Shown one piece after another: positions 1 to 64,000 of a stretch of 64,000 nucleotides of DNA (positions are counted from its first letter, which is position 1; each line of letters begins with the position of its first letter). Source of the stretch: Pseudomonadota bacterium (lineage in GTDB: Bacteria; Desulfobacterota; Desulfobulbia; Desulfobulbales; SURF-16); contig JAHILF010000164.1 of assembly GCA_018897105.1 (NCBI GenBank), forward strand, positions 1 to 64,000. The letters are read 5' to 3'. The position numbers and the translations under genes were made by a program. The notes beneath the pieces were generated by a model. It was not told where the DNA came from and did no database searches. It saw only the letters and a list, made by a program, of their open reading frames with translations.

Positions 1-104
1 CCCCGCCCTCAATCTCTTATCAGATTCATCTTCTACCCCCTGCGCAAACAACGGGTCACTTTCCATGAGCACAAGCGGGTCAGAAATTTTTAGCGTTCAA
101 GAAA

Positions 105-1091
105 ATGACCCTAAATGTACCAATACCCTTCTTTATCCGAGCTTACCTGCGTGCATCAACCGATGAACAGGATGCACAACGTGCCCGCAGTATCCTAGAT
201 CAGTTTGTACGTGAGCGAGGCGTCAATATCTGCAACTACTACGCAGAGAATGAGTCCGGTGCACGCCTGGATCGTCCCGAACTGTTCCGGTTGCTCGCCG
301 ACAGTAGACCGCATGATGTATTGTTGATCGAAGATGTGGATCGCCTGTCACGTCTGGCAGGTGCCGAATGGGAAACGTTAAAAAGGCTAATTCGCGAACG
401 CGAGGTGCGCATTGTCGCGGTGAATGTCCCCACCACCTGGCAACATCTGGCCTCTCAGCAAAACGAATTCGATGCTCGCATGTTCGGCGCAATCAACGAC
501 ATGCTCCTGGACATGCTGGCGGCCATCGCCCGGCGTGATTACGAACAACGCAGACAGCGACAGGCTCAAGGTATCGACAAGGCCAAGGCAGCTGGCAAGT
601 ATCGGGGGCGTCAGGCCGATCAAGCGCGGTATGCTGCCATTAACCGGTTGCTCACCAGCGGCAGCTCGTGGAGCATCGTTCAAAAAACGGTGGGATGTAG
701 CCGCAGTACCATCAGCAAAGCCGTCAGGTACGCAGAGCACACAGCCAGAACATCTACATCGAGACCATCCCCGCCGGCGATGTTGTCCGTTGCCGTGATT
801 CTTTGGTTCTATGTCGAGAATGGGAGTAAATTCACCCGAGGCAAGAAACGGGTGCGCGAAGACATCGACGCCATGGTCACCCGCTCCTATGAAGGCACCG
901 AACTCAACGATACAGAATACAGGCTGGTGATTCGCTACAACAACGATGCAAACTTGAAAGAGCAAATCGATGATCTGTTACACGAAATTCGGTGCATGGC
1001 CGACCTGCGCAACTGCGTAGCCGATGACATGAGTGTTAAAAACGAGGCCAACGGTTTGTACTGGGACGAATACGATGGTGGATGGAAATGA
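105..1091 (+). CDS. Serine recombinase (Tn3-type resolvase) with C-terminal extension
   Basis: Site-specific serine recombinase of the resolvase/invertase family, which cuts and rejoins DNA through a 5'-phosphoserine link. The catalytic serine sits in RAYLRAST (about residue 18). The family motifs DVLLIEDVDRLSRL (about 70-83) and a helix-turn-helix ending GCSRSTISKAVRYA (about 197-210) follow. Usual relatives end near residue 205-210. This protein runs on to 328 aa with a second segment starting around SVAVILWFYVENGSKF (about 226 on). I recall that segment as similar to a small separate protein encoded next to such resolvases on plasmids and transposons; this is from memory and uncertain. No tnpA transposase gene is in view, so this may be the edge of a larger mobile element. 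The start was chosen because the catalytic motif sits at the usual distance from it; the ribosome site is weak. Confidence 0.85.
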   Translation: MTLNVPIPFFIRAYLRASTDEQDAQRARSILDQFVRERGVNICNYYAENESGARLDRPELFRLLADSRPHDVLLIEDVDRLSRLAGAEWETLKRLIREREVRIVAVNVPTTWQHLASQQNEFDARMFGAINDMLLDMLAAIARRDYEQRRQRQAQGIDKAKAAGKYRGRQADQARYAAINRLLTSGSSWSIVQKTVGCSRSTISKAVRYAEHTARTSTSRPSPPAMLSVAVILWFYVENGSKFTRGKKRVREDIDAMVTRSYEGTELNDTEYRLVIRYNNDANLKEQIDDLLHEIRCMADLRNCVADDMSVKNEANGLYWDEYDGGWK

Positions 1092-1299
1092 TTGACGGAA
1101 ATTTCTGGGGTTTGGGCGTACAACCCCTAATTCTATTAAAAATCAATCGACGAGTGTAATTACCTCTTGCCCAGTAGTCGAATATAATAGGTGCATCTTT
1201 TGGGTGTTCATTTAACCACTCTAAGCATTGAGCATAAGAAGGCTCTGAGACCTCATCCATTAATGAAACTGACTTGCCTTTATAATCCTCTCCCTTCAT
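1036..1299 (-). pseudogene. Possible fragment of a small hypothetical protein
   Basis: A minus-strand reading frame beginning MKGEDYKGKSVSLMDEVSEP and continuing with a plausible acidic, soluble sequence (SYAQCLEWLNEHPKDAP) for about 50-60 residues. Its last third lies opposite the 3' end of the resolvase and looks like a shadow, so the original gene was probably cut there. No known family is recognised. The start lies 33 bases past the candidate attC-like hairpin on the same strand, which would suit a gene cassette, but that link is inference. Confidence 0.3.
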
Positions 1300-1453
1300 G
1301 TTTTCATCGACCAATTATATAGGTTGAGTTTGCCTAACGATATAAGAGTTTTTACGGCGCGCAGCCGACGTAAAAACTCCTGTTGAACTGAACCGCCGAA
1401 GCGGCCTCAGAACCTCATCATTATATAGGAGTTTTTACTCGGATTTTCTCTTG
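1092..1453. other. Accessory stretch without a complete gene
   Basis: Contains the 5' part of the small minus-strand fragment, the three GAGTTTTTAC arms, and two copies of ATTATATAGG (ending near 1323 and 1430). Nothing else recognisable is present. The direct and inverted repeats suggest the junction between the resolvase-bearing element and the IS91-like element. Confidence 0.4.
1332..1388 (-). repeat. Hairpin region with attC-like end boxes
   Basis: Read on the minus strand, GTTCAAC at 1388-1382 and GTTAGGC at 1338-1332 fit the integron attC end-box consensuses RYYYAAC and GTTRRRY. They lie 57 bp apart, close to the smallest known attC size. Between them is a perfect inverted repeat, GAGTTTTTACG at 1346-1356 and its complement at 1369-1379. 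A third copy of the arm at 1428-1438 could pair with 1370-1380 to form a rival, larger hairpin whose loop carries a small CCGC/GCGG hairpin (1393-1404). The spacers between boxes and stem are unequal (2 and 7 bases), which is poor for a true attC. It could instead be an end structure of the neighbouring IS91-like element. Confidence 0.35.
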
Positions 1454-1645
1454 TCAAGTAAAAGGAGTAGCACTTTTGTCGAGAGGTGACAAGCAGGAAT
1501 AGCTGCCGGTTTGAGCATTTGCTGAATTTACTGTGGAATATTTCATGGCAGTTGACGTTTCAAACGGTAATTTTTCTTGTTTTTCAAGCAGATGGGCGCA
1601 CTTTTCTGTGAACATTGCGGCCGTTTTTTGCCGCTGTTTTGTCAT
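1454..1645 (-). CDS. Small ORF downstream of the IS91-like transposase
   Basis: A 63-residue minus-strand ORF with a good ribosome site (GAGG five bases before ATG). It lies 33 bases after the transposase stop and on the same strand. The protein is polar, with a lysine-rich start (MTKQRQKTAAMFTEKCAHLL) and a serine/threonine-rich end. No family is recognised. It may be a third gene of the element, a cassette gene in front of the attC-like hairpin, or chance. The ribosome site and spacing are the only support. Confidence 0.35.
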   Translation of the reverse strand: MTKQRQKTAAMFTEKCAHLLEKQEKLPFETSTAMKYSTVNSANAQTGSYSCLSPLDKSATPFT

Positions 1646-1678
1646 GTAATCCTCAGAGTTGACGATAACCTGTTTCCC

Positions 1679-2824
1679 TCATGGCGGGGATCTCGCAGGA
1701 ATCAATCCGGGTAGTTCCGGCCTTTTCATAACCGGCAATAGTCTGGCAATGACCACCATCCGCCCTTTTTTGCAGAAGCGGCAGTTTGCGGTACAGGGCT
1801 CTTTCTCATGGCCCGCCTCTGTCCGGTTTACTTCCTTGCTTTTTGCCGCAGGTCCGAGGATGAGCTGGACGCGGCGGAGCAACGGCCGGTTGACTGGATG
1901 GAGAAGCCCGTAATAGCGGACCTTATGAAACCCTGCGGGCAGGACATGCTGCAGGAAGCGGCGCATGAATTCCATGACCGGCAGGGTCATGGTGCCCTGG
2001 CAGTGCCGCCATTTTTTCTTGCGCTTGGTTGTTTTCCTGTACCGAAAGGTCGCCTCGCCGTTCTCGACTTTTAGAAGGCGATGGTTGGTAATGAAAATTC
2101 GGTGAACATAGCGGGCAATATACTCCATCACATTGTCTGTCCCCTGGACCGTGGGCTTGGCGTAAACCACCCAGTCGTGTTCCCAGACCTCTCTAGGGAT
2201 CTGCAGGCAGGGCAAGGCATCTTGAGCCATTTCCAGAAATTTGGCCCGGAAGATCGGCGAAAGGGCCTTGACCGGCACCAGAAAATTTTTCCGGGAAGAG
2301 ATCCAGGATGACTTGTCAGGGGAAATCCCGCCGCCGGGCACCAGACAATGAACATGCGGATGATAAATGCCGGCGCTGGTCCAGGTGTGCAGCAACGCCA
2401 TGATGCCGATCTTTCCGCCGACATACTTGGGATCAGCGGCAATCTTCATGAGCGCCTCGGCCGCCGCTTTCATGAGAACGGCATAGAGTGTCTTCTGGTG
2501 CCCGCGAACCAGCCTGCGCAGTTGCTCAGGCAGGGTAAACACCACATGAAAATACATAACCGGCAGCAGTTCCGCGGCTCTTTTATCCAGCCAGTGCAGG
2601 GTGTCGTTGCGATGACATTTCGGGCATGCCCTGTTCTTGCAGGAACGGTAGGCTTTGTCCTGGGCGGCGCAGGAGTCGCACTGCACCAGGTAGCCGCCAA
2701 GCGCTTCGGTCCGGCAGGCCGCGATATCGGCAATTGCGCGCCTATGGCTTGGCAGTACCGCTTCCCCGAACGTCTCCAGATATTGCCGGCCGTATTGACG
2801 AAAAACATCGGCCAACTCAGCCAT
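1679..2824 (-). CDS. IS91-family HUH transposase
   Basis: Rolling-circle transposase of 381 aa. An N-terminal zinc-binding region holds cysteines 49, 52, 62, 67 and 70. The HUH metal-binding motif is HPHVHC (H157 and H159). The two-tyrosine motif YIARYVHR places Y235 and Y239 four residues apart, as in IS91. These residues nick DNA and form covalent 5' links during single-strand transfer. The reading frame is intact. The start MAELADVF is preceded by a reasonable ribosome site just after the recombinase stop. The C-terminal tail is proline- and basic-rich and ends in a cluster resembling a small zinc site (CTANCRFC). Confidence 0.93.
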   Translation of the reverse strand: MAELADVFRQYGRQYLETFGEAVLPSHRRAIADIAACRTEALGGYLVQCDSCAAQDKAYRSCKNRACPKCHRNDTLHWLDKRAAELLPVMYFHVVFTLPEQLRRLVRGHQKTLYAVLMKAAAEALMKIAADPKYVGGKIGIMALLHTWTSAGIYHPHVHCLVPGGGISPDKSSWISSRKNFLVPVKALSPIFRAKFLEMAQDALPCLQIPREVWEHDWVVYAKPTVQGTDNVMEYIARYVHRIFITNHRLLKVENGEATFRYRKTTKRKKKWRHCQGTMTLPVMEFMRRFLQHVLPAGFHKVRYYGLLHPVNRPLLRRVQLILGPAAKSKEVNRTEAGHEKEPCTANCRFCKKGRMVVIARLLPVMKRPELPGLIPARSPP

Positions 2825-2841
2825 GGGTGTTCCCTGATGAA

Positions 2842-3708
2842 TTAAGGAACGCCAGGCATCAGTCGGTTCACGGCGTCTTTAAGGATATGTTCACCTTGTT
2901 GGGTAAGATGGGTGTAGATGGCAGTTGTCTTGGGGCTGCTATGACCGAGCAGCATCTGGATAAAACGCAGATCCACCTTGTCTTCCAGCAGATGCGTGGT
3001 CCCCCGCAAGGGGGGATAAACTCCACTGTGCCTAAGGCTGTGCACCGAGGCATTTTTGCGGATGCCGCTTTCCCGCAGGGCAGCCCTGAATGCCTTCTGT
3101 ACCGTGGAATGGCCTACGGCCTTGTCGGTATGCTGTTTGGCGGGAAAAAGCCAATGCTGTGGACGATGCACCAGCCAGTAACTGCGCAGCAGTTCCAGAG
3201 TCTTTTCCGGTATCGGGACAAAGCGGTCTTTGTTGCCTTTACCGTTCACTCGGAGCTGCATACGCTTTCCGTCGATATCGTCCACCGTAAGGGAGACCGC
3301 TTCGTTCAGGCGTAGACCACAGACATAAGTAACGGTGAGCAGGACTTTAATGCCGGCATTTCTTATCAATCCAAGAATCGTCCCTACCTCATCCCGGGAC
3401 AGAACCGTCGGCAGTTTTTTGCTTTTGGCCGGCATGGCAAAACTGAAAAATCGCCACTTACGACCAAGGGTTGTCTGGTAGAAAAACTTGATGCCGCTCA
3501 GATAGATCTTAACCGTGCTTTCTGACGATTTACGGTCATTGATGAGATGCAGAAAAAACTTCCGAATATCGGCTTCAGTGAGTTGATCGGGGGAGCATTG
3601 ATAATGCTTGGCAATCCCCCGGACCGCACCGAGATAACTCTGCTGGGTGCGAGGGGCGTATCCGTGCAGCTGCATGTCCTCGATCATCTTTTGTCGCAAC
3701 TCGTTCAT
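2842..3708 (-). CDS. Tyrosine recombinase/integrase of the IS91-like element, with an in-frame insertion near the active site
   Basis: Xer/phage-integrase type recombinase. The SAM-like N-terminal DNA-binding domain is followed by the catalytic domain with Arg in VCGLRLNEA, Lys in GKGNKDR, the box HSLRHS, LGHSS and the nucleophile in TAIYTHL. The start MNELRQKM was chosen because AGGAGGAAAGCC precedes it; an upstream frame extension lacks such a site. Directly after HSLRHS, where relatives read roughly YATHLLE, this protein has GVYPPLRGTTHLLE. The extra residues come from a short palindromic block (CCCCC at 3001-3005, GGGGG at 3010-3014). The insertion keeps the frame but sits in the active-site helix, so activity is doubtful. 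Confidence 0.85.
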   Translation of the reverse strand: MNELRQKMIEDMQLHGYAPRTQQSYLGAVRGIAKHYQCSPDQLTEADIRKFFLHLINDRKSSESTVKIYLSGIKFFYQTTLGRKWRFFSFAMPAKSKKLPTVLSRDEVGTILGLIRNAGIKVLLTVTYVCGLRLNEAVSLTVDDIDGKRMQLRVNGKGNKDRFVPIPEKTLELLRSYWLVHRPQHWLFPAKQHTDKAVGHSTVQKAFRAALRESGIRKNASVHSLRHSGVYPPLRGTTHLLEDKVDLRFIQMLLGHSSPKTTAIYTHLTQQGEHILKDAVNRLMPGVP

Positions 3709-3850
3709 GGCTTTCCTCCTTTGTGTATGGTTCATGGCAGGACATTCTGCCCATACAAAAGGATCTGACCACCGAATCTGCAACAAAAAAAAGCAGGGGC
3801 TTGCACCCTGCTCGGAAAATCTACCGCGAAGCGGTTTAGTTCAACAGTGC

Positions 3851-4015
3851 AATAAGTGGAAAGTTGTCCATCATATTGGACTCTATAGACGGACAAATTT
3901 TCCACTTATTATGATATTAAAGCCAAAACATGGACAATCGCCCTTGCTTTTGTCCACTTATTACATTCTGCTGCATTGATTTCCACTTATTGCGATATTA
4001 CGGGCAAAACATGGA
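3851..4015. repeat. Iteron-like TCCACTTATT repeat cluster
   Basis: TCCACTTATT occurs at 3901-3910, 3953-3962 and 3982-3991, and in inverted orientation at 3851-3860. Two of the copies extend into 34-bp direct repeats (3901-3934 and 3982-4015) that differ at five positions and share GATATTA and CAAAACATGGA. The array lies upstream of the recombinase-transposase pair. It may be the terminal (origin or terminus) region of the element or a binding array for the recombinase. Confidence 0.6.
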
Positions 4016-4435
4016 AAACATGCCGAAGCTGCCCGGCATCGAATCAGGGAGCAGGGAAGTCGTCCCATGTGCCTTCCTGAACCTTTTGCCTCATTTTCCC
4101 ACAGGAATAATTAATTACGCAGAAATACCCATACCGCGCATGCTGAAATTTGCAAGGAAAAACTGCTGATAGATGGTAGGAAATAAGGGAGAAATTTCTA
4201 ATTGCTCAGGCAGGGTTCAACACCCTTTTGCCTCTTGCCTTTTGCCCAGTATAAGGGCGGGGATAGGATTGGATGAGAATTTCTGTAGGGGCATCCCTTG
4301 AGGGTGCCCTGATCCGGTTGCGCGTTGGTTGCCATTTACCCGGTATTTCGGCTAACCATGCTGGCCTATGGGGTGCCAAGTCAGGATAGGGCATCCACAA
4401 GGGGCGCCCCTACGTGCCGTGCGTCGTAGATACAA

Positions 4436-4457
4436 GGGGCGGTTCGCGAACCGCCCC
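4436..4457. repeat. Dispersed GC-rich palindrome, copy 1
   Basis: A perfect 22-bp palindrome made of GGGGCGGTTCG and its reverse complement, followed by TAC. An identical copy occurs at 11590-11611. Both lie between genes. They resemble REP-type intergenic palindromes that form strong cruciforms or RNA hairpins. Confidence 0.75.
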
Positions 4458-4523
4458 TACACGAACCGCCCTACACGATTGCCGGGGTTTCCATGGGCAC
4501 GCGGGGACAATCAGTTTCAAACA

Positions 4524-6602
4524 TCACGGCCTGCTTTCCATCACCACCACGCTTCTTGCCATCACCTTGACGCCTTTCCCGGCAACCGGCATCTGGCTTT
4601 CGGGCAGTATGATGTCATCAGAGTCGGCAGCCCCGGTATCGATGGCCACATGCCATTGTCTGCCGGGGATATCGGGCAGGGCAAAGCCCATGGTTCTGGC
4701 CGACATATTAAAGATGACATGCAGGTCTTCCTCTTTGCCGGTGCCGCCCAGGGTCAGGGCCAGCACGGTGGCTTTGGGGTCGTTCCATTGCGGCTGGTTG
4801 AGTTTTCTGCCGTGCCAGGTGATGTCCGGCAGGCGGCCGTCTTTTTGTTTCTGGCCGCTGACAAAGCGGCGGCGCATCAGGCAGGGATGGCGTTTGCGGA
4901 AGGCGATCATCTCCCTGACAAAGCGGAACATGTCGCGGTTTTTCTCAACCAGCTCCCAGTCAAACCAGCCCAGTTCATTGTCCTGGCAGTAGCAGTTGTT
5001 GTTGCCCTGCTGGCTGCGCAGCACCTCGTCGCCGGCCAGCAGCATGGGCACCCCGTGGCTGAGCAGCAGGATGGCCATGAAGTTTTTTGCCTGCCGCCGG
5101 CGCAGGGCGAGGATTTTTCCATCCGCGGTTTCTCCCTCGGCACCGTGGTTCCAGCTCAGGTTGTGACTGCAGCCGTCCCGGTTGTCTTCGCCGTTGGCCT
5201 CGTTGTGTTTCTCGTTGTAGCTGACCAGGTCCCACAGGGTGAAGCCGTCGTGGCAGGTGATGAAGTTGATGCTGTTGATGGGCAGGCGGCCGGATGGTTC
5301 GTACAGGTCGCTGCTGCCGCAGAAGCGGGTCGCCATCTCGGCCACCATCCCTTTATCCCCCCGGACGAACTGGCGGACCAGATCGCGGTAGCGGCCGTTC
5401 CACTCCGCCCAGCGGAAGCCGGGGAAGCCGCCCACCTGATAGAGGCCGCCGGCGTCCCAGGCCTCGGCGATGAGCCCGGTGCGGTTCAGCACGGCGGAAA
5501 ACTCGATGCTCCAGATCACCGGAGAGTAATGGTCCGGTTTGCCGTTCATACCCCGGGCCAGCACGCTGGCCAGATCAAAGCGGAAGGCGTCGATGTGCAT
5601 GTCCCGCACCCAGTATTCCAGGCTGTCGACGATGTAGCGGGCCACCAGGGGATGGTTGCAGTTCACCGTGTTGCCGCAGCCGGTATAGTCGCGGTACAGA
5701 CTGCGGTCATGGGGCTCCAGGTGGTAGAAGCCGCTGTTGGCCAGGCCCTTGAAGTTGATCAGCGGGCCGTCTTCCCCGCCCTCGGCCGTGTGGTTGTATA
5801 CCACGTCCATAATCACGGCGATATCCGCCTTGTGCAGGGCCTTGACCATGTCCCGGAACTCGCTGATATGGTTGGCGGCCAGGGGATCGGTGCAGTAATG
5901 GGGATGGGGGCAGTAATAGCTGTGGGTGCTGTAGCCCCAGAAGTTTTTCAGGCCGAGCAGCCGGGAGCTTTCCGGCAGGTCCTGTTCGTCAAAGGCCATG
6001 ACCGGCAGCAGTTCCACCGCGGTGATGCCCAGTTTCTTGAGGTAGGGGATCTTGGCGATGACCCCGGCATAGGTGCCGGGATGGGGCGCCTTGGCTGAGC
6101 TGTGGCTGGTGAAGCCGCCCACATGGAGTTCATAGATGACGGTTTTTTCCGGCTTGTGGTAAAGCGGGGTGTCGCCCTGCCAGTCATAGTCATCCTGGAC
6201 CACCACCGCGCGCATGCTGCGGCCGTTGCTCGGGCCGGGCAGGCACGTCCGGCTCCTGTCCCACAGGTTGTCGGTGACGGTTTTCGCCCAGAGATCGAGC
6301 AGTTCCTTGTCCGGATTGAAACGGCAGCCGGAGACACTGGTGTCGCGCGGCCCGTCGGCCCGCCAGGTATAGCAGACGCCGGCGGGCAGTCCTTCGACAA
6401 AGACGTGCCAGAAGAAGAAGGTGCGGTTTTCATGGGGGTCCAGGGTGATCACCTGGAAGGGTTCCGTGCTGTGGGGATCGCGGTAGAGCAGCAGCTCCAT
6501 GGCCGTGGCCTGCCTGGAGAAGATGGCGAAATTGACGCCCCTGGCAGAGACCTTGGCACCGGGCGGGTATCTCTGGCCCGGTTTTACCTGATATTTTTTC
6601 AT
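4524..6602 (-). CDS. glgX: Glycogen debranching enzyme GlgX
   Basis: GH13 family enzyme that hydrolyses alpha-1,6 branches of glycogen left after phosphorylase action. The 692-residue length is normal. An N-terminal CBM48-like domain (about 10-130) precedes the catalytic barrel with DVVYNHT (266-272), nucleophile D343 in AFRFDLAS, acid E380 in LIAEAWDAG, and D452 in TCHDGF. The motif MLLAGDE is also present. It acts in the cytoplasm with GlgP (21.7 kb) and GlgB (45 kb), which lie elsewhere in this window. Its leader contains a 9-bp tandem repeat array in which the ribosome site GCAGGACC is embedded. Confidence 0.95.
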   Translation of the reverse strand: MKKYQVKPGQRYPPGAKVSARGVNFAIFSRQATAMELLLYRDPHSTEPFQVITLDPHENRTFFFWHVFVEGLPAGVCYTWRADGPRDTSVSGCRFNPDKELLDLWAKTVTDNLWDRSRTCLPGPSNGRSMRAVVVQDDYDWQGDTPLYHKPEKTVIYELHVGGFTSHSSAKAPHPGTYAGVIAKIPYLKKLGITAVELLPVMAFDEQDLPESSRLLGLKNFWGYSTHSYYCPHPHYCTDPLAANHISEFRDMVKALHKADIAVIMDVVYNHTAEGGEDGPLINFKGLANSGFYHLEPHDRSLYRDYTGCGNTVNCNHPLVARYIVDSLEYWVRDMHIDAFRFDLASVLARGMNGKPDHYSPVIWSIEFSAVLNRTGLIAEAWDAGGLYQVGGFPGFRWAEWNGRYRDLVRQFVRGDKGMVAEMATRFCGSSDLYEPSGRLPINSINFITCHDGFTLWDLVSYNEKHNEANGEDNRDGCSHNLSWNHGAEGETADGKILALRRRQAKNFMAILLLSHGVPMLLAGDEVLRSQQGNNNCYCQDNELGWFDWELVEKNRDMFRFVREMIAFRKRHPCLMRRRFVSGQKQKDGRLPDITWHGRKLNQPQWNDPKATVLALTLGGTGKEEDLHVIFNMSARTMGFALPDIPGRQWHVAIDTGAADSDDIILPESQMPVAGKGVKVMARSVVVMESRP

Positions 6603-6605
6603 TTT

Positions 6606-6686
6606 ATTGGTCCTGCTGGTCCGATTAGTCTTACTGGTCTTATTGGTCTAACTGGTCTGAATGGTCTGACTGGTCTTATTAGTCGT
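6606..6686. repeat. Tandem 9-bp repeats in the glgX leader
   Basis: Nine consecutive 9-bp units of the type ACTGGTCTT (plus strand), with one- to three-base differences among units. They run from four bases before the glgX start codon towards pyk. On the coding strand of glgX they read as repeated GACCA units, and one of them supplies the AGGA of the ribosome site. Such an array could vary in copy number and alter translation; that effect is inference. Confidence 0.8.
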
Positions 6687-6757
6687 AGACTCGTTCCTGA
6701 CGTAGAAGCAGGCAGGAGTTAATGGCTTGCCGGCAATCCACTTTTACTTTTATCTCT

Positions 6758-8227
6758 TCATCTCTTTGCCTGCCGCGCGATATTGATGATTTCCATGCGG
6801 TGATTGGCCTGGGGATGGGCCGGGGACGGCCCTTCGATGACGACAATATACTCACTCCTGATGCCATGGGTCTGGGCTATGCGGATGGCAAAGTCGGTCC
6901 AGTTATCAGGATGATCCTTATACGGCACCGGCAGCACTCCATAGGAAAAGAGGAGTTCCTGGCAGGTCTTGTCGCTGGGGCTGACCGCAAAAAGCCAGGC
7001 CTGCATCCTGAAGCGGGCCATGTTCCTTGCTGTGGAGCCGCTGGCGGTGGGCACGATGACTGCCCCGCAGTCAATCTCTTCCAGGGTGTTTTCCACACTG
7101 AGGGTGATGAGATCCACCAGGTTTTTCCGTTCCTTTTCCCGCAAATAGCCAAGGATGCGATGGTAGTGCCTGGTGGGGCGGTAGGGTTCGGTTGCCGCGG
7201 CGATCTTGGCCAGCATGGCCACCGATTCAACCGGATATCTGCCCATGGCGGATTCCCCCGACAGCATGACACAGTCCGTGCCATCCAGAATGGCATTGGC
7301 CACATCAGTGGCCTCGGCCCGGGTCGGTCTCTTGTTAGTTGTCATGGATTCCAGCATCTGGGTGGCGGTGATCACCGGTTTGCCGAGGGCATTGGCCTTG
7401 GCGATGATGTATTTCTGGGCCACGGCGATATCCTCAATGGGAATCTCCACGCCGAGATCGCCTCGGGCGACCATGATGCCGTCCGCCGCCTCCAGAATTT
7501 CATCGATATTTTCCCGGTTGCTCTTGCGCTCTATCTTGGCGATGACGAAAGGCCGGAAACCCAGCTCGGCAGCCGCCTTGCGCACCGCATTGATATCAGC
7601 CGCCGAGGTGACAAATGACTGGCTGATACAGTCCACCCCGTTTTCCAGGGCAAACTTCATACAGACATGATCATGTTCGGTAAAAGCGCTGATGCCGAGA
7701 TCGATGCCGGGCAGGTTCAGCCCCTTTCTCGACCGCAGCTCGCCGCCCACCACCACGTTGCACAGGACATCATTGCCCTGCACCTCCACCACCTTGACCT
7801 GGATCAGGCCGTCGTTGATAAAGAGCACGTCACCAGGCTTAACCACCTGGGGCAACTGACTGAAGGTGGTGGAAACCCGCTTGCTGGTCCCGATGATGTC
7901 CTCAGAGGTGAGAATGAAACCATCCCCCCGTTCGAGTTGCTGAGGCTCCTCGGCAAGTTCTCCCAGCCGCATCTTGGGTCCGGGCATATCAGCCAGGATG
8001 GCGACCCGGGCGTTCAAGGCCGCGGCCTCGGTCCGAATTTTTCCGATGACCTCTCCATGTTCCTGAAACTGACCGTGGGAGAAGTTCAGACGGGCGATAT
8101 TCATCCCGGCCTGGATCATCTGCCGGATGACCCCGGGAGAGTCGGAAGCCGGACCGATGGTGCAGACGATTTTTGTCTTATTGACCGGTAGATTCATCAA
8201 TTTTTCAGAGGAGTTTTCTTTGTCCAT
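6758..8227 (-). CDS. pyk: Pyruvate kinase
   Basis: Converts PEP and ADP to pyruvate and ATP, the last step of glycolysis. The N-terminal motif KTKIVCTIGPAS, the ARLNFSHG segment, the active-site region FVIAKIERKSNRENIDEI, the MVARGDLGVEIP signature and the TRAEATDVANAILDGTDCVMLSGESAMG segment are all present. A C-terminal allosteric domain closes it. ATG at 8227 (MDKENSSE) was taken as start; a TTG at 8251 would add eight residues, and neither has a clear ribosome site. Transcription probably continues towards glgX, which follows after about 155 bases including the repeats. It opposes PpsA, encoded at 50.5 kb. Confidence 0.95.
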   Translation of the reverse strand: MDKENSSEKLMNLPVNKTKIVCTIGPASDSPGVIRQMIQAGMNIARLNFSHGQFQEHGEVIGKIRTEAAALNARVAILADMPGPKMRLGELAEEPQQLERGDGFILTSEDIIGTSKRVSTTFSQLPQVVKPGDVLFINDGLIQVKVVEVQGNDVLCNVVVGGELRSRKGLNLPGIDLGISAFTEHDHVCMKFALENGVDCISQSFVTSAADINAVRKAAAELGFRPFVIAKIERKSNRENIDEILEAADGIMVARGDLGVEIPIEDIAVAQKYIIAKANALGKPVITATQMLESMTTNKRPTRAEATDVANAILDGTDCVMLSGESAMGRYPVESVAMLAKIAAATEPYRPTRHYHRILGYLREKERKNLVDLITLSVENTLEEIDCGAVIVPTASGSTARNMARFRMQAWLFAVSPSDKTCQELLFSYGVLPVPYKDHPDNWTDFAIRIAQTHGIRSEYIVVIEGPSPAHPQANHRMEIINIARQAKR

Positions 8228-8518
8228 GGGTTCATTTTGCAAGAGGCTCAATAATTACGCAATATTGCGCTTTCACATCAAAGCCAGGCAACAGGGCGGT
8301 AGTGGTGTGCCCATTGCCGGTCAGGTAATCATTTTACTAACATTTCAAATCTATAATAAAATTGAGTAAATTGATAATAAAATTTAGTCAAAAAGCCTCA
8401 TCCGCCATCGCTGCCGCCCAACATCTCACCTTTGCTCCTAAAAGAAATAAATCGGAAAACGGGTTAAAAATATGATATAAGTAATGGCAAGGCTTAAGAA
8501 TCTATGGAGAGAGCACTT

Positions 8519-8713
8519 ATGGGTAAAGAAAACAAATGTTGCTGCATGACTGCCGCGCTTGTTGCGTTTGTCGTTGTTCTGGCCATTACCTATGTTTCAG
8601 GCTACTCCATGGGGCATTGGACCGTCACCACCTGGCTTGCCGTCTCGGTTATTGTGGCCACGGCTGGTTTCTGCTGGCTCTGCAGGAGCAGGGAGAAAAA
8701 TGATAACTTTTAG
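8519..8713 (+). CDS. Small membrane protein with CCC motif
   Basis: Predicted 64-residue protein, start chosen at ATG 8519 behind GGAGAG. A short polar start (MGKENKCCCM) with three adjacent cysteines is followed by two hydrophobic segments (about 10-27 and 33-53). It ends with WLCRSREKNDNF. This looks like a two-helix inner membrane hairpin; the cysteines could bind metal or be lipid-modified, but no family is recognised. A possible -10 element TATGATATAA lies at about 8471. It stands alone on the plus strand. Confidence 0.6.
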   Translation: MGKENKCCCMTAALVAFVVVLAITYVSGYSMGHWTVTTWLAVSVIVATAGFCWLCRSREKNDNF

Positions 8714-8716
8714 CCA

Positions 8717-8885
8717 CTGGGCGGAGGTGGCTTTTTTCCCCCCTACCCAAACACAAAGACGGGGACAGAATGATTTTCATAGCAACTTCTAACCGCTGGG
8801 CGGAGGGGACTGATTTTATTTTTCGTTGCCCAAAGACGGGGACAGAATGATTTTCGCCAAAACCACGAAAAAAATTCAGTCCCCT
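8717..8885. repeat. Duplicated intergenic block with GGGGACAGA motifs
   Basis: Two direct copies of CTGGGCGGAGG (8717-8727 and 8796-8806) and two identical 25-bp copies beginning CAAAGACGGGGACAGA (8754-8778 and 8831-8855) form a tandem duplication of about 78 bp. The segment ends with TCAGTCCCC (8876-8884), complementary to GGGGACTGA at 8806-8814. GGGGACAGA sequences commonly flank REP-associated Y1 transposase genes; no transposase is present, so this may be a leftover of such an element. Confidence 0.6.
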
Positions 8886-8925
8886 CAGTCTGGAGGAAAA
8901 ATTTAATCTGTCTCCCGGATTTTTG

Positions 8926-9630
8926 TTAACGCGGGAACGCCCCGTTATTGATATCAATACAGGTGCCGTTGATGTATTCAGGACAGTCCGTCGCCAGCCA
9001 GTACATGGCATCCGCCACTTCAGTCGGGAAAGCAAACCTGCCCGTGTAAACCGCGTTTTTGATATCCTTTTTGCGCTGTTCCGGGATAACGGCGAGCATA
9101 TCCGTTTCCACCGGTCCGGCGGCCACCGCATTAATCACAATTCCTTTGGGTCCGAGGATCTTGGCAAAGCTCTTAGTCATGTTGATGACCCCGGCTTTGG
9201 TGATGCCGTACCACACATCCGGGTGGCCGATCTCGCCGGCAATGGAGGCGTTATTGACAATTCTGCCGCAGCCTTTGGCAATCATGGCTTTGGACGTCTC
9301 CCTGATAAGGGCCACGGGTGACTGGATATTGATTCTGATGATCTCATCCATTTTCTGCCAGGGATAGTTGTCAAAGGGCAGGGCATGCATGATGCCGGCA
9401 TTGTTGATCAGGATATCAACGTCTCCGATATCTGCAATGAGTTGCGGAATGCCCTCCACGTTCTGCAGGTCATAGGTTATCGCCTGGACATTGTCGCAGT
9501 CATGCAGGGCAAAGTTGCTGAAATCCCTGGCCAGGACCTTGACCTGATAACCGGCGCGCTGAAATTTTTTGGAAATCTCCAACCCGATACCTTTATTGCC
9601 ACCGGTGATTAACACGGTTTCTCTGTTCAT
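8926..9630 (-). CDS. Short-chain dehydrogenase/reductase
   Basis: NAD(P)-dependent oxidoreductase of the SDR family, FabG-like, about 234 aa. The cofactor motif TGGNKGIG lies near the N-terminus, NNAG follows in the middle, and the catalytic Ser (NNASIAG) and YGITK follow. The C-terminal AAGPVETDM and FAFPTEVADAMYWLATD segments are typical. The start MNRETVLITGG was taken at ATG 9630; a GTG four codons upstream is possible. Substrate cannot be told from sequence. It has no operon partner; the gap to the next gene holds dispersed repeats. Confidence 0.88.
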   Translation of the reverse strand: MNRETVLITGGNKGIGLEISKKFQRAGYQVKVLARDFSNFALHDCDNVQAITYDLQNVEGIPQLIADIGDVDILINNAGIMHALPFDNYPWQKMDEIIRINIQSPVALIRETSKAMIAKGCGRIVNNASIAGEIGHPDVWYGITKAGVINMTKSFAKILGPKGIVINAVAAGPVETDMLAVIPEQRKKDIKNAVYTGRFAFPTEVADAMYWLATDCPEYINGTCIDINNGAFPR

Positions 9631-9679
9631 TTTATTTCTCACGAGTTTTCTTTATAGGAAATTCTTTGCCCTCGCGCAG

Positions 9680-9740
9680 TGGGCCATGCCCGCGATAACG
9701 GCGGTCATTGGCATAATAGCGGGCAAGGCCCGCTCCTTCC
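9680..9740. repeat. Dispersed GCGGGC-type palindromes
   Basis: GCGGGCAAGGCCCGC at 9719-9733 followed by TCCTTC, with an inverted, partly degraded relative (GGGCCATGCCCGCG) at 9681-9694. A third member, GCGGGCATGGCCCGC followed by TCCTAC, lies at 33672-33686. These form a second family of intergenic palindromes, distinct from the one at 4436. Confidence 0.6.
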
Positions 9741-9828
9741 ACGTTTAAGCCTATCCAGGTAAATAAGACCACATTGTCATTCCGGCATGTTTCTGGCTGG
9801 AATCAAATGCCGCGCAAGGGGATGGAGG

Positions 9829-10395
9829 TCAATACGGCTTCTGGCCGACGATGTTACCTGCCGGAGCGTAGAGACAGAGCCATACCTGGGATTTGTCCTT
9901 GCAGATCGATCTGCCGCAGCCTATTTCCCTGGTGTCTTTCCAGACCAGCTGGGTGTAATGGCCGCAGGTTTCACCAAGGGGGGCGGAACAGATTCCCTGC
10001 TCATACGAATACATTTCCTTTTCACCGGCCCACATGAAAACAACTTCCTGTTCGCTGATCTGCTGCACGGCGCCATGCCAGATCCATTGACCGAAGGCAG
10101 TCTTCTTGTTCGCCGTTTTCTTGGCACTGGCCCAGAAGAGATTTTCCCCGGGCCCGCTGTGCTTCATGACGCAGCCCAGCTTCTGAAGTTCCTTTAACCG
10201 TTTGCTTGCTTTACTTTCCAACTCCTTGGACCACTTTACCTTGGGCGAACCGACCTTGGCTCGCACCTCATTGTGAGCCTTGACCATGGCAGCGGCATCG
10301 ATGGTGAATTCACCCGCACGGCTGGTTGTCGTCACCAGGAACAGAGCAGGAATAAAAAAAATCATAATTCGATAAATGAGATGGTGAGTTTTCAT
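9829..10395 (-). CDS. Secreted CAP-domain (SCP/PR-1) protein
   Basis: Exported protein of 188 aa. A signal peptide (KTHHLIYRIMIFFIPALFLV, cleavage probably near SRAG) is followed by a CAP domain with HNEVRAKVG, GENLFWAS, GHYTQLVWKD and YAPAGNIVGQ. These are the classical family signatures, including the cavity histidines. Bacterial members are secreted or envelope proteins of mostly unknown function. The start was placed at ATG 10395 because GGAGGGCGGA precedes it. It is transcribed divergently from the carbonic anhydrase gene, sharing a 279-base region. Confidence 0.9.
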   Translation of the reverse strand: MKTHHLIYRIMIFFIPALFLVTTTSRAGEFTIDAAAMVKAHNEVRAKVGSPKVKWSKELESKASKRLKELQKLGCVMKHSGPGENLFWASAKKTANKKTAFGQWIWHGAVQQISEQEVVFMWAGEKEMYSYEQGICSAPLGETCGHYTQLVWKDTREIGCGRSICKDKSQVWLCLYAPAGNIVGQKPY

Positions 10396-10451
10396 TCCGC
10401 CCTCCAGTACGTTATTCAATACCGGTTTCCCTGATTTGTATTCCTTGGGAT

Positions 10452-10466
10452 ATCAATTAAATTGAT
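10452..10466. promoter_or_regulatory. Palindrome between divergent genes
   Basis: ATCAAT-TAA-ATTGAT is a perfect 6+3+6 palindrome in the region between the CAP-domain gene and the carbonic anhydrase gene. A partial FNR-like half pair (TTGATTAAAATTCA) overlaps it. It may be an operator; no regulator is indicated nearby. Confidence 0.3.
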
Positions 10467-10674
10467 TAAAATTCAGATGGTAAGAATCTTGAAAAATCCA
10501 GCATACACAGGGCTAACTTACCAAAACTTGAAACAAAAATACATACCTTTGCCGCAGTTTCTCATTTTTTTGCCTTGACAACCCCATGGCAAAGCGAATA
10601 AAAAAAATTCTTTGAATGAGCAGCCATTCATTGTTTTTTTGAATTCCAAATTTAAAGAATTGGAGGATTAGCAC

Positions 10675-11454
10675 ATGAAGAAGATGTTGAAAGCTTTTGC
10701 ATTGGGATGTTGTCTTCTGGCAGGCACCGCTTTTCAAGTAAATGCAAGCGGCAGCACGGCGCACAAACCCAGCCCTGATGCAGCCATAAAGATGCTGCAG
10801 GAAGGCAATGCCCGCTTTGTTGCCAATAAACCCACCCATCCCCACACCGACACCAACCGTCTGATCCAGGCCGGCAAGGAAAACCAGGGTGACCATGCCT
10901 ATGCCACCGTCATCACCTGTTCCGACTCCAGGGTTCCTGTTGAGCTTTTATTTGACGCCGGCGTAATGGACATCTTCGTCATCAGGGTGGCAGGCAATGT
11001 GGTTGACGTGGATGAAGCAGGCTCCATCGAATACGGTCTCGCCCATGTCAACACCCCGGTTCTGGTGGTATTGGGTCATACCCAGTGCGGTGCCGTTACC
11101 GCCGTTACCGGCGTGGTTGAAGGCCATGGCCATGGTCTGGAGAGAAATATTCCGGCCCTGGTTGATAACATCATCCCGGCGGTTAAAAAGGCCATTGCCG
11201 AACATCCGGACAAGCATGGCAAAGACGTTGTTCCTTATGGAATTGAAGAAAATATCTGGCAGGGAATCACTGACCTGTTCATGAGCAGCCCGGCCACCCG
11301 TGAACTGGTTAAGAGCGGCAAAGCCAAGGTTGTCGGCGCCATCTACGATGTTGGCACCGGCAAGGTAGACTGGCTGCCGGAAGCCAAGGTAACCGAGATT
11401 CTGGACAAAGTTGAGAAGGATCCGGCCAGAGCAATGAATGCTATGGCTGAATAA
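10675..11454 (+). CDS. Exported beta-class carbonic anhydrase (first copy)
   Basis: Zinc enzyme that interconverts CO2 and bicarbonate. After a signal peptide (MKKMLKAFALGCCLLAGTAF, cleavage near NASG), the beta-class motifs are present: C82-S-D84-S-R86, and H135/C138 in LGHTQCGAV. The protein is 259 aa, with helices at both ends. Location is therefore periplasmic. GGAGG lies nine bases before the start. A second exported homologue lies at 15582-16403, with a His/Gly-rich linker. A strong terminator follows this gene. Confidence 0.93.
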   Translation: MKKMLKAFALGCCLLAGTAFQVNASGSTAHKPSPDAAIKMLQEGNARFVANKPTHPHTDTNRLIQAGKENQGDHAYATVITCSDSRVPVELLFDAGVMDIFVIRVAGNVVDVDEAGSIEYGLAHVNTPVLVVLGHTQCGAVTAVTGVVEGHGHGLERNIPALVDNIIPAVKKAIAEHPDKHGKDVVPYGIEENIWQGITDLFMSSPATRELVKSGKAKVVGAIYDVGTGKVDWLPEAKVTEILDKVEKDPARAMNAMAE

Positions 11455-11498
11455 AGCTCTCGGGAAAAGTTAGCATTATTTCCGCGGAGATAGTATGC

Positions 11499-11537
11499 AA
11501 AAAAAGGCAGGCCCCTTTGGGGACCTGCCTTTTTTTT
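11499..11537. terminator. Rho-independent terminator
   Basis: Stem GGCAGG(C)CCC / GGGG(A)CCTGCC with a short loop, flanked by A-run and T-run on both sides. It can work in both directions: for the carbonic anhydrase gene on plus and for valS on minus. Confidence 0.9.
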
Positions 11538-11589
11538 GGAGCCCGCCAGGACCGTTTCAAGGTGGGCACCAACGTGTTGTAGCCGTGTA

Positions 11590-11611
11590 GGGGCGGTTCG
11601 CGAACCGCCCC
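11590..11611. repeat. Dispersed GC-rich palindrome, copy 2
   Basis: Identical 22-bp palindrome to that at 4436-4457, preceded by GTA. It lies between the terminator and the 3' end of valS. Confidence 0.75.
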
Positions 11612-11653
11612 TCAATCTCCGGGGCGGGAACAAATCGGAATGAGAAACAAAAT

Positions 11654-14338
11654 TCAACTGCCGATTTCCTGCAGACGTTTTCTGGTCTGTTCGATTTTCG
11701 CCAGGGTGGCGGACAGTGTTTCCACCTTGTCTTTTTCCTTGGCCACCACATCCTCCGGGGCATTGTCCAGAAATTTTTTATTGCTCAGTTTCCCCTGGCT
11801 CTGCGCAAGCTGCTTGTCTATCTTCGCCTGTTCCTTGCTCAGCTTGTCCAGTTCCTTCTGCACATCAATGAGTCCTTCCAGGGGCACGCAGATTTCAATA
11901 TCTTCAAAGATGTATGAGGCGGCCCCTTTGGGACCATGTCCCTCGCCGCGCACCGTCAGGGTGTTGGTGCGGGTCAGTCCCTTTATTTCGTCGCCATGTT
12001 CTTCAATGGTATTTTTCTTCAACTGATTCTGGCAGATGACAATCGCCTCAATTTGGGCAGAGGGATGGATCTGCATCTCGCTGCGGATATTGCGGATGCC
12101 GCCGATCAATCCCATGACAAGCTGAGCTGTCGACTCTGCCTCGGGGTCATCCCAGTCCGTATTTTCAAGGGGATACGGCTCAGTCATGATACTTTTTCTC
12201 ACACCGGGCAGAACATGCCAGATTTCTTCGGTAACAAAAGGGATCACCGGGTGGAGAAGCTTGATAACCGACTCAAGGACGGTAAAGAGCACGGCCTGGG
12301 CCTTGTGTTTTTTCTCAACCGAATCGCTGAAAAGTTCCGGCTTGATCAGTTCCAGATACCAGTCACAGAACTCATGCCAGACAAACTGATACATGGCCGA
12401 GGCGGCATCATTGAAACGGTAATCATTGAGTGAGCGGTGCACCTCAGCGATGGTGCGGTTGAGACGGCTCAGGATCCAGCGATGGGGCAACCCGAGCCCC
12501 TTGCCGCTGATGCCGCTGGTCACTGAGGGATCACACTCACTGATATGCATCAGGGCGAAACGGCTGGCGTTCCATATCTTGTTGATGAAATAGCGGTAAC
12601 CCTCGATCCTCTCTTCCGAAAGGCGGATGTCCCGGCCCTGGGCGGCAAAGGCGGTCATGGTGAAGCGCAGGGCATCGGTGCCGTACTTGTCCATGACGAG
12701 CAGCGGGTCCATGACATTGCCTTTAGACTTGCTCATCTTCTGTCCCTGGGCATCGCGCACCAGGGCATGCAGATACACATCCTTGAACGGCACCTTGTCC
12801 ATGAAGTGAATGCCCATCATCATCATGCGGGACACCCAGAAGAACAGGATATCAAAACTGGTGATCAGCACCGAGGTGGGGTAGAAGAATTTGAGTTCCG
12901 CCGTGTCGTCGGGCCAGCCCAGGGTGGAGAAGGGCCAGAGGGCGGAACTGAACCAGGTATCAAGGACATCGGTTTCCTGCAGGAGCTGGCCGGACTGGCA
13001 TTTCGGGCAATGATCCGGATCGTTTTCACTGACGATCAGCTCCCCGCAGGCCTCACAGGTCCAGGCGGGAATCTGATGGCCCCACCAGATCTGCCGGGAG
13101 ATACACCAGTCGCGGATATTGTACATCCAGTCGAAATAGGTGTTCTCCCAGGATTTGGGATGAATTTTGGTGTCGCCGTTCTTTACCGCATCAATGGCTT
13201 TTGCCGCCAGCGGTTTCACCGAGACAAACCACTGTTTTGACAGGGATGGCTCAACCACGGTGGCACAGCGGTAACAGTGGCCCACCCCGTGCTGGTAATC
13301 CTCGATTCCCTCAAGATATCCCTGCTCCCGCAGATCCTCGACAATCTTTGTGCGGCAGGCAAACCTGTCGAGCCCGGCATAGGGGCCGGCCTCCACATTC
13401 ATGCAGCCGTTGTCATCCATCACCTTGATTGAGGGCAGATCATGGCGGCGGGCGATTTCAAAGTCATTGAGGTCGTGGGCCGGGGTCACCTTCAAGGCGC
13501 CGGTGCCGAATTCCCGCTCCACCTGAGGGTCGAAAACAACGGGGATTTTACGGTTGACCAGCGGCAGGATGACCGATTTTTCCGGCAGGGAGGTGTAGCG
13601 CTCATCATCGGGATGCACGGCAACGCCGGTATCGCCGAGCATGGTTTCGGGCCTGGTAGTGGCGACCACGATGTAGCCGTCACCCTGGGCATAGGGATAT
13701 CTGATGCGGTAGAGTTTGCCGTCAGTGGGTTCGTGCTCCACTTCCAGATCAGCCAGCGCCGTATGGCAGCGGGGGCACCAGTTGATGATATAGTCGCCCT
13801 TGTAGATCAGCCCTTCATTATAGAGACGGGTAAAAACAGCACGCACCGCCCTGGATAATCCTTCATCCATGGTGAAGCGCTCCCGCTCCCAGTCACAGGA
13901 GCAGCCCAGCCGCTTGAGCTGATTGATGATCTGCCCGCCCGATTGGGCCTTCCATTGCCACACCCGTTCGATGAATTTATCCCGGCCCACGTCATGACGG
14001 GTCAGGTCTTCCGCGGCAAGCTGGCGTTCCACTACATTCTGGGTGGCGATGCCGGCATGATCCATCCCCGGCACCCAGAGGGTATTGTAGCCCGACATGC
14101 GCTTGTAACGCACCAGGACATCCTGCATGGTATTGTTTAAGGCATGACCGACATGGAGAACACCGGTGACATTCGGCGGGGGAATAACGATGGAAAAAGA
14201 GGGCCGGGATGCATCCATGGTGGCCCGGAATTGTTTCTGCTTCTGCCACTCCTCGTACCATCTGCGTTCAACATCAGCAAATTCGTAGGCTTTGGCAAGC
14301 AACTCTCCTGTATTTGTCTGGTCTGCTTTATTTGTCAT
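11654..14338 (-). CDS. valS: Valyl-tRNA synthetase
   Basis: Class I aminoacyl-tRNA synthetase charging tRNA-Val, 894 aa, the usual size. The HIGH-type motif is HVGH (62-65) in PPPNVTGVLHVGH; KMSKS is at 534-538. The editing domain (about 190-350) includes TTRPETMLGDTGVAVHPDD. A zinc-type cysteine cluster (CEACGE...CPKC) lies near 428-447. The C-terminal coiled coil (VQKELDKLSKEQAKIDKQL) marks ValRS rather than IleRS. It stands as a single gene with the bidirectional terminator behind it. Confidence 0.98.
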   Translation of the reverse strand: MTNKADQTNTGELLAKAYEFADVERRWYEEWQKQKQFRATMDASRPSFSIVIPPPNVTGVLHVGHALNNTMQDVLVRYKRMSGYNTLWVPGMDHAGIATQNVVERQLAAEDLTRHDVGRDKFIERVWQWKAQSGGQIINQLKRLGCSCDWERERFTMDEGLSRAVRAVFTRLYNEGLIYKGDYIINWCPRCHTALADLEVEHEPTDGKLYRIRYPYAQGDGYIVVATTRPETMLGDTGVAVHPDDERYTSLPEKSVILPLVNRKIPVVFDPQVEREFGTGALKVTPAHDLNDFEIARRHDLPSIKVMDDNGCMNVEAGPYAGLDRFACRTKIVEDLREQGYLEGIEDYQHGVGHCYRCATVVEPSLSKQWFVSVKPLAAKAIDAVKNGDTKIHPKSWENTYFDWMYNIRDWCISRQIWWGHQIPAWTCEACGELIVSENDPDHCPKCQSGQLLQETDVLDTWFSSALWPFSTLGWPDDTAELKFFYPTSVLITSFDILFFWVSRMMMMGIHFMDKVPFKDVYLHALVRDAQGQKMSKSKGNVMDPLLVMDKYGTDALRFTMTAFAAQGRDIRLSEERIEGYRYFINKIWNASRFALMHISECDPSVTSGISGKGLGLPHRWILSRLNRTIAEVHRSLNDYRFNDAASAMYQFVWHEFCDWYLELIKPELFSDSVEKKHKAQAVLFTVLESVIKLLHPVIPFVTEEIWHVLPGVRKSIMTEPYPLENTDWDDPEAESTAQLVMGLIGGIRNIRSEMQIHPSAQIEAIVICQNQLKKNTIEEHGDEIKGLTRTNTLTVRGEGHGPKGAASYIFEDIEICVPLEGLIDVQKELDKLSKEQAKIDKQLAQSQGKLSNKKFLDNAPEDVVAKEKDKVETLSATLAKIEQTRKRLQEIGS

Positions 14339-14418
14339 ACTGATACTCTTTTAACTTAACACCGTGGGCCGTTTGCCCGAGCTGAGTTAATCTTGAAACG
14401 ACAAAAATTCCTGCCACT

Positions 14419-15489
14419 CTACTGCACACTCCAGCGTTTGGGAAAGAAAATATTTGTGTAGAGATCCAGGGCATAACGGTCAGTCATGCCGGCAATGAAA
14501 TCGCATACCTTGCGGGGGCGCGCGGTTTCCACTCCGTAGGCCGTTGAAACTTCCCATATCCCTCCACCGGGAAGCCGCACATCCTCTTCCATGAAATAAT
14601 GGTATAAATCCCGGATAATTTTCATTGCCTTGATGAATTCGCGGTGCACACAGGGGGTCTGGTAGACATTTTCAAATAAAAAGTTGCGCAGATCGGATGT
14701 GGCCTCAAGAATTTTCGGGCTCATGACCAGTCGCGATTCGCCAGCATCAATGGTATTCATGATCAGATCATTGACCATGGCGCTTATCCGCTGTGAGTTG
14801 GTTTCCCCCAGGTCGCCCCGAATATGCCCGAGCATATCCTTTTCCTCCAGGAGCCCGGCCCGGATGGCATCATCAAGATCATGATTGACATAGGCCAGGA
14901 TATCGGCCACCCTTACCACCTGACCCTCCATGGTTTCCGGCAGTTCGGAAAGATCATCGGGCAGGATGTCTCTCCGCCCCTTTGAGTGTTTTAATATGCC
15001 GTCCCGCACCTCATAGCTTAAATTCAGCCCTTTCCCTTTATTTTCCAGGACATCGACCACCCGCAGGCTCTGTTCGTAATGTTTGAAGCCGCCGGGGTGC
15101 AGCTCATGCAAAACCGCTTCGCCGGCATGGCCGAAAGGGGTATGGCCCAAGTCATGCCCCAGGGCGATGGCCTCAATAAGATGACCGTTTAAGCGCAGAG
15201 CGACGCCGATTGTTCTGGCAATCTGCGCCACCTCCAGGGCATGGGTCAGCCTGGTACGGTAATGGTCGCCGGTGGGAGCGAGAAAAACCTGGGTTTTATG
15301 GGTCAGACGGCGGAATGTCTTGGAGTGGATGATTCTGTCCCGGTCGCGCTGAAAGGCGACTCTGATGGGACACTCCACTTCTTCCCTTGCTCTTCCCTTG
15401 CTGTTTTTCGTGTGGCAGGCAAAAGGTGAAAGATTTTTGGCCTCCCGGTCCTCAATTTCATTTCGAAGGCAGCGTGTCGAATTATTCAT
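14419..15489 (-). CDS. dgt: dGTPase-like HD phosphohydrolase
   Basis: Deoxyguanosinetriphosphate triphosphohydrolase-like protein of 356 aa, splitting dNTPs to nucleoside and triphosphate. The N-terminal RDRDRIIHSKTFRRLTHKTQVF is the family signature. The HD metal site is formed by H83, H112, D113 and a later Asp in VADILAYVNHD. It has no C-terminal extension, so it belongs to the shorter type common outside enterics. Cytoplasmic. It lies 80 bases downstream of valS on the same strand and could be read before or independently of it. Confidence 0.92.
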   Translation of the reverse strand: MNNSTRCLRNEIEDREAKNLSPFACHTKNSKGRAREEVECPIRVAFQRDRDRIIHSKTFRRLTHKTQVFLAPTGDHYRTRLTHALEVAQIARTIGVALRLNGHLIEAIALGHDLGHTPFGHAGEAVLHELHPGGFKHYEQSLRVVDVLENKGKGLNLSYEVRDGILKHSKGRRDILPDDLSELPETMEGQVVRVADILAYVNHDLDDAIRAGLLEEKDMLGHIRGDLGETNSQRISAMVNDLIMNTIDAGESRLVMSPKILEATSDLRNFLFENVYQTPCVHREFIKAMKIIRDLYHYFMEEDVRLPGGGIWEVSTAYGVETARPRKVCDFIAGMTDRYALDLYTNIFFPKRWSVQ

Positions 15490-15501
15490 AATACAGTATC
15501 A

Positions 15502-15541
15502 AAAAAGTACCCACAGAGGCGCAACGTCCTCTGTGGGTTTT
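15502..15541 (-). terminator. Terminator of the second carbonic anhydrase gene
   Basis: Perfect 11-bp stem (ACCCACAGAGG at 15509-15519 with its complement at 15528-15538), followed on the minus strand by TACTTTTTT. It lies just downstream of the carbonic anhydrase gene and before the dgt start. Confidence 0.85.
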
Positions 15542-15581
15542 TGTCAGATAGAACAGCTATCTGTATAATTTACCGGCGTAT

Positions 15582-16403
15582 TTATTGAGCCCGGCTGCTC
15601 ACGTGAGTGACGATCGGCCCACGGGTAAGATCTTTCAACACCGGATGCTGCATGATCTTGTTCGGCGATTTCTCACCGTTAATGTTGGTAATAATCAGCG
15701 ATCCGCGTCCCTGGCCGTAAATATCATTGAAATCGTAAACAGCACCAACAACAACCAGATCACCGTGGGAAACTTTCTCATCATAAAGTTTCATGGAATA
15801 ATCAACCTGATAATCAACATTGCGTTCGACATTCTTGGCCCAGCGTTCCTTGAACTCGCCACTGTGATCATCGAGGGCGATAACCGGTTTCAACGGATCA
15901 AGTTCTTTTTTGATGCCAGCGGTTTCGCCGGAATAATCACCCATGGCCGCCTTCACTGCGCCGCAGCTTGAATGTCCCAGGATCATGAGAACCTTGGTCG
16001 GCAGATGCCGCACGCCATAATCAACGGAGCCTTCGGAATTGGCCACCTGATTGCCGATATTTCTGATCACGAAAATATTATTATCCGGCACGAATCCGAA
16101 AAGGTTGGTGTGGACGCGGGAATCGGAACAGGTGACCACGGTCAGGACAGGAATCTGGCTGTTTTGAAACAAGTCAAAATACTTGCTCTCATGGTTCATT
16201 TTAAATCTTTCGTTTCCTTCAATGACCTCCCTCATGGTTTCGCTGGCTGAGATTTCATGCTGGGCCGGCGCTGCAGCGCCATGGCCTCCGCCGTGGCCCG
16301 CGGCTTGCTCTTCGCCATGATCTGAGGCCATCGCCAATGGTGTTGCGGCAAACAGGGCGGAAATACTTAAGGCAAGAAAAGCGTTTTTCAATACTTTTTT
16401 CAT
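15582..16403 (-). CDS. Exported beta-class carbonic anhydrase (second copy)
   Basis: A 273-residue periplasmic beta-carbonic anhydrase. Signal peptide MKKVLKNAFLALSISALFAA ends near AMAS. A His/Gly/Ala-rich linker (about 28-48) follows. The zinc and catalytic residues are C92, D94, R96, H144 and C147. It differs clearly from the copy at 10675, so it is not a recent duplicate. The start MKKVLKN was chosen because GGAGGATTGAA precedes it; the frame extends 14 codons upstream without support. The linker could bind metal. Confidence 0.93.
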   Translation of the reverse strand: MKKVLKNAFLALSISALFAATPLAMASDHGEEQAAGHGGGHGAAAPAQHEISASETMREVIEGNERFKMNHESKYFDLFQNSQIPVLTVVTCSDSRVHTNLFGFVPDNNIFVIRNIGNQVANSEGSVDYGVRHLPTKVLMILGHSSCGAVKAAMGDYSGETAGIKKELDPLKPVIALDDHSGEFKERWAKNVERNVDYQVDYSMKLYDEKVSHGDLVVVGAVYDFNDIYGQGRGSLIITNINGEKSPNKIMQHPVLKDLTRGPIVTHVSSRAQ

Positions 16404-16752
16404 TTCAATCCTCCAGTGAAATTCAGGTATTCGGGTTTTATGCAAGGCTCAATATGTGAGTATTTTTCAATTTATTCTCTTTCATCAATGAAGAAAACCA
16501 GCAACACAGCATGAAAATTTTACCCAGGCCTGTGTCTGCTGTGATCTCCTTATCTTCTGCGACCATGTATTCCAGCGGACACCGTACGACATTACTGGCA
16601 TTTTTTCTGATGGTCAAGAAGTTGTCATCATATATATAGAACAAAATGAATACTTATTCAAAAAAAAACAAAGCCTGATTTTTTCCCCATGGAAAATGAG
16701 CCCGGGCGCATCATCCCTGCCAGGAAACTGCTTTGAGGATATTGCTATTGTC
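16404..16752. other. Intergenic region upstream of the second carbonic anhydrase
   Basis: No convincing gene. On the minus strand a weak promoter-like pair (TTGACC at 16617-16612 and TAATGT 17 bases further) could serve the carbonic anhydrase. A 68-residue frame here lacks a ribosome site and family resemblance. Confidence 0.4.
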
Positions 16753-18720
16753 TTATGCTGAAAACGAGCTTTCAATCTGTTCGACTTTTTCCTGATTGAC
16801 TTCCCATTGCTGGTAGAAACGGGCCAGCCTGCGCTCAACCGCTGCATATTCCTTGGTTTTTTCGGAAAAGACCTCCTGGTCTTTATACATCTCAGGATCT
16901 GCCAGCACCCGCTCAAGTTCAGCTTTCCGGGATTCGAGATGGTCGATCTCTTTTTCCGCTTCTTTTATTTTTGTCAGAAAAGGTTTGAGCAGGGTGTTTT
17001 TCTCTTCGCGGATTTTTGCCTGTTCCTGTCTTGCCTTTTTCCCCTTAACCGCCCCGGCCGCGTAAGTCTGTTCAAGGCCGGGAACAGTTTCCACCGGAGC
17101 CGCATGCAGCCGTTCCCTAGCGGTTTTTTCAAGATAATAGGCCAGATTTCCCTCAAAAAGAGTGGCTCCGCCGTTTTTTATCTCCAGCACCTTATTGACG
17201 AAATGATCGAGGAAATAGCGATTATGGCTGACAACGATGATGGTGCCGTCATACTGGGCCAAGGCATCCTGCAGTATCTCCTGGGACATCATGTCGAGAT
17301 GGTTGGTGGGTTCATCCATGATGAGCAGGTTGGCCGGAGTGGCGATCATCTTGGCCAGGGCCAGACGGCTTTTTTCTCCACCTGACAGGACCTGCACCTT
17401 TTTGTCCACCTCATCACCCTTAAAGAGAAATGCCCCTAACAGGGATCTGGTCTGGGTGACCGTCTTGTCAGCTTCGATCTGGTTGAGGGTCTCAAGAACG
17501 GTGTACTGTGGCGAAAGCTCCTGGGCCTGATGCTGACCGAAGTAGGAGAGAGAAACGTTATGCCCCAGACGGATGGCGCCGCTGTCGCACGGAATGAGCC
17601 CGGCAAGGATTTTCACCAGGGTTGATTTTCCTGCGCCGTTCACCCCGACAATGGCCATCTTGTCGCCCCGTTGCAGCTCAAAGCCGAGATGGGTAAAAAC
17701 CTCTTTACTGCCGTAGCTTTTACACAGATCGTTGACGTCAATGGCCAGTCTGCCGCTGGCAGGGGCCGGGGGGAAACGGAAGGAAATTTTCTGCTCGGTA
17801 TCCTCAAGCTCGATAACATCCATTTTCTCAAGCAGCCGCATGCGGCTTTGGGCCTGTTTGGCCTTGGTCGATTTGGCCCGGAACCGATCGATAAAACGTT
17901 TCGTCTGGTCGATCTTGGCCTGCTGGTTGGTATAGGCGGACCGTTGGATCTGCAGCCGCAGTTCCTTTTCTTTGACGTAACTGGAATAATTCCCCTTGTA
18001 CACGATGAGATTGCCCAGGCTTAATTCCCAGGTAAGGCTGGTCATGTTGTCAAGAAATGCCCGGTCATGGGAGACTATGATCAATGCCCCCGGATAGGCG
18101 GAGAGAAACTCCTCAAGCCAGGTCAGCGATTCAATGTCAAGATGGTTGGTCGGCTCATCGAGAAAGAGAAAAGACGGGGCGGCGAGAAGCTGTTTGGCCA
18201 GCATCAGGCGCATCAACCAGCCCCCGCTGAACGAGTGGCAGTTGCGGTTCAAATCACTTTCCTTAAAACCCAGACCGGCAAGAACCTTTTCAATGGTCGC
18301 CTTGATGCCGAAAACGTTTGAGTGATCAAGTTCGTGCTGCAGTTCACCCTGAAGATTGACCAGGTCCTGCATGACAGTTGGGTCTTGCCGCGGGACGGCG
18401 AGCTTGATGTTGATTGCATCAAGTTCTTTTTGTTTTGACAGCAGGGGGGCAAAAGCGCTTTCCGCTTCCTCATAAAGGGTCCTGCCTGGCTCCAGGCCGA
18501 CAATTTCCTGGGGAAGATAGCCACAGGTGATCTGTTTTGATCTGGTAATGATTCCGGGATCGGTTTCGGAAATACCGGCGAGAATCTTTAACAGCGTTGA
18601 CTTGCCGGCGCCGTTGACGCCGACCAGACCAATCCTGTCCCGGCTGTTGATGCGGCCGGATATATTTTTAAATAAGTGCTTGGCACCATATTGAATAGAA
18701 AGGCTGTTAATGGTAATCAT
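16753..18720 (-). CDS. ABC-F family ATPase (Uup/YheS-like)
   Basis: Soluble protein of 655 aa with two ABC ATPase domains and no membrane segment. The first Walker A is GVNGAGKS (34-41), followed by the signature SFSGGWLMRLMLAKQL and LFLDEPTNHLD. The second domain has the same Walker A, VLSGGEKSRLALAKM and LIMDEPTNHLD. The linker between domains (about 240-310) is charged, as in ribosome-associated ABC-F proteins. The C-terminus (about 540-655) is a coiled coil, as in Uup. Such proteins act on the ribosome and affect stalled translation. The exact subfamily is not settled. Confidence 0.93.
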   Translation of the reverse strand: MITINSLSIQYGAKHLFKNISGRINSRDRIGLVGVNGAGKSTLLKILAGISETDPGIITRSKQITCGYLPQEIVGLEPGRTLYEEAESAFAPLLSKQKELDAINIKLAVPRQDPTVMQDLVNLQGELQHELDHSNVFGIKATIEKVLAGLGFKESDLNRNCHSFSGGWLMRLMLAKQLLAAPSFLFLDEPTNHLDIESLTWLEEFLSAYPGALIIVSHDRAFLDNMTSLTWELSLGNLIVYKGNYSSYVKEKELRLQIQRSAYTNQQAKIDQTKRFIDRFRAKSTKAKQAQSRMRLLEKMDVIELEDTEQKISFRFPPAPASGRLAIDVNDLCKSYGSKEVFTHLGFELQRGDKMAIVGVNGAGKSTLVKILAGLIPCDSGAIRLGHNVSLSYFGQHQAQELSPQYTVLETLNQIEADKTVTQTRSLLGAFLFKGDEVDKKVQVLSGGEKSRLALAKMIATPANLLIMDEPTNHLDMMSQEILQDALAQYDGTIIVVSHNRYFLDHFVNKVLEIKNGGATLFEGNLAYYLEKTARERLHAAPVETVPGLEQTYAAGAVKGKKARQEQAKIREEKNTLLKPFLTKIKEAEKEIDHLESRKAELERVLADPEMYKDQEVFSEKTKEYAAVERRLARFYQQWEVNQEKVEQIESSFSA

Positions 18721-18836
18721 AAGAAATCATAAAATATGGAGAGAAAAGGATAAACCGTTGCGGAACAAAATCGGGCCGCTGAGAATAAAAGATTCTTCTC
18801 CTGCGGAAGATTAAATTTACACCTCAAATTGTTGAC

Positions 18837-19667
18837 ATGCAAATATCAGAAAAGCCCAAAAAAGGCACTGTTTTTTCCACTGATTATACAAGCTGGGACA
18901 AAAGCCTCAAGATTTTGCTGGGAAAAAGCGGGTTGGCTGATGCACTCAAAAACAGGAAAAAAATATTACTCAAACCCAATCTGGTGGAGGCTTTTAAGCC
19001 GCCGATCACAACGCCTGTTGCCTTGATCGGCTCTCTGGTGGATTGGCTGCGGGAAATGGCTCCCCATTGTTCAGTCATGATCGGTGAGGGCTGCGGTTCA
19101 GCACAATACGATACATGGCATGTATTTAAACAGCTGGGCTATACCCAACTTGCGGCCGACAAAAAAATCGATCTGCTTGATTTAAACGAAGAGAGATGCA
19201 TTGCCAAGGAAAATAAAGGTTACCCCAGATTTCCCAAAATTTTTCTGCCGACCGTTCTTTTCGACTGTTTTCTCCTGTCAGTGCCTGTGCTCAAAGCCCA
19301 CAGCCTGGCGGAGGTGACCCTCACCATGAAAAACATGATGGGAACCGCGCCCCCTAAGCATTACCAGCAGGGCGGGCACTGGAAAAAGGCCTCTTTCCAT
19401 AGCGGCATCCACGCGGCCATTTTTGACCTGAACCGCTACCGGACCCCTGACTTTACCATCCTTGATGCCACGGTGGGCATGCCCGAGGCCCACCTGTGGG
19501 GGCCGGTCTGCAAGCCCGCCAAAAATAAGCTCGCCGCGGGATTTGATCCGGTGGCAATAGATGCCTGGGGAGCGACACTGCTTGGCCGCGACTGGAGAGC
19601 AATCGACCATATCCGCCTGGCGGACGGAGTGCTTGGTGCCGGAGAATACAAGGAAGTATCCTGTTAA
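18837..19667 (+). CDS. DUF362 domain protein
   Basis: A 276-residue member of the DUF362 family. Visible landmarks are ILLKPNLVEAF, VMIGEGCGSAQYDTW, LLSVPVLKAHSLAEVTLTMKNMMG and GFDPVAIDAWGATLLG. Family members are frequent in anaerobes, often fused to ferredoxin domains; this one has none and no Cys-rich Fe-S motif. Function is not known. Its end overlaps the end of the convergent PEP synthase regulator by four bases. The ribosome site is weak. Confidence 0.85.
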   Translation: MQISEKPKKGTVFSTDYTSWDKSLKILLGKSGLADALKNRKKILLKPNLVEAFKPPITTPVALIGSLVDWLREMAPHCSVMIGEGCGSAQYDTWHVFKQLGYTQLAADKKIDLLDLNEERCIAKENKGYPRFPKIFLPTVLFDCFLLSVPVLKAHSLAEVTLTMKNMMGTAPPKHYQQGGHWKKASFHSGIHAAIFDLNRYRTPDFTILDATVGMPEAHLWGPVCKPAKNKLAAGFDPVAIDAWGATLLGRDWRAIDHIRLADGVLGAGEYKEVSC

Positions 19668-20491
19668 GGCCGCAGCATTAATTTCTTCTTGGGCAGGTCA
19701 ATAACCTGGCAGATCTGCGTGGCAATTTCTTCGATGGATTTTCCGGATGACGAGATGCTGGGGACCTTATTGCGGCGATAAATCTCCTCAGCCTGTTGAA
19801 TTTCCTCCCTGCAGGTGGAAATTTTGGCATACTTACTGGCCGGATAGCGTTTTCCCCTGACGCTGCTGAGAAATTCCGGCGATGTGGTGAGTCCGACCAG
19901 TCTCTTTGTTACAGCCTTCAACTCCGGTGGGAGCTTGTATTGATTCAGGTATTCACTGGTCAGAGGGAAATTGGCTGCCTTATATCCCATCTGGGTGGCC
20001 AGATAAACACTGACCGGTGTTTTGCCGGCCCTGGAAACCCCGAGAATAATAATATCAGCCTCATTGTATTCGTAACTCTTGGTGCCGTCATCGTGTTCCA
20101 GACTGTAATGAATGGCCTCGACCCGTCTGCCCATTTCCATACCATCCATGTGATGGGAAAATCCAGGCACCCGTAAGGCTTTTGTTTCCAGCGACCGTTC
20201 AAGATCATCCAGCAGGGAACTGAAAATATCGAAAAACTCCACCTCGGGGTTATCGAAGATAGTGCGGACTTCCGGATCCAGGATGGAGATAAAAACCAGG
20301 GGCCTTCTGCCGCCGGAACGCTTCAGGATCGCTTTGATAATTTCCTTGGCCTGGCTGATCGTACGAACAAAGGGATAGCTTTCTTCAACAAAGTTGATTT
20401 CCGGAAACTGACAGGTAAGGGCCTGGCCAAGATTGGTCACCAGGATGCCGGTGCTGTCTGAAATATAATAAACATCTTTTGAATTCCACAT
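19664..20491 (-). CDS. ppsR: PEP synthase regulatory protein (DUF299 kinase/pyrophosphorylase)
   Basis: Bifunctional ADP-dependent kinase and phosphate-dependent phosphorylase that switches PEP synthase or pyruvate phosphate dikinase off and on by phosphorylating a Thr next to the catalytic His. The family P-loop is GVSRAGKT (151-158). The N-terminal VYYISDSTG and the ELKAVTKRLVGLTTSPEFL segment are characteristic. The likely target is the PEP synthase at 50552-53005, whose catalytic motif is GGRTCH with Thr427 two residues before His429. No PPDK gene is present in the window. Confidence 0.92.
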   Translation of the reverse strand: MWNSKDVYYISDSTGILVTNLGQALTCQFPEINFVEESYPFVRTISQAKEIIKAILKRSGGRRPLVFISILDPEVRTIFDNPEVEFFDIFSSLLDDLERSLETKALRVPGFSHHMDGMEMGRRVEAIHYSLEHDDGTKSYEYNEADIIILGVSRAGKTPVSVYLATQMGYKAANFPLTSEYLNQYKLPPELKAVTKRLVGLTTSPEFLSSVRGKRYPASKYAKISTCREEIQQAEEIYRRNKVPSISSSGKSIEEIATQICQVIDLPKKKLMLRP

Positions 20492-20620
20492 GTCGTAAAC
20501 TATAAAAAATCACGAGAAAAAAGTCAAAACTATCATCTGGCCAAGAAGGGATTTGTTTTTCGTTGAACCGGCGGAAGCGGAAGAGGGGAGACCCGGCCGC
20601 ATGTTTCGGCAAAGCGATAT

Positions 20621-20655
20621 AAAAAAAGCTGCCGGGGCTTTTGGAACCTCGGCAG
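20621..20655 (-). terminator. Terminator behind the gene at 20684
   Basis: On the minus strand CTGCCG-AGG, a short loop, CCC-CGGCAG, then CTTTTTTT. It lies about 30 bases after the stop of the hypothetical gene at 20684-21628. Confidence 0.8.
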
Positions 20656-20683
20656 GCGACGAACAGCAGCAAAGACCTCTGGG

Positions 20684-21628
20684 TTAAACAGCGTACATCC
20701 AGTCAGTGAATTCCTGCAGAAAATTATCTTTCAGCATATTTTTCTGGCTGAACTGGGCTGGAGGCCGGATACCCTCAGACTTATTGTCAATGGCCTCATG
20801 GGCCAGCGACAGGCCAAACGGGGCAAGCCTTGGATGTCTGGCAACCGTTTTACGCATTCTGTTCATCATCTTGCGGGCGGCCGGAATATTTTCATTATCC
20901 TGGGTTATGGTAGAATTTGTTGTCACCACAGGGGCAGTTTCCTGAGCTACGGCAGAATCCGTTGTTGTCGACGCAGGGTCCGCAGTTTTTGCCTCCAGGA
21001 ATTCCTTGATCTGTTTCCATTGGGCCTGCAGCATCTCGGCGTATTTCATTTCATCGGTGTGGGCCTGCTCAACGACCTCCGGAAGTACGGCAAAAATATC
21101 TACAAGTGAGTCTCCACCATCTTCAGCGGCTGGAACAGGATGATAATCCGTAATCTGCGATGATGCGGACCAACTGGCTTGATAACTGAAAGAGGCGGAG
21201 AGCTGTGAAATGGAACCCATATCACCGATATTCATGGCCTGGTCCATGGCTTCACCCAGATTGCCGTTGAAAAATTCTTCGGCAATGGATGTCAGGTCAA
21301 CCATCAGATTCTGTATATCGGCCAGTTCCTCCTCATTGAGATCACCTTGCACGCTGAGGCTTGAGGCGTCAACATTTAACACGGATGCGGTGAAAGTCAT
21401 GCCCTGTTGCAAGGGAGTGGCCCACTTTTCTGAGGCAAGGGAGTATGCCTGCTCCTGATAATTGGAAATGGTTACCACATCTCCTTCAGCCGTGGTGAAA
21501 GAGATATTGGCTGCGCTACGCTGGGACATGGCCTCGCTGTAACTCTGGTATTGCTTCTGCAGCCCGGTTGAAGAAAGCCGTGAGGGGATATAAGGCGTGG
21601 CATTGTTCTGCTGGATTGGACTTGTCAT
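20684..21628 (-). CDS. Hypothetical protein with Ser/Thr-rich N-terminus
   Basis: Protein of 314 aa, well supported by GGAGGAAAGTC before the ATG and by a terminator behind it. No signal peptide or membrane segment. An N-terminal part (about 10-150) is rich in Ser, Gln and Tyr and contains VVTISNYQEQAYSL and an acidic helix, DLNEEELADIQNLMVDLTS. That is followed by IAEEFFNGNLGEAMDQAMN. This pattern reminds me of a DUF5610-like domain, but I cannot confirm it. A Thr/Ala-rich linker (about 215-245) separates a basic C-terminal part (KMMNRMRKTVARHPRL). Function is unknown. Confidence 0.8.
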   Translation of the reverse strand: MTSPIQQNNATPYIPSRLSSTGLQKQYQSYSEAMSQRSAANISFTTAEGDVVTISNYQEQAYSLASEKWATPLQQGMTFTASVLNVDASSLSVQGDLNEEELADIQNLMVDLTSIAEEFFNGNLGEAMDQAMNIGDMGSISQLSASFSYQASWSASSQITDYHPVPAAEDGGDSLVDIFAVLPEVVEQAHTDEMKYAEMLQAQWKQIKEFLEAKTADPASTTTDSAVAQETAPVVTTNSTITQDNENIPAARKMMNRMRKTVARHPRLAPFGLSLAHEAIDNKSEGIRPPAQFSQKNMLKDNFLQEFTDWMYAV

Positions 21629-21723
21629 GACTTTCCTCCGGTTTTCACGATTGCATTTTTATTGATAATTTATCACTTGTAAAAAGCGGATCGGAATTTC
21701 CGGAGGAAACTTGACTGTTTTTT

Positions 21724-23889
21724 TTAGACATCACTCTGATAAATTTTTCTCAACTTCTGCAAACGCTTGTTGACAGGATCCGGCAGATGCAGCTTGTAAC
21801 GATCGACGTATTCCGCCGCCATGCGGTGGGTATTGAATATCGGACAGTTGAGCTGCAGATTATGGATACATTTATCAATATATTGGGGGTGAAGCTTCTT
21901 TTTATAAAACATTGCCAGGATCTTGGGGAAAACTTCGTAAAACGCTGCTGAGTCCTGCTCATACAGCAGGGTGGACGGAGCTTCGCTCAGACAGGCAGTT
22001 TCAATATCCGCTTCGTAACCGAATTTCCACCCGGTTTTCCCGTCATGATATCCCTCTACCCACCAACCATCCATGGTGCTGATATTCGGTATGCCATTTA
22101 TGGCGGCCTTCATGCCGCTGGTGCCGCTGGCCTCAAGAGGCCTTTTCGGACTGTTCAACCAGGCATGAACACCGGATACCATCATTTTAGCAATATTCAT
22201 GTCATAGCCGGGGATAAAAATCAGCTTTCCCAGGCCCTTGGTTTTGATATACAGATCATCCTGCAGATCAAGCACCAGCTTGATGATTGATTTTCCCGGC
22301 TCATCAGAGGGATGCGCCTTGCCGGCATAGATGAAATTCACCGGGAAATTATTACTGACAATGATATCAGCCAGTTTGTCCATATCATCAAAAATCAGAT
22401 CAGCGCGCTTGTAGGTGGAAAATCTTCGGGCAAAACCCACAGAAAAGACGTCAGGGGTGAGGACATGCTCACCGTCGTCAAGATTGGAAAGATAGTTCGG
22501 AGGATCAATCCAGGTTTCATGCATCTGCTTGCGATGCAGGGAAAGCATATTGTTAATATAGTCAATTAATTTCCGGGTGTCCTCCTGCCAGGCCAGCTCA
22601 AAACTTTGACGGAAATCGTCAGAGGTAAAGAGCAGACCGGTATTCACAAAAACCGCAGGATCTTCGCGCCAGTTTTTCAGTTCTGCGAAGCTGTCATACA
22701 GGGCTGCCTTGGCATCGCTGATCCAGGTCAGATGGTGCACCCCGTTGGTTATGGCGGTTATTTTTTTGGCAAATTGCGGGAACTGCTTCTGGGTGACGGC
22801 CTTGTGCAGCCGGCTTACGCTGTTGGTAGCACGATTCACCCGCATGGCCAGCTTGGTGAAATTGTACTGATTGGGATTTTCATCATCCTGGGCCAGCAGG
22901 AGAAGAATCCTTCCACAAAAAGCATGCCCGATCTGACTGATGATATTCTTATCGAAACGATCATGGCCCGCCTTGACAGGTGTGTGTATGGTGAAAACGA
23001 TATTTTGCGCCACAGCTTCCGCAGCCTGCAGAATGTCATTATCCGTTGCCTTGATCGAGTAGTTCGGCCCGATTTTTTCGGCCAGCCATTCAGCAATGAG
23101 ATTCAGCACAACGACCACCCCATGCTGCTCGTTCAGATGGATGGTTCTGCCGGTCAAGCCCAGCGTTTTTTTGATGGTGACAATGGAAGCGCCAAGCAGC
23201 CGGCGTTGCACCGCCTTGGCCTGATCGGATATGCTGTCATAGAGACTCTGGGCAACCTGCCTGATCCATTCAGGTGAAGAAGGAATGCTGTAATCGAGCA
23301 AAATTTCAGGAATGAAAAAATCGAGATTTGAACTTACCTCCATTTTCAGCCACAGTCTGGCTCTGGCCAGCACCTCCCTGTCTTGTCCATCATAAAATGG
23401 AATTTCAATTTCCAATGGCAGATCAGGGAAATCCGGGTTTTTCATGAGATAAAGGGAAGGGGTATTTTCAGGGGACCAGTCGGTTGCCGTGGAAATCTGG
23501 CCAAGACGGGAGTCGACCAGCTGTGAAAAATAACCCTTGCGGTAAAGCAGGGAGACGGCAAGGGCCGGTATTTTAAGATCGGCAAAACTTTTCAGCGTAT
23601 CGCCGGCCAGGATGCCCAAACCGCCGCCATAATTCGGTATTTTTTCTGGCCCGTTGAGAAATAATCTGGAGAAATGGCGCAGCAAATTGGTGGAATTTTT
23701 ATCAATATCCGGTTGCAGGAGCCTTTTTTTAATAGGGTGGTAAACATCCCGGTCAGCTCCGATTTCCATGGAAATATAGATAACCGAATCCCCGGCGGAA
23801 TTGGTAAGATTGTCCCAGACAGAGTCAAGCGTTTGCTGAGTAATCCCGAAAAAAGTGCCCCATCGATTTGTAGCTATATATTTGTTCAT
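21724..23889 (-). CDS. glgP: Glycogen/alpha-glucan phosphorylase
   Basis: GT35 phosphorylase releasing glucose 1-phosphate from glycogen or maltodextrin, using pyridoxal phosphate. At 721 aa it belongs to the shorter alpha-glucan phosphorylase type rather than the 800-residue E. coli type. Diagnostic stretches are PNYGGGLGILAGDTLKS near the N-terminus, FSVGFARRFSTYKRADLI, and the PLP-lysine region EASGTSGMKAAINGIPN. It works with GlgX and GlgB. No clear ribosome site precedes the ATG. It is divergent from pal. Confidence 0.94.
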   Translation of the reverse strand: MNKYIATNRWGTFFGITQQTLDSVWDNLTNSAGDSVIYISMEIGADRDVYHPIKKRLLQPDIDKNSTNLLRHFSRLFLNGPEKIPNYGGGLGILAGDTLKSFADLKIPALAVSLLYRKGYFSQLVDSRLGQISTATDWSPENTPSLYLMKNPDFPDLPLEIEIPFYDGQDREVLARARLWLKMEVSSNLDFFIPEILLDYSIPSSPEWIRQVAQSLYDSISDQAKAVQRRLLGASIVTIKKTLGLTGRTIHLNEQHGVVVVLNLIAEWLAEKIGPNYSIKATDNDILQAAEAVAQNIVFTIHTPVKAGHDRFDKNIISQIGHAFCGRILLLLAQDDENPNQYNFTKLAMRVNRATNSVSRLHKAVTQKQFPQFAKKITAITNGVHHLTWISDAKAALYDSFAELKNWREDPAVFVNTGLLFTSDDFRQSFELAWQEDTRKLIDYINNMLSLHRKQMHETWIDPPNYLSNLDDGEHVLTPDVFSVGFARRFSTYKRADLIFDDMDKLADIIVSNNFPVNFIYAGKAHPSDEPGKSIIKLVLDLQDDLYIKTKGLGKLIFIPGYDMNIAKMMVSGVHAWLNSPKRPLEASGTSGMKAAINGIPNISTMDGWWVEGYHDGKTGWKFGYEADIETACLSEAPSTLLYEQDSAAFYEVFPKILAMFYKKKLHPQYIDKCIHNLQLNCPIFNTHRMAAEYVDRYKLHLPDPVNKRLQKLRKIYQSDV

Positions 23890-24216
23890 TTTTTTTTATA
23901 TTAAGGGTATAATGATAATTTGTAAAAAATGTATTTACAGTTTAGACTAGTTTCTATTTTCGACTCAAATGATAAATTTTGCAACACATTTGATCATACG
24001 AGGTCGATGGGGCTGAAAAAATACAGAACAACTCTTTTTTGCGATAGGAGGAATATTCAATAAAATCATTCATGATTTTAAAATAACATAAAAAAAATAT
24101 TGCATTTTAGGTGAGTAGTCTTTAGTTTTTTTAGATCAAGGGGAGCTGTAAAGCTTAACAAGTATGAAAGATTCTTTTGTGAGATGGGAGTTTTACTTTG
24201 TCGAGAAAGGAGACAA
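23890..24216. other. AT-rich divergent region between glgP and pal
   Basis: About 330 bases with no gene. It is strongly AT-rich and must hold the start signals of both glgP and pal, but no promoter or operator stands out clearly. Confidence 0.5.
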
Positions 24217-24780
24217 ATGATGAAAAGTAATTTATTTCGGATGTGTGCCGTGGCTTCTTTAATGGTTTCAGCGTCATTCCTGGCTGGAGGTTGTGCTAAA
24301 AAAGCCGTTCCCACCGAGGAAATGAAGCCCGTTGCAGAGGTTCCGGCTGTTAAAAAGGTGGATGTCGGGGATAGGATGGGGGGTTCCGAATCTTTAGATT
24401 CAGATCCTTATTCTGCGGCTAATGCAAAAATTTCCGAGGGGAGAACCCACGGACCCATGCTTCCTGTTTATTTTGATTTTGACAAATCAAACGTTCGTGA
24501 TGACCAGAAAGCAAGACTTGAAGGTAATGGCGATTTTCTGAGCGCCCACCGTAAAGTCGTCATTGCCATTGAGGGAAATTGCGACGAGCGTGGCACCAAT
24601 GAATACAATATGGCCCTGGGCGAAAGAAGAGCACAGAATGCCAAAAAATATCTGATGAATCTTGGTATCGCGGATGACAGACTGTTTACCGTGAGCTATG
24701 GCGAGGAAAAACCTCTCCTGTACGGTCATGACGAATTATCCTGGGCACAGAACAGACGGGATGATTTTGTAATCCGGTAA
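24217..24780 (+). CDS. pal: Peptidoglycan-associated lipoprotein Pal
   Basis: Outer-membrane lipoprotein that binds peptidoglycan and partners TolA and TolB. A lipoprotein signal peptide ends in the lipobox LAGGC. A linker is followed by the OmpA-like domain with VYFDFDKSNV, EGNCDERGTNEYNMALGERRAQNAKKYL and SYGEEKP, the standard Pal motifs. The start was set at ATG 24217 behind AAAGGAG; the next ATG, one codon on, is equally possible. Unusually, pal is not beside the tol genes (53-58 kb) but heads a pair with a Skp-like chaperone gene. Confidence 0.94.
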   Translation: MMKSNLFRMCAVASLMVSASFLAGGCAKKAVPTEEMKPVAEVPAVKKVDVGDRMGGSESLDSDPYSAANAKISEGRTHGPMLPVYFDFDKSNVRDDQKARLEGNGDFLSAHRKVVIAIEGNCDERGTNEYNMALGERRAQNAKKYLMNLGIADDRLFTVSYGEEKPLLYGHDELSWAQNRRDDFVIR

Positions 24781-24805
24781 GCATAATTGATTAGGTAGTT
24801 TTACG

Positions 24806-24838
24806 AAGCCGGGAAGACTCTGAGTCTTACCGGCTTTT
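24806..24838 (+). terminator. Terminator after pal
   Basis: Stem AAGCCGG / CCGGCTT extended by AGACTC / GAGTCT with small internal mismatches, then TTTT. It lies 25 bases after the pal stop and before the Skp-like gene. Confidence 0.75.
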
Positions 24839-24890
24839 GTATTAATACGAGCCTGAACAGCAGGCGAACCACCACGGACAAGGAGATATT

Positions 24891-25454
24891 ATGAAATTTA
24901 CCCAATCAGTCAGATCTGCTTTGATCATAAGCCTTTTATGCCTTCTCATTTTCCCTGCCCAGGCGTTCTCAGCAGCTGCGGCAGGAATCAAAGTGGCCAC
25001 TATCAGCCTGCAGGATGTGCTTACCCAGTCCAAGGTCGGACAGAGCGCCCAGCAGCAACTTCAGGGCAAAGTCCAGGAATTTCAGGATAAATTCGGTAAA
25101 GAGCAGCAGGACCTTGAAGCCCAGGGCGCTGAACTTGAAAAGAAAAGTTCTGTATGGAGTAAAGACATCCTGGAAGGCAAGCAACGTGATTACCAGATGA
25201 AGATGAGAGAGTTTAAGCTCAAGACCGATGATGCCCAGTTTGAACTCAAACAGATGGAAAAGAAGGTCATGGAGCCGATCTTAAAGGATCTCCACGAGAT
25301 CATCGCCGAATTCGGTAAAAAAGAAAATTATACGCTGATTTTCGAAAACACGAAGAAAGGATTGCAGTCCCGCACCGGACTTCTCTATGCAGCCGACGAA
25401 ATTGACATCACCAAAGATATCCTCAAGCTCCTTGATGCCCGCAGTAAAAAGTAA
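24891..25454 (+). CDS. OmpH/Skp-family periplasmic chaperone
   Basis: Periplasmic protein of 187 aa that in the family holds unfolded outer-membrane proteins. A signal peptide (cleavage near QAFSA) is followed by IKVATISLQDVLTQSKVG, the conserved start of the core. A long charged coiled coil (about 50-135, Lys/Glu/Gln-rich) forms the tentacle. The C-terminal part (IAEFGKKENYTLIFE and YAADEIDITKDILKLL) returns to the core. GGAG precedes the start. Usually skp lies beside bamA or lpxD; here it follows pal. Confidence 0.9.
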   Translation: MKFTQSVRSALIISLLCLLIFPAQAFSAAAAGIKVATISLQDVLTQSKVGQSAQQQLQGKVQEFQDKFGKEQQDLEAQGAELEKKSSVWSKDILEGKQRDYQMKMREFKLKTDDAQFELKQMEKKVMEPILKDLHEIIAEFGKKENYTLIFENTKKGLQSRTGLLYAADEIDITKDILKLLDARSKK

Positions 25455-25463
25455 TGCCTGCCC

Positions 25464-26939
25464 TCAAGGCTGAGAAGAACTTTTGACTTCCGGCCATGGT
25501 AGAAAATAAATAAGAGCCATGGCCGGAAGTGAAAAGACGAAGCTGATGCCGAAAAAGTAAGCATAGCCGAACCATTCAACCAGAAATCCGCTGAAAGAAC
25601 CCGCGTACAACCCGGCAACGCTCATCAGGCCGGTGCCGATGGCATAGTGCGCCGCCTTGAAATCCCCTTTGCATAAACCCATCAGAAAAGTCATGAGCAC
25701 TGCTGTGCCCAGACCTCCGGCCAGATAATCAAAAGCAGCCACGGCACAGGCAAATAGTATATTTGTCGTTGTATCCGCCGGCACACCGCCTGATGCGTGC
25801 GAACCATAACGCAGCAGATGGAATGCCAGCAGCATGTAAGCCAGATTGGTCAGATTCTGGGCCAGCAGAAAGGGCCAGATCATTTTCTGCAGACCTTTTC
25901 TGGCAATAAGCCATCCCCCTGCCATGGCACCGATTATAGAGCATGGCAGCCCCACCGCACCTGTGATCCATCCATAATGCTCCTTCAGGCCGGCATCAAT
26001 AAAAAAAGGACCCGCCATGGAGGAAAGCATGAATTCACCCACCCGGAGACAGATAATAAACAGAATAATAACGGTAATTTTATCCCGATCAATAAACGAC
26101 AGAAAGGAGCGGGCAAAAATGGAATCAGGACGATTCCTGATACCGGAGAGGAGCCTGTTGCGCATGGGGACGAGCAGCAGCAGCGAGAACAGCAGCAGAA
26201 TGCCGACCAGATTCGAGAACGGAAAGGTCGATAGTTGCGCACTGTTTTTATACCAGACGGTACACGCTGCGAGAAAAACGAATGCGATAACCGTTATCAG
26301 GACAAAAGGCCGGGTGAAAACCTGCGCCATCAGCTGCCTGATTGACTCTTTTGCCTGCTCGCAGCGGGGGAGGAGGATAAGATGAAAAAGAAAGAGCAGT
26401 CCAAGGACCAGGGCAGCCAGGCCAAAGGCCCATACCCATCCTATGCGCGAGCCGATGGTGACAATCACACCGCTGCCGAACATCATGGCAATGCGATAGG
26501 CCATTACCCGGTAGCCGACGAACCGGGCCTGTTCTTCGACCGTTAAGGCCTCCAGATAATAGCCGTCTATTGCGGTATCGTGGCTTGCGGCAAAAAAAGA
26601 GGCAAGAAAAAAAAGCAGGGCAATAACCGGCAGAGCCCAGGAATACTGGGTCAACAAGGCAATGAGGACAAAAAAACAGACAAGAAGTCCCTGGGTGATG
26701 AGCAGCCAGCTGCGCTTGGTGCCGAATGAATCCAGATAAGGAGCCCATAAAAATTTAACTATCCAGGGCAACCCGTAAAGAGAGGTCAGTCCGGTGGCCT
26801 CCAGGCTCACGCCGCTGGCCCGGAAAAAGAAGGTGGACAGCGTCCTGATCAGGATGTACGGCAAACCTTCGGCAAAATAGGTGGTAAAGGCCCAGATAAG
26901 CGGGGGAGCGGATTTTTTGCCGGTCGGATCCTGATTCAC
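25464..26939 (-). CDS. AmpG-like major facilitator transporter
   Basis: Inner-membrane protein of 491 aa with about 12-14 hydrophobic segments. The N-terminal [22 protein letters not shown], the [19 protein letters not shown] motif and [15 protein letters not shown] match the AmpG/acetyl-CoA transporter branch of the major facilitator superfamily. AmpG carries muropeptides for cell-wall recycling; the substrate here is not certain. The GTG start overlaps the dxs stop by three bases, so translation is probably coupled. It is the last gene of the xseB-ispA-dxs operon. Confidence 0.85.
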
Positions 26940-28822
26940 TTGCCGACAAGTTCTAAGGCGCTATTGATAATGGCAGGGGTGTCTATTTTATTATTATGGC
27001 GCAGAATCTCCTGACTGCCATGTTCAACGAATCGGTCGGCAATACCGAGAATACGGACAGGAATATTGACAATCCCCCTTCTGGCCAGCAGCTCAAGCAC
27101 CGCACTGCCGAATCCGCCTTTTTTCACATTGTCTTCCACGGTGACAACCTTGCCGGTCTTAACTGCCCACTCGGTGATCAGATCACCATCCAGGGGATTG
27201 ATAAACCTGGGATTGATGACCGCCGCGCTGATGCCGATTTTCCGCAGACCCTCTGCCGCTTCAAGGGCGGGATAAACCCGGTTGCCCACCGGCAGCAGCA
27301 GGACATCGCTGCCTTCCCGCAGGAGCTCTCCCTTGCCGAACGGCAGTTTCTGCAGATCACTGGTCAATTCCACGCCTTCGCCATTTCCCCGGCTGTAGCG
27401 CACGGCAGTTGGACAGGGCATGAAGATGGCAGTATAGAGCATGTGACGCAGCTCGTCCTCATCCTTGGGAGCCATGAGCACCATATTAGGGATATAGCGC
27501 AGAAAGGAGATATCAAAAACCCCATGATGGGTAGGCCCGTCATCGCCCACCACCCCTCCCCGGTCGATGGCAAAGGTGACGGGAAGATTGGGAATACAGA
27601 CATCGTGGATAATCTGGTCAAGCGCCCGTTGCATGAAAGTGGAATAAATCGCCACCACCGGCAGAATTCCCTCGGTTGCCAGACCGGCGGCAAAGGTCAC
27701 CGCGTGTTGTTCCGCAATGCCCACATCAAAAAAACGGTCTGGGAACTGCTCGGAAAATTTCACCAGGCCGGTGCCGGCCGGCATGGCTGCGGTAATGGCC
27801 GCGATTCGCGGGTCTTTTCTGGCGATCTCCACAATGGTATCGCCGAAAACCTTGGTATAGGAAGGAGCAGTTGACGGGGCAGGGAGCGAAGCCCCGGTGG
27901 CGATATCAAATGGACCCACCCCGTGATAAGCACCGGGATTTTTTTCTGCCGGGCCATACCCTTTGCCCTTGGTGGTAATGACATGAATGAGAACTGGGCC
28001 AGAGGTGAAATCCCGCACATTTCTGAAGGTCTGCACCAGATTTTCGAGTTTGTGGCCGGGAATGGGGCCGATGTATTCAAACTTGAGGGCCTCAAAAAGC
28101 ATACCGGGAGTGAAGAATCCCTTCAGACTCTCCTCGCTTTTTTTCAGCACCTGCAGGATGTTTTCCCCGACATTGGCGAAATGCTTGAGAAACTGGCTCA
28201 GGTCCTGCTTGGCCCGCACCATGGCCCGACCGGTCAGCTTTCTGCTCAAAAAACTCGACAGGGCGCCGACGTTGGGCGAAATGGACATCTCATTGTCATT
28301 GAGCACGACAATCAGGTCTTTGTCCAGGTGCCCGGCCTGGTTTAAGGCCTCGAAGGCCATGCCGCCGGTCATGGAGCCATCGCCGATCACGGCGATGGCC
28401 TTATGGGTGCCACCTTTTAGAAAATTGGCCATCGTAATGCCCAGGGCGGCGGATATGGAGGTGCTGCTGTGGCCGGTGTCAAAGGCATCATAGATGCTCT
28501 CCTCCCGCTTCGGGAAGCCGCTGATGCCCTGATACTGGCGCAGGGTATGAAACCGGTCGCGCCGGCCGGTTATCAGCTTGTGGGTATAGGACTGGTGGCC
28601 CACATCCCATATCAGCTTGTCTTCCGGGGTGTTAAATACATAATGCAGGGCCAGGGTCAACTCCACCACGCCGAGACATGGAGCAAGATGACCGCCCACC
28701 CGGGAAACGGTTTGAATAATTTCCTGGCGAATCTCCCTGGCAAGTAGGGGAAGATCTTCTTCCGCAAGCTTTCTGAGATCAGTCGGGGAGTCGATTGTCG
28801 GGAGGATTCTGGAGTTTTCCAT
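26936..28822 (-). CDS. dxs: 1-deoxy-D-xylulose-5-phosphate synthase
   Basis: First enzyme of the MEP isoprenoid pathway, joining pyruvate and glyceraldehyde 3-phosphate with thiamine diphosphate. The TPP/metal motif GDGSMTGG (147-154) to N175 is present, as are [10 protein letters not shown] (73-82) and, in the middle domain, [16 protein letters not shown] and [15 protein letters not shown]. Its 628 residues match the family. It lies 11 bases after ispA and overlaps the transporter gene. IspH, the last enzyme of the pathway, is encoded at 38 kb. Confidence 0.97.
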
Positions 28823-28833
28823 AGAAATAATCG

Positions 28834-29724
28834 CTATCTCTTTCTGTAATAGATATACCTGGCCAATTCGCGCAAGGGGTCTGCCTGGTTATCGAAATTT
28901 ATCAGTGAATCAATCGCTCCTTCCACTGCAGCTTTGGCCATCTCCCGGGTTTTTTCAACGCCGAAGAAAGAAGGATAGGTGGCCTTGTCAAGTTTGGCAT
29001 CAGAACCGACCGCCTTGCCGAGCTGCTCCGCAGTGCCCTCCACATTAAGGAGATCATCGACAATCTGGAAAGCCAGGCCGATCTGTTTCCCATAGGTGGT
29101 GAGTGCCGCAAACTGTTCATCCGTGGCGTTGCCGATTACGGCGCCGGTCTGCACAGCTGCGGTGATCAATGCCCCGGTTTTACAGCTGTGCAGATACTGT
29201 AATGTCTCGAAACTGATCTTTTGCCCTTCTGATTTGATATCCAGGGACTGACCACCAACCATGCCGAGTGGGCCGATGGCCCTGGCGATAATGGAAACGA
29301 TGCGCAGCTGATCCTCGCTTTTCAGGCCGCAGGTCAGAATGGGCGCCGACAGCAGTTCAAAGGCATAGGTGAGCAGACTGTCCCCGGCCAGAATTGCCTC
29401 CGCCTCACCGAAGACCTTGTGATTGGTCGGCTTTCCCCGGCGCAGATCATCATTATCCATGGCCGGCAGATCATCATGAATCAGGGAATAGGTATGAATG
29501 CACTCCAGACTGCAGGCCAGCCGCAGATAAGGTGAGGGGTCAACGTGCAATGCCTCGCTTACGGCCAGGCAAAGAACCGGCCGGATGCGCTTGCCACCGG
29601 CAAACAGGGAATAGCGCATAGCCTTGACATGATGGTCGAGCAGCCCTTCGGGTTGCAACATGAAGGATTCAAGGGCTTCTTCGACCTGGATTCGTTTTTT
29701 TTCCAAATAAGCTTTCAGATCCAC
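28834..29724 (-). CDS. ispA: Geranyl/farnesyl diphosphate synthase
   Basis: Prenyl chain-elongating enzyme making C10-C20 diphosphates. GGKRIRP (43-49) and the first Asp-rich motif DDLPAMDND (84-92) are intact. The second reads [12 protein letters not shown], with Asn in place of the usual third Asp. Product length is likely C15 or C20, not provable here. GTG at 29724 directly follows the xseB stop codon and is preceded by GAGGA, so the two are coupled. Confidence 0.94.
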
Positions 29725-29973
29725 TTAAGTGTCCTCATCCAGGGATTCGTCTTCTTCCGCCTGAAAAGGCACCGGGGTGAGGGAGCCGTTTTTGTTCAGC
29801 AGAATATCAATCTGCTGTTGTGATTCTTCAAGCTTCTGGTTGCAGAACTGGACAAGTTTCATGCCTTCATCGAATTTTTTGAGCGAGCTTTCCAGGGTGA
29901 GGTCTCCCTCTTCAAGCTCTCCGGCGATCTGTTCGAGTCTTGCCAGGGCTGTTTCAAAATTTTTTTTAGCCAT
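29725..29973 (-). CDS. xseB: Exonuclease VII small subunit
   Basis: 82-residue subunit of exonuclease VII, a single-strand DNA exonuclease. The conserved FETALARLEQIAGELEEGDLTLESSLKKFDEG pattern and the FCNQKLEE motif are clear. It begins the operon xseB-ispA-dxs-transporter, a very common order. The large subunit gene is not in the window. Confidence 0.94.
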   Translation of the reverse strand: MAKKNFETALARLEQIAGELEEGDLTLESSLKKFDEGMKLVQFCNQKLEESQQQIDILLNKNGSLTPVPFQAEEDESLDEDT

Positions 29974-30045
29974 AAGATCCTGAAAGTGTTATTTACTAGA
30001 AAAACAAGAATACTTATTTAACATCCTCTCGTCCATTACGCAAGA

Positions 30046-30984
30046 ATGACCGCCAGCTTTCCCAAAAAACCCTCGGCAAATGATGACTATCTCGCCCGCT
30101 TTGTCGAGTGGCTTGATGTTGAGAAGGGATATTCACCGCATACTTTGTCCAATTATCAGAGAGATGTGGAGGATTTTTTCACCTTTGCCGAAGAGCCTCC
30201 TGATCTGGCGGCACTTGATCCTCTTTTTGTGCGGTCCTATGTGTATCATCTCAACTCACGCTGCAAAAGCTCTTCCGTGGCTCGGAAGCTTTCCGCCCTG
30301 CGCACCTTTTTTAGATTTCTTCTCAGAGAAAAAATCGTGGCAACTGACCCGTTTTCCCATGTCTCCATGCCAAAACAAGGGAAATATATTCCTGTTTTTC
30401 TGACCGTGGACGAAGTGTTCTCCCTGCTTGAGTCGCCTGATGGCAGGGACACCTTTGCCATGCGCGACAAAGCGATTATGGAGATGCTCTATGCCACCGG
30501 GATGCGGGTGGCGGAGCTTGCCGGCTTAAATATCGACAGGGTTGATTTTCAGGAAGGAATGGTTAAGATAACCGGGAAAGGTAATAAAGAGCGTCTTGTC
30601 CCCATGGGTGATCCGGCCCTGGATATGCTCAATCAATATCTCCCGCAGCGCCGGGACCTCACTGCCGCCCGGGTGAAGCGTGGCAATAAACCCGAAAAGG
30701 ACGCCATTTTCTTAAATGTCAGGGGAGGAAGGATCACCACCCGCAGCATTGAACGGCTGGTCAGCTTTTATGCCGAACGGGCCGGAATACTGGCCCAGGT
30801 AACCCCGCATGCGCTGCGGCATTCCTTTGCCACCCATCTGCTGGAGATGGGGGCTGATCTGCGTTCCGTGCAGGAACTGCTGGGGCACGCCAGCCTTTCA
30901 ACTACCCAGAAATACACGCACCTGACCATCGACCATCTGATGGAAGTGTATGATGCCTCGCATCCCAAGGCCAGGCGCACGTAA
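30046..30984 (+). CDS. xerC: Tyrosine recombinase XerC
   Basis: Chromosome dimer resolution recombinase, 312 aa, with all catalytic residues: R154, K178, H255, R258, H281 and nucleophile Y290. The N-terminal SAM-like domain is FVEWLDVEKGYSPHTLSNYQRD. The box HALRHSFATHLLEMGADLR is undisturbed, unlike that in the recombinase at 2842. It is followed by hslV-hslU, a gene order also seen in Bacillus (codV-clpQ-clpY), which supports a XerC-type role rather than a phage integrase. Confidence 0.92.
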   Translation: MTASFPKKPSANDDYLARFVEWLDVEKGYSPHTLSNYQRDVEDFFTFAEEPPDLAALDPLFVRSYVYHLNSRCKSSSVARKLSALRTFFRFLLREKIVATDPFSHVSMPKQGKYIPVFLTVDEVFSLLESPDGRDTFAMRDKAIMEMLYATGMRVAELAGLNIDRVDFQEGMVKITGKGNKERLVPMGDPALDMLNQYLPQRRDLTAARVKRGNKPEKDAIFLNVRGGRITTRSIERLVSFYAERAGILAQVTPHALRHSFATHLLEMGADLRSVQELLGHASLSTTQKYTHLTIDHLMEVYDASHPKARRT

Positions 30985-31069
30985 AAATCGGCAGGTCATG
31001 GTTCGACAATTACAGCGATAATTTTTACCCGAAAACAGCATTTTTTTATCAATATTTAAGAAGGGATGG

Positions 31070-31633
31070 ATGAGCAAAAAAATGAAAAGAGAAGACGCGC
31101 AGCCAGTTGTCAGATCAACCACCATCATCTGTGTCCGCCATAAAGGAGAGGTGGTGGTGGCCGGTGACGGCCAGGTAACCATGGGAAACACCATCATGAA
31201 ACACCAGGCGAAAAAGGTGAGGCGGCTCTATCAGAACAAGGTGATCACCGGTTTTGCCGGCGCCACGGCAGACGCCTTTACCCTTTATGACAAGCTTGAG
31301 GGCAAACTGGAGCAGTATAACGGCAATCTCACCCGGGCAGCCGTTGAACTGGCCAAGGACTGGCGTACCGATAAAATGCTCAGAAGGCTTGAAGCAATGC
31401 TCATTGCCGCGGATAAAGATTTTTCGTTCATTTTATCCGGTTCCGGCGATGTGATTGAATCCGACGACGGTATTCTGGCCATCGGCTCAGGCGGTCCCTA
31501 TGCCCAGGCCGCAGCCAAGGCCCTGATCAATCACAGCGAACTCGGTGCTGAGGAGATCTGCCGCGCGGCCATGGAGATTGCCGGCCAGATCTGCATTTAT
31601 ACCAATACCAACATTGTCCTGGAAAAAATATGA
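31070..31633 (+). CDS. hslV: ATP-dependent protease peptidase subunit HslV
   Basis: Proteolytic subunit of the HslUV protease, an N-terminal threonine hydrolase. The mature start is [10 protein letters not shown]; it is preceded by a propeptide of about 16 residues ([16 protein letters not shown]), longer than in E. coli. Family motifs [18 protein letters not shown] and [12 protein letters not shown] are present. AAGGGATGG precedes the start. The last four bases overlap the hslU start (ATGA), so the pair is coupled. Confidence 0.96.
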
Positions 31634-33006
31634 CACTTCCCCATTCGTTCACCCCAAAAGAAATCGTTGCCAAACTCGATCAGTTTATCATCGGCCAGGA
31701 GGATGCCAAGCGTTTCGTGGCCGTGGCTCTGCGCAACCGTTGGCGCAGGCAGCAGGTTGAGCCGCCGCTGCGGGATGAAATCGCCCCGAAGAATATTATC
31801 ATGATCGGGCCCACCGGCGTCGGCAAGACGGAAATCGCCCGGCGACTCGCCCACCTGGCCCAGTCGCCTTTTTTAAAAATCGAGGCATCGAAATTCACCG
31901 AGATCGGCTATGTGGGCCGCGACGTGGAATCCATGATCCGCGATCTCACCCAGCTTGCGGTCAATATGGTCAAAAAGGAAGAAACGGCCAAGGTCAGGGA
32001 GAAGGCCGCGGTCATGGCCGAAGAGAGGTTGCTTGATCTGCTGGTGCCGCCATCACCGCCCATTGGCAATAAAACAATCTCCCTGCCCGGACCGGCGGCA
32101 AGTGACGCCGCATCCGGGCAAAGCAGCACCCGGGAGAAGTTCCGCCAGATGCTGCGGGAAGGCAAGCTGGATGAAAAAGTGGTGGAAATGGCTGTTGATC
32201 AACCCCAGAATACGCCTTTGGTTGAAATTTTTTCGGGCAGCGGCATGGATGATATGGGCAGCGGCATGAAGGACATGTTCAGCAAAATTTTTCCGCAGAA
32301 AAAGGAACGCCGCAAGCTCAGTGTGGCCGAAGCCCGGGTGATCCTGGAACGAGAAGAATCGGAAAAGCTTATCGAGATGGACAAGGTCATCAAGCTGGCC
32401 ATTCAGAGGACAGAACAGTCCGGCATCATTTTCCTTGACGAGATAGACAAAATCGCCTCCCGGCAGGGGTCGTTCAGCTCGGCGGAGGTTTCCCGGGAGG
32501 GGGTGCAGCGGGATCTGCTGCCCATTGTCGAGGGGGCAACCGTTACGACGAAATTCGGCATGGTGAAAACCGATCATATCCTGTTTATTGCCAGCGGCGC
32601 TTTTCATCTCTGCAAACCATCCGACCTGGTGCCTGAACTTCAGGGACGTTTCCCCCTCAGGGTTGAACTGAATGCCCTGGGCGAGGAGGAATTTTACCGC
32701 ATCCTCACCGAGCCGAAAAATGCCCTGATCAAACAGTATATCGCCCTGATGGCTACCGAAGATATTGAGCTTTCCTTTCAGGAGGAGGCCATTCGCGAGA
32801 TGGCCAAAATCGCCACCGAGGTAAATCTGAAAACGGAAAATATCGGGGCCAGACGTCTGCATACCATCATGGAACGACTGCTGGAAGAGGTTTCCTTCAA
32901 CGCTCCGGATCTCGCCGGTCAGAAATTTGATATCACCGAGGAATACGTAAAAAAACAGCTGCGCAAGATCTCTGACAGCGAAGATCTCAGCCGCTATATT
33001 TTGTGA
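31630..33006 (+). CDS. hslU: HslU ATPase subunit
   Basis: AAA+ unfoldase that feeds proteins to HslV. Its 458 residues have Walker A GPTGVGKT (60-67), the pore segment GYVGRDVES, an inserted I-domain (about 110-240), Walker [10 protein letters not shown], and the C-terminal sensor region [17 protein letters not shown]. The C-terminus SRYIL is the tail that docks into HslV. A strong terminator follows. Confidence 0.97.
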
Positions 33007-33025
33007 TTTTCCTGCTACTTAACAA

Positions 33026-33055
33026 GAACATGGGTTTTCGGGAAAACCCATGTTC
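33026..33055 (+). terminator. Terminator after hslU
   Basis: Perfect 14-bp stem (GAACATGGGTTTTC and its complement) with a two-base loop, followed by GTTTGT. It ends the xerC-hslVU transcript. Confidence 0.8.
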
Positions 33056-33087
33056 GTTTGTATAAAAATCAAGTTGTGGAGTGAAAG

Positions 33088-33606
33088 ATGATTGATCCGG
33101 AATTAAAATATTGTCCAAAATGCAACGACGAGTATCGAGCGGAAATTGAGGTCTGTGCCGAGTGCGGGGTAGCCCTGCTGAGCGGTGCGGACATGCTTGC
33201 CGCAGTAAACCGTGCCAATGCGAGAAAAAATTCCCGGGCTGGTGAAATCGGACCGGGCGAGGATATCGTCGCCATTCATAAAGGGCAACTCAACGAGATC
33301 CGCCCCATGGAAAAGGAACTGCAGTCGGAAAATATCGGCTATCTGATCACCGGTGAAGATAGCTCGTGCAAGAAAGGCTGCTGTCCGTCAACATTTCTTC
33401 TGCAGGTACGCAGACAGGACGCGCCGGATGCCTTTGCCATTGTCCAGGCCCATATTGAACGAACAACCGCCCTGAGCCACCACGATCTGTCAAACTGTGA
33501 CGCGGTTTTCAATCCCGAGGCCAGACAGGCCACCTGTCCGGCCTGCGGCTTCGAATTTCAGACCAACACCACAACCTGCCCCGACTGCGGATTGTGTTTT
33601 GGTTGA
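33088..33606 (+). CDS. Double zinc-ribbon protein
   Basis: 172-residue soluble protein. An N-terminal zinc ribbon (YCPKCNDEYRAEIEVCAECGVAL, two CxxC pairs about residues 9-27) and a C-terminal one (CPACGFEF...CPDCGLCFG) bracket a middle part. The middle (about 55-125) contains VAIHKGQLNEIRPMEKELQSENIGYLI and a separate Cys cluster (CKKGCC). The fold of the middle could be like the DUF2007 signal-transducing domain, since the wording of the helix is similar; that is a guess. GGAGTGAAAG precedes the start. It is a single gene. Confidence 0.75.
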   Translation: MIDPELKYCPKCNDEYRAEIEVCAECGVALLSGADMLAAVNRANARKNSRAGEIGPGEDIVAIHKGQLNEIRPMEKELQSENIGYLITGEDSSCKKGCCPSTFLLQVRRQDAPDAFAIVQAHIERTTALSHHDLSNCDAVFNPEARQATCPACGFEFQTNTTTCPDCGLCFG

Positions 33607-33671
33607 TGGCAGGGGCAGGGATGCTGATTTAGCCGGCTGTGGCCATCTTTTGCACTCTGGGTTGCAGGATC

Positions 33672-33686
33672 GCGGGCATGGCCCGC
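33672..33686. repeat. Dispersed GCGGGC-type palindrome
   Basis: GCGGGCATGGCCCGC followed by TCCTAC, the same family as at 9719-9733. It lies between the convergent ends of the zinc-ribbon and CooC-like genes. Confidence 0.6.
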
Positions 33687-33725
33687 TCCTACGGCAGAAA
33701 CGCGGTTCCGATCTGAATAGTTTTA

Positions 33726-34490
33726 TTATTTTTTTATTTGATCAGTAAGTCTGGCGAGAAGCTGCGAGGCAAACATATTCATTGCCTCGTCGGCAGCGGT
33801 GATGGGGTTTCCTGCCCGTTCAGCCTTTCTGATTTTTTTGGAATCAGGGAAGCAGACGATGGGTTTCTCACCCAGACCATTGATTAAAAACTGCTCGTCT
33901 TCCTCGTCATCAACTAAATTACCGACAAAGTAAATGCGGGGAATACCTGATTCCCTGGCCAACCTCTGGATTTTGAGGCCGGTCCGCATGCTCGACATGG
34001 CAGGGATAACCACGATGAGCAGACCGTCCACCCCGGCAATGGTGCCCCGGCCCAGATGCTCCACCCCGGCTTCCATATCCAGCAGAATCGTTTGTCCCGG
34101 GTTGAGCATTAATTTGGTAAGCAGCCGCTTTAAGACCGTGTTTTCCGCGCAGGCGCAGCCGCTCTCGGCCGTCTGGATCGCCCCGAGCACCATCAGCTTT
34201 ACCCCATCCTTTTCAAGCATGTATTGGGCGGGCAGGTCATCGACCTTGGGATTGATATTATAAAACGGCGAACCTTCGACCTTGCCGGAACGGTCAGTGA
34301 GCATTTTCTTCATATCGGCAATGGGTGTGATGTCGCCGATGTTTTCCACCCCCAGTGTCTGGGCCATGTGCGGGCTGGGATCGGCATCAATCACCAGAAC
34401 TTCCCTGCCGCTTTTTTGCGTCTGCCTGGCAAGCAGTCCCATAATTGTCGTCTTGCCAACACCGCCCTTGCCGCTGATTGCTATTTTCAT
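33726..34490 (-). CDS. CooC-like nickel-insertion ATPase
   Basis: P-loop ATPase of the MinD/NifH superclass with deviant Walker A GKGGVGKTT at the N-terminus. DADPSPHMAQTLG and the CAC motif (SGCACAENTVLKRLL) match CooC proteins, which bind a metal at the two cysteines of a dimer and help load nickel into carbon monoxide dehydrogenase. The later LLDMEAGVEHLGRGT segment is also typical. No CODH genes are in the window, so the client is unknown. Start at ATG 34490 was chosen for the AAAGGA upstream. Divergent from the namZ-like gene. Confidence 0.85.
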   Translation of the reverse strand: MKIAISGKGGVGKTTIMGLLARQTQKSGREVLVIDADPSPHMAQTLGVENIGDITPIADMKKMLTDRSGKVEGSPFYNINPKVDDLPAQYMLEKDGVKLMVLGAIQTAESGCACAENTVLKRLLTKLMLNPGQTILLDMEAGVEHLGRGTIAGVDGLLIVVIPAMSSMRTGLKIQRLARESGIPRIYFVGNLVDDEEDEQFLINGLGEKPIVCFPDSKKIRKAERAGNPITAADEAMNMFASQLLARLTDQIKK

Positions 34491-34543
34491 TATAGTGATC
34501 CTTTTGTTCAATGATATTGTAAATCAGGAAAATACTATAACCC

Positions 34544-35734
34544 ATGGCACTTTTGAAATCAAAGACAATGGTAAGTCTGGGCATCGAGGAACTCATTGCC
34601 GCCCCCCCGGCCGCCCTGAAAGGCAAACGGCTGGGCCTGCTCTGCAATCAGGCCTCCACGGACCGCTACTTCCGCCACAGCCGTGATCTCATTGCCCAGG
34701 CCTTTCCGGGACAGCTCAGCTGTCTCCTGACCCCGCAGCATGGTTTCTTCTGTGAGAAACAGGACAATATGATTGAATCGGGCCACGGTCGGGACCCGCA
34801 GACAGGCCTGCCGGTCTTCAGTCTCTATGGCGAGACGAGAAGGCCAACCGCACAGATGTTTGAGCATCTTGACGTGCTGCTGGTTGATCTCATCGATGTC
34901 GGCACTAGGGTCTATACCTTCATGTCCACCCTGGCGTATTGCCTTGAAGAGGCGGCCCGTTCCGGCAAGAAGGTGGTGGTGCTTGACCGGCCGAACCCCG
35001 TGGACGGCGTCCATATTGAAGGCAATCCGGTCGACGAGGAACTGTTCTCCTTTGTCGGCCTTTACCCCATTCCCATGCGGCATGGCCTGACCTTCGGCGA
35101 ACTCGGTCTTCTCTTTAACAACCATTTCGGCATCAATGCCGATTATGAGGTCATCCCGATGCAGGGCTGGCAACGGCAGATGACCTTTGCCGATACAGGA
35201 CTTCCCTGGCTTTTCCCATCACCTAATATGCCCACCGCCGCCACCGCGGCAGTCTACCCGGGCCAGGTCATCTGGGAGGGAACCAATATCTCCGAGGGCA
35301 GGGGAACGACCATGCCTTTTGAACTTTTCGGAGCGCCTTTTCTGCAACAGCAGAGGATTATCGAATTTCTCGATCATTCCCTGCTGTCCGGTTGCTTCCT
35401 GCGGCCGTTGATGTTTCAGCCAACGGCCAATAAATGGGCGGTTGAAAACTGCCTGGGTTTTCAACTGCATGTCACCGACCATTTGGTCTTCAAGCCTTAT
35501 CGCGTCTCCCTGGCCCTGCTGCAGGCCTTCATGAAACTTTATCCGGCAGATTTTGCCTTTAAATCGCCGCCATATGAATATGAATTTGAAAAACTGCCCA
35601 TTGATCTCATCCTGGGCTCAAAGAAGGTGCGGGAGGCCCTGGCGGACGGGGTGGACATTGTCGAACTCGAACGGAGCTGGCAGGACGATTTGCAGCAATT
35701 TAATGATGCACGACAAAAATATTTCTTGTATTGA
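34544..35734 (+). CDS. DUF1343 / NamZ-like exo-N-acetylmuramidase
   Basis: 396 residues of the DUF1343 family, which includes NamZ (GH171), an exo-beta-N-acetylmuramidase of cell-wall recycling. Landmarks are GLLCNQAS, LTPQHGFF, SLYGETRRPTAQMFEHLDVLLVDLIDVGTRVYTF, LDRPNPVDG, SPNMPTAATAAVYPG and EGTNISEGRGTT. No signal peptide is seen, so this member looks cytoplasmic, whereas known relatives are often exported. It leads a plus-strand run with manC, bpt, ispH-ubiA and ftsY. An AmpG-like transporter at 25.5 kb could supply muropeptides, but that link is inference. Confidence 0.85.
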   Translation: MALLKSKTMVSLGIEELIAAPPAALKGKRLGLLCNQASTDRYFRHSRDLIAQAFPGQLSCLLTPQHGFFCEKQDNMIESGHGRDPQTGLPVFSLYGETRRPTAQMFEHLDVLLVDLIDVGTRVYTFMSTLAYCLEEAARSGKKVVVLDRPNPVDGVHIEGNPVDEELFSFVGLYPIPMRHGLTFGELGLLFNNHFGINADYEVIPMQGWQRQMTFADTGLPWLFPSPNMPTAATAAVYPGQVIWEGTNISEGRGTTMPFELFGAPFLQQQRIIEFLDHSLLSGCFLRPLMFQPTANKWAVENCLGFQLHVTDHLVFKPYRVSLALLQAFMKLYPADFAFKSPPYEYEFEKLPIDLILGSKKVREALADGVDIVELERSWQDDLQQFNDARQKYFLY

Positions 35735-35761
35735 ACATATATTACTTTTCAGGAGAATATC

Positions 35762-37180
35762 ATGCCCCGCATTCAACCGATCATACTGGCAGGCGGCTCG
35801 GGTTCCAGGCTGTGGCCCTTATCCAGGGAGCTCTATCCGAAACAGTTGCTTAACCTGACGGAGGACTGCTCCCTGCTGCAAAGCACCCTGAAGCGGTTGG
35901 AGAATCTGACCGATTCCTTGCCTCCTGTGGTGGTGGTCGGCGAGGCACATCGGTTTCTCACCTTGAACCAGATAAAAGAGCTGGGCCAGGAAGGGCAGGT
36001 GGAGATTATTCTTGAACCCCTGGGGAGAAATACCGCGCCGGCCATCTGTGCCGCGGCCCTTTACTGCAGAGACCGGGTAGAGGAGGATCTTGTTCTGCTG
36101 GTCCTGCCGGCTGATCATCTCATCCGTCGGCCCCAGAGCTTTCAGGAGGCCGTCGACAAAGCCGTGAATCTTGCCGGCCAGGGCCGTCTGGTCACCTTCG
36201 GCATCACCCCCAACGCACCGGAAACCGGCTATGGTTATATAGAAAAAGGGGATGGGAACAGTGTGCTCTCCTTTGTGGAAAAACCGGATCTGCAAAAGGC
36301 GAAGGAGTACCTGGCCGCAGGCAATTTCTTCTGGAACAGCGGCATGTTCGCCTTTACTGCAGGTACCTTTCTGACCGAAATGGAAAAATTGTCCCCGGAA
36401 ATCTATACAAGCATGGGAGATGCCGTTGATCATGGTACGCGGGATAAAGATTTTTTCAGACTGGACCGGGAGAGCATGAAGAAATGCCCGGATGATTCCA
36501 TTGATTATGCCATGATGGAAAACTCGGCTCTGGTTTCAGTGATTCCCGCAGACCTCGGCTGGAGTGATATCGGCTCCTGGCAGGCTTTCTGGGAGGTTGC
36601 CGAAAAGGACGGCAGGGGCAATGTCCTGCATGGGGATGTGATTGCCGAAGATCTGGTTAACAGCTTTGTCCGCTCGGAAAATCGTCTCGTTGCCGCTGTC
36701 GGACTACGGGATATGCTGGTGGTTGAAACCGCGGACGCGGTGCTGGTGGCGCCGATAAACAGATCCCAGGAGATCAAGAAAATTGTCAACCGCCTCAAAA
36801 CAGAGGGCAGGGAGGAGCACATCCTCCATCGCACGGTTTACCGGCCCTGGGGCAGTTACACAATCCTGGAGGAGCAGGCGGCCTTCAAGATCAAGCGGAT
36901 CACCGTCAATTCCGGGGTGAAACTCTCCCTGCAGATGCATCATCACCGCTCCGAGCATTGGGTGGTGGTCAGAGGCACGGCCAAGGTAACCTGTGGCGAG
37001 AAGGTCTTTCTGGTGCTGGAGAATCAGTCAACCTACATCCCCTGCGGCGAGAGGCATAGGCTGGAAAATCCCGGCGTCATCCCCCTTGAACTGATTGAGG
37101 TGCAGAACGGCAGCTATCTCGGCGAGGATGATATCGTCCGCTTTGATGATGATTTCGGCAGGGAAGGCACGAAAGTGTAA
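35762..37180 (+). CDS. manC: Mannose-1-phosphate guanylyltransferase / mannose-6-phosphate isomerase
   Basis: Two-domain enzyme of 472 aa making GDP-mannose. The N-terminal nucleotidyltransferase has ILAGGSGSRLWPLSRELYPKQ-type signature (about 8-28) and FVEKPD. The C-terminal cupin isomerase domain has YRPWGSYTILEE, LQMHHHRSEHWVVVRGTA and STYIPCGERHRLENPG. AGGAG precedes the start. The GDP-mannose may serve surface polysaccharide, and also as the donor for a mannosyltransferase such as the DUF3524 enzyme 6 kb downstream; the latter is speculation. Confidence 0.95.
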   Translation: MPRIQPIILAGGSGSRLWPLSRELYPKQLLNLTEDCSLLQSTLKRLENLTDSLPPVVVVGEAHRFLTLNQIKELGQEGQVEIILEPLGRNTAPAICAAALYCRDRVEEDLVLLVLPADHLIRRPQSFQEAVDKAVNLAGQGRLVTFGITPNAPETGYGYIEKGDGNSVLSFVEKPDLQKAKEYLAAGNFFWNSGMFAFTAGTFLTEMEKLSPEIYTSMGDAVDHGTRDKDFFRLDRESMKKCPDDSIDYAMMENSALVSVIPADLGWSDIGSWQAFWEVAEKDGRGNVLHGDVIAEDLVNSFVRSENRLVAAVGLRDMLVVETADAVLVAPINRSQEIKKIVNRLKTEGREEHILHRTVYRPWGSYTILEEQAAFKIKRITVNSGVKLSLQMHHHRSEHWVVVRGTAKVTCGEKVFLVLENQSTYIPCGERHRLENPGVIPLELIEVQNGSYLGEDDIVRFDDDFGREGTKV

Positions 37181-37256
37181 CAACCGTGAATGACAGCAAT
37201 TTCTCGTAAATATGGCTTTCTCTTCCCTTACATGTCAACCCATATAGCCAGGCAAG

Positions 37257-37982
37257 ATGTCTTTTAAGCATATCGGTTCAGCGTCATACTCCATAGACCA
37301 ATACCTGAAGTATTTCTATGATATTGCCGTGGAGTGCCCATATGGTATGCCCCAGAAGGCAATTTACCGGCAACAGCAGTTTGTCTCGCTACCAGATGAT
37401 CTATTCGGAAATTTTCTGGAGGCAGGCTTCCGGAGAAACGGCAATACGATCTACACCATGGTCTGCCCGAACTGCCGGAAGTGCATCCCTATCAGAATCG
37501 ACTCCGGAGAGTTTATCCCCAACAGAAATCAAAAGAGGGTTCTCCGCAGAAATGAGGATCTGACCATTTCCATGGGGCCGCTGAAGATTACCGAGGAAAA
37601 ACTCTTATTATGCGGCAGCTTTCTCAAAGAGCGTTTCCCGGTGAAGGGCAACTCGCCGGTGGGCTATTACGGCACCTTTTTCGCCAACTCCATCACCAAC
37701 ACGGTTGAGGTTGAGTATCGGTACGAAGAGAAGCTCATCGGTGTGGGCATTGTCGATATCGGCTGTGAATGGGTGAATGCTGTCTATTTTTATTTTGATC
37801 CCAGCGAAAAAGGCCGCAGTCTCGGGACCTTTAATATTTTGCACCTCATCAATCTATGCCGGAAAAACAACATCAGCAATGTCTATCTCGGTTATCTCAT
37901 CCGCGAGGTCCGGGCCATGCGGTATAAGGAAAATTTCAAACCCCATTTCGTCCTGCAAGACGGGGTATGGGTCAAGTCATAG
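37257..37982 (+). CDS. bpt: Aspartate/glutamate leucyltransferase (Bpt/ATE family)
   Basis: 241-residue aminoacyl-tRNA-protein transferase adding Leu (or Arg) to the N-terminus of proteins, marking them for ClpS/ClpAP. Diagnostic parts are ECPYGMPQKAIYRQQQF, the Cys pair in CPNCRKCIPIRID, KRVLRRNEDL, YYGTFFANS and SEKGRSLGTFNILHLI. Sequence length matches the bacterial Bpt group. Whether the transferred residue is Leu or Arg cannot be read here. It is separated by three bases from ispH-ubiA. Confidence 0.9.
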   Translation: MSFKHIGSASYSIDQYLKYFYDIAVECPYGMPQKAIYRQQQFVSLPDDLFGNFLEAGFRRNGNTIYTMVCPNCRKCIPIRIDSGEFIPNRNQKRVLRRNEDLTISMGPLKITEEKLLLCGSFLKERFPVKGNSPVGYYGTFFANSITNTVEVEYRYEEKLIGVGIVDIGCEWVNAVYFYFDPSEKGRSLGTFNILHLINLCRKNNISNVYLGYLIREVRAMRYKENFKPHFVLQDGVWVKS

Positions 37983-37985
37983 GCG

Positions 37986-39716
37986 ATGAAAGTCATTTTA
38001 GCCAAAAAGGCCGGTTTCTGCATGGGAGTACGCCGGGCGGTTGAAACAACCATGGAAACCGTGCACAAGGGGCAAGGGAAAATTGTCACTTTCGGCCCGC
38101 TCATCCATAATCCCCAGGTTCTCAGCCTGCTGAAAGCGCAGGGCGTTGACATTCTCAACGAAATCCCGGAGAAATTATCCGGCACGGTCATCATCAGGGC
38201 TCATGGCGTGCCGCCTTCCCAGAAAGAGCAACTTCTTGCCTCCGGGGCTGATGTGAAAGATGCCACCTGTCCCAGGGTGATGAAAGTCCAGGCCATCATC
38301 AAAAAATACAGGGATCAGCATTACACCACCATCATCATCGGCGACAAGAACCATGCTGAAGTCGTTGGTCTCATGGGTTATGCTGAGCCCTCTGTGCATG
38401 TGGTCAGCGATGAAAACGATGTAAAAAACCTCAAGATTGACGAGCCCTATATCATCGTCAGCCAGACGACCCAGGATGAGGTGGCCTTTAACTTTCTCAG
38501 CAACAAAATAATCGAACTTTTTCCTGACGGGAAAATTTTTAATACCATCTGCGACTCCACCCACAAAAGGCAGGAGGAGGTAAGAAATCTCTGTAAAAAG
38601 GTACAGGCCATTGTGGTGGTGGGAGGACGCGGCAGCGCCAACACCCAGAGACTGGGGCAGATTGCTGAAGAGATGGGTTGCCAGGTGTTCATGGCCGAAA
38701 CCCAGGAGGATCTCGATTTCGGGGTTATCTCCAAATTTGATCGCGTCGGCGTTACTGCCGGAGCATCAACCCCTACCTGGATGATCAACCGAATCATGCG
38801 GATATTGGAGTCCTGTCCCGGCAAGAGCGACAGTATTTTCACCTTTTTTCTCTTCACTTTTCTCCGTTCGGTGATGGCCTCCAATCTCTTTATCAGCCTG
38901 GCAGGTGGGCTGCTTGCCCTGATCTGCAGCATTCTGCAGAATTCCCCACCTGAGGCCAGGGATTTTTTTGTCGCCTTCGGCTATCTCTTTGCCATTCATA
39001 ATCTGAACCGCTACGCCGATTACAAGACAAAAAAACTCAATGACCCCAGACAGGAGGCCTTCTGGCGCAATTTCTCATTGCCTCTTCTTGTCATGTCCGG
39101 GTTTGCCCTGGCCCTGTCGATCTATTTTGCCCTGCAGGAAGGAACAGTACAATTCGTCCTGCTGCTTATCATGAGTCTGCTCGGCATCCTCTATAGTGTG
39201 CCCTTCATCCCCAAGGTGATTACCAACGTCATCCGGGTACGCAAACTCAAAGAGATCCCAGGATCGAAAACGTTCTTTGTCGCCCTGGCCTGGTCCTTTG
39301 TGACGGTGCTGATCCCGGCCCTGAACAGAAACGCCTTTTCACCGGAGACCTTATCCGTGTTTCTGCTTATCGGGCTCTTTGTCTTTATCCGGACGGTGCT
39401 CTTTGATGTCTTTGACGTTCAGGGAGACATGATTGCCGGCAAGGAAACCCTGCCGGTCTGTATCGGGGAAAAAAGATCGATCCGTCTGCTCTACTTCAGT
39501 ATGGCCATATTGGCGGCATTGCTTATTTTATTCACAACAATCGGCATGACGGCAAAATGCGGTATCTGGATGCTTGGTCCTGTTCTGTCGCTGCTGCTGC
39601 TCACCCGTCTCTATGAGAAGAAAAAGCTGGTTCAGGGCATCCGCCTTGAATTCTGGCTTGAAAGCCATTTTTATCTGATTGCAGCCTTTGTCTGGTTGGG
39701 ATCTACCCTTTCATAA
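37986..39716 (+). CDS. ispH: IspH fused to a UbiA-family prenyltransferase
   Basis: A single 576-residue frame with two complete enzymes. Residues 1-280 are IspH (HMBPP reductase): Fe-S cysteines C12, C95 and C189, LIHNPQV, RAHGVPP, HAEVVG and GSANTQRL. Residues 281-576 are a membrane part with about eight hydrophobic segments and both UbiA Asp motifs: NRYADYKTKKLNDP (341-354) and DVFDVQGDMIAGKETLPV (474-491). No stop, frameshift or internal ribosome site separates them. IspH makes IPP and DMAPP, while UbiA enzymes attach longer prenyl chains to aromatic or other acceptors. The acceptor is not known. The fusion would tether IspH to the inner membrane. Confidence 0.93.
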   Translation: MKVILAKKAGFCMGVRRAVETTMETVHKGQGKIVTFGPLIHNPQVLSLLKAQGVDILNEIPEKLSGTVIIRAHGVPPSQKEQLLASGADVKDATCPRVMKVQAIIKKYRDQHYTTIIIGDKNHAEVVGLMGYAEPSVHVVSDENDVKNLKIDEPYIIVSQTTQDEVAFNFLSNKIIELFPDGKIFNTICDSTHKRQEEVRNLCKKVQAIVVVGGRGSANTQRLGQIAEEMGCQVFMAETQEDLDFGVISKFDRVGVTAGASTPTWMINRIMRILESCPGKSDSIFTFFLFTFLRSVMASNLFISLAGGLLALICSILQNSPPEARDFFVAFGYLFAIHNLNRYADYKTKKLNDPRQEAFWRNFSLPLLVMSGFALALSIYFALQEGTVQFVLLLIMSLLGILYSVPFIPKVITNVIRVRKLKEIPGSKTFFVALAWSFVTVLIPALNRNAFSPETLSVFLLIGLFVFIRTVLFDVFDVQGDMIAGKETLPVCIGEKRSIRLLYFSMAILAALLILFTTIGMTAKCGIWMLGPVLSLLLLTRLYEKKKLVQGIRLEFWLESHFYLIAAFVWLGSTLS

Positions 39717-39756
39717 AATGATATGACTAAAAATTATAAAGGATTCGAGGTATGCC

Positions 39757-40887
39757 ATGCTGGGCTGGTTTAAAAAGAAGCTGAAAATCGGCATAAAAGA
39801 AGAGCCTGTTGCCAAAGAGAGCAGCAAAGTGGAACAGGCACCTATTGCCGTCGAGAAAACCATCGAAAAAGCCGTTGAGAAACTCCCTGCGGCAAAACCG
39901 GCAAAGGTGCAGGAAACTCCGGCACCAAAAGCTAACAGTATTCTTCATGAGGATGTGGGGGTGCTATTCAACCGGCTCAAGGAGAGGCTCACGAAAACGA
40001 GAAGCTCTTTTGTCAGCCGGGTTGATGAACTCTTTCTGGGCAAAAAGATAATTGACCCAGAGCTCCTTGATGATCTGGAAGAAATTCTCATAACAGCTGA
40101 CCTCGGCGCAGGCACCACCCAGGAACTCATGGACAGCGCCCGGGAAAAACTCAAAAGAAATGAACTCCGCGATCCTCTTGCCTTAAAAAAGGTACTGAAG
40201 GAGAAAATCGCAGGTTTTCTTCACAGCTCGGACGCGCCGGCCGAACTGGTGATGCCCAAGGAAGGCCCTTTTGTCATCATGGTTGTCGGGGTAAATGGCG
40301 TCGGCAAGACAACGACCATCGGCAAGATGGCCCATAAATTTGTCAAATCCGGCCAATCGGTACTGCTGGTTGCAGGGGATACCTTTCGGGCCGCCGCCGT
40401 AGAACAGCTGCAGATCTGGGGGGAGCGGATCGGGGTGGATGTCATTTCCCAAAAGTCCGGGGCTGATCCCTCGGCAGTTGTTTTTGATGCCCTGGAGCAC
40501 GCCAGAAAAAAGAAAACCGATGTGGTCATTGTTGATACCGCCGGCAGGCTTCATACCAAAGTCAACCTCATGGAAGAACTGAAAAAAATCAAACGGGTCA
40601 TGGAAAAAAAACTTGCCGGCGCTCCCCATGAGGTGATGCTGGTTATCGATGCCACCACCGGACAAAACGGCATCTCCCAGGCACGACTGTTCGGTGAGGC
40701 GGTTGATGTCACCGGTCTTACCCTGACAAAGCTCGACGGAACCGCCAAAGGCGGGATCGTGGTCAATATCTGCCGTGAATTCAACATCCCCATCCGTTTT
40801 ATCGGCATAGGCGAACAGATGAACGACTTGCGGGATTTTGACGCCGATGAATTTGTCGAGGCACTCTTTGCAGAGAATGATTCATGA
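39757..40887 (+). CDS. ftsY: Signal recognition particle receptor FtsY
   Basis: SRP receptor GTPase of 376 aa delivering membrane proteins to the translocon. An acidic, Lys/Glu/Ala-rich A domain (about 1-65) precedes the N domain and the G domain with GVNGVGKT (178-185), DTAGR (260-264) and TKLDG (324-328). GAGG precedes the start. The last four bases overlap the start of the J-domain gene (ATGA), suggesting coupled translation. Confidence 0.97.
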
Positions 40888-41720
40888 GATACCAGTACCA
40901 TTCCCATAACCAACCCGGCTGCGGCGGATGTCTGCTGGTTGCAGCCCTGATCCTGCTTGCCTTTGGCGGCGCGCCACTGCTCATCAATGTGATCGGAATA
41001 CTGCTGTCCACAGGGATTTTTCTTTTTCTGGCCATGTTTGTCGCATTCTGGGCATTTTCCTACTATATCCGCCGCAGGGTGAGCGAATATGAACAGTCCC
41101 AGACAGAGACTCGCAAGAATTTCGTCTCGCTTCTCGTCCATATTCTGGTGAAAGTCGCTCAGTTTGACGGCAATATCACCCGGGCCGAGCTGCAGACGAT
41201 CAAAAATTTCTTTCGCGCTCATCTCCATTACAACCAGAACCAGATGTTCTGGGTCAATGAGCTGATCAAGGATGCAACCAACAACCCGGATTCACTTGAG
41301 ACGCTGCTTGCCCAGTTCCGGAATTCCTTTGCCTATGAGCCGCGGCTGATCCTGGTTGAGCTTGTTTATCAGGTCTTTTTTTCCAATGAGCGTGTCACGG
41401 ACCAGGAATTGGAACTGGCCAGAAATATCGCCGAATATCTGGAACTCTCCCCCTATGATCTGCAGACCATTCAGAGCCGCTATATTCATATGCGGCATGC
41501 CGCGGTCAACCAGGAACAGCAGTATTATGAGGTATTAGGCCTGCAAGCTGATGCAACCTTTGAAGAAATCAAAAAGGCCTACCGTAAGCTGAGCATGAAA
41601 TACCATCCGGACAAGGTTGCCCATCTCGGTGAGGAATTCAGGGGGGTGGCCGAAGAAAAAATGAAAGAAATAAATGCGGCATATCAATATCTTAAGAAAA
41701 AATTCAATAATCAACATTAA
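40884..41720 (+). CDS. Membrane J-domain protein (DjlA-like)
   Basis: 278-residue protein with a cysteine/glycine-containing start (PGCGGC), a membrane hairpin (about 16-62), a TerB-like helical domain (about 75-200: [23 protein letters not shown]), and a C-terminal J domain with HPD at 241-243. DjlA of E. coli has the same order, with one membrane helix, and stimulates DnaK. Here two hydrophobic stretches may span the membrane. It is coupled to ftsY, hinting at a role in membrane-protein folding. Confidence 0.85.
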
Positions 41721-41741
41721 CATTTGAAGGACCGTTATTTT

Positions 41742-42929
41742 ATGGGCATATCAAAAAAAATGAACGAGTTTGCAACTGCCTCCTCCTGGATCCGCAAGAT
41801 GTTTGAAGAAGGGGCGAAATTAAAAAAACAGTTCGGGGCGGAAAATGTTTTTGATTTCAGCCTGGGCAATCCTGATGTCCCACCGCCTCCCCAGTTTGAT
41901 ACAGTGTTGCAGAAGATCGCGGCAGATAATGCAGCGGGTGTTCACAGTTATATGCCCAATGGCGGTTATCCCTTTGTGCGGGAGGCGGTGGCCGGCCAGA
42001 TCTCGGCAGAACAGACCATGCAGGTTGGGGGTGATGATATTCTGATGACTTGCGGCGCAGCAGGGGCACTGAATGTCGTACTCAAAGCAATTCTTAATCC
42101 GGACGAGGAGATCATCATCCTTGCCCCGTTTTTTGTTGAATATAAATTTTATATCGACAATCAGGGCGGCAAAAGTGTGGTGGTGCCCACAAATGATGAT
42201 TTCAGCCTGGACCTTGCTGCCATCGAAGGGGCAATCACAACCAAAACCAAGGCCATCATCATCAACAGCCCCAATAATCCCACCGGTCAGATTTACCCGG
42301 AAAAGGATCTGCAGGCGCTGGGCACTATGCTCTCCGCCTGCCAGGAGAAATTCGGCTCAACCATATTTCTGTTAAGTGACGAACCGTACCGCAAAATCAT
42401 CTTTGACGATCAGCAGGTGCCCAGCATTTTCCAAAGTTACCCCAACAGTATCGTGGTCTCCAGCTACTCCAAGGACCTGTCCCTGCCGGGTGAGCGCATC
42501 GGCTACATTGCCGTCCATCCCCGTATCACGGAAAAAAACGCTCTGCTTGCCGCCATGACCCTGGCCAACAGGATTCTCGGCTTTGTCAACGCCCCGGCGC
42601 TGATGCAGCGGGTTATCGCCGAGTTGCAGGGAGTAACAGTGGATACCTCCATATACGCCCGTCGGCGCAAGACCTTCTGTGACATTCTTACCGCTGTCGG
42701 TTTTGCTTTTACCCCGCCCAAAGGGGCCTTTTATATTTTCCCCAAGACCCCTATTAGTGATGATGTGCAGTTTGTCGCCCATCTGCAGAAATATAAAATC
42801 CTTGCCGTGCCGGGACGGGGCTTTGGCATGCCTGGTTATATCCGCCTGGCTTTCTGTGTCGATGATGATGTGATCGCCCGCTCCGCTTCGGCTTTCAAAC
42901 AGGCCATGGACACCTTGGGAGAGGCCTAG
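41742..42929 (+). CDS. PLP-dependent class I/II aminotransferase
   Basis: About 395 residues, fold-type I aminotransferase. Motifs: FSLGNPDVPPP, SYMPNGGYPFVREAVA, NSPNNPTGQIYP, SDEPYRKIIFD and the PLP lysine in SSYSKDLSLPGERIGY (about 244). Probably an aspartate/aromatic or alanine transaminase; substrate unclear. ATG 41742 was chosen since GAAGGA precedes it; an upstream TTG would use that same GAAGG sequence as codons. It ends directly at the TTG start of the glycosyltransferase. Confidence 0.9.
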   Translation: MGISKKMNEFATASSWIRKMFEEGAKLKKQFGAENVFDFSLGNPDVPPPPQFDTVLQKIAADNAAGVHSYMPNGGYPFVREAVAGQISAEQTMQVGGDDILMTCGAAGALNVVLKAILNPDEEIIILAPFFVEYKFYIDNQGGKSVVVPTNDDFSLDLAAIEGAITTKTKAIIINSPNNPTGQIYPEKDLQALGTMLSACQEKFGSTIFLLSDEPYRKIIFDDQQVPSIFQSYPNSIVVSSYSKDLSLPGERIGYIAVHPRITEKNALLAAMTLANRILGFVNAPALMQRVIAELQGVTVDTSIYARRRKTFCDILTAVGFAFTPPKGAFYIFPKTPISDDVQFVAHLQKYKILAVPGRGFGMPGYIRLAFCVDDDVIARSASAFKQAMDTLGEA

Positions 42930-44000
42930 TTGGCTCGAGAGAACATTCTTGTTCTTGAACCGTATTTTGGCGGTTCGCACCAGAGCTTTCTGGTCGGGCT
43001 GCAAAAACATCTGCCCTTTTCCTTTCACCTGATTACCCTGCCGGCGAGAAAGTGGAAGTGGAGAATGCGCTTTTCCGCGCCTTATTATGCTGGCCTGCTG
43101 CCGGCAGCACGGAATTGCGATGCCCTACTCTGCTCAACCTTTGTGGATGTGGCGGCCCTGCGCGGTATGGGGCCAGCGTGGTTGAGGGAGGTGCCGATTT
43201 TCACCTATTTCCATGAAAACCAGTTTGCCTACCCGGTACAGGTTGAACATGAACGTGATCTGCATTTTGCCGTGACCAATTTCACCAGTGCCTGTTGCTC
43301 GGATCGCGTAGCTTTTAATTCCCTGCACAATATGGAATCCTTTTTCAAGGGATGCATTGCAATGGAAAAAAAGATTCCGGACATGAAATTGGGCTTGTCC
43401 GCGGAACTGCGTAAGAAATCCGTGGTTCTGCATCCGGGAGTGGATTTTTCGCAACTTGACGAAATGCCGACTGCAAGCACAGCTGACGACAGACCACCGG
43501 TTATTATCTGGAATCACCGCTGGGAATATGACAAGAATCCGGATCTCTTTTTCCAAACCCTCTTCCAGCTTGATGACCTGCAGGTAGACTACAAGCTGGT
43601 TATTCTCGGCCAATCATTTGACCAATACCCTGAAATTTTCGATCAAACTCGCGAGCGCCTTGGTCACAGGCTGCTCCATGTCGGCTATGTGGCCGATCTG
43701 GAAAAGTATTATCAATGGTTGCGCCGGGGCACCCTTGTCGTATCAACGTCAAACCACGAATTCTACGGCATGGCGGTAATTGAGGCGGTGCGCGCCGGTT
43801 GCCGGCCACTGTTGCCGAACAGACTCTCTTATCCGGAACTTTTTCCCCGGGATTTTCTTTATCATGATGAGGATTTATTGTATCGATTAAAAGAGGGATT
43901 ACAGGAGAAAAGACTTGATACTATTTCTGCCCAAAAGCTTACCGAGCAGTTCTGCTGGTCTGCTCTTGCCGGCAGATATACAGACTGGTTGAACTCATGA
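42930..44000 (+). CDS. DUF3524 glycosyltransferase, tRNA-queuosine mannosyltransferase-like
   Basis: GT-B glycosyltransferase of 356 aa. The N-terminal LVLEPYFGGSHQSFLVGL, LPARKWKWRMR, TYFHENQFAYP and NFTSACCSDRVAFNS match the DUF3524 domain of the GTDC1/QTMAN proteins. Human QTMAN puts mannose on queuosine in tRNA-Asp. The C-terminal sugar-nucleotide domain has SNHEFYGMAVIEAVRAG with the expected Glu. Start is TTG directly after the aminotransferase stop. Bacterial members are known only by sequence to my knowledge; whether it acts on tRNA is inference. ManC in the same gene run makes GDP-mannose. Confidence 0.8.
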   Translation: MARENILVLEPYFGGSHQSFLVGLQKHLPFSFHLITLPARKWKWRMRFSAPYYAGLLPAARNCDALLCSTFVDVAALRGMGPAWLREVPIFTYFHENQFAYPVQVEHERDLHFAVTNFTSACCSDRVAFNSLHNMESFFKGCIAMEKKIPDMKLGLSAELRKKSVVLHPGVDFSQLDEMPTASTADDRPPVIIWNHRWEYDKNPDLFFQTLFQLDDLQVDYKLVILGQSFDQYPEIFDQTRERLGHRLLHVGYVADLEKYYQWLRRGTLVVSTSNHEFYGMAVIEAVRAGCRPLLPNRLSYPELFPRDFLYHDEDLLYRLKEGLQEKRLDTISAQKLTEQFCWSALAGRYTDWLNS

Positions 44001-44446
44001 TTGTTTTTGATCTGGCATGCGAATGCGGTTTTTTCTTTGAGGGCTGGTTCAAGGATCACGAAGAATTTGCCAAGCAGGAAAGGGAAGGGCTTCTCATCTG
44101 CCCGCAATGCCAAGGGAGACAATGTCTCCGCAAGGTCTTATCGCCTGTCGCCTACCAGAAAAAGTCTTGCGGGACATTGGCCGACGGGAAGCCGCCTGCC
44201 GAAATGGATCCGGCCCGCCTGGCCGAATCGGTGGAGCAGACCATCCGGATTATACAGGAGTTTGTCGAAAAAAATTTTGAGGATGTGGGCAGTGACTTTA
44301 CCCGGAAAACACTAAAAATCCACTACGGGGTTGAAGAACCAAAAAATATCAGAGGAGTGGTGACCCAGGCAGAGGAAAAAATGCTTGATAAGGAAGGGAT
44401 CCCGTATCTGAAAATTCCGCGACTGAACAAAAAAGAAGGCCATTAA
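43997..44446 (+). CDS. DUF1178 zinc-ribbon protein
   Basis: 149 residues. The N-terminal MIVFDLACECGFFFEGWF, then CPQCQGRQCLRKVLSPVAY, is the DUF1178 pattern, with cysteines arranged like an FmdB-type zinc ribbon. The C-terminal half is helical and acidic (EQTIRIIQEFVEKNFEDVG). Function unknown. It overlaps the glycosyltransferase by four bases (ATGA) and is followed by a small unknown gene in the same operon. Confidence 0.85.
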   Translation: MIVFDLACECGFFFEGWFKDHEEFAKQEREGLLICPQCQGRQCLRKVLSPVAYQKKSCGTLADGKPPAEMDPARLAESVEQTIRIIQEFVEKNFEDVGSDFTRKTLKIHYGVEEPKNIRGVVTQAEEKMLDKEGIPYLKIPRLNKKEGH

Positions 44447-44742
44447 TGCGCAGGGGAAACATGGAAGCATTAAAGGCAATCCCTCAGGAAGACGGTAGCA
44501 CCACATCCTTTTTTGAGGAGGAAGGGTGGCGCAACGGCTTAGTGAAGGGCTCCTATAAACCATGGGAGATGCTGCTGATAAGCTGGTGGGCGTTTGATCT
44601 GAACGTCGGTTGCGACAAGGAATACGGTGATCCTCTCACATCACAAACACTCTTTTACACCAGCCTCAAGCCCTGGTGCCGGAGAGCGTCAGATATGCGC
44701 AACTTTACGAAATTCCTGCGCTTCTGGGGATGGAGATTATAA
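44446..44742 (+). CDS. Small Trp-rich hypothetical protein
   Basis: 98 residues, with start ATG overlapping the preceding stop (TAATG) and GAAGG six bases upstream. It contains seven tryptophans, including KPWEMLLISWWAFDLN and FLRFWGWRL at the C-terminus. No signal peptide is seen and no family recognised. It is the last gene of the run from aminotransferase to DUF1178, and its 3' end overlaps the convergent small gene by six bases. Confidence 0.6.
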   Translation: MRRGNMEALKAIPQEDGSTTSFFEEEGWRNGLVKGSYKPWEMLLISWWAFDLNVGCDKEYGDPLTSQTLFYTSLKPWCRRASDMRNFTKFLRFWGWRL

Positions 44743-44937
44743 CCGTCCTTTGGCAATGTCCTCTTTGGCAAAATGACTGTCTAAAAACTCGCATTCCAGG
44801 GGTGAGAGGTCAAAACGTACCTGGGCCTCTCTGAAAACGTCCATCCGTTTTTTCCCCGGATGCTCCGCCAGTATGTCACTTACCCAGATGAGCACCTTTT
44901 TCATTTTATCGCCCGGGGGCTGCATTGTTTGGGACAT
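44737..44937 (-). CDS. Small hypothetical protein downstream of glgB
   Basis: 66 residues, ATG 44937 with AGGAT eight bases before it. It lies 11 bases after the glgB stop and on the same strand, so it is probably co-transcribed. The sequence is mostly helical (KKVLIWVSDILAEHPGKKRM...FREAQVRFDLSPLECEFLDSHF). No family is recognised. The gene might encode a small partner or regulator of GlgB, but only position supports this. Confidence 0.65.
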   Translation of the reverse strand: MSQTMQPPGDKMKKVLIWVSDILAEHPGKKRMDVFREAQVRFDLSPLECEFLDSHFAKEDIAKGRL

Positions 44938-44948
44938 GGCTTGATCCT

Positions 44949-47150
44949 CTATTTTCTCACTGGTTGATAAATGATCCCTGCCAGGGGTGGCACGGTCACC
45001 TTGATATGATACTTCGCCTCTCCAAAAGGTTCATCAATGGCAACCTTAATATCAACATTGCTCACATTGCTGCCGCCGAACGAGCTGTCGTCGGAGCAGA
45101 AAATCTCCTTATAATCAGTCAATTCCGGTACCCCGATCCTGTAATTATAGTGCACCTCCGGTGTCATGTTGAGCAGACAGACAACATGGTCCGCAGGATT
45201 TTTACCGAAACGGGCGAAGGCGATGATGGACTGGTCCACATCCTTGAAGTCCATCCATTTGAAACCGGTATGGGAAAAATCCACTTCCCACAGGGCCGGA
45301 ATAGCTTTGTAGAGCTCGTTCAATTTTTTCACAAAATATTGCAACTGGTGATGGAGCGCCTCCTGCTCGGCCAGATGCCAATCAAGACTCACCTTGCAGT
45401 ACCATTCGGAGATCTGACCGAATTCTCCGCCCATAAAGAGCAGCTTTTTCCCTGGATGGGTCCATAAAAGGAAAAAGAGAAGCCGCAGGTTGGCGAATTG
45501 CTGCCATCTGTCCCCCGGCATTTTGGCAAGAAGTGATTTTTTGCCGTGTACCACTTCATCGTGTGACAAAGGCAGGATAAAATTTTCAGAAAAGGCGTAG
45601 AGCAGCGAAAAGGTGAGATTGTTGTGGTGAAATTTGCGGTAAAGTGGATCGCGGCTGAAATAATCGAGCATATCGTTCATCCAGCCCATATTCCATTTGA
45701 AGCCGAACCCCAGACCGCCCTGGTCCGTTGCCTTGGAAACGCCATAAAAGCTTGTTGACTCTTCGGCAATCATGGCTGCATCCGGGTGACGCTGATACAC
45801 AATAGTGTTGAGATGCTTGATGAACTCTATGGCATCAAGATTTTCCTTACCACCATAGGGATTGGGGATCCAGTTGTCGTCTTTTCTGCCGTAATCCAGA
45901 TAAAGCATGGAGGCCACGGCATCAACCCGGATAGCGTCAATATGAAATTTGTCAATCCAGAAGAGGGCGTTGGAAATGAGAAAATTACTCACTTCCCGGC
46001 GCGCATAGTTGAAAATTAATGTACGCCATTCCGGGTGGGCTCCTTGCCGTGGATCTTCATGTTCATAAAGAGCTGTCCCGTCAAAACGCCCCAGGCTGTG
46101 ACCGTCAGTAGGAAAGTGAGACGGAACCCAGTCAAGTATAACACCGATATCATTCTGGTGGCAGCAGTCTACAAAATACATGAAATCCTGCGGAGTGCCG
46201 AATCTGCTGGTCACGGAAAAATAACCGGTGGTCTGATAACCCCACGATTCATCAAAGGGATGTTCCATGACCGGCATGAGTTCAATATGGGTAAATCCCA
46301 TCTTCTTCACATAGGGAACAAGGCTGCCGGCCAGTTCCAGAAAGGTAAGGAATCGCTCAGGATTGGCAGGATCACGCTGCCAGGATCCCAGGTGAACCTC
46401 ATAGACCGAAACAGGGCGATCATATAATTTGCTGCCGCGTTTTTTGTCACGCCAAGACTGATCCTGCCATTCATAATCCTCGATATTCCAGACAATTGAA
46501 GCAGTTTTAGGCCGCACCTCGGCAAAAAACTGGTAGGGATCCGACTTCTCCATAATGTCATTGGTGGGTGTCCGGATTTCATACTTATAGATTTCACCAC
46601 GGGAAATGCCCGGCAGAAACAGTTCCCATATGCCAGAGGAACCAAGAACCCTCATCTGGTGAACCCTGCCGTCCCAATAGTTGAAATTGCCGATGACGCT
46701 GACCCGGCGGGCGGCAGGTGCCCAGACGCGGAACATTGTCCCCTCAATATCGTTGATCACGGCAGGGTGAGCACCCATTTTGTCATAGAGATTATAATGG
46801 GTGCCATGATTAAAAAGGTGGCGGTCATATTCGGAAAGCTGCGGGAGAAACTGATAGGGATCGAGATGGGTGCGTATTTCATTGTTATAGTATGTTGCTT
46901 CAAAAGAATACTTAAAAGGGACGACATAGTCGGGAACGACAATTTCAAACAGCCCCTCCTCCCGCATTTTGTACATATCCCTCTTTTCCCCCTCCAGAAC
47001 AAGCCGCACGGATTCGGCAAGCGGCAGAAAGGCGCGGATGACGGCGGAGTTCGGATCATGTTCCAGAACATGAACGCCAAGCACCAGAAAGGGGTCATGG
47101 TGATCCGAGGCGATGACTTTGTTGAGTTCGTTTGTTATATCGTGAGTCAT
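44949..47150 (-). CDS. glgB: 1,4-alpha-glucan branching enzyme
   Basis: GH13 branching enzyme of 733 aa that makes alpha-1,6 branches in glycogen. An N1 domain (about 1-110) and a CBM48 domain (YDKMGAHPA...FRVWAPAARRVSVIGNFNYWDG) precede the catalytic barrel with DWVPSHFP, IRVDAVASMLYLDY, MIAEES and LSHDEVVHGK, carrying the nucleophile Asp and acid Glu. AAGGA precedes the start. GlgX and GlgP are encoded elsewhere in the window; glgA and glgC are not seen. Confidence 0.97.
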   Translation of the reverse strand: MTHDITNELNKVIASDHHDPFLVLGVHVLEHDPNSAVIRAFLPLAESVRLVLEGEKRDMYKMREEGLFEIVVPDYVVPFKYSFEATYYNNEIRTHLDPYQFLPQLSEYDRHLFNHGTHYNLYDKMGAHPAVINDIEGTMFRVWAPAARRVSVIGNFNYWDGRVHQMRVLGSSGIWELFLPGISRGEIYKYEIRTPTNDIMEKSDPYQFFAEVRPKTASIVWNIEDYEWQDQSWRDKKRGSKLYDRPVSVYEVHLGSWQRDPANPERFLTFLELAGSLVPYVKKMGFTHIELMPVMEHPFDESWGYQTTGYFSVTSRFGTPQDFMYFVDCCHQNDIGVILDWVPSHFPTDGHSLGRFDGTALYEHEDPRQGAHPEWRTLIFNYARREVSNFLISNALFWIDKFHIDAIRVDAVASMLYLDYGRKDDNWIPNPYGGKENLDAIEFIKHLNTIVYQRHPDAAMIAEESTSFYGVSKATDQGGLGFGFKWNMGWMNDMLDYFSRDPLYRKFHHNNLTFSLLYAFSENFILPLSHDEVVHGKKSLLAKMPGDRWQQFANLRLLFFLLWTHPGKKLLFMGGEFGQISEWYCKVSLDWHLAEQEALHHQLQYFVKKLNELYKAIPALWEVDFSHTGFKWMDFKDVDQSIIAFARFGKNPADHVVCLLNMTPEVHYNYRIGVPELTDYKEIFCSDDSSFGGSNVSNVDIKVAIDEPFGEAKYHIKVTVPPLAGIIYQPVRK

Positions 47151-47400
47151 GATATTCCTTTAAATTGTCACGTTAGGTAAATCTACTGATCATTTGTAGG
47201 GTCAGAGAAAATGGCTTGGATAATCTTTTCAGTACTACCCTTTTTTTTAGAAAAACTGTAGCATATTTCCCCAAACAATCTCTATTAATTTTTCTTTAAC
47301 AACATCGCCCTTGACACACTTTTTTACTTTGATAAGTTGCGGTGCATGATTTTTTTAAAATGATGCATTTCCGCGTGATTCTTTTACCAATGGTTTTTTT

Positions 47401-47967
47401 ATGGAACTGACGATAAACAGCCTGACAGGATATTTTCTTATTGCCACACCCCAGATGCCTGATCCGCGTTTTGCCCGTAAGGTCATCTATATGTGCTCCC
47501 ATGAACTTGAAGAAGGGGCCATGGGAGTGGTATTAAATCAGCCGGTTGATGATGTATCGCTGGCTGCGCTTTATGAAAGTATGAATATCCCTGTTCCGGA
47601 TATGAAGCTCCCATCCATATTCCTGGGAGGTCCCGTGGAAATTGAAGCTGTTTTCATTCTCCATTCAAGTGATTATCCTGCACGGCAATATATCGAGATC
47701 AACGATAAAGTCCGCATGTCAAGAGATCCGCAGATTTTACAGGATATCGCCGGCAACAAAGGGCCGCAGGATTATCGTTTTTTCCTCGGCTATTCAGGTT
47801 GGGGGCCCGGCCAACTTGAATATGAGCTGTCCCAGGATGGCTGGTTGACTCTTCCTGCGGACTATGAGGACATATTTTACATTGCTCCGGAAAAAATGTG
47901 GAAAAAAATTACCTTAAAGCATGGAATTGATATCAGCCTTTTCGGAGAAGTAACCGGTAAAGCGTAA
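47401..47967 (+). CDS. YqgE/AlgH family protein (UPF0301)
   Basis: 188 residues. TGYFLIATPQMPDPRFARKVIYMCSH near the start, GAMGVVLNQP, FLGGPVE and LGYSGWGPGQLEYEL are the family landmarks. Members are cytoplasmic and of unsettled role (first tied to alginate regulation). It is the first gene of a group with the YkgJ-like gene and rlmH. The region before it has an imperfect inverted repeat (GCGG-TGCAT-GATTTT and its rough complement, about 47338-47374). No clear ribosome site. Confidence 0.9.
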   Translation: MELTINSLTGYFLIATPQMPDPRFARKVIYMCSHELEEGAMGVVLNQPVDDVSLAALYESMNIPVPDMKLPSIFLGGPVEIEAVFILHSSDYPARQYIEINDKVRMSRDPQILQDIAGNKGPQDYRFFLGYSGWGPGQLEYELSQDGWLTLPADYEDIFYIAPEKMWKKITLKHGIDISLFGEVTGKA

Positions 47968-48001
47968 CTTGCATTACAGCAATTGTATAAAAAGGAATAC
48001 C

Positions 48002-48391
48002 ATGGAAGAAGAAATTTTTGAATGTCAGCAATGCGGTTATTGCTGCCAGGGGGAGACAACCGTATCCCTCACGGATGACGATCTGCAAAGGATGGTGAAC
48101 TATATCGGCCTGCCGGAAAAAGAGGTGAAGGAGAAATATCTGCGGATCACCGGCAGTGTCATCCAGATGAAAATCGTAGAAGGACATTGCATTTTCTTTG
48201 ACAAGGGCTGCACGGTGCACCCAGGCAAACCTTGGCGCTGCAGTCAGTGGCCGCTGCACCCGAGCATTTTACAGGACCCCAACAACTTTGAGGCCATCAG
48301 CGCATCGTGTCCAGGTATCAAAACGAGCATGGGCTATAAAAAATTCTGTGAGATTCTCTCCGCCCTCATCAGAGCAAAAGAACGCAAGTAA
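48002..48391 (+). CDS. YkgJ-family Cys-cluster protein
   Basis: 129 residues with FECQQCGYCCQG at the start and the later cysteines in CTVHPGKPWRCSQWPLHP and ASCPGIKT. These form the zinc/iron-binding CxxCxxCC cluster of the YkgJ (UPF0153) family. Function is unknown. Start at ATG 48002 was chosen because of AAAAGGA upstream. Its TAA overlaps the start of rlmH (TAATG). Confidence 0.88.
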   Translation: MEEEIFECQQCGYCCQGETTVSLTDDDLQRMVNYIGLPEKEVKEKYLRITGSVIQMKIVEGHCIFFDKGCTVHPGKPWRCSQWPLHPSILQDPNNFEAISASCPGIKTSMGYKKFCEILSALIRAKERK

Positions 48392-48855
48392 TGCGCCTGG
48401 AATTGATATTTCCCGGCAAAACAAAAGAGTCATACCTGAAAAAGGGGATAGCCGACTTCACCGAACGTCTCAGTCATTATGTGAAGACGGATTTCAAGGT
48501 CATCAAAGACAGGTCAGGAGGGAAAGATACGGCACGCGCCATACAGCTTGAAGGCGAACAACTGCTGGAAAGCTGCAGCAAATCGGCCTATGTGGTGGCA
48601 CTTGATCCCGGCGGCCGGCAACTCAGCTCTGAAGAATTTGCCAAAACGGTTGACAACTGGGAAGGGCAGGGGCGGCAGGTGGTATCTTTTGTTATTGGCG
48701 GCCCTGAAGGACTTTCAGCTGCAGTTCTTGCCAGGTCGGACCTGCTGCTGAGTCTTTCCAGGATGACATTTACCCACGAGATGGCCCGACTTCTCCTGCT
48801 GGAACAGCTGTATCGAGCTTACAGCATCAAAGCGGGAACGAAATATCATAAATAA
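48391..48855 (+). CDS. rlmH: 23S rRNA (pseudouridine-1915) N3-methyltransferase RlmH
   Basis: SPOUT-class methyltransferase, 154 aa, modifying pseudouridine 1915 in helix 69 of 23S rRNA. Conserved elements are ALDPGGRQLSSEEFA, FVIGGPEGLS and LSLSRMTFTHEMARLLLLEQLYRA at the C-terminus, which form the trefoil knot. Coupled to the YkgJ-like gene by a one-base overlap. Confidence 0.95.
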   Translation: MRLELIFPGKTKESYLKKGIADFTERLSHYVKTDFKVIKDRSGGKDTARAIQLEGEQLLESCSKSAYVVALDPGGRQLSSEEFAKTVDNWEGQGRQVVSFVIGGPEGLSAAVLARSDLLLSLSRMTFTHEMARLLLLEQLYRAYSIKAGTKYHK

Positions 48856-48860
48856 GAAAA

Positions 48861-49082
48861 TCAGACCGCCTCAACGGCTGTTATCTCAGGAACTTCCGAT
48901 TTAAGAAATTTTTCAATTCCTTCCTTCAAGGTAACCTGAGACATAGGGCAACCCCGGCACGCACCGGTGAGTTGCACCTTGACCACCCCGTCATTCGTTA
49001 CATCAATGAGTACAACGTCTCCCCCATCCTTCTGCAGAGTGGGCCTGACTTTGTTCAATGCTTCCTGTACTTTTTCACGCAT
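48861..49082 (-). CDS. NifU-like Fe-S scaffold domain protein
   Basis: 73-residue protein made of the NifU C-terminal domain alone. VQEALNKVRPTLQKDGGDVVLIDV and the cluster motif GACRGCPMSQVTLK with C-x2-C are diagnostic. It carries or transfers Fe-S clusters. The start was set at ATG 49082, preceded by AAGGAGG; the frame extends 17 codons upstream without support. Convergent with rlmH, five bases apart. Confidence 0.92.
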   Translation of the reverse strand: MREKVQEALNKVRPTLQKDGGDVVLIDVTNDGVVKVQLTGACRGCPMSQVTLKEGIEKFLKSEVPEITAVEAV

Positions 49083-49314
49083 GGGGGAGACCTCCTTTTT
49101 CAATTTTCTCGAAGAACATAGCACAGAGACCATTTTAAGACAAGCCTCTGTTAATTAATCCGAAAAAGCTGCTGGCTATTTTAAAAAAAAATATTCTATA
49201 ATCAGATATTGAAATTTTCATCTATTGACAATATTCATCTCCTTGCCCCCCGGCGGTGAAAAAAAATATTTATGTCTTTTCACCTTAACAATTCACTCCA
49301 GCGGAGTAATCTTC

Positions 49315-50280
49315 ATGGTCCAGCAATCAAAGAATAATATATTGCTTGAAGCCGGCACAAATGAGCTTGAAGTTATTACCTTTTATCTTGAGTGGATTGA
49401 CCCTGACACAAAAAAACATCACAAAAACACTTATGGTATCAATGCGGCAAAGGTAAAAGAACTGGTTGCCTATCCCGAGCACATCACCGAACTGGCCAAC
49501 AGCGTTCCCTGTGTAAAGGGAGTTTTTCTTCTCCGCAACAATACAATACCTCTCATCGATCTCTGCAATTGGTTTTCCTATCAGACCGAAGAAAAAAAAG
49601 AGGGTGACAGAAAATGGGTTGTCATTGTTGCCGATTTAAACGGCAAGGCCTTCGGTTTTATCACCCATGGAGTGGATAAGGTGTATCGTATCTCCTGGTC
49701 GCAGATTACGCCCCCTCCTGAACTGATTGCCTCAAGTCAAAGCATAACCGGAATCTGTCAGGTGGAGAATCTTATCATCCAGATGGTCGATTTTGAAAGA
49801 ATCGTGGGTACTGTTGATCCGAGCATGGTGGTGAAATCCAGTCGCAATGAAAAGGAAGCCCTCGAAATCGAACAAAAATATGACAAGGCGGTGCTGGTGG
49901 TCGACGATTCCAGGGTCGTGCTGAAGCAGTTGACCAATACCCTGCAGAATGCCGGATTTAAAGTGATCCCCAAGCCTGACGGTCAGGCGGCCTTTGAATT
50001 TCTCGAGGAGCTGCGACAAAAGGGTGAAATCGACAAAAAGATCCTAGCTATCATTTCAGATATTGAAATGCCCCGGATGGATGGCCATCATTTCTGTATG
50101 CGTGTCAAACAACAATCCGCCTACAAAAAAATCCCGTTAATCCTCTTTTCCTCGATGATTACTGATGCCCTGCGCCGCAAAGGCGAAGCTGTAGGGGCGG
50201 ATGATCAGATCACTAAACCCGACCTTGACAAACTGATTAACAGAATGCAGCACTGCTTAGAAAAATTGGCCGATTCATAA
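49315..50280 (+). CDS. CheV-like chemotaxis coupling protein
   Basis: About 321 residues. A CheW domain (about 10-160: FYLEWIDPD..., YGINAAKVKELV, NSVPCVKGVFLLRNNTIPLIDLCNWF) is followed by a receiver domain (about 185-320) with VLVVDDSRVV, the phosphoacceptor Asp in ISDIEMPRMDG, and Lys in ITKPD. CheV couples chemoreceptors to CheA and adapts by phosphorylation. No other che gene is present. Start ATG 49315 was chosen for GCGGAG upstream. Confidence 0.92.
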   Translation: MVQQSKNNILLEAGTNELEVITFYLEWIDPDTKKHHKNTYGINAAKVKELVAYPEHITELANSVPCVKGVFLLRNNTIPLIDLCNWFSYQTEEKKEGDRKWVVIVADLNGKAFGFITHGVDKVYRISWSQITPPPELIASSQSITGICQVENLIIQMVDFERIVGTVDPSMVVKSSRNEKEALEIEQKYDKAVLVVDDSRVVLKQLTNTLQNAGFKVIPKPDGQAAFEFLEELRQKGEIDKKILAIISDIEMPRMDGHHFCMRVKQQSAYKKIPLILFSSMITDALRRKGEAVGADDQITKPDLDKLINRMQHCLEKLADS

Positions 50281-50551
50281 CAATATGTTACGCGGACCTG
50301 ACTTATGACTCGCTCCCCCCCATTTTTTTACGTTATACTGGGTTGAGACAAAAATCTGACAACAAATACACCGAATCTGCTGTTTATATTACTCAAGCAA
50401 TGTGTTAAAGAAAGGACATTCTTTATTGACCATGCCCTTGAGATTCGCTATAAAGACTTCTATATTCATATCTGTTTATAATCAATAATCAATTTGTAAC
50501 ATATGTGTACCAATGAGTACCAAATAAAGTCAACTTCAAAGGAGTAAGAAG

Positions 50552-53005
50552 ATGGGAGAAACTCACGATACAGCCTTTATTCTCTGGTTTGATGATATCG
50601 GAATTGAAGATGTACCGATGGTCGGCGGAAAAAATGCATCCCTTGGCGAGATGTATCAGAAACTTACTTCAAAAGGAGTTGCTGTCCCGCACGGTTTTGC
50701 CATTACCGCTTATGCCTATCGATATCTGTTGGAAAAGGCAGGCATCGAGGCTGCCATCAGAGATATACTGTCGGATCTTGATACCCATGATATGAAAAAT
50801 CTTTCCGAACGCGGCGAAAAGGTGAGAGATATCATCAGGACTGCGGAATTTCCGGATGATCTCCGCCAGGAGATTATTGCTGCCTATAAAAAAATGGAGG
50901 CGGAGTACGGCCCTAGTGTTGACGTGGCTGTCCGCTCATCCGCAACTGCCGAGGACCTTCCTGACGCTTCTTTTGCCGGCCAGCAGGAGACCTATCTCAA
51001 TATCCACGGCTATGACAACCTCATTCAAAACTGCCGCAAATGCTTTGCCAGCCTTTTTACCAACCGGGCCATTTCCTATCGCCATGATAAAGGTTTTGGT
51101 CAATTTGATGTCTACCTTTCCATTACTGTCCAGAAAATGGTGCGCAGTGATTCCGCCTCTTCAGGGGTACTATTCTCTATAGATACTGAAAGCGGTTTCG
51201 AAGATGCAGTTTTCATTACCGGTGCCCTGGGACTCGGAGAAAATGTTGTGCAGGGTGCGGTTAACCCGGACGAGTTCTATGTTTTCAAGCCTACCCTGAA
51301 ACAGGGAAAACGGCCCATTGTCGGCAAGCGTCTTGGCAGCAAAGAGATAAAGATGATCTATGACAATGATCCGAACACTGAAGAGCCTGTCAGAAACATT
51401 GACACAACCCCGGCAGAACGCGGGACCTATGTTATCAATGATGATGAGATCCTCCAGCTTGCCAAATGGGCCTGCATCATCGAAGACCATTACAACAAGG
51501 GAATGGATATTGAATGGGCCAAGGATGGAGACGGAGTTAAGGTTGGAACCGGTAAACTCTTTATCGTCCAGGCAAGACCGGAAACAGTTCATTCCCAGAC
51601 CTCTAAAAAGACCATGGAAACTTACATCCTGAAAGAAAAGGGTGAAGTGATCGTGGAAGGGCAGGCGGTAGGCACGAAAATCGGCCAGGGCATTGCCCGT
51701 GTTATTAAGGATACCGCCCATATCGGCCAGTTCAAGAAAGGGGAGGTCCTGGTGACCGATATGACCGATCCTGACTGGGAACCGATCATGAAAATCGCCG
51801 GCGCCATTGTCACCAACCGTGGCGGACGTACCTGCCATGCCGCGATCATTTCCCGCGAACTCGGCATCCCATGCGTTATCGGCACGGATAACGGTTCGGA
51901 AATCATTAAAACCGGTACAGAGGTAACAGTATCCTGTGCAGAAGGAGAGAGTGGCTACATCTATAAGGGCTTACTCAAATATGAGGTAGAGAGACTTGAT
52001 CTTGATTCAGTCCCTGCCACCCGCACCAAAATCATGATGAATGTCGGTATTCCGGAAAAAGCCTTCTCAGAAAGTCAGATTCCCAATGATGGTGTCGGAC
52101 TGGCCAGGGAGGAATTCATTATCAACTCCCACATCGGCATTCATCCCATGGCACTTTACAATTTTAAGGAACTGAAAGCCAAGGCAGCCAGTGATCCAGA
52201 AATTGCCGAGGTGGTAAAGGAGATTGAAAAGAGAACGAGCGCTTATCCGGACGACAAGAAACGGTTCTTTATTGATAGACTTGCCGAGGGTGTGGGCCGC
52301 ATCGGCGCCGGTTTTTATCCGAAGGATGTTATTGTCCGCCTGTCCGATTTCAAGAGCAACGAATATGCCAATCTGGTCGGCGGCAAACTCTATGAACCTG
52401 AAGAAAGCAATCCCATGATCGGCTGGCGCGGGGCATCCCGCTACTATGATCCCAAATACCGGCCTGCTTTTGAGCTTGAGTGTGAGGCGCTGCTCAAGGC
52501 CCGCAATGATATGGGCTTAACCAATATCAAACTGATGGTGCCCTTCTGCCGCACGCCTGAAGAAGGCAAGAAGGTCATTGCGGTCATGAAGGAATGCGGT
52601 CTTGTGCAGGGAGAAAATGATCTGGAGATTTACGTGATGTGCGAAATCCCCAGCAACGTCATCTCGGCTGACGCCTTTGCCGACGTCTTTGACGGCTTTT
52701 CTATCGGCTCAAACGATCTTACCCAGCTTACCCTCGGTCTAGACCGCGATTCTGATCTTATTGCCCATATTTTTGATGAGCGCAATGATGCGGTAAAAAC
52801 CATGGTCAAGATGGTGATTGACACAGCCAAACGGCGCGGCAAAAAAATCGGCATCTGCGGCCAGGCTCCCAGTGATTTCCCCGAGTTTGCCACATTCCTT
52901 GTTGAATGCGGCATTGACTCAATGAGCCTCATCCCTGATACAGCGATCAAAACCAGACTGGCTGTGGCCAAAAAAGAAAAAGAGCTGGGTATCAGCCCTA
53001 AATAA
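50552..53005 (+). CDS. ppsA: Phosphoenolpyruvate synthase
   Basis: Makes PEP from pyruvate, ATP and water. 817 aa fits PpsA (about 800) better than pyruvate phosphate dikinase (about 870-900). The N-terminal ATP-grasp domain has VPMVGGKNASLGEM and AVRSSATAEDLPDASFAGQQ. The phosphohistidine domain holds IVTNRGGRTCHAAIISREL, with His429. The C-terminal PEP-binding domain has FSIGSNDLTQLTLGLDRDS and GICGQAPSD. Thr427, two residues before His429, is the expected target of the regulator at 19664. GGAGTAAGAAG precedes the start. A bidirectional terminator follows. Confidence 0.96.
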   Translation: MGETHDTAFILWFDDIGIEDVPMVGGKNASLGEMYQKLTSKGVAVPHGFAITAYAYRYLLEKAGIEAAIRDILSDLDTHDMKNLSERGEKVRDIIRTAEFPDDLRQEIIAAYKKMEAEYGPSVDVAVRSSATAEDLPDASFAGQQETYLNIHGYDNLIQNCRKCFASLFTNRAISYRHDKGFGQFDVYLSITVQKMVRSDSASSGVLFSIDTESGFEDAVFITGALGLGENVVQGAVNPDEFYVFKPTLKQGKRPIVGKRLGSKEIKMIYDNDPNTEEPVRNIDTTPAERGTYVINDDEILQLAKWACIIEDHYNKGMDIEWAKDGDGVKVGTGKLFIVQARPETVHSQTSKKTMETYILKEKGEVIVEGQAVGTKIGQGIARVIKDTAHIGQFKKGEVLVTDMTDPDWEPIMKIAGAIVTNRGGRTCHAAIISRELGIPCVIGTDNGSEIIKTGTEVTVSCAEGESGYIYKGLLKYEVERLDLDSVPATRTKIMMNVGIPEKAFSESQIPNDGVGLAREEFIINSHIGIHPMALYNFKELKAKAASDPEIAEVVKEIEKRTSAYPDDKKRFFIDRLAEGVGRIGAGFYPKDVIVRLSDFKSNEYANLVGGKLYEPEESNPMIGWRGASRYYDPKYRPAFELECEALLKARNDMGLTNIKLMVPFCRTPEEGKKVIAVMKECGLVQGENDLEIYVMCEIPSNVISADAFADVFDGFSIGSNDLTQLTLGLDRDSDLIAHIFDERNDAVKTMVKMVIDTAKRRGKKIGICGQAPSDFPEFATFLVECGIDSMSLIPDTAIKTRLAVAKKEKELGISPK

Positions 53006-53042
53006 GCAGTATCCGGTTACAGATCTTTACCACTCAGACCAC

Positions 53043-53085
53043 AAAAAAAGCGGCCCCGAGATCATTTCTCGGGGCCGCTTTTTTT
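53043..53085. terminator. Bidirectional terminator between ppsA and cpoB
   Basis: Stem AAGCGGCCCCGAGA / TCTCGGGGCCGCTT with a short loop, flanked by A7 and T7. It serves ppsA on plus and the tol-cpoB operon on minus. Confidence 0.93.
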
Positions 53086-53124
53086 ATCCTGTAGTTTTCT
53101 ACTAAAAAGCCAAAATAAGAATTC

Positions 53125-54147
53125 TCACTTGGAGAGTTCTTCAAGCCTTTTTTTCGAGGCTTCAACCTGATCGCTTTTCGGATATTCTGCGATAATCTTT
53201 TTGTAGACGATCTTCGCAGTATCGGCATCCTGCAATTTCTCAAAAGCCATCCCCTGCTTGAATAACGCGGCAGGTGCCTTGATGTGATTCGGGAAATCGG
53301 CTATGACATTCTGATACTCGAGGATGGCCAAGGCAAATTCATTCTGGTTGAACAGACAGTCGCCCACCCAGAAACGGGCATTGACCGCCAGATCATCGTT
53401 TGGATTCTTTTTGATGAATTCGCTGAACAGATCCTGGGCTTGCTTATATTTTTTTGCTTTAAAAAGGTCCAAGCCCTGATCATACAACTTCTGTCCGGTG
53501 GCGCTGCTTTTGCTTTTGACCGGTTCAGGAGAACTGAACTCCTGGCGTGGCTGCGCTTTTGCCTCGGTAGCTGTTTTTTTCGTTTTTTCAGGCGTTATTT
53601 CATGTGGTTGGCTGCTTCTGCTGGCCGCTTCCGCTTTTTTTCGAGCCTGCTCAGCCGCCCGGGCGGCAGCCTGGGCCTGGGATTCTTTCATATCCACCAG
53701 ATTGGAATTCACCGTTGATAACCGGCTGTCAATTTCACTGGTGCTTGATTCCACGCTGCCTATTCTTTCCTGCAATTCCACGTTTTTTTGTTCGGTTTGT
53801 TGCTGGATCCCCTTGAGGGATTCCTGCAGGTTCTGATTTTCCTCCTGCAGATTACGATAGCGGTGGCGGGATTCATCAAGCTGACCCTTTACCTGTAACA
53901 ATTCCGTGTTCAGGCGGTCTACGTTGCTGCTCAACCCCGCCTGTTGTTTTTTCATAACCTCAACAGAGGCTCCTGCACCACTTTGCAGATCCTGGACATT
54001 ATTCTCAAGTGCCACCATTCTGTTGTCCATACTCCGGACTTGCAATTCAAGGCCGCGGAAATCTTGATCTGTTACGCAACCGGCGAGAAGGGGCAACAGG
54101 CCGGCAGCCAGAATCGAAAGATGATAGCAAGAACGATTTTTCTTCAT
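53125..54147 (-). CDS. cpoB: Tol-Pal coordinator CpoB/YbgF
   Basis: About 340 residues. The signal peptide ends in LLAGC, so this member seems to be a lipoprotein, unlike E. coli CpoB. A long coiled coil (about 35-170) and a charged Lys/Ser/Pro-rich linker (170-215) precede a set of TPR repeats (YDQGLDLFKAKKYKQAQDLFSEF; FWVGDCLFNQNEFALAILEYQNV; AALFKQGMAFEKLQDADTAK). CpoB links Tol function to peptidoglycan synthesis. The second of two adjacent ATGs was chosen because GAGGAT lies six bases before it. Last gene of the tol operon. Confidence 0.9.
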   Translation of the reverse strand: MKKNRSCYHLSILAAGLLPLLAGCVTDQDFRGLELQVRSMDNRMVALENNVQDLQSGAGASVEVMKKQQAGLSSNVDRLNTELLQVKGQLDESRHRYRNLQEENQNLQESLKGIQQQTEQKNVELQERIGSVESSTSEIDSRLSTVNSNLVDMKESQAQAAARAAEQARKKAEAASRSSQPHEITPEKTKKTATEAKAQPRQEFSSPEPVKSKSSATGQKLYDQGLDLFKAKKYKQAQDLFSEFIKKNPNDDLAVNARFWVGDCLFNQNEFALAILEYQNVIADFPNHIKAPAALFKQGMAFEKLQDADTAKIVYKKIIAEYPKSDQVEASKKRLEELSK

Positions 54148-54326
54148 CATATCCTCTTTTTGTTCTTTCTTAATCAAACAAAGGGAAAATTTAGGGGCCG
54201 TTCAGAAATAACCATTACTTTTTTCAACCATTTTTTTACGGCCTCTTATGCCGATTTAATGTTTCAAGGGTGCTGCTATTTTTGAACAACGGTTTAATAT
54301 CCATGCAACCTGGGAAGGATGTTATT

Positions 54327-55610
54327 TCAATTTACCCGATATGACCACTGGGGGGTCGTCTGATTCCCGTCAAATGAAAATAATTGTCGCATGTCCCTGC
54401 CACTTTGGGAAATAACATACAGCTTCTTATTGTTGTTTACCGATCGGCTGAAAACAATTTGTCGCGAATCAGGTGACCAGCTGGGCGCTTCATGATCGCC
54501 CGCGGAGGTTGTCAACTGTATCGGACTGCCTCCCTCCGGGGAGATTTTAAACAGCTGATATTGACCTTCGTATTTACAGGTATAGACGATCCATTTACCG
54601 TCAGGCGACCAGGCAGGAGTGGTGTTTTCATTGCCCTGATAGGTAAGCCTGCGGACAGAGCCGGCATTGAAGTCCATTATATATATTTGCGGTTCTCCAG
54701 TTCGATCGGAGACAAAAACAAGTTGCTGGCCATCAGGAGAAAAATTCGGTGAAACATTTATCCCTGCGTTTGCTGTGAGCCTGCGCACGATTGAGCCGTC
54801 AAGTGTGAGCTGATAAAGGTCCGGGTTACCGTCTTTACTTAATGTGGCCACCAGTGTTTTGCCGTTGGGGGACCAGGCGGGAGCCATGTTCAATCCGGTT
54901 CTTCGGGAAAGGGTCTGGGTTGTCTTGTCCTGGGACAGATCGGTAATATAGAGATTGGCGTTACCGCGGTGATAGGATGTATAGGTCAGTTTCGAGTTGT
55001 CAGGCGAAAAACGGGGAGAAACGGCCAGATACTTATGACGTGTCACCTGACGAACCGAATCGCCGAAAATATCAGCCAGATAAATCTCCTTCTGCCCTGT
55101 CTTATCAGAGACAAAGGCAATCTTGGTCTCGCTGATGCCGGGAATGCCCGTCATTTTTTCGATTGCCTCATCACAGAATTTAAGGATCATCTTTCTGCTT
55201 TTATTCCAGGGGAAAGTATACTTGCGGCCCAGGATCATTCTCCCTTCGACCACATTGTTGAGGCGCAATTCCATAATGACGCTGTCGCCACTGACCTCAT
55301 ATTGGCCGATTACCGTGAAATCAGCCCCAACGCTTTTCCAGTTGGCGTCCTGTCGGGCTCCATAGGAAGCAGCAGGTATGGTCTGGATGAATCCATGAAA
55401 ATCCAGAGCCTTGGCGGCCAGCACGGCAAGATCCCGGTCATATTGTTGAACGGCCTCCGGCTTGTTTTTATTGACAAAATAGGGGACGGCCACCGGAATC
55501 TTACGGAATTCCGCCGAAGTGATATCAAGATTCACCCTTTTGCCTGCCCAGGCATCTGAAAAGGGGAGAATAAACAAGATGGCAACTAATGTGATAAGTG
55601 TCTGTTTCAT
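54327..55610 (-). CDS. tolB: Tol-Pal translocation protein TolB
   Basis: Periplasmic beta-propeller protein of about 427 aa. A signal peptide (KQTLITLVAILFILPFSDAW) is followed by an N-terminal alpha/beta domain and repeated propeller blades such as VSPRFSPDNSKLTYTSY, APAWSPNGKTLVA and VSPNFSPDGQQLVFVSD. It binds Pal. The ATG at 55610 was chosen to give a regular signal peptide; a TTG four codons earlier is also possible. It follows tolA almost without gap. Confidence 0.93.
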   Translation of the reverse strand: MKQTLITLVAILFILPFSDAWAGKRVNLDITSAEFRKIPVAVPYFVNKNKPEAVQQYDRDLAVLAAKALDFHGFIQTIPAASYGARQDANWKSVGADFTVIGQYEVSGDSVIMELRLNNVVEGRMILGRKYTFPWNKSRKMILKFCDEAIEKMTGIPGISETKIAFVSDKTGQKEIYLADIFGDSVRQVTRHKYLAVSPRFSPDNSKLTYTSYHRGNANLYITDLSQDKTTQTLSRRTGLNMAPAWSPNGKTLVATLSKDGNPDLYQLTLDGSIVRRLTANAGINVSPNFSPDGQQLVFVSDRTGEPQIYIMDFNAGSVRRLTYQGNENTTPAWSPDGKWIVYTCKYEGQYQLFKISPEGGSPIQLTTSAGDHEAPSWSPDSRQIVFSRSVNNNKKLYVISQSGRDMRQLFSFDGNQTTPQWSYRVN

Positions 55611-55624
55611 TTTTTTAGTCAAAT

Positions 55625-56602
55625 TTATTGTAAGCCGCTGGGGTGAAAAACTAGTCCTATTTCCAGATTTGATTCATCCAAATCAGCTGGAAAGGGGGGT
55701 AACGGCAGCGATTCTTTTAATGTTTTTTCCACAAATTGATCAAAATAAATATTACCTGATTTCTCTTCGAATTCATACCTGGTTACTACACCATCACTGC
55801 GCACCTCGACAACAACCACAGCCTTAAGGTCTTTTTTCCACTCCTGTAATTCCGGCAGCACCCAGTGTTCATGTATCTTTTGCGATACAGCCACATAGTA
55901 GAGTTTCAGGGCGGCATCGAGTTTTGCATCGCTGGTGCCGGACCCGCCGCCGGCAGAAGGTCTTGTCGAGACCTGGGAAGAGGTCGTCGATGATGATAGA
56001 CGTTGCGCATGTATCGCCTCCCGCAGTTTTGACACGGCATCATCAACAGCAACCGCTGCAGCCGCCTGCATCTCCCTGGCTTTCTGCTGCGCCTGCCGCC
56101 TGTTGAGTTCATTTTTTATGCGATTAAGCGCCTGGTCTACCTTGACCTCGTCTTTCTTTTCAACCTTTTTTGGTTTGACATCTTTTTTGACCAAGCGTGG
56201 TTTGAGGCTGACTACCTCTGCAGGGGCAGTGCTCTCTGTTTCTGTTGCTATAACAGGTTCTATTTTTTCTACAACGACCGGTGGTTTTACCGGCGGCGGC
56301 GCTTCAACTTTTTTTACCTCAGGTGGTGGTGGAATCTCTTCCTTTTTTTTGATCTGCGCCGGAGGTTTGGCCACATCTTTAGCCGGGGGAGAGTCCAGAG
56401 CCTCGAAGAGATTGACCGTGTAAACCTCTTCACGATTGCGGTGAAAATCAAAAATTGAAGCAGGGAGAAGCATGATCATGGCAATGAATACGTGTATAAC
56501 TATGGCCAGAACAAGAGGTTTTCTCCTGTGCTTTACGGCGTAACCTTCAATCGTGACGAATCTGCCGCCTGGTTCACAAGGTGCGTCTGCGAATGGTGAC
56601 AT
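55625..56602 (-). CDS. tolA: TolA/TonB-like energy transducer
   Basis: 325 residues. One membrane helix near the N-terminus (VLAIVIHVFIAMIMLLPASIF) is followed by a Pro/Lys/Glu/Val-rich region (about 75-150) and a Lys/Ala/Gln helix-like stretch (RRQAQQKAREMQAAAAVAVD). The C-terminal TonB-type domain is VSQKIHEHWVLPELQEWKKDLKAVVVVEVRSDGVVTRYEF. In the tol context it is TolA. It couples the TolQR motor to Pal and TolB. Position between tolR and tolB supports the call. Confidence 0.88.
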   Translation of the reverse strand: MSPFADAPCEPGGRFVTIEGYAVKHRRKPLVLAIVIHVFIAMIMLLPASIFDFHRNREEVYTVNLFEALDSPPAKDVAKPPAQIKKKEEIPPPPEVKKVEAPPPVKPPVVVEKIEPVIATETESTAPAEVVSLKPRLVKKDVKPKKVEKKDEVKVDQALNRIKNELNRRQAQQKAREMQAAAAVAVDDAVSKLREAIHAQRLSSSTTSSQVSTRPSAGGGSGTSDAKLDAALKLYYVAVSQKIHEHWVLPELQEWKKDLKAVVVVEVRSDGVVTRYEFEEKSGNIYFDQFVEKTLKESLPLPPFPADLDESNLEIGLVFHPSGLQ

Positions 56603-56605
56603 GAC

Positions 56606-57031
56606 TCAGCGTTTGTTCTCCACCGGTATGGTGACCATGCCGAGCTTATTGAAGCCGGCATCCTTCACCTCAGCCATTACCTGAGCAACGATGCCATAGG
56701 GGACATTTTTGTCCGCCTTCAGCAGAATCGTTCTGTCCTGATCCGTCTTCGACAGTTTCTGCAGTTCCTGCTGCAGAAGTTTGCCATCCGCCTTGATTTT
56801 TCCCAGGGAAATTCCACCTTGCTGATCAATAGATATAATTACAGGATTTTCGTCCTGACGCAAGGGCTTGGCTGTGGTAGCCGGGAGGTTGACATCAACT
56901 CCCTGGGTCATCATCGGTGCGGTGACCATGAAGATGATCAGCAGTACCAGCATAACATCCACCAGCGGTGTGACATTGATATCTGCTACCAGACCTCTTT
57001 TACCTTTTTTTTGAATCGATCCCATTCCCAT
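56606..57031 (-). CDS. tolR: Biopolymer transport protein TolR/ExbD
   Basis: About 141 residues, one N-terminal membrane helix. [26 protein letters not shown] contains the functional Asp of the proton channel, and VDVNLPATT follows. The periplasmic part ends with [22 protein letters not shown]. The start at ATG 57031 was chosen; the frame opens at a TTG four codons upstream, which overlaps the tolQ stop. Confidence 0.93.
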
Positions 57032-57039
57032 ATTATTTA

Positions 57040-57732
57040 TCAACCACGTGAAATAAGGTCACGTTCCACCAGATTCAAGAAATCGGCAGTAAAACTTTCC
57101 ATCTTTCCCTCGAAAGTATCAATCTGATTTGCATAGAAGTTGTAAAAGATTACAGCCGGAATCGCTACCGCAAGACCTGCCGCGGTGGCGACCAGGGCCT
57201 CGGAAATGCCGGGGGCAACAACAGCCAGGGAGGCGGAACCTCTAACGCCTATCTCCTTAAAAGAGGCCATAATACCCCAAACTGTTCCAAAAAGACCGAT
57301 AAATGGTGTTGAACTTCCTGCTGTGGCGAGAAAAGAAAGGGACTTGCTGAGCTGAAAGGATTCTCTTCCCACAGCTTTCTGCAAGACCCTCTTAAGGTTA
57401 TTCATGCCTGCCAGTCGCATTTCCAGGGTCTGCATTTCTTCTCCGCTCTTTTTCTTACCGATTTTCTGCAGCTCAGCGTAACCTGACCTGAAAATTGAAG
57501 CCTCGGGACAGAGTGAAGTTTCCAGGGCTGTTTTATATGCCTCGGCAAGGTTTTTACTGCTCCAGAAGTTATCAAGAAACACACGGGATTCACTGCGCAC
57601 TTTCTTGAAAAGCAGAAATTTCTGAAAAATAATGGTCCAGGACATCAGCGAAAAAAAGAGGAGCAGGAGCATGACGAATTTTACCACAAGTCCTGCGCCC
57701 CAGAACATAGCGAAAATATTAACTTCTTGCAC
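57040..57732 (-). CDS. tolQ: Biopolymer transport protein TolQ/ExbB
   Basis: 230-residue inner-membrane proton channel subunit with three membrane helices: [16 protein letters not shown] (near 20-35), [15 protein letters not shown] and [21 protein letters not shown]. The motif [12 protein letters not shown] is diagnostic for the MotA/TolQ/ExbB family. GTG start with AGG upstream. It leads the operon tolQ-tolR-tolA-tolB-cpoB, which lacks pal. Confidence 0.93.
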
Positions 57733-58066
57733 GTTTCATTACCTTTTAAAAAACTAATTTTTTAATTTTGTGGAGAATATCAGAAATAAACTGGGGAAGG
57801 TTTTTCATATCCGGGTATCTACAGATTGAAATGTATCCTTCTATATATATACTTTTCCAACTATTTCAAGTAAATTCTTGCTGCCAGACGACGATAAACA
57901 ACTAAGCAATCAGCGTTCCATCCGTGGAAAATTTTAAAAGGAATCAGCTCTGATTTTTATATTTTTTTGACATCATCCGGCAAAAAAGGTAAATGATATG
58001 TTTTTTTGCAGGTTTCGTAATCCACCCCCCTCCAGATAAATACAACATTAAGGGCAGTTGCACATT
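57733..58066. other. AT-rich divergent region between tolQ and hom
   Basis: About 330 bases with no convincing gene. AT-rich, with a TATATATATA run near 57845, expected to carry the promoters of the tol operon and hom. No defined operator or riboswitch could be recognised. Confidence 0.5.
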
Positions 58067-59377
58067 ATGAAGGAAATTCAGGTAGGACTTATAGGCTTTG
58101 GAACTGTTGGCAGCGGGACCGCTCAAGTGCTGTATGAACAGGCTGAGCGTATCAAAAAAAGAACGGGTGTTTCCATCGTCTTGAAAAAGGTGGCTGACAT
58201 ATCGACAGCTGCCTTGCCGGACTACCTGACTGACACCGAATTAACCCGAGATGCCGACGCGATTATCAATGATCCTGACATTGATATCGTCATTGAGCTG
58301 ATCGGCGGGACAACCCTGGCCAAGAAATTTATTCTTGCGGCTATCGCCCAGGGCAAACATGTGGTTACTGCCAACAAGGCTCTGTTGTCGGAACACGGCA
58401 TGGAAATATTTAAAGCTGCCGCGGAGAAAAATGTGGAAGTGGGCTTTGAAGCCAGCGTAGGGGGGGGGATCCCTCTTATCAAAACACTCAAAGAGGGACT
58501 TGTTGCCAATAAGATTCTGTCCATCATGGGTATAATGAATGGTACGGCCAATTACATCCTCACCCAGATGACGGATCACGCCACCCCTTTTGAGAAAGTA
58601 TTAAAAGATGCTCAGAAAAAGGGGTATGCGGAAGCCGACCCCACATATGATATCGAAGGAATCGATACGGCGCATAAGCTTGTTATCCTCATGACCTTGG
58701 CCTTCGGTATGGATGTCCGCCTCAGTGACATAAACTGCGAGGGCATTTCCCGTATTGAACCGATTGATATCCAGTTTGCCAAGGAGTTCGGGTACAGGAT
58801 CAAACTCCTGGCCATCAGCCGCAACCATGGCGACCATATCGAGGCGAGTGTTCATCCGACCATGGTACCGGAGCAACACATGCTGGCCAATATCAATGGC
58901 GCCTACAACGGCTTTTATTTTACCGGCGATATGGTTGAAAATGTCCTGCTTTACGGTAAGGGGGCAGGGAAGATGCCCACAGGAAGCGCAGTTGCCGCCG
59001 ATGTGGTGGACATATCGCGAAACATCGTTCATCAATCAATAAACAGGGTGCCAAGTCTCTCCTATCTGCCAGAACATATCGCGCCACGTCCCATCACACC
59101 GATTGAGGAACTGCGCTGCCCCTATTATTTCAGATTCACCACGCTCGACAAACCAGGCGTTCTTTCCAAGATCTCCGGCATCCTGGGCAAACATGACATC
59201 AGCATCGAGTCGGTGATCCAGAAGGGCCGGGATAAGAAAAGCAAGGTACCCATCGTCATGCGCACCTATGAAGCACAGGAGGCGGCGGTGAGAAAGGCCT
59301 TAAATGAAATAAACGCCTTGGATACGACGATGGCGGAAACCGTAAAAATCAAAATCCTGGTCGATGATGGCAAGTGA
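58067..59377 (+). CDS. hom: Homoserine dehydrogenase
   Basis: Makes homoserine from aspartate semialdehyde, on the route to threonine and methionine. About 436 residues: NAD(P) motif GLIGFGTVGSG (8-18), TANKALLSEHG, EASVGGGIPLIKTL, GIMNGTANYIL and YAEADPTYDIEGIDTAHKL. The C-terminal ACT domain (YYFRFTTLDKPGVLSKISGILG) suggests threonine feedback control. ATG 58067 was chosen; a TTG three codons earlier is alternative. Its end overlaps the next gene by 14 bases. Confidence 0.95.
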   Translation: MKEIQVGLIGFGTVGSGTAQVLYEQAERIKKRTGVSIVLKKVADISTAALPDYLTDTELTRDADAIINDPDIDIVIELIGGTTLAKKFILAAIAQGKHVVTANKALLSEHGMEIFKAAAEKNVEVGFEASVGGGIPLIKTLKEGLVANKILSIMGIMNGTANYILTQMTDHATPFEKVLKDAQKKGYAEADPTYDIEGIDTAHKLVILMTLAFGMDVRLSDINCEGISRIEPIDIQFAKEFGYRIKLLAISRNHGDHIEASVHPTMVPEQHMLANINGAYNGFYFTGDMVENVLLYGKGAGKMPTGSAVAADVVDISRNIVHQSINRVPSLSYLPEHIAPRPITPIEELRCPYYFRFTTLDKPGVLSKISGILGKHDISIESVIQKGRDKKSKVPIVMRTYEAQEAAVRKALNEINALDTTMAETVKIKILVDDGK

Positions 59378-60593
59378 GGTGAAATATATCATACTGGTAG
59401 GGGATGGCATCGGTGACCTGCCTATTGACGAGTTGAACGGCATGACCCCACTTGAGTATGCCCGTACTCCGGCCATGGATTTTGTGGCCAGCCACGGAGT
59501 CCTTGGCCAGCTGCAAACAGTTCCACCAGGTTTTCATCCCGGCAGCGACGTGGCCAATCTGTCTCTTCTCGGCTACAAACCCGAAGATGTTTATACTGGC
59601 AGATCCCCCTTGGAAGCGGCCAGTCTTGGCGTCGATCTCCTTGATAATGAAATCGCCTTTCGCTGCAACCTGGTAACCGTGACGCAAAACGGCGGCATGG
59701 TCACCATGGTTGATTACAGTGGCGGGCACATCGACACTGGTGACGCAAGACAGTTGATCGCCGCCATCAACAAAGAAATCACCAGTGACCTTTTCACCCT
59801 CTATCCAGGGATCAGCTACCGCCACCTGTTTGTCTACCGGGGTAATGTGGCAGGGCTTGTAACGGTTCCTCCCCATGATTATACCGGCCAGGATGTGACA
59901 CAATTCTGGAAAAGCTATGCGCAATATCCTGATCTGAAGCAATTTGTCCGAAAGGCCTCCGAGATCCTGCAGGTTCACCCCTTGAACAGGAGTCGGCAAC
60001 AGCAGGGAAAGCTCCCGGCCAATGGCGTCTGGCTATGGGGGGAAGGGAAGGCCCCCTCAATGACGACATTAGAGCAAAATTTCGGAGTCAGCGGAGCACT
60101 TATTTCCGCCGTTGATCTGCTGAAGGGTATAGGGGTTTATGCTGGGATGGAGGTGGTGAATGTCCCCGGCGCCACGGGGTATCTTGACACCGATTATCAG
60201 GGGAAGGTTGATGCGGCCCTCAGTGCTCTCGACAGACACGACTTGGTCCTTGTGCATGTGGAGGCGCCTGACGAGACTGGGCATCAAGGACTCTTAAAGG
60301 AAAAGATTCAGGCCATTGAAGATTTTGACCAGAAGGTTGTGCAGAAAATTCTTGACGGCATGAAGCAAGGCCAGGATTTTCGCCTGGTGATATGCATGGA
60401 CCATTTTACGCCGATCAGCATGAAAACCCATATAGCGGTTCCGGTCCCTTTTGCCTTGTTCGACTCCCGCAGCCCTGAACAAAAAAATACCCTTTCATAC
60501 AGCGAGAAGAACGGAAAAAGCTCGAGCCTTCACTTGGCAAACGGGGAAGATTTCTTCCAATTTTTACTGACCGGGAACATTCCGAACAAATAG
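59364..60593 (+). CDS. ApgM-like phosphoglycerate mutase or proposed homoserine kinase
   Basis: 409 residues of the archaeal-type cofactor-independent phosphoglycerate mutase family (alkaline-phosphatase fold). ILVGDGIGDLPIDELNGMTPLEYARTPAMD, GSDVANLSLLGY with the catalytic Ser, and YTGRSPLEAASLG are diagnostic. It overlaps hom. The family TIGR02535 was named 'proposed homoserine kinase' because such members sit beside threonine genes in organisms lacking ThrB. So this gene may phosphorylate homoserine rather than act in glycolysis. The two roles cannot be separated by inspection. Confidence 0.85.
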   Translation: MMASEVKYIILVGDGIGDLPIDELNGMTPLEYARTPAMDFVASHGVLGQLQTVPPGFHPGSDVANLSLLGYKPEDVYTGRSPLEAASLGVDLLDNEIAFRCNLVTVTQNGGMVTMVDYSGGHIDTGDARQLIAAINKEITSDLFTLYPGISYRHLFVYRGNVAGLVTVPPHDYTGQDVTQFWKSYAQYPDLKQFVRKASEILQVHPLNRSRQQQGKLPANGVWLWGEGKAPSMTTLEQNFGVSGALISAVDLLKGIGVYAGMEVVNVPGATGYLDTDYQGKVDAALSALDRHDLVLVHVEAPDETGHQGLLKEKIQAIEDFDQKVVQKILDGMKQGQDFRLVICMDHFTPISMKTHIAVPVPFALFDSRSPEQKNTLSYSEKNGKSSSLHLANGEDFFQFLLTGNIPNK

Positions 60594-61040
60594 ATGCCAT
60601 CACTTAAAATCAGCATTACAGAGCCGGCCCATGTCTGCTCTTACAGGGTTCTATACGGAGACACTGATGCCGGCGGTGTCGTCTATAACGCCAACTATCT
60701 CCGCTTTTTTGAACTTGCTCGATCAAGTTTCATGAGACACTACGCCTCTTCCTACAAGGAAATCGAGGATGCCGGATTCATTCTGCCGGTGGTTGAAACA
60801 TATCTGCGCTATAAAGCGCCAGCAAGATATGACGACCTGCTTACCATCAAAACATCCATGCAGCAGATTTCCAATTATTCCTGGCGATTCAATCACCATG
60901 TCCTGCTTACCGCAAGCGACAAGCTGCTGGTCAAGGGCTTTACGGTCCATGCCTGCGTCAACAAGACAGGAAAACTCGCCAAGTTGCCGCCAGAATATCT
61001 TGTCAGGATCGCAGCAGTCGCCTCTGCGCCTGCCCCATGA
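60594..61040 (+). CDS. ybgC: YbgC-type acyl-CoA thioesterase
   Basis: 148-residue hotdog-fold thioesterase. The motif YGDTDAGGVVYNANYLRFFELAR holds catalytic Asp25; relatives usually have His where this one has Asn33 (VVYHANYL). The ATG follows the previous stop directly. YbgC often begins the tol operon; here it lies 3 kb away on the opposite strand behind hom and the apgM-like gene. Confidence 0.92.
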   Translation: MPSLKISITEPAHVCSYRVLYGDTDAGGVVYNANYLRFFELARSSFMRHYASSYKEIEDAGFILPVVETYLRYKAPARYDDLLTIKTSMQQISNYSWRFNHHVLLTASDKLLVKGFTVHACVNKTGKLAKLPPEYLVRIAAVASAPAP

Positions 61041-61158
61041 GGGAAACGCACCTACTATAAATTTTGAACGATGGTGTATAGTTTCCCAAATGATCACTTC
61101 GGGTTGGTTGCTCTTCTCAATCTTTACAATTAATTACAACACCACCTTGTAACATTTG

Positions 61159-61187
61159 TTGACACCGCAAACTCTTTGCGGTAAATA
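61159..61187 (+). promoter_or_regulatory. Candidate promoter with overlapping palindrome before the torD-like gene
   Basis: TTGACA (61159-61164), a 17-base spacer, then TAAATA (61182-61187). The spacer is occupied by the perfect palindrome ACCGCAAA-CTC-TTTGCGGT (61164-61182), which therefore covers both promoter boxes. This suggests repression or control of the reductase operon. The -10 match is only partial. Confidence 0.5.
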
Positions 61188-61247
61188 GATTCAATTTGCT
61201 TTTGAAGCCATCTAACGTTTTTCTCAATAAATAAAATCAGATAGCCA

Positions 61248-61814
61248 ATGAATACAACCTCTCCTCAGATCTCCATGGCGGATATTTTTCGCTTTCTTGC
61301 CCAGTCGATGCGCTATCCTGATGCAGAATGGTTTAACGAGGATTTCTGGTCCGTCCTGTTAAATCTTCTTGATGAGTTGCAGTGGCAGGAAGACAAAGCT
61401 GAGCTGATCAGGGTTAAGGCTGGTTCAAAGGATTTTCTTGAAGATGTCCAGATAGAACATACACGACTCTTTATCAATGCAATTCCCCATGTGGTTGCCG
61501 CTCCTTATGCCTCTGTCCACTATAAAGGTGACGGCACCCTCTATGGAATTATTGCTGAACAGACGAAAAAATTTTACCGAGAAAAAGGTTTTGCACTGGC
61601 AAAGGAAAGCGATCTTCCTGATCATATTGTTTATGAGTTGGAATTTTTAGCAATACTTGCCAATGAAGATCATGAAGGGCAGAAAAAGTTTCTGAGAAGC
61701 CTTTTCACCCCGTGGTTTGAAATTTTTAAGAGTAAGGTTTTGGAGGAGGCACACCATCCTTATTATAGGGTAGTGATGAATTTAATTGACTTTTTTACTA
61801 GGGAGGAGCTGTAA
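61248..61814 (+). CDS. TorD/DmsD-like molybdoenzyme chaperone
   Basis: 188-residue all-helical protein of the TorD family, which binds the Tat signal and apo form of a molybdoenzyme until the cofactor is in place. Typical parts are FRFLAQSMRYPDAEWF near the start, EHTRLFINAIPHVVAAPYASVHYKG in the middle, and LPDHIVYELEFLAILAN. It ends one base before the ATG of the Tat-exported oxidoreductase, its obvious client. Confidence 0.9.
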   Translation: MNTTSPQISMADIFRFLAQSMRYPDAEWFNEDFWSVLLNLLDELQWQEDKAELIRVKAGSKDFLEDVQIEHTRLFINAIPHVVAAPYASVHYKGDGTLYGIIAEQTKKFYREKGFALAKESDLPDHIVYELEFLAILANEDHEGQKKFLRSLFTPWFEIFKSKVLEEAHHPYYRVVMNLIDFFTREEL

Positions 61815-61815
61815 C

Positions 61816-64000
61816 ATGTCTTTTAAGGTGACACGACGCAAATTCCTGCAAACCGCATCGATAGCTGCTGCGACTTTACCATTGGCCAAAGTGGTGTCAG
61901 CAGAAACAGGGTTTGTCAGAGATCCTTTTACACCCCCAGGAAGTTTTGAGGGTACCCAAACTGTTACCGGCGGCGTCTGTGAAATGTGCTTCTGGCGTTG
62001 TCAGTTGGTGGGAAAAGTTCGTGACAAAAAACTTGTCAAACTGGAAGGAAATCCGAAGAGCATCGATAACGGCAAATCAATCTGTGCCCGTGGTAATGCC
62101 GGTATTAAACTGCTTTATGACCCGGATCGCCTGAAATTCCCGTTAAAAAATGTCGGAGAAAGAGGCAAGCCTGTCTGGAAACAGATCTCCTGGCAAGAGG
62201 CGCTTGACGAATGCGGTTCCAAGCTGAAAGCTGTCCAGGAAAAATACGGCAGCCAGGGCATAGCCATGTTCCCCCATGGTGCATCGGCTAAATATCCCAT
62301 GGACTTCTTTGAAAAAGTTGTCGGCACGCACAATGTGAGCGAGGCATCATTTTTCCAGTGTCGCGGTATTCGCGACAGCGCCTATATGGCAACATTTGGG
62401 GTAGCTCCCGGCGAAAGCGTGGACATGCCCAATGCCAAGGCGATTCTATTGATCGGCTGTCACTTCGGCGAAAACGTACATGTCTCTCATGTCAAGGCGT
62501 ACCTCAAAGGCCTTGAGAATGGCGCCAAGCTGATTGTTGTTGATCCCCGTTATTCCGCATCTGCTGCCAAATCCGATATCTGGGTGCAGATCAAACCGGG
62601 AACCGATACTGCCTTTCTGCTGGCGATCATGAACTACCTGGTGCAAAAAGACAAATATGACAAGAAATTTGTCGCGGCCCACTGTGTCGGCTTTGAAGAG
62701 TTCAAAAAAGGCATCTCCCATGCCTCACTGGATTGGGCGGCAAAGATCTGCGATGTACCGGCAAAACAAATCCAGGAAGTTGCTGATCTTCTCGCGGCCA
62801 ACGCCCCGAACGTTTCCATCCATCCCGGTCGTCATGTCAGCTGGCATGGTAACGATTTCCAACGTATACGTGCCCATGCATGCCTGACCGCCCTCCTTGG
62901 CGCCATCGGCGTCAAGGGAGGTTTCGTCAAGGCCAAAGGAGTCAAGGTCAAGGGTATCAGCTGGCCGAAGGTTGCGGAAGGCGGAGAAGAGCACAATTTA
63001 AAATTGATGGCTGACAAATATCACTTTGCACCTCCGGGCACGCCGACGGAGTTGATCCGTGATGCATGCATTACCGGCAAGCCTTACCCGATCAAAGGAT
63101 GTGTGGTCTGGGGGCAGAATCCCATGCAGACCATCCCCAATCAGCAGAGAATGGTAGATTCCCTGAAACAGATGGATTTTGTCATGTGCGTTGATGTCAT
63201 GCCCACCGACATCACCATGTATGCTGACATCCTGCTGCCTGAAGCATGCTATCTGGAAAGATACGATTACATCAAAACAGGGACCCAGTGGAATTTCGCC
63301 GACAAACATCAGCAGTACATCGCTCCCAGGATGCCCCTGGTTGATGCCATGTTCGAGCGTAAGGATGAAGTCTTTATCACCAACGAAATTGCCAAGCGCA
63401 TGGGTTATGGGGACAAGATTCCCGTAAACAGCCTGGAAGAAAAAATCAACAAGGAACTTGCCGGGGTGAACCTGTCCATCGCGCAGCTGAAAAAAGAAGA
63501 CGGCATCCACATTCAGGATGGCAAGGATCCCTATGGTGTGTCCGAGGACTTCGAGGTTCAGCTTTACAATGAGGATCTTGAGGACAATGACTATCCCGCA
63601 GTACCCACCTATATACCTGTTGAAGAGGTGCCGAAAGGTTTTACCCGTCTTGTTTACGGTCGTTCGCCCGTGCATACATTCAACCGGAGCCAGAACAATG
63701 TCTGGTTGCACAATGCCATGCCGGTCAACCCAGTATGGCTTAATGACGAAATTGCCAAGAAAATGGGCCTGCAGGAAGGTGACGAGGTTAGCCTGGTAAA
63801 CAGTGAGGGTGTCAAGTCATCCTCCAAAACAGTGGTCAAGGTTACCCCTGGCATTCGTAAGGATACGGTTTACATGGCCCATGGTTATGGTTCCAGAAAT
63901 CCCATGTTGACGGTAGGTGTCAACGCCGGTGTTGACGATCAGGAACTTATTACCAAGATGACAATCGATCCGGAAACCGGTTGCAACGGTATGCGAAACA
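61816..64000 (+). CDS. Polysulfide/thiosulfate reductase-like molybdopterin subunit (incomplete, 3' end outside window)
   Basis: At least 728 codons, open to the window edge. A twin-arginine signal (TRRKFLQTASIAAA, residues 6-19) shows export to the periplasm. The N-terminal [4Fe-4S] site is C55, C58, C62, C90. C182 in FFQCRGIRDSA is the likely Mo ligand, as Cys is in PsrA/PhsA; other branches have Ser, Asp or SeCys. GCHFGENVHVSH, VVWGQNPMQT and LPEACYLERYDY are family landmarks of the DMSO reductase superfamily. The C-terminal part (VYGRSPVHTFNRSQNN) is the dinucleotide-binding domain. Likely role is reduction of polysulfide or thiosulfate, or their oxidation in reverse. Electron-transfer and anchor subunit genes would be expected downstream. 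Confidence 0.92.
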   Translation, partial: MSFKVTRRKFLQTASIAAATLPLAKVVSAETGFVRDPFTPPGSFEGTQTVTGGVCEMCFWRCQLVGKVRDKKLVKLEGNPKSIDNGKSICARGNAGIKLLYDPDRLKFPLKNVGERGKPVWKQISWQEALDECGSKLKAVQEKYGSQGIAMFPHGASAKYPMDFFEKVVGTHNVSEASFFQCRGIRDSAYMATFGVAPGESVDMPNAKAILLIGCHFGENVHVSHVKAYLKGLENGAKLIVVDPRYSASAAKSDIWVQIKPGTDTAFLLAIMNYLVQKDKYDKKFVAAHCVGFEEFKKGISHASLDWAAKICDVPAKQIQEVADLLAANAPNVSIHPGRHVSWHGNDFQRIRAHACLTALLGAIGVKGGFVKAKGVKVKGISWPKVAEGGEEHNLKLMADKYHFAPPGTPTELIRDACITGKPYPIKGCVVWGQNPMQTIPNQQRMVDSLKQMDFVMCVDVMPTDITMYADILLPEACYLERYDYIKTGTQWNFADKHQQYIAPRMPLVDAMFERKDEVFITNEIAKRMGYGDKIPVNSLEEKINKELAGVNLSIAQLKKEDGIHIQDGKDPYGVSEDFEVQLYNEDLEDNDYPAVPTYIPVEEVPKGFTRLVYGRSPVHTFNRSQNNVWLHNAMPVNPVWLNDEIAKKMGLQEGDEVSLVNSEGVKSSSKTVVKVTPGIRKDTVYMAHGYGSRNPMLTVGVNAGVDDQELITKMTIDPETGCNGMRN

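Follow-up and report, generated by a model that had tools for sequence, protein, structure and literature searches.

The window analysed here is a stretch of 64,000 nucleotides. By the open reading frame analysis, positions 37986-39716 on the forward strand form one intact 576-codon frame with an ATG start, and it is near certain that its product is the organism's only IspH, with a UbiA-fold membrane domain at its C-terminus. The features of the frame and of its surroundings are as follows.

26936..28822, reverse strand: dxs (TIGR00204, 844 bits)
28834..29724, reverse strand: ispA-type farnesyl diphosphate synthase (NF045485, 364 bits, cut-off 275)
37257..37982, forward strand: upstream neighbour, arginyltransferase family, separated from ispH-ubiA by 3 bases (NF002346, 267 bits, cut-off 170)
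37986..38810, forward strand: IspH (LytB) domain, residues 1-275 (Pfam PF02401, TIGR00216, match to 3dnf, single copy in the genome)
38811..38837, forward strand: short junction, residues ~276-284, without a linker domain (predicted model)
38838..39713, forward strand: UbiA-fold membrane domain, residues ~285-576 (Pfam PF01040, model alignment to 4od4)
39006..39047, forward strand: incomplete Asp-rich motif 1, N341 R Y A D345 Y K T K349 K L N D P354
39192..39194, forward strand: Y403, equivalent of the catalytic Tyr Y139 of AfUbiA (Tyr in 130 of 133 fusions)
39405..39428, forward strand: Asp-rich motif 2, D474 V F D477 V Q G D481
39757..40887, forward strand: ftsY, the downstream neighbour (TIGR00064, 367 bits, cut-off 260.7, and synteny)

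IspH (4-hydroxy-3-methylbut-2-enyl diphosphate reductase) catalyses the final step in the making of isoprenoid precursors; it is an essential enzyme and a drug target, and it is usually regarded as soluble. In this frame the Pfam LYTB match spans residues 3-274 (E 2e-85), the IspH half scores 271.5 bits against the TIGR00216 cut-off of 187.85, and a Pfam UbiA match follows at residues 333-543 (42.4 bits, cut-off 34.2). The first-pass annotation, made from the letters alone, was right to read both parts in one 576-codon frame. It was also right about C12, C95, C189 and the His residues of IspH, as the three cluster cysteines C12, C95 and C189 and the His/Glu active-site residues H41, H73, H123 and E125 were all present and were invariant in the 133 distinct fusions used for all residue counts here, with the Thermodesulfobacteria set aside. 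A LytB search of the 4.95-Mb assembly, rated 100% complete, gave this single match and no second, stand-alone ispH.

The predicted model of the whole chain had a mean pLDDT of 87.5 and a pTM of 0.81. In this model the IspH helix stops at residue 276 and the first UbiA helix starts at residue 284; the first half matched the IspH structure 3dnf (E 3e-20) and the second half matched 4od4, 4tq3 and 7bpu. The UbiA half modelled alone (pLDDT 85) matched 4od4, which is ApUbiA, with a Z of 20.0 over 257 residues at 3.1 A, and the helical soluble prenyl synthases began below it, at Z 14.5, in the same comparison. The predicted fold of the membrane half is that of UbiA, and together with the Pfam match over the cut-off it places this half in the UbiA superfamily. 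A comparison with the characterised clades, as the first-pass annotation had proposed, brought no closer assignment: no NCBIfam cut-off for MqnP, MenA, heme O synthase or DGGGP synthase was reached by the UbiA half. The best score was 46.8 against 238 (PRK13591), and the models for GGGP geranylgeranyltransferase (33 against 353) and DHNA polyprenyltransferase (24.5 against 264) also stayed below their cut-offs, while no heme O or 4-hydroxybenzoate model appeared among the NCBIfam matches at E up to 1. A search of solved structures with the single UbiA-half sequence found no match, and the search with its profile found a weak match to DGGGP synthase.

The frame was unbroken in relatives of the same genus at 96, 84, 83 and 80% identity and across the order at 50-72%, and it was also present in named MAGs and in genomes of other orders. 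Within the genus, dN/dS was ~0.03-0.15 in the IspH part and ~0.07-0.17 in the membrane part, the more distant pairs being near saturation at silent sites; such values indicate that both halves are under purifying selection. A stop or frameshift hidden near 38820, which the first-pass annotation had kept in mind, is excluded because the frame is unbroken in the relatives and dN/dS is low in both halves. Its other reservation, that related genomes might hold two separate genes at this place, did not materialise: where IspH stands alone in sister genomes, the site holds no second gene, and the UbiA half is simply absent. One locus (L030, G022 contig 32), in which the fusion is split into frames of 430 and 217 aa by either a sequencing error or a true split, is the kind of case that would speak for two genes joined by an assembly or frameshift artefact. 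Against it stands the recurrence of this single frame in well over 100 genomes, some of them assembled into one contig, and for this reason the frameshift or chimera explanation was rejected as hardly credible. Three full-length copies occurred in one genome (G471, contigs 123, 113 and 53), perhaps from mixed strains or contamination.

A profile of the UbiA half matched 123 of the 295 sampled genomes of the phylum, 121 of them in frames of at least 440 aa; of the other two, one was a frame of 264 aa at the end of a contig and one a weak match of 305 aa. Two fusion-bearing genomes showed an extra weak stand-alone match. The UbiA half thus almost never occurs without IspH and is restricted to the cis arrangement. 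In the anammox order of Ca. Scalindua, 54 of 59 genomes gave a match, 50 of the 59 with the full length in one frame, so that the fusion is near-fixed there. As the fusion is present in this order and also in a Nitrospinota MAG (L067), it is not limited to sulfate reducers; among the papers searched, none reported an IspH fusion in anammox bacteria. The database check of the two-domain architecture and its spread, also proposed from the sequence at first pass, therefore found it in well over 100 genomes of several orders and phyla. Nine loci of the Thermodesulfobacterium/Caldimicrobium type (L073-L075, L077-L079, L081, L084 and L086) kept a C-terminal half of 250-280 residues that the UbiA-half profile did not match. 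This tail is membrane-like, and QxDG and a handful of further positions are all that is left in it.

Rao, O'Dowd, Li, Wang and Oldfield described IspH-UbiA hybrids in 2015 (Chem Sci, PMC4746011), with 47 sequences mainly from Desulfobacterales. They noted that the UbiA-like part was C-terminal and without an assigned function, that separate UbiA/MenA proteins were present in the same genomes, and that attempts at expression were mostly unsuccessful. They also proposed that IspH is localised at the membrane in the hybrids, with a local supply of IPP/DMAPP (PMC4746011). Among the papers searched, a single further one uses the term. The window protein is a single chain with IspH at the N-terminus and a UbiA-type domain at the C-terminus, as in this hybrid class. 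The observation is real, is ordinary for the lineage, and concerns an architecture already published. It follows that the earlier remark that IspH is known to be fused with S1 domains and not with UbiA is outdated (PMC4746011), and the idea that it accompanied is essentially that of Rao et al. What is new compared with 2015 is the wider spread, the correction of motif 1, and evidence against conservation of the membrane half as a canonical prenyltransferase.

The consensus of motif 1 in UbiA prenyltransferases is NDxxDxxxD (PMC4106721). In the window protein the Asp after the Asn is replaced by R342 and the last Asp by K349, where N341 corresponds to N68, D345 to D72 and K349 to D76 of AfUbiA. 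Of the two Asp-rich motifs that the first-pass annotation had seen, motif 2 is complete (D477xxxD481), and motif 1 (NRYADYKTK) lacks the DxxxD pattern. An Arg at the first Asp position of motif 1 is also seen in MqnP, while the substitution at K349 is not. It is reported that two Mg2+ ions are held in AfUbiA by N68, D72, D198 and D202, and that D76 is too distant for direct binding (PMC4106721). GPP binding was lost in four of six alanine mutants, N68A and D72A being two of them, and was 45-fold weaker in D198A and 21-fold weaker in D202A. EcMenA lost its function when the residues equivalent to N68, D72, D198, D202 and Y139 were changed (PMC4106721). The window copy has all four direct Mg2+ ligands (N341, D345, D477 and D481) and also Y403. 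The nearest stand-alone relative, L176 (G063:C6:208078-208845), comes from a genome in which the fusion is present too. Its motifs are canonical, and this points to a canonical enzyme as the ancestor of the fused domain.

Across the 133 fusions these positions differed in their conservation. The equivalents of N68, Y139 and D202 were kept in 123, 130 and 130 sequences, respectively. The D72 equivalent was Asp in 85 and Glu in 3, the D198 equivalent (D477) was Asp in 85 and Glu in 18, and acidic residues at the D76 equivalent were scattered. All five residues (the equivalents of N68, D72, Y139, D198 and D202) were strictly kept in 43 of the fusions; the D72 or the D198 equivalent was non-acidic in 72, and neither the D72 nor the D76 equivalent was acidic in 32. 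The strict pattern NxxxDxxxD was found in 7 of the 133 fusions, compared with all 16 stand-alone MqnP proteins of the window's order, which served as the control. Both Asp residues of motif 1 were missing in 15 of the 15 Scalindua-order fusions examined; the loci noted for this order are L063-L069, L248-L253 and L261-L269. On a tree of the IspH domain, the state changed at least 17 times at the D72 position and at least 10 times at D198, counts that are rough because the tree is a quick FastTree one with many weak forks. N341, Y403, W436, R469 and D481 were nearly invariant across the fusions. At the position of AfUbiA K146 the loop of the model has low confidence and the alignment shows no conservation. 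Taken together, these counts indicate repeated loss of catalytic residues from the membrane half across the family.

The UbiA half has also disappeared as a whole in sister lineages. Twelve lone IspH sequences of the window's order nest among fused ones on the IspH-domain tree, which implies 3 state changes, although the starred branches alone force only 1. At one lone-ispH locus (L059) the neighbour genes are the same and the UbiA half is missing in place, with no UbiA remnant there by tblastn. Neither the UbiA-half profile nor tblastn found a relocated stand-alone UbiA half in the lone-IspH relatives. The Pfam UbiA proteins of these genomes gave no match to the UbiA-half profile, and the best one in each is MqnP-like. 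Since there is no remnant and no copy elsewhere, the UbiA half is dispensable in these lineages and was not relocated. It was deleted in place within the window's order, probably more than once, with IspH retained.

The neighbours of the gene are arginyltransferase, ftsY and DjlA-like genes, and the order with the arginyltransferase-family gene upstream is kept in close relatives. Judged by first residues only, the neighbours elsewhere are RadC-like and deaminase-like (Thermodesulfobacteria) or nitroreductase-like (Scalindua). No isoprenoid gene that could hint at the acceptor was recognised among the neighbours of the fusion; Dxs and IspA do lie elsewhere in the window, and the TIGR00204 and NF045485 matches bore out their earlier naming. 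The genome encodes two further UbiA proteins, one MqnP-like and one EboC-like. The UbiA protein at C17 scored over the cut-off of TIGR01475 (UbiA-like polyprenyltransferase), with MqnP models among the next best, and adjoins frames that, judged by eye, are UbiX-like and UbiE-like. As a separate MqnP-like protein exists in the genome, the menaquinone step is probably covered elsewhere. The EboC-like protein reached 240.7 of 250 bits. On contig 177 of G000 (L033), an EboC-like UbiA protein adjoins a sugar-phosphate-isomerase-like gene, which suggests an ebo cluster in this genome.

We give a probability of about 0.5 to the reading in which the UbiA half serves IspH, only in cis, as an accessory membrane domain and is not a canonical Mg2+-dependent prenyltransferase conserved for one product. 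The IspH half would be active at the cytoplasmic face, and the UbiA half would hold it at the membrane where prenyl-using pathways draw IPP and DMAPP. The UbiA half may perhaps still bind a diphosphate ligand through N341, Y403, R469 and D481, and these residues with W436 form a putative ligand pocket. Several sequence features are consistent with an accessory role: the half is nearly confined to fusions, its motifs are eroded, it was lost in place, the Scalindua order keeps the fusion although the 15 examined there lack the motif 1 Asp residues, and its dN/dS of ~0.07-0.17 points to constraint. Moreover, the eroded positions are those that matter for function in AfUbiA and EcMenA (PMC4106721). 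However, Y403 and all four direct Mg2+ ligands are present in the window copy, the residue lost at D76 is not a direct ligand, and the constancy of N341, Y403, W436, R469 and D481 exceeds the needs of an inert anchor. In one clade the D72 equivalent is Gly but the D76 equivalent is Asp; as this clade keeps D76, and as Asn or Glu can stand in for Asp as a metal ligand, metal binding may have shifted.

The same retained ligands and Tyr also speak for the view of Rao et al. and of the first-pass annotation, namely that the protein is truly bifunctional and its UbiA half an active prenyltransferase fed from prenyl diphosphates derived from local IPP/DMAPP. The predicted UbiA fold with its close match to the substrate-bound 4od5 and 4tq3, the canonical motifs of L176 and the Rosetta-stone argument (PMC4746011) lend it some weight. 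We nevertheless hold it as possible, above all for the window copy, but rather doubtful, as the metal ligands were altered many times across the family, the half was lost in sister lineages without replacement, and a separate MqnP-like protein probably serves menaquinone synthesis. UbiA enzymes usually take prenyl chains longer than IPP/DMAPP, and channelling from IspH would therefore be indirect. The earlier proposal divides into two parts: that the fusion would place IspH at the membrane is supported by the sequence, the recurrence and the two-domain model (pTM 0.81), whereas the coupling of precursor supply to an active prenyl transfer is weakened by the erosion of motif 1 and the loss of the half. 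By analogy, the UbiA half might instead be a pseudo-prenyltransferase that binds a membrane prenyl diphosphate or quinone and tunes or positions IspH in cis. The erosion of the catalytic motif with retained pocket residues would suit such a sensor, and the fold comparison also matched the UBIAD1-HMGCR complex (8djk, Z 15.8); UBIAD1 binding is reported to inhibit HMGCR degradation (PMC9314443). As the likeness would be one of analogy and the half was lost in several lineages, we regard a sensor as distinctly unlikely. If it were one, a UbiA-fold partner would control a bacterial isoprenoid-precursor enzyme in the way that UBIAD1 controls HMG-CoA reductase. The fusion is common across one phylum and close to fixed in the anammox order, yet its membrane half erodes and sometimes vanishes. 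The question of 2015 on the role of the UbiA half thus becomes simply testable, as one of enzyme, anchor or sensor.

Compared with known systems, the window protein shares with the hybrids of Rao et al. the order of domains and the presence of separate UbiA proteins in the genome. Two DXXXD repeats were reported for that class, while motif 1 is incomplete in the window protein and in most of the family; the hybrids were described as confined to sulfate reducers (PMC4746011), and anammox planctomycetes and one Nitrospinota MAG are now added. The IspH-RPS1 fusions also carry a C-terminal extension on IspH in anaerobes, although their partner is a set of ribosomal S1 repeats and not a membrane domain. 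ApUbiA and AfUbiA (4od5, 4tq3) share the fold, and their N68, D72, D198, D202 and Y139 have counterparts in the window copy; on the other hand, identity is 13-16%, the counterpart of D76 is Lys349, the window domain is fused to IspH, and their Mg2+ ligands are not conserved across the fusion family. Digeranylgeranylglyceryl phosphate synthase (6m31/7bpu), an archaeal lipid enzyme, is the solved structure that matches best by sequence, in the region of motif 2, but at an E of only 1e-5 and over the second half of the domain without motif 1. The MqnP and EboC proteins of the same genome belong to the UbiA superfamily as well, but both keep NxxxDxxxD and are separate genes, and MqnP serves menaquinone. 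In UBIAD1-HMGCR, a UbiA-fold protein is likewise physically paired with an enzyme of the precursor pathway, but that system belongs to the mevalonate pathway of eukaryotes and consists of two proteins, so that it may serve as an analogy only.
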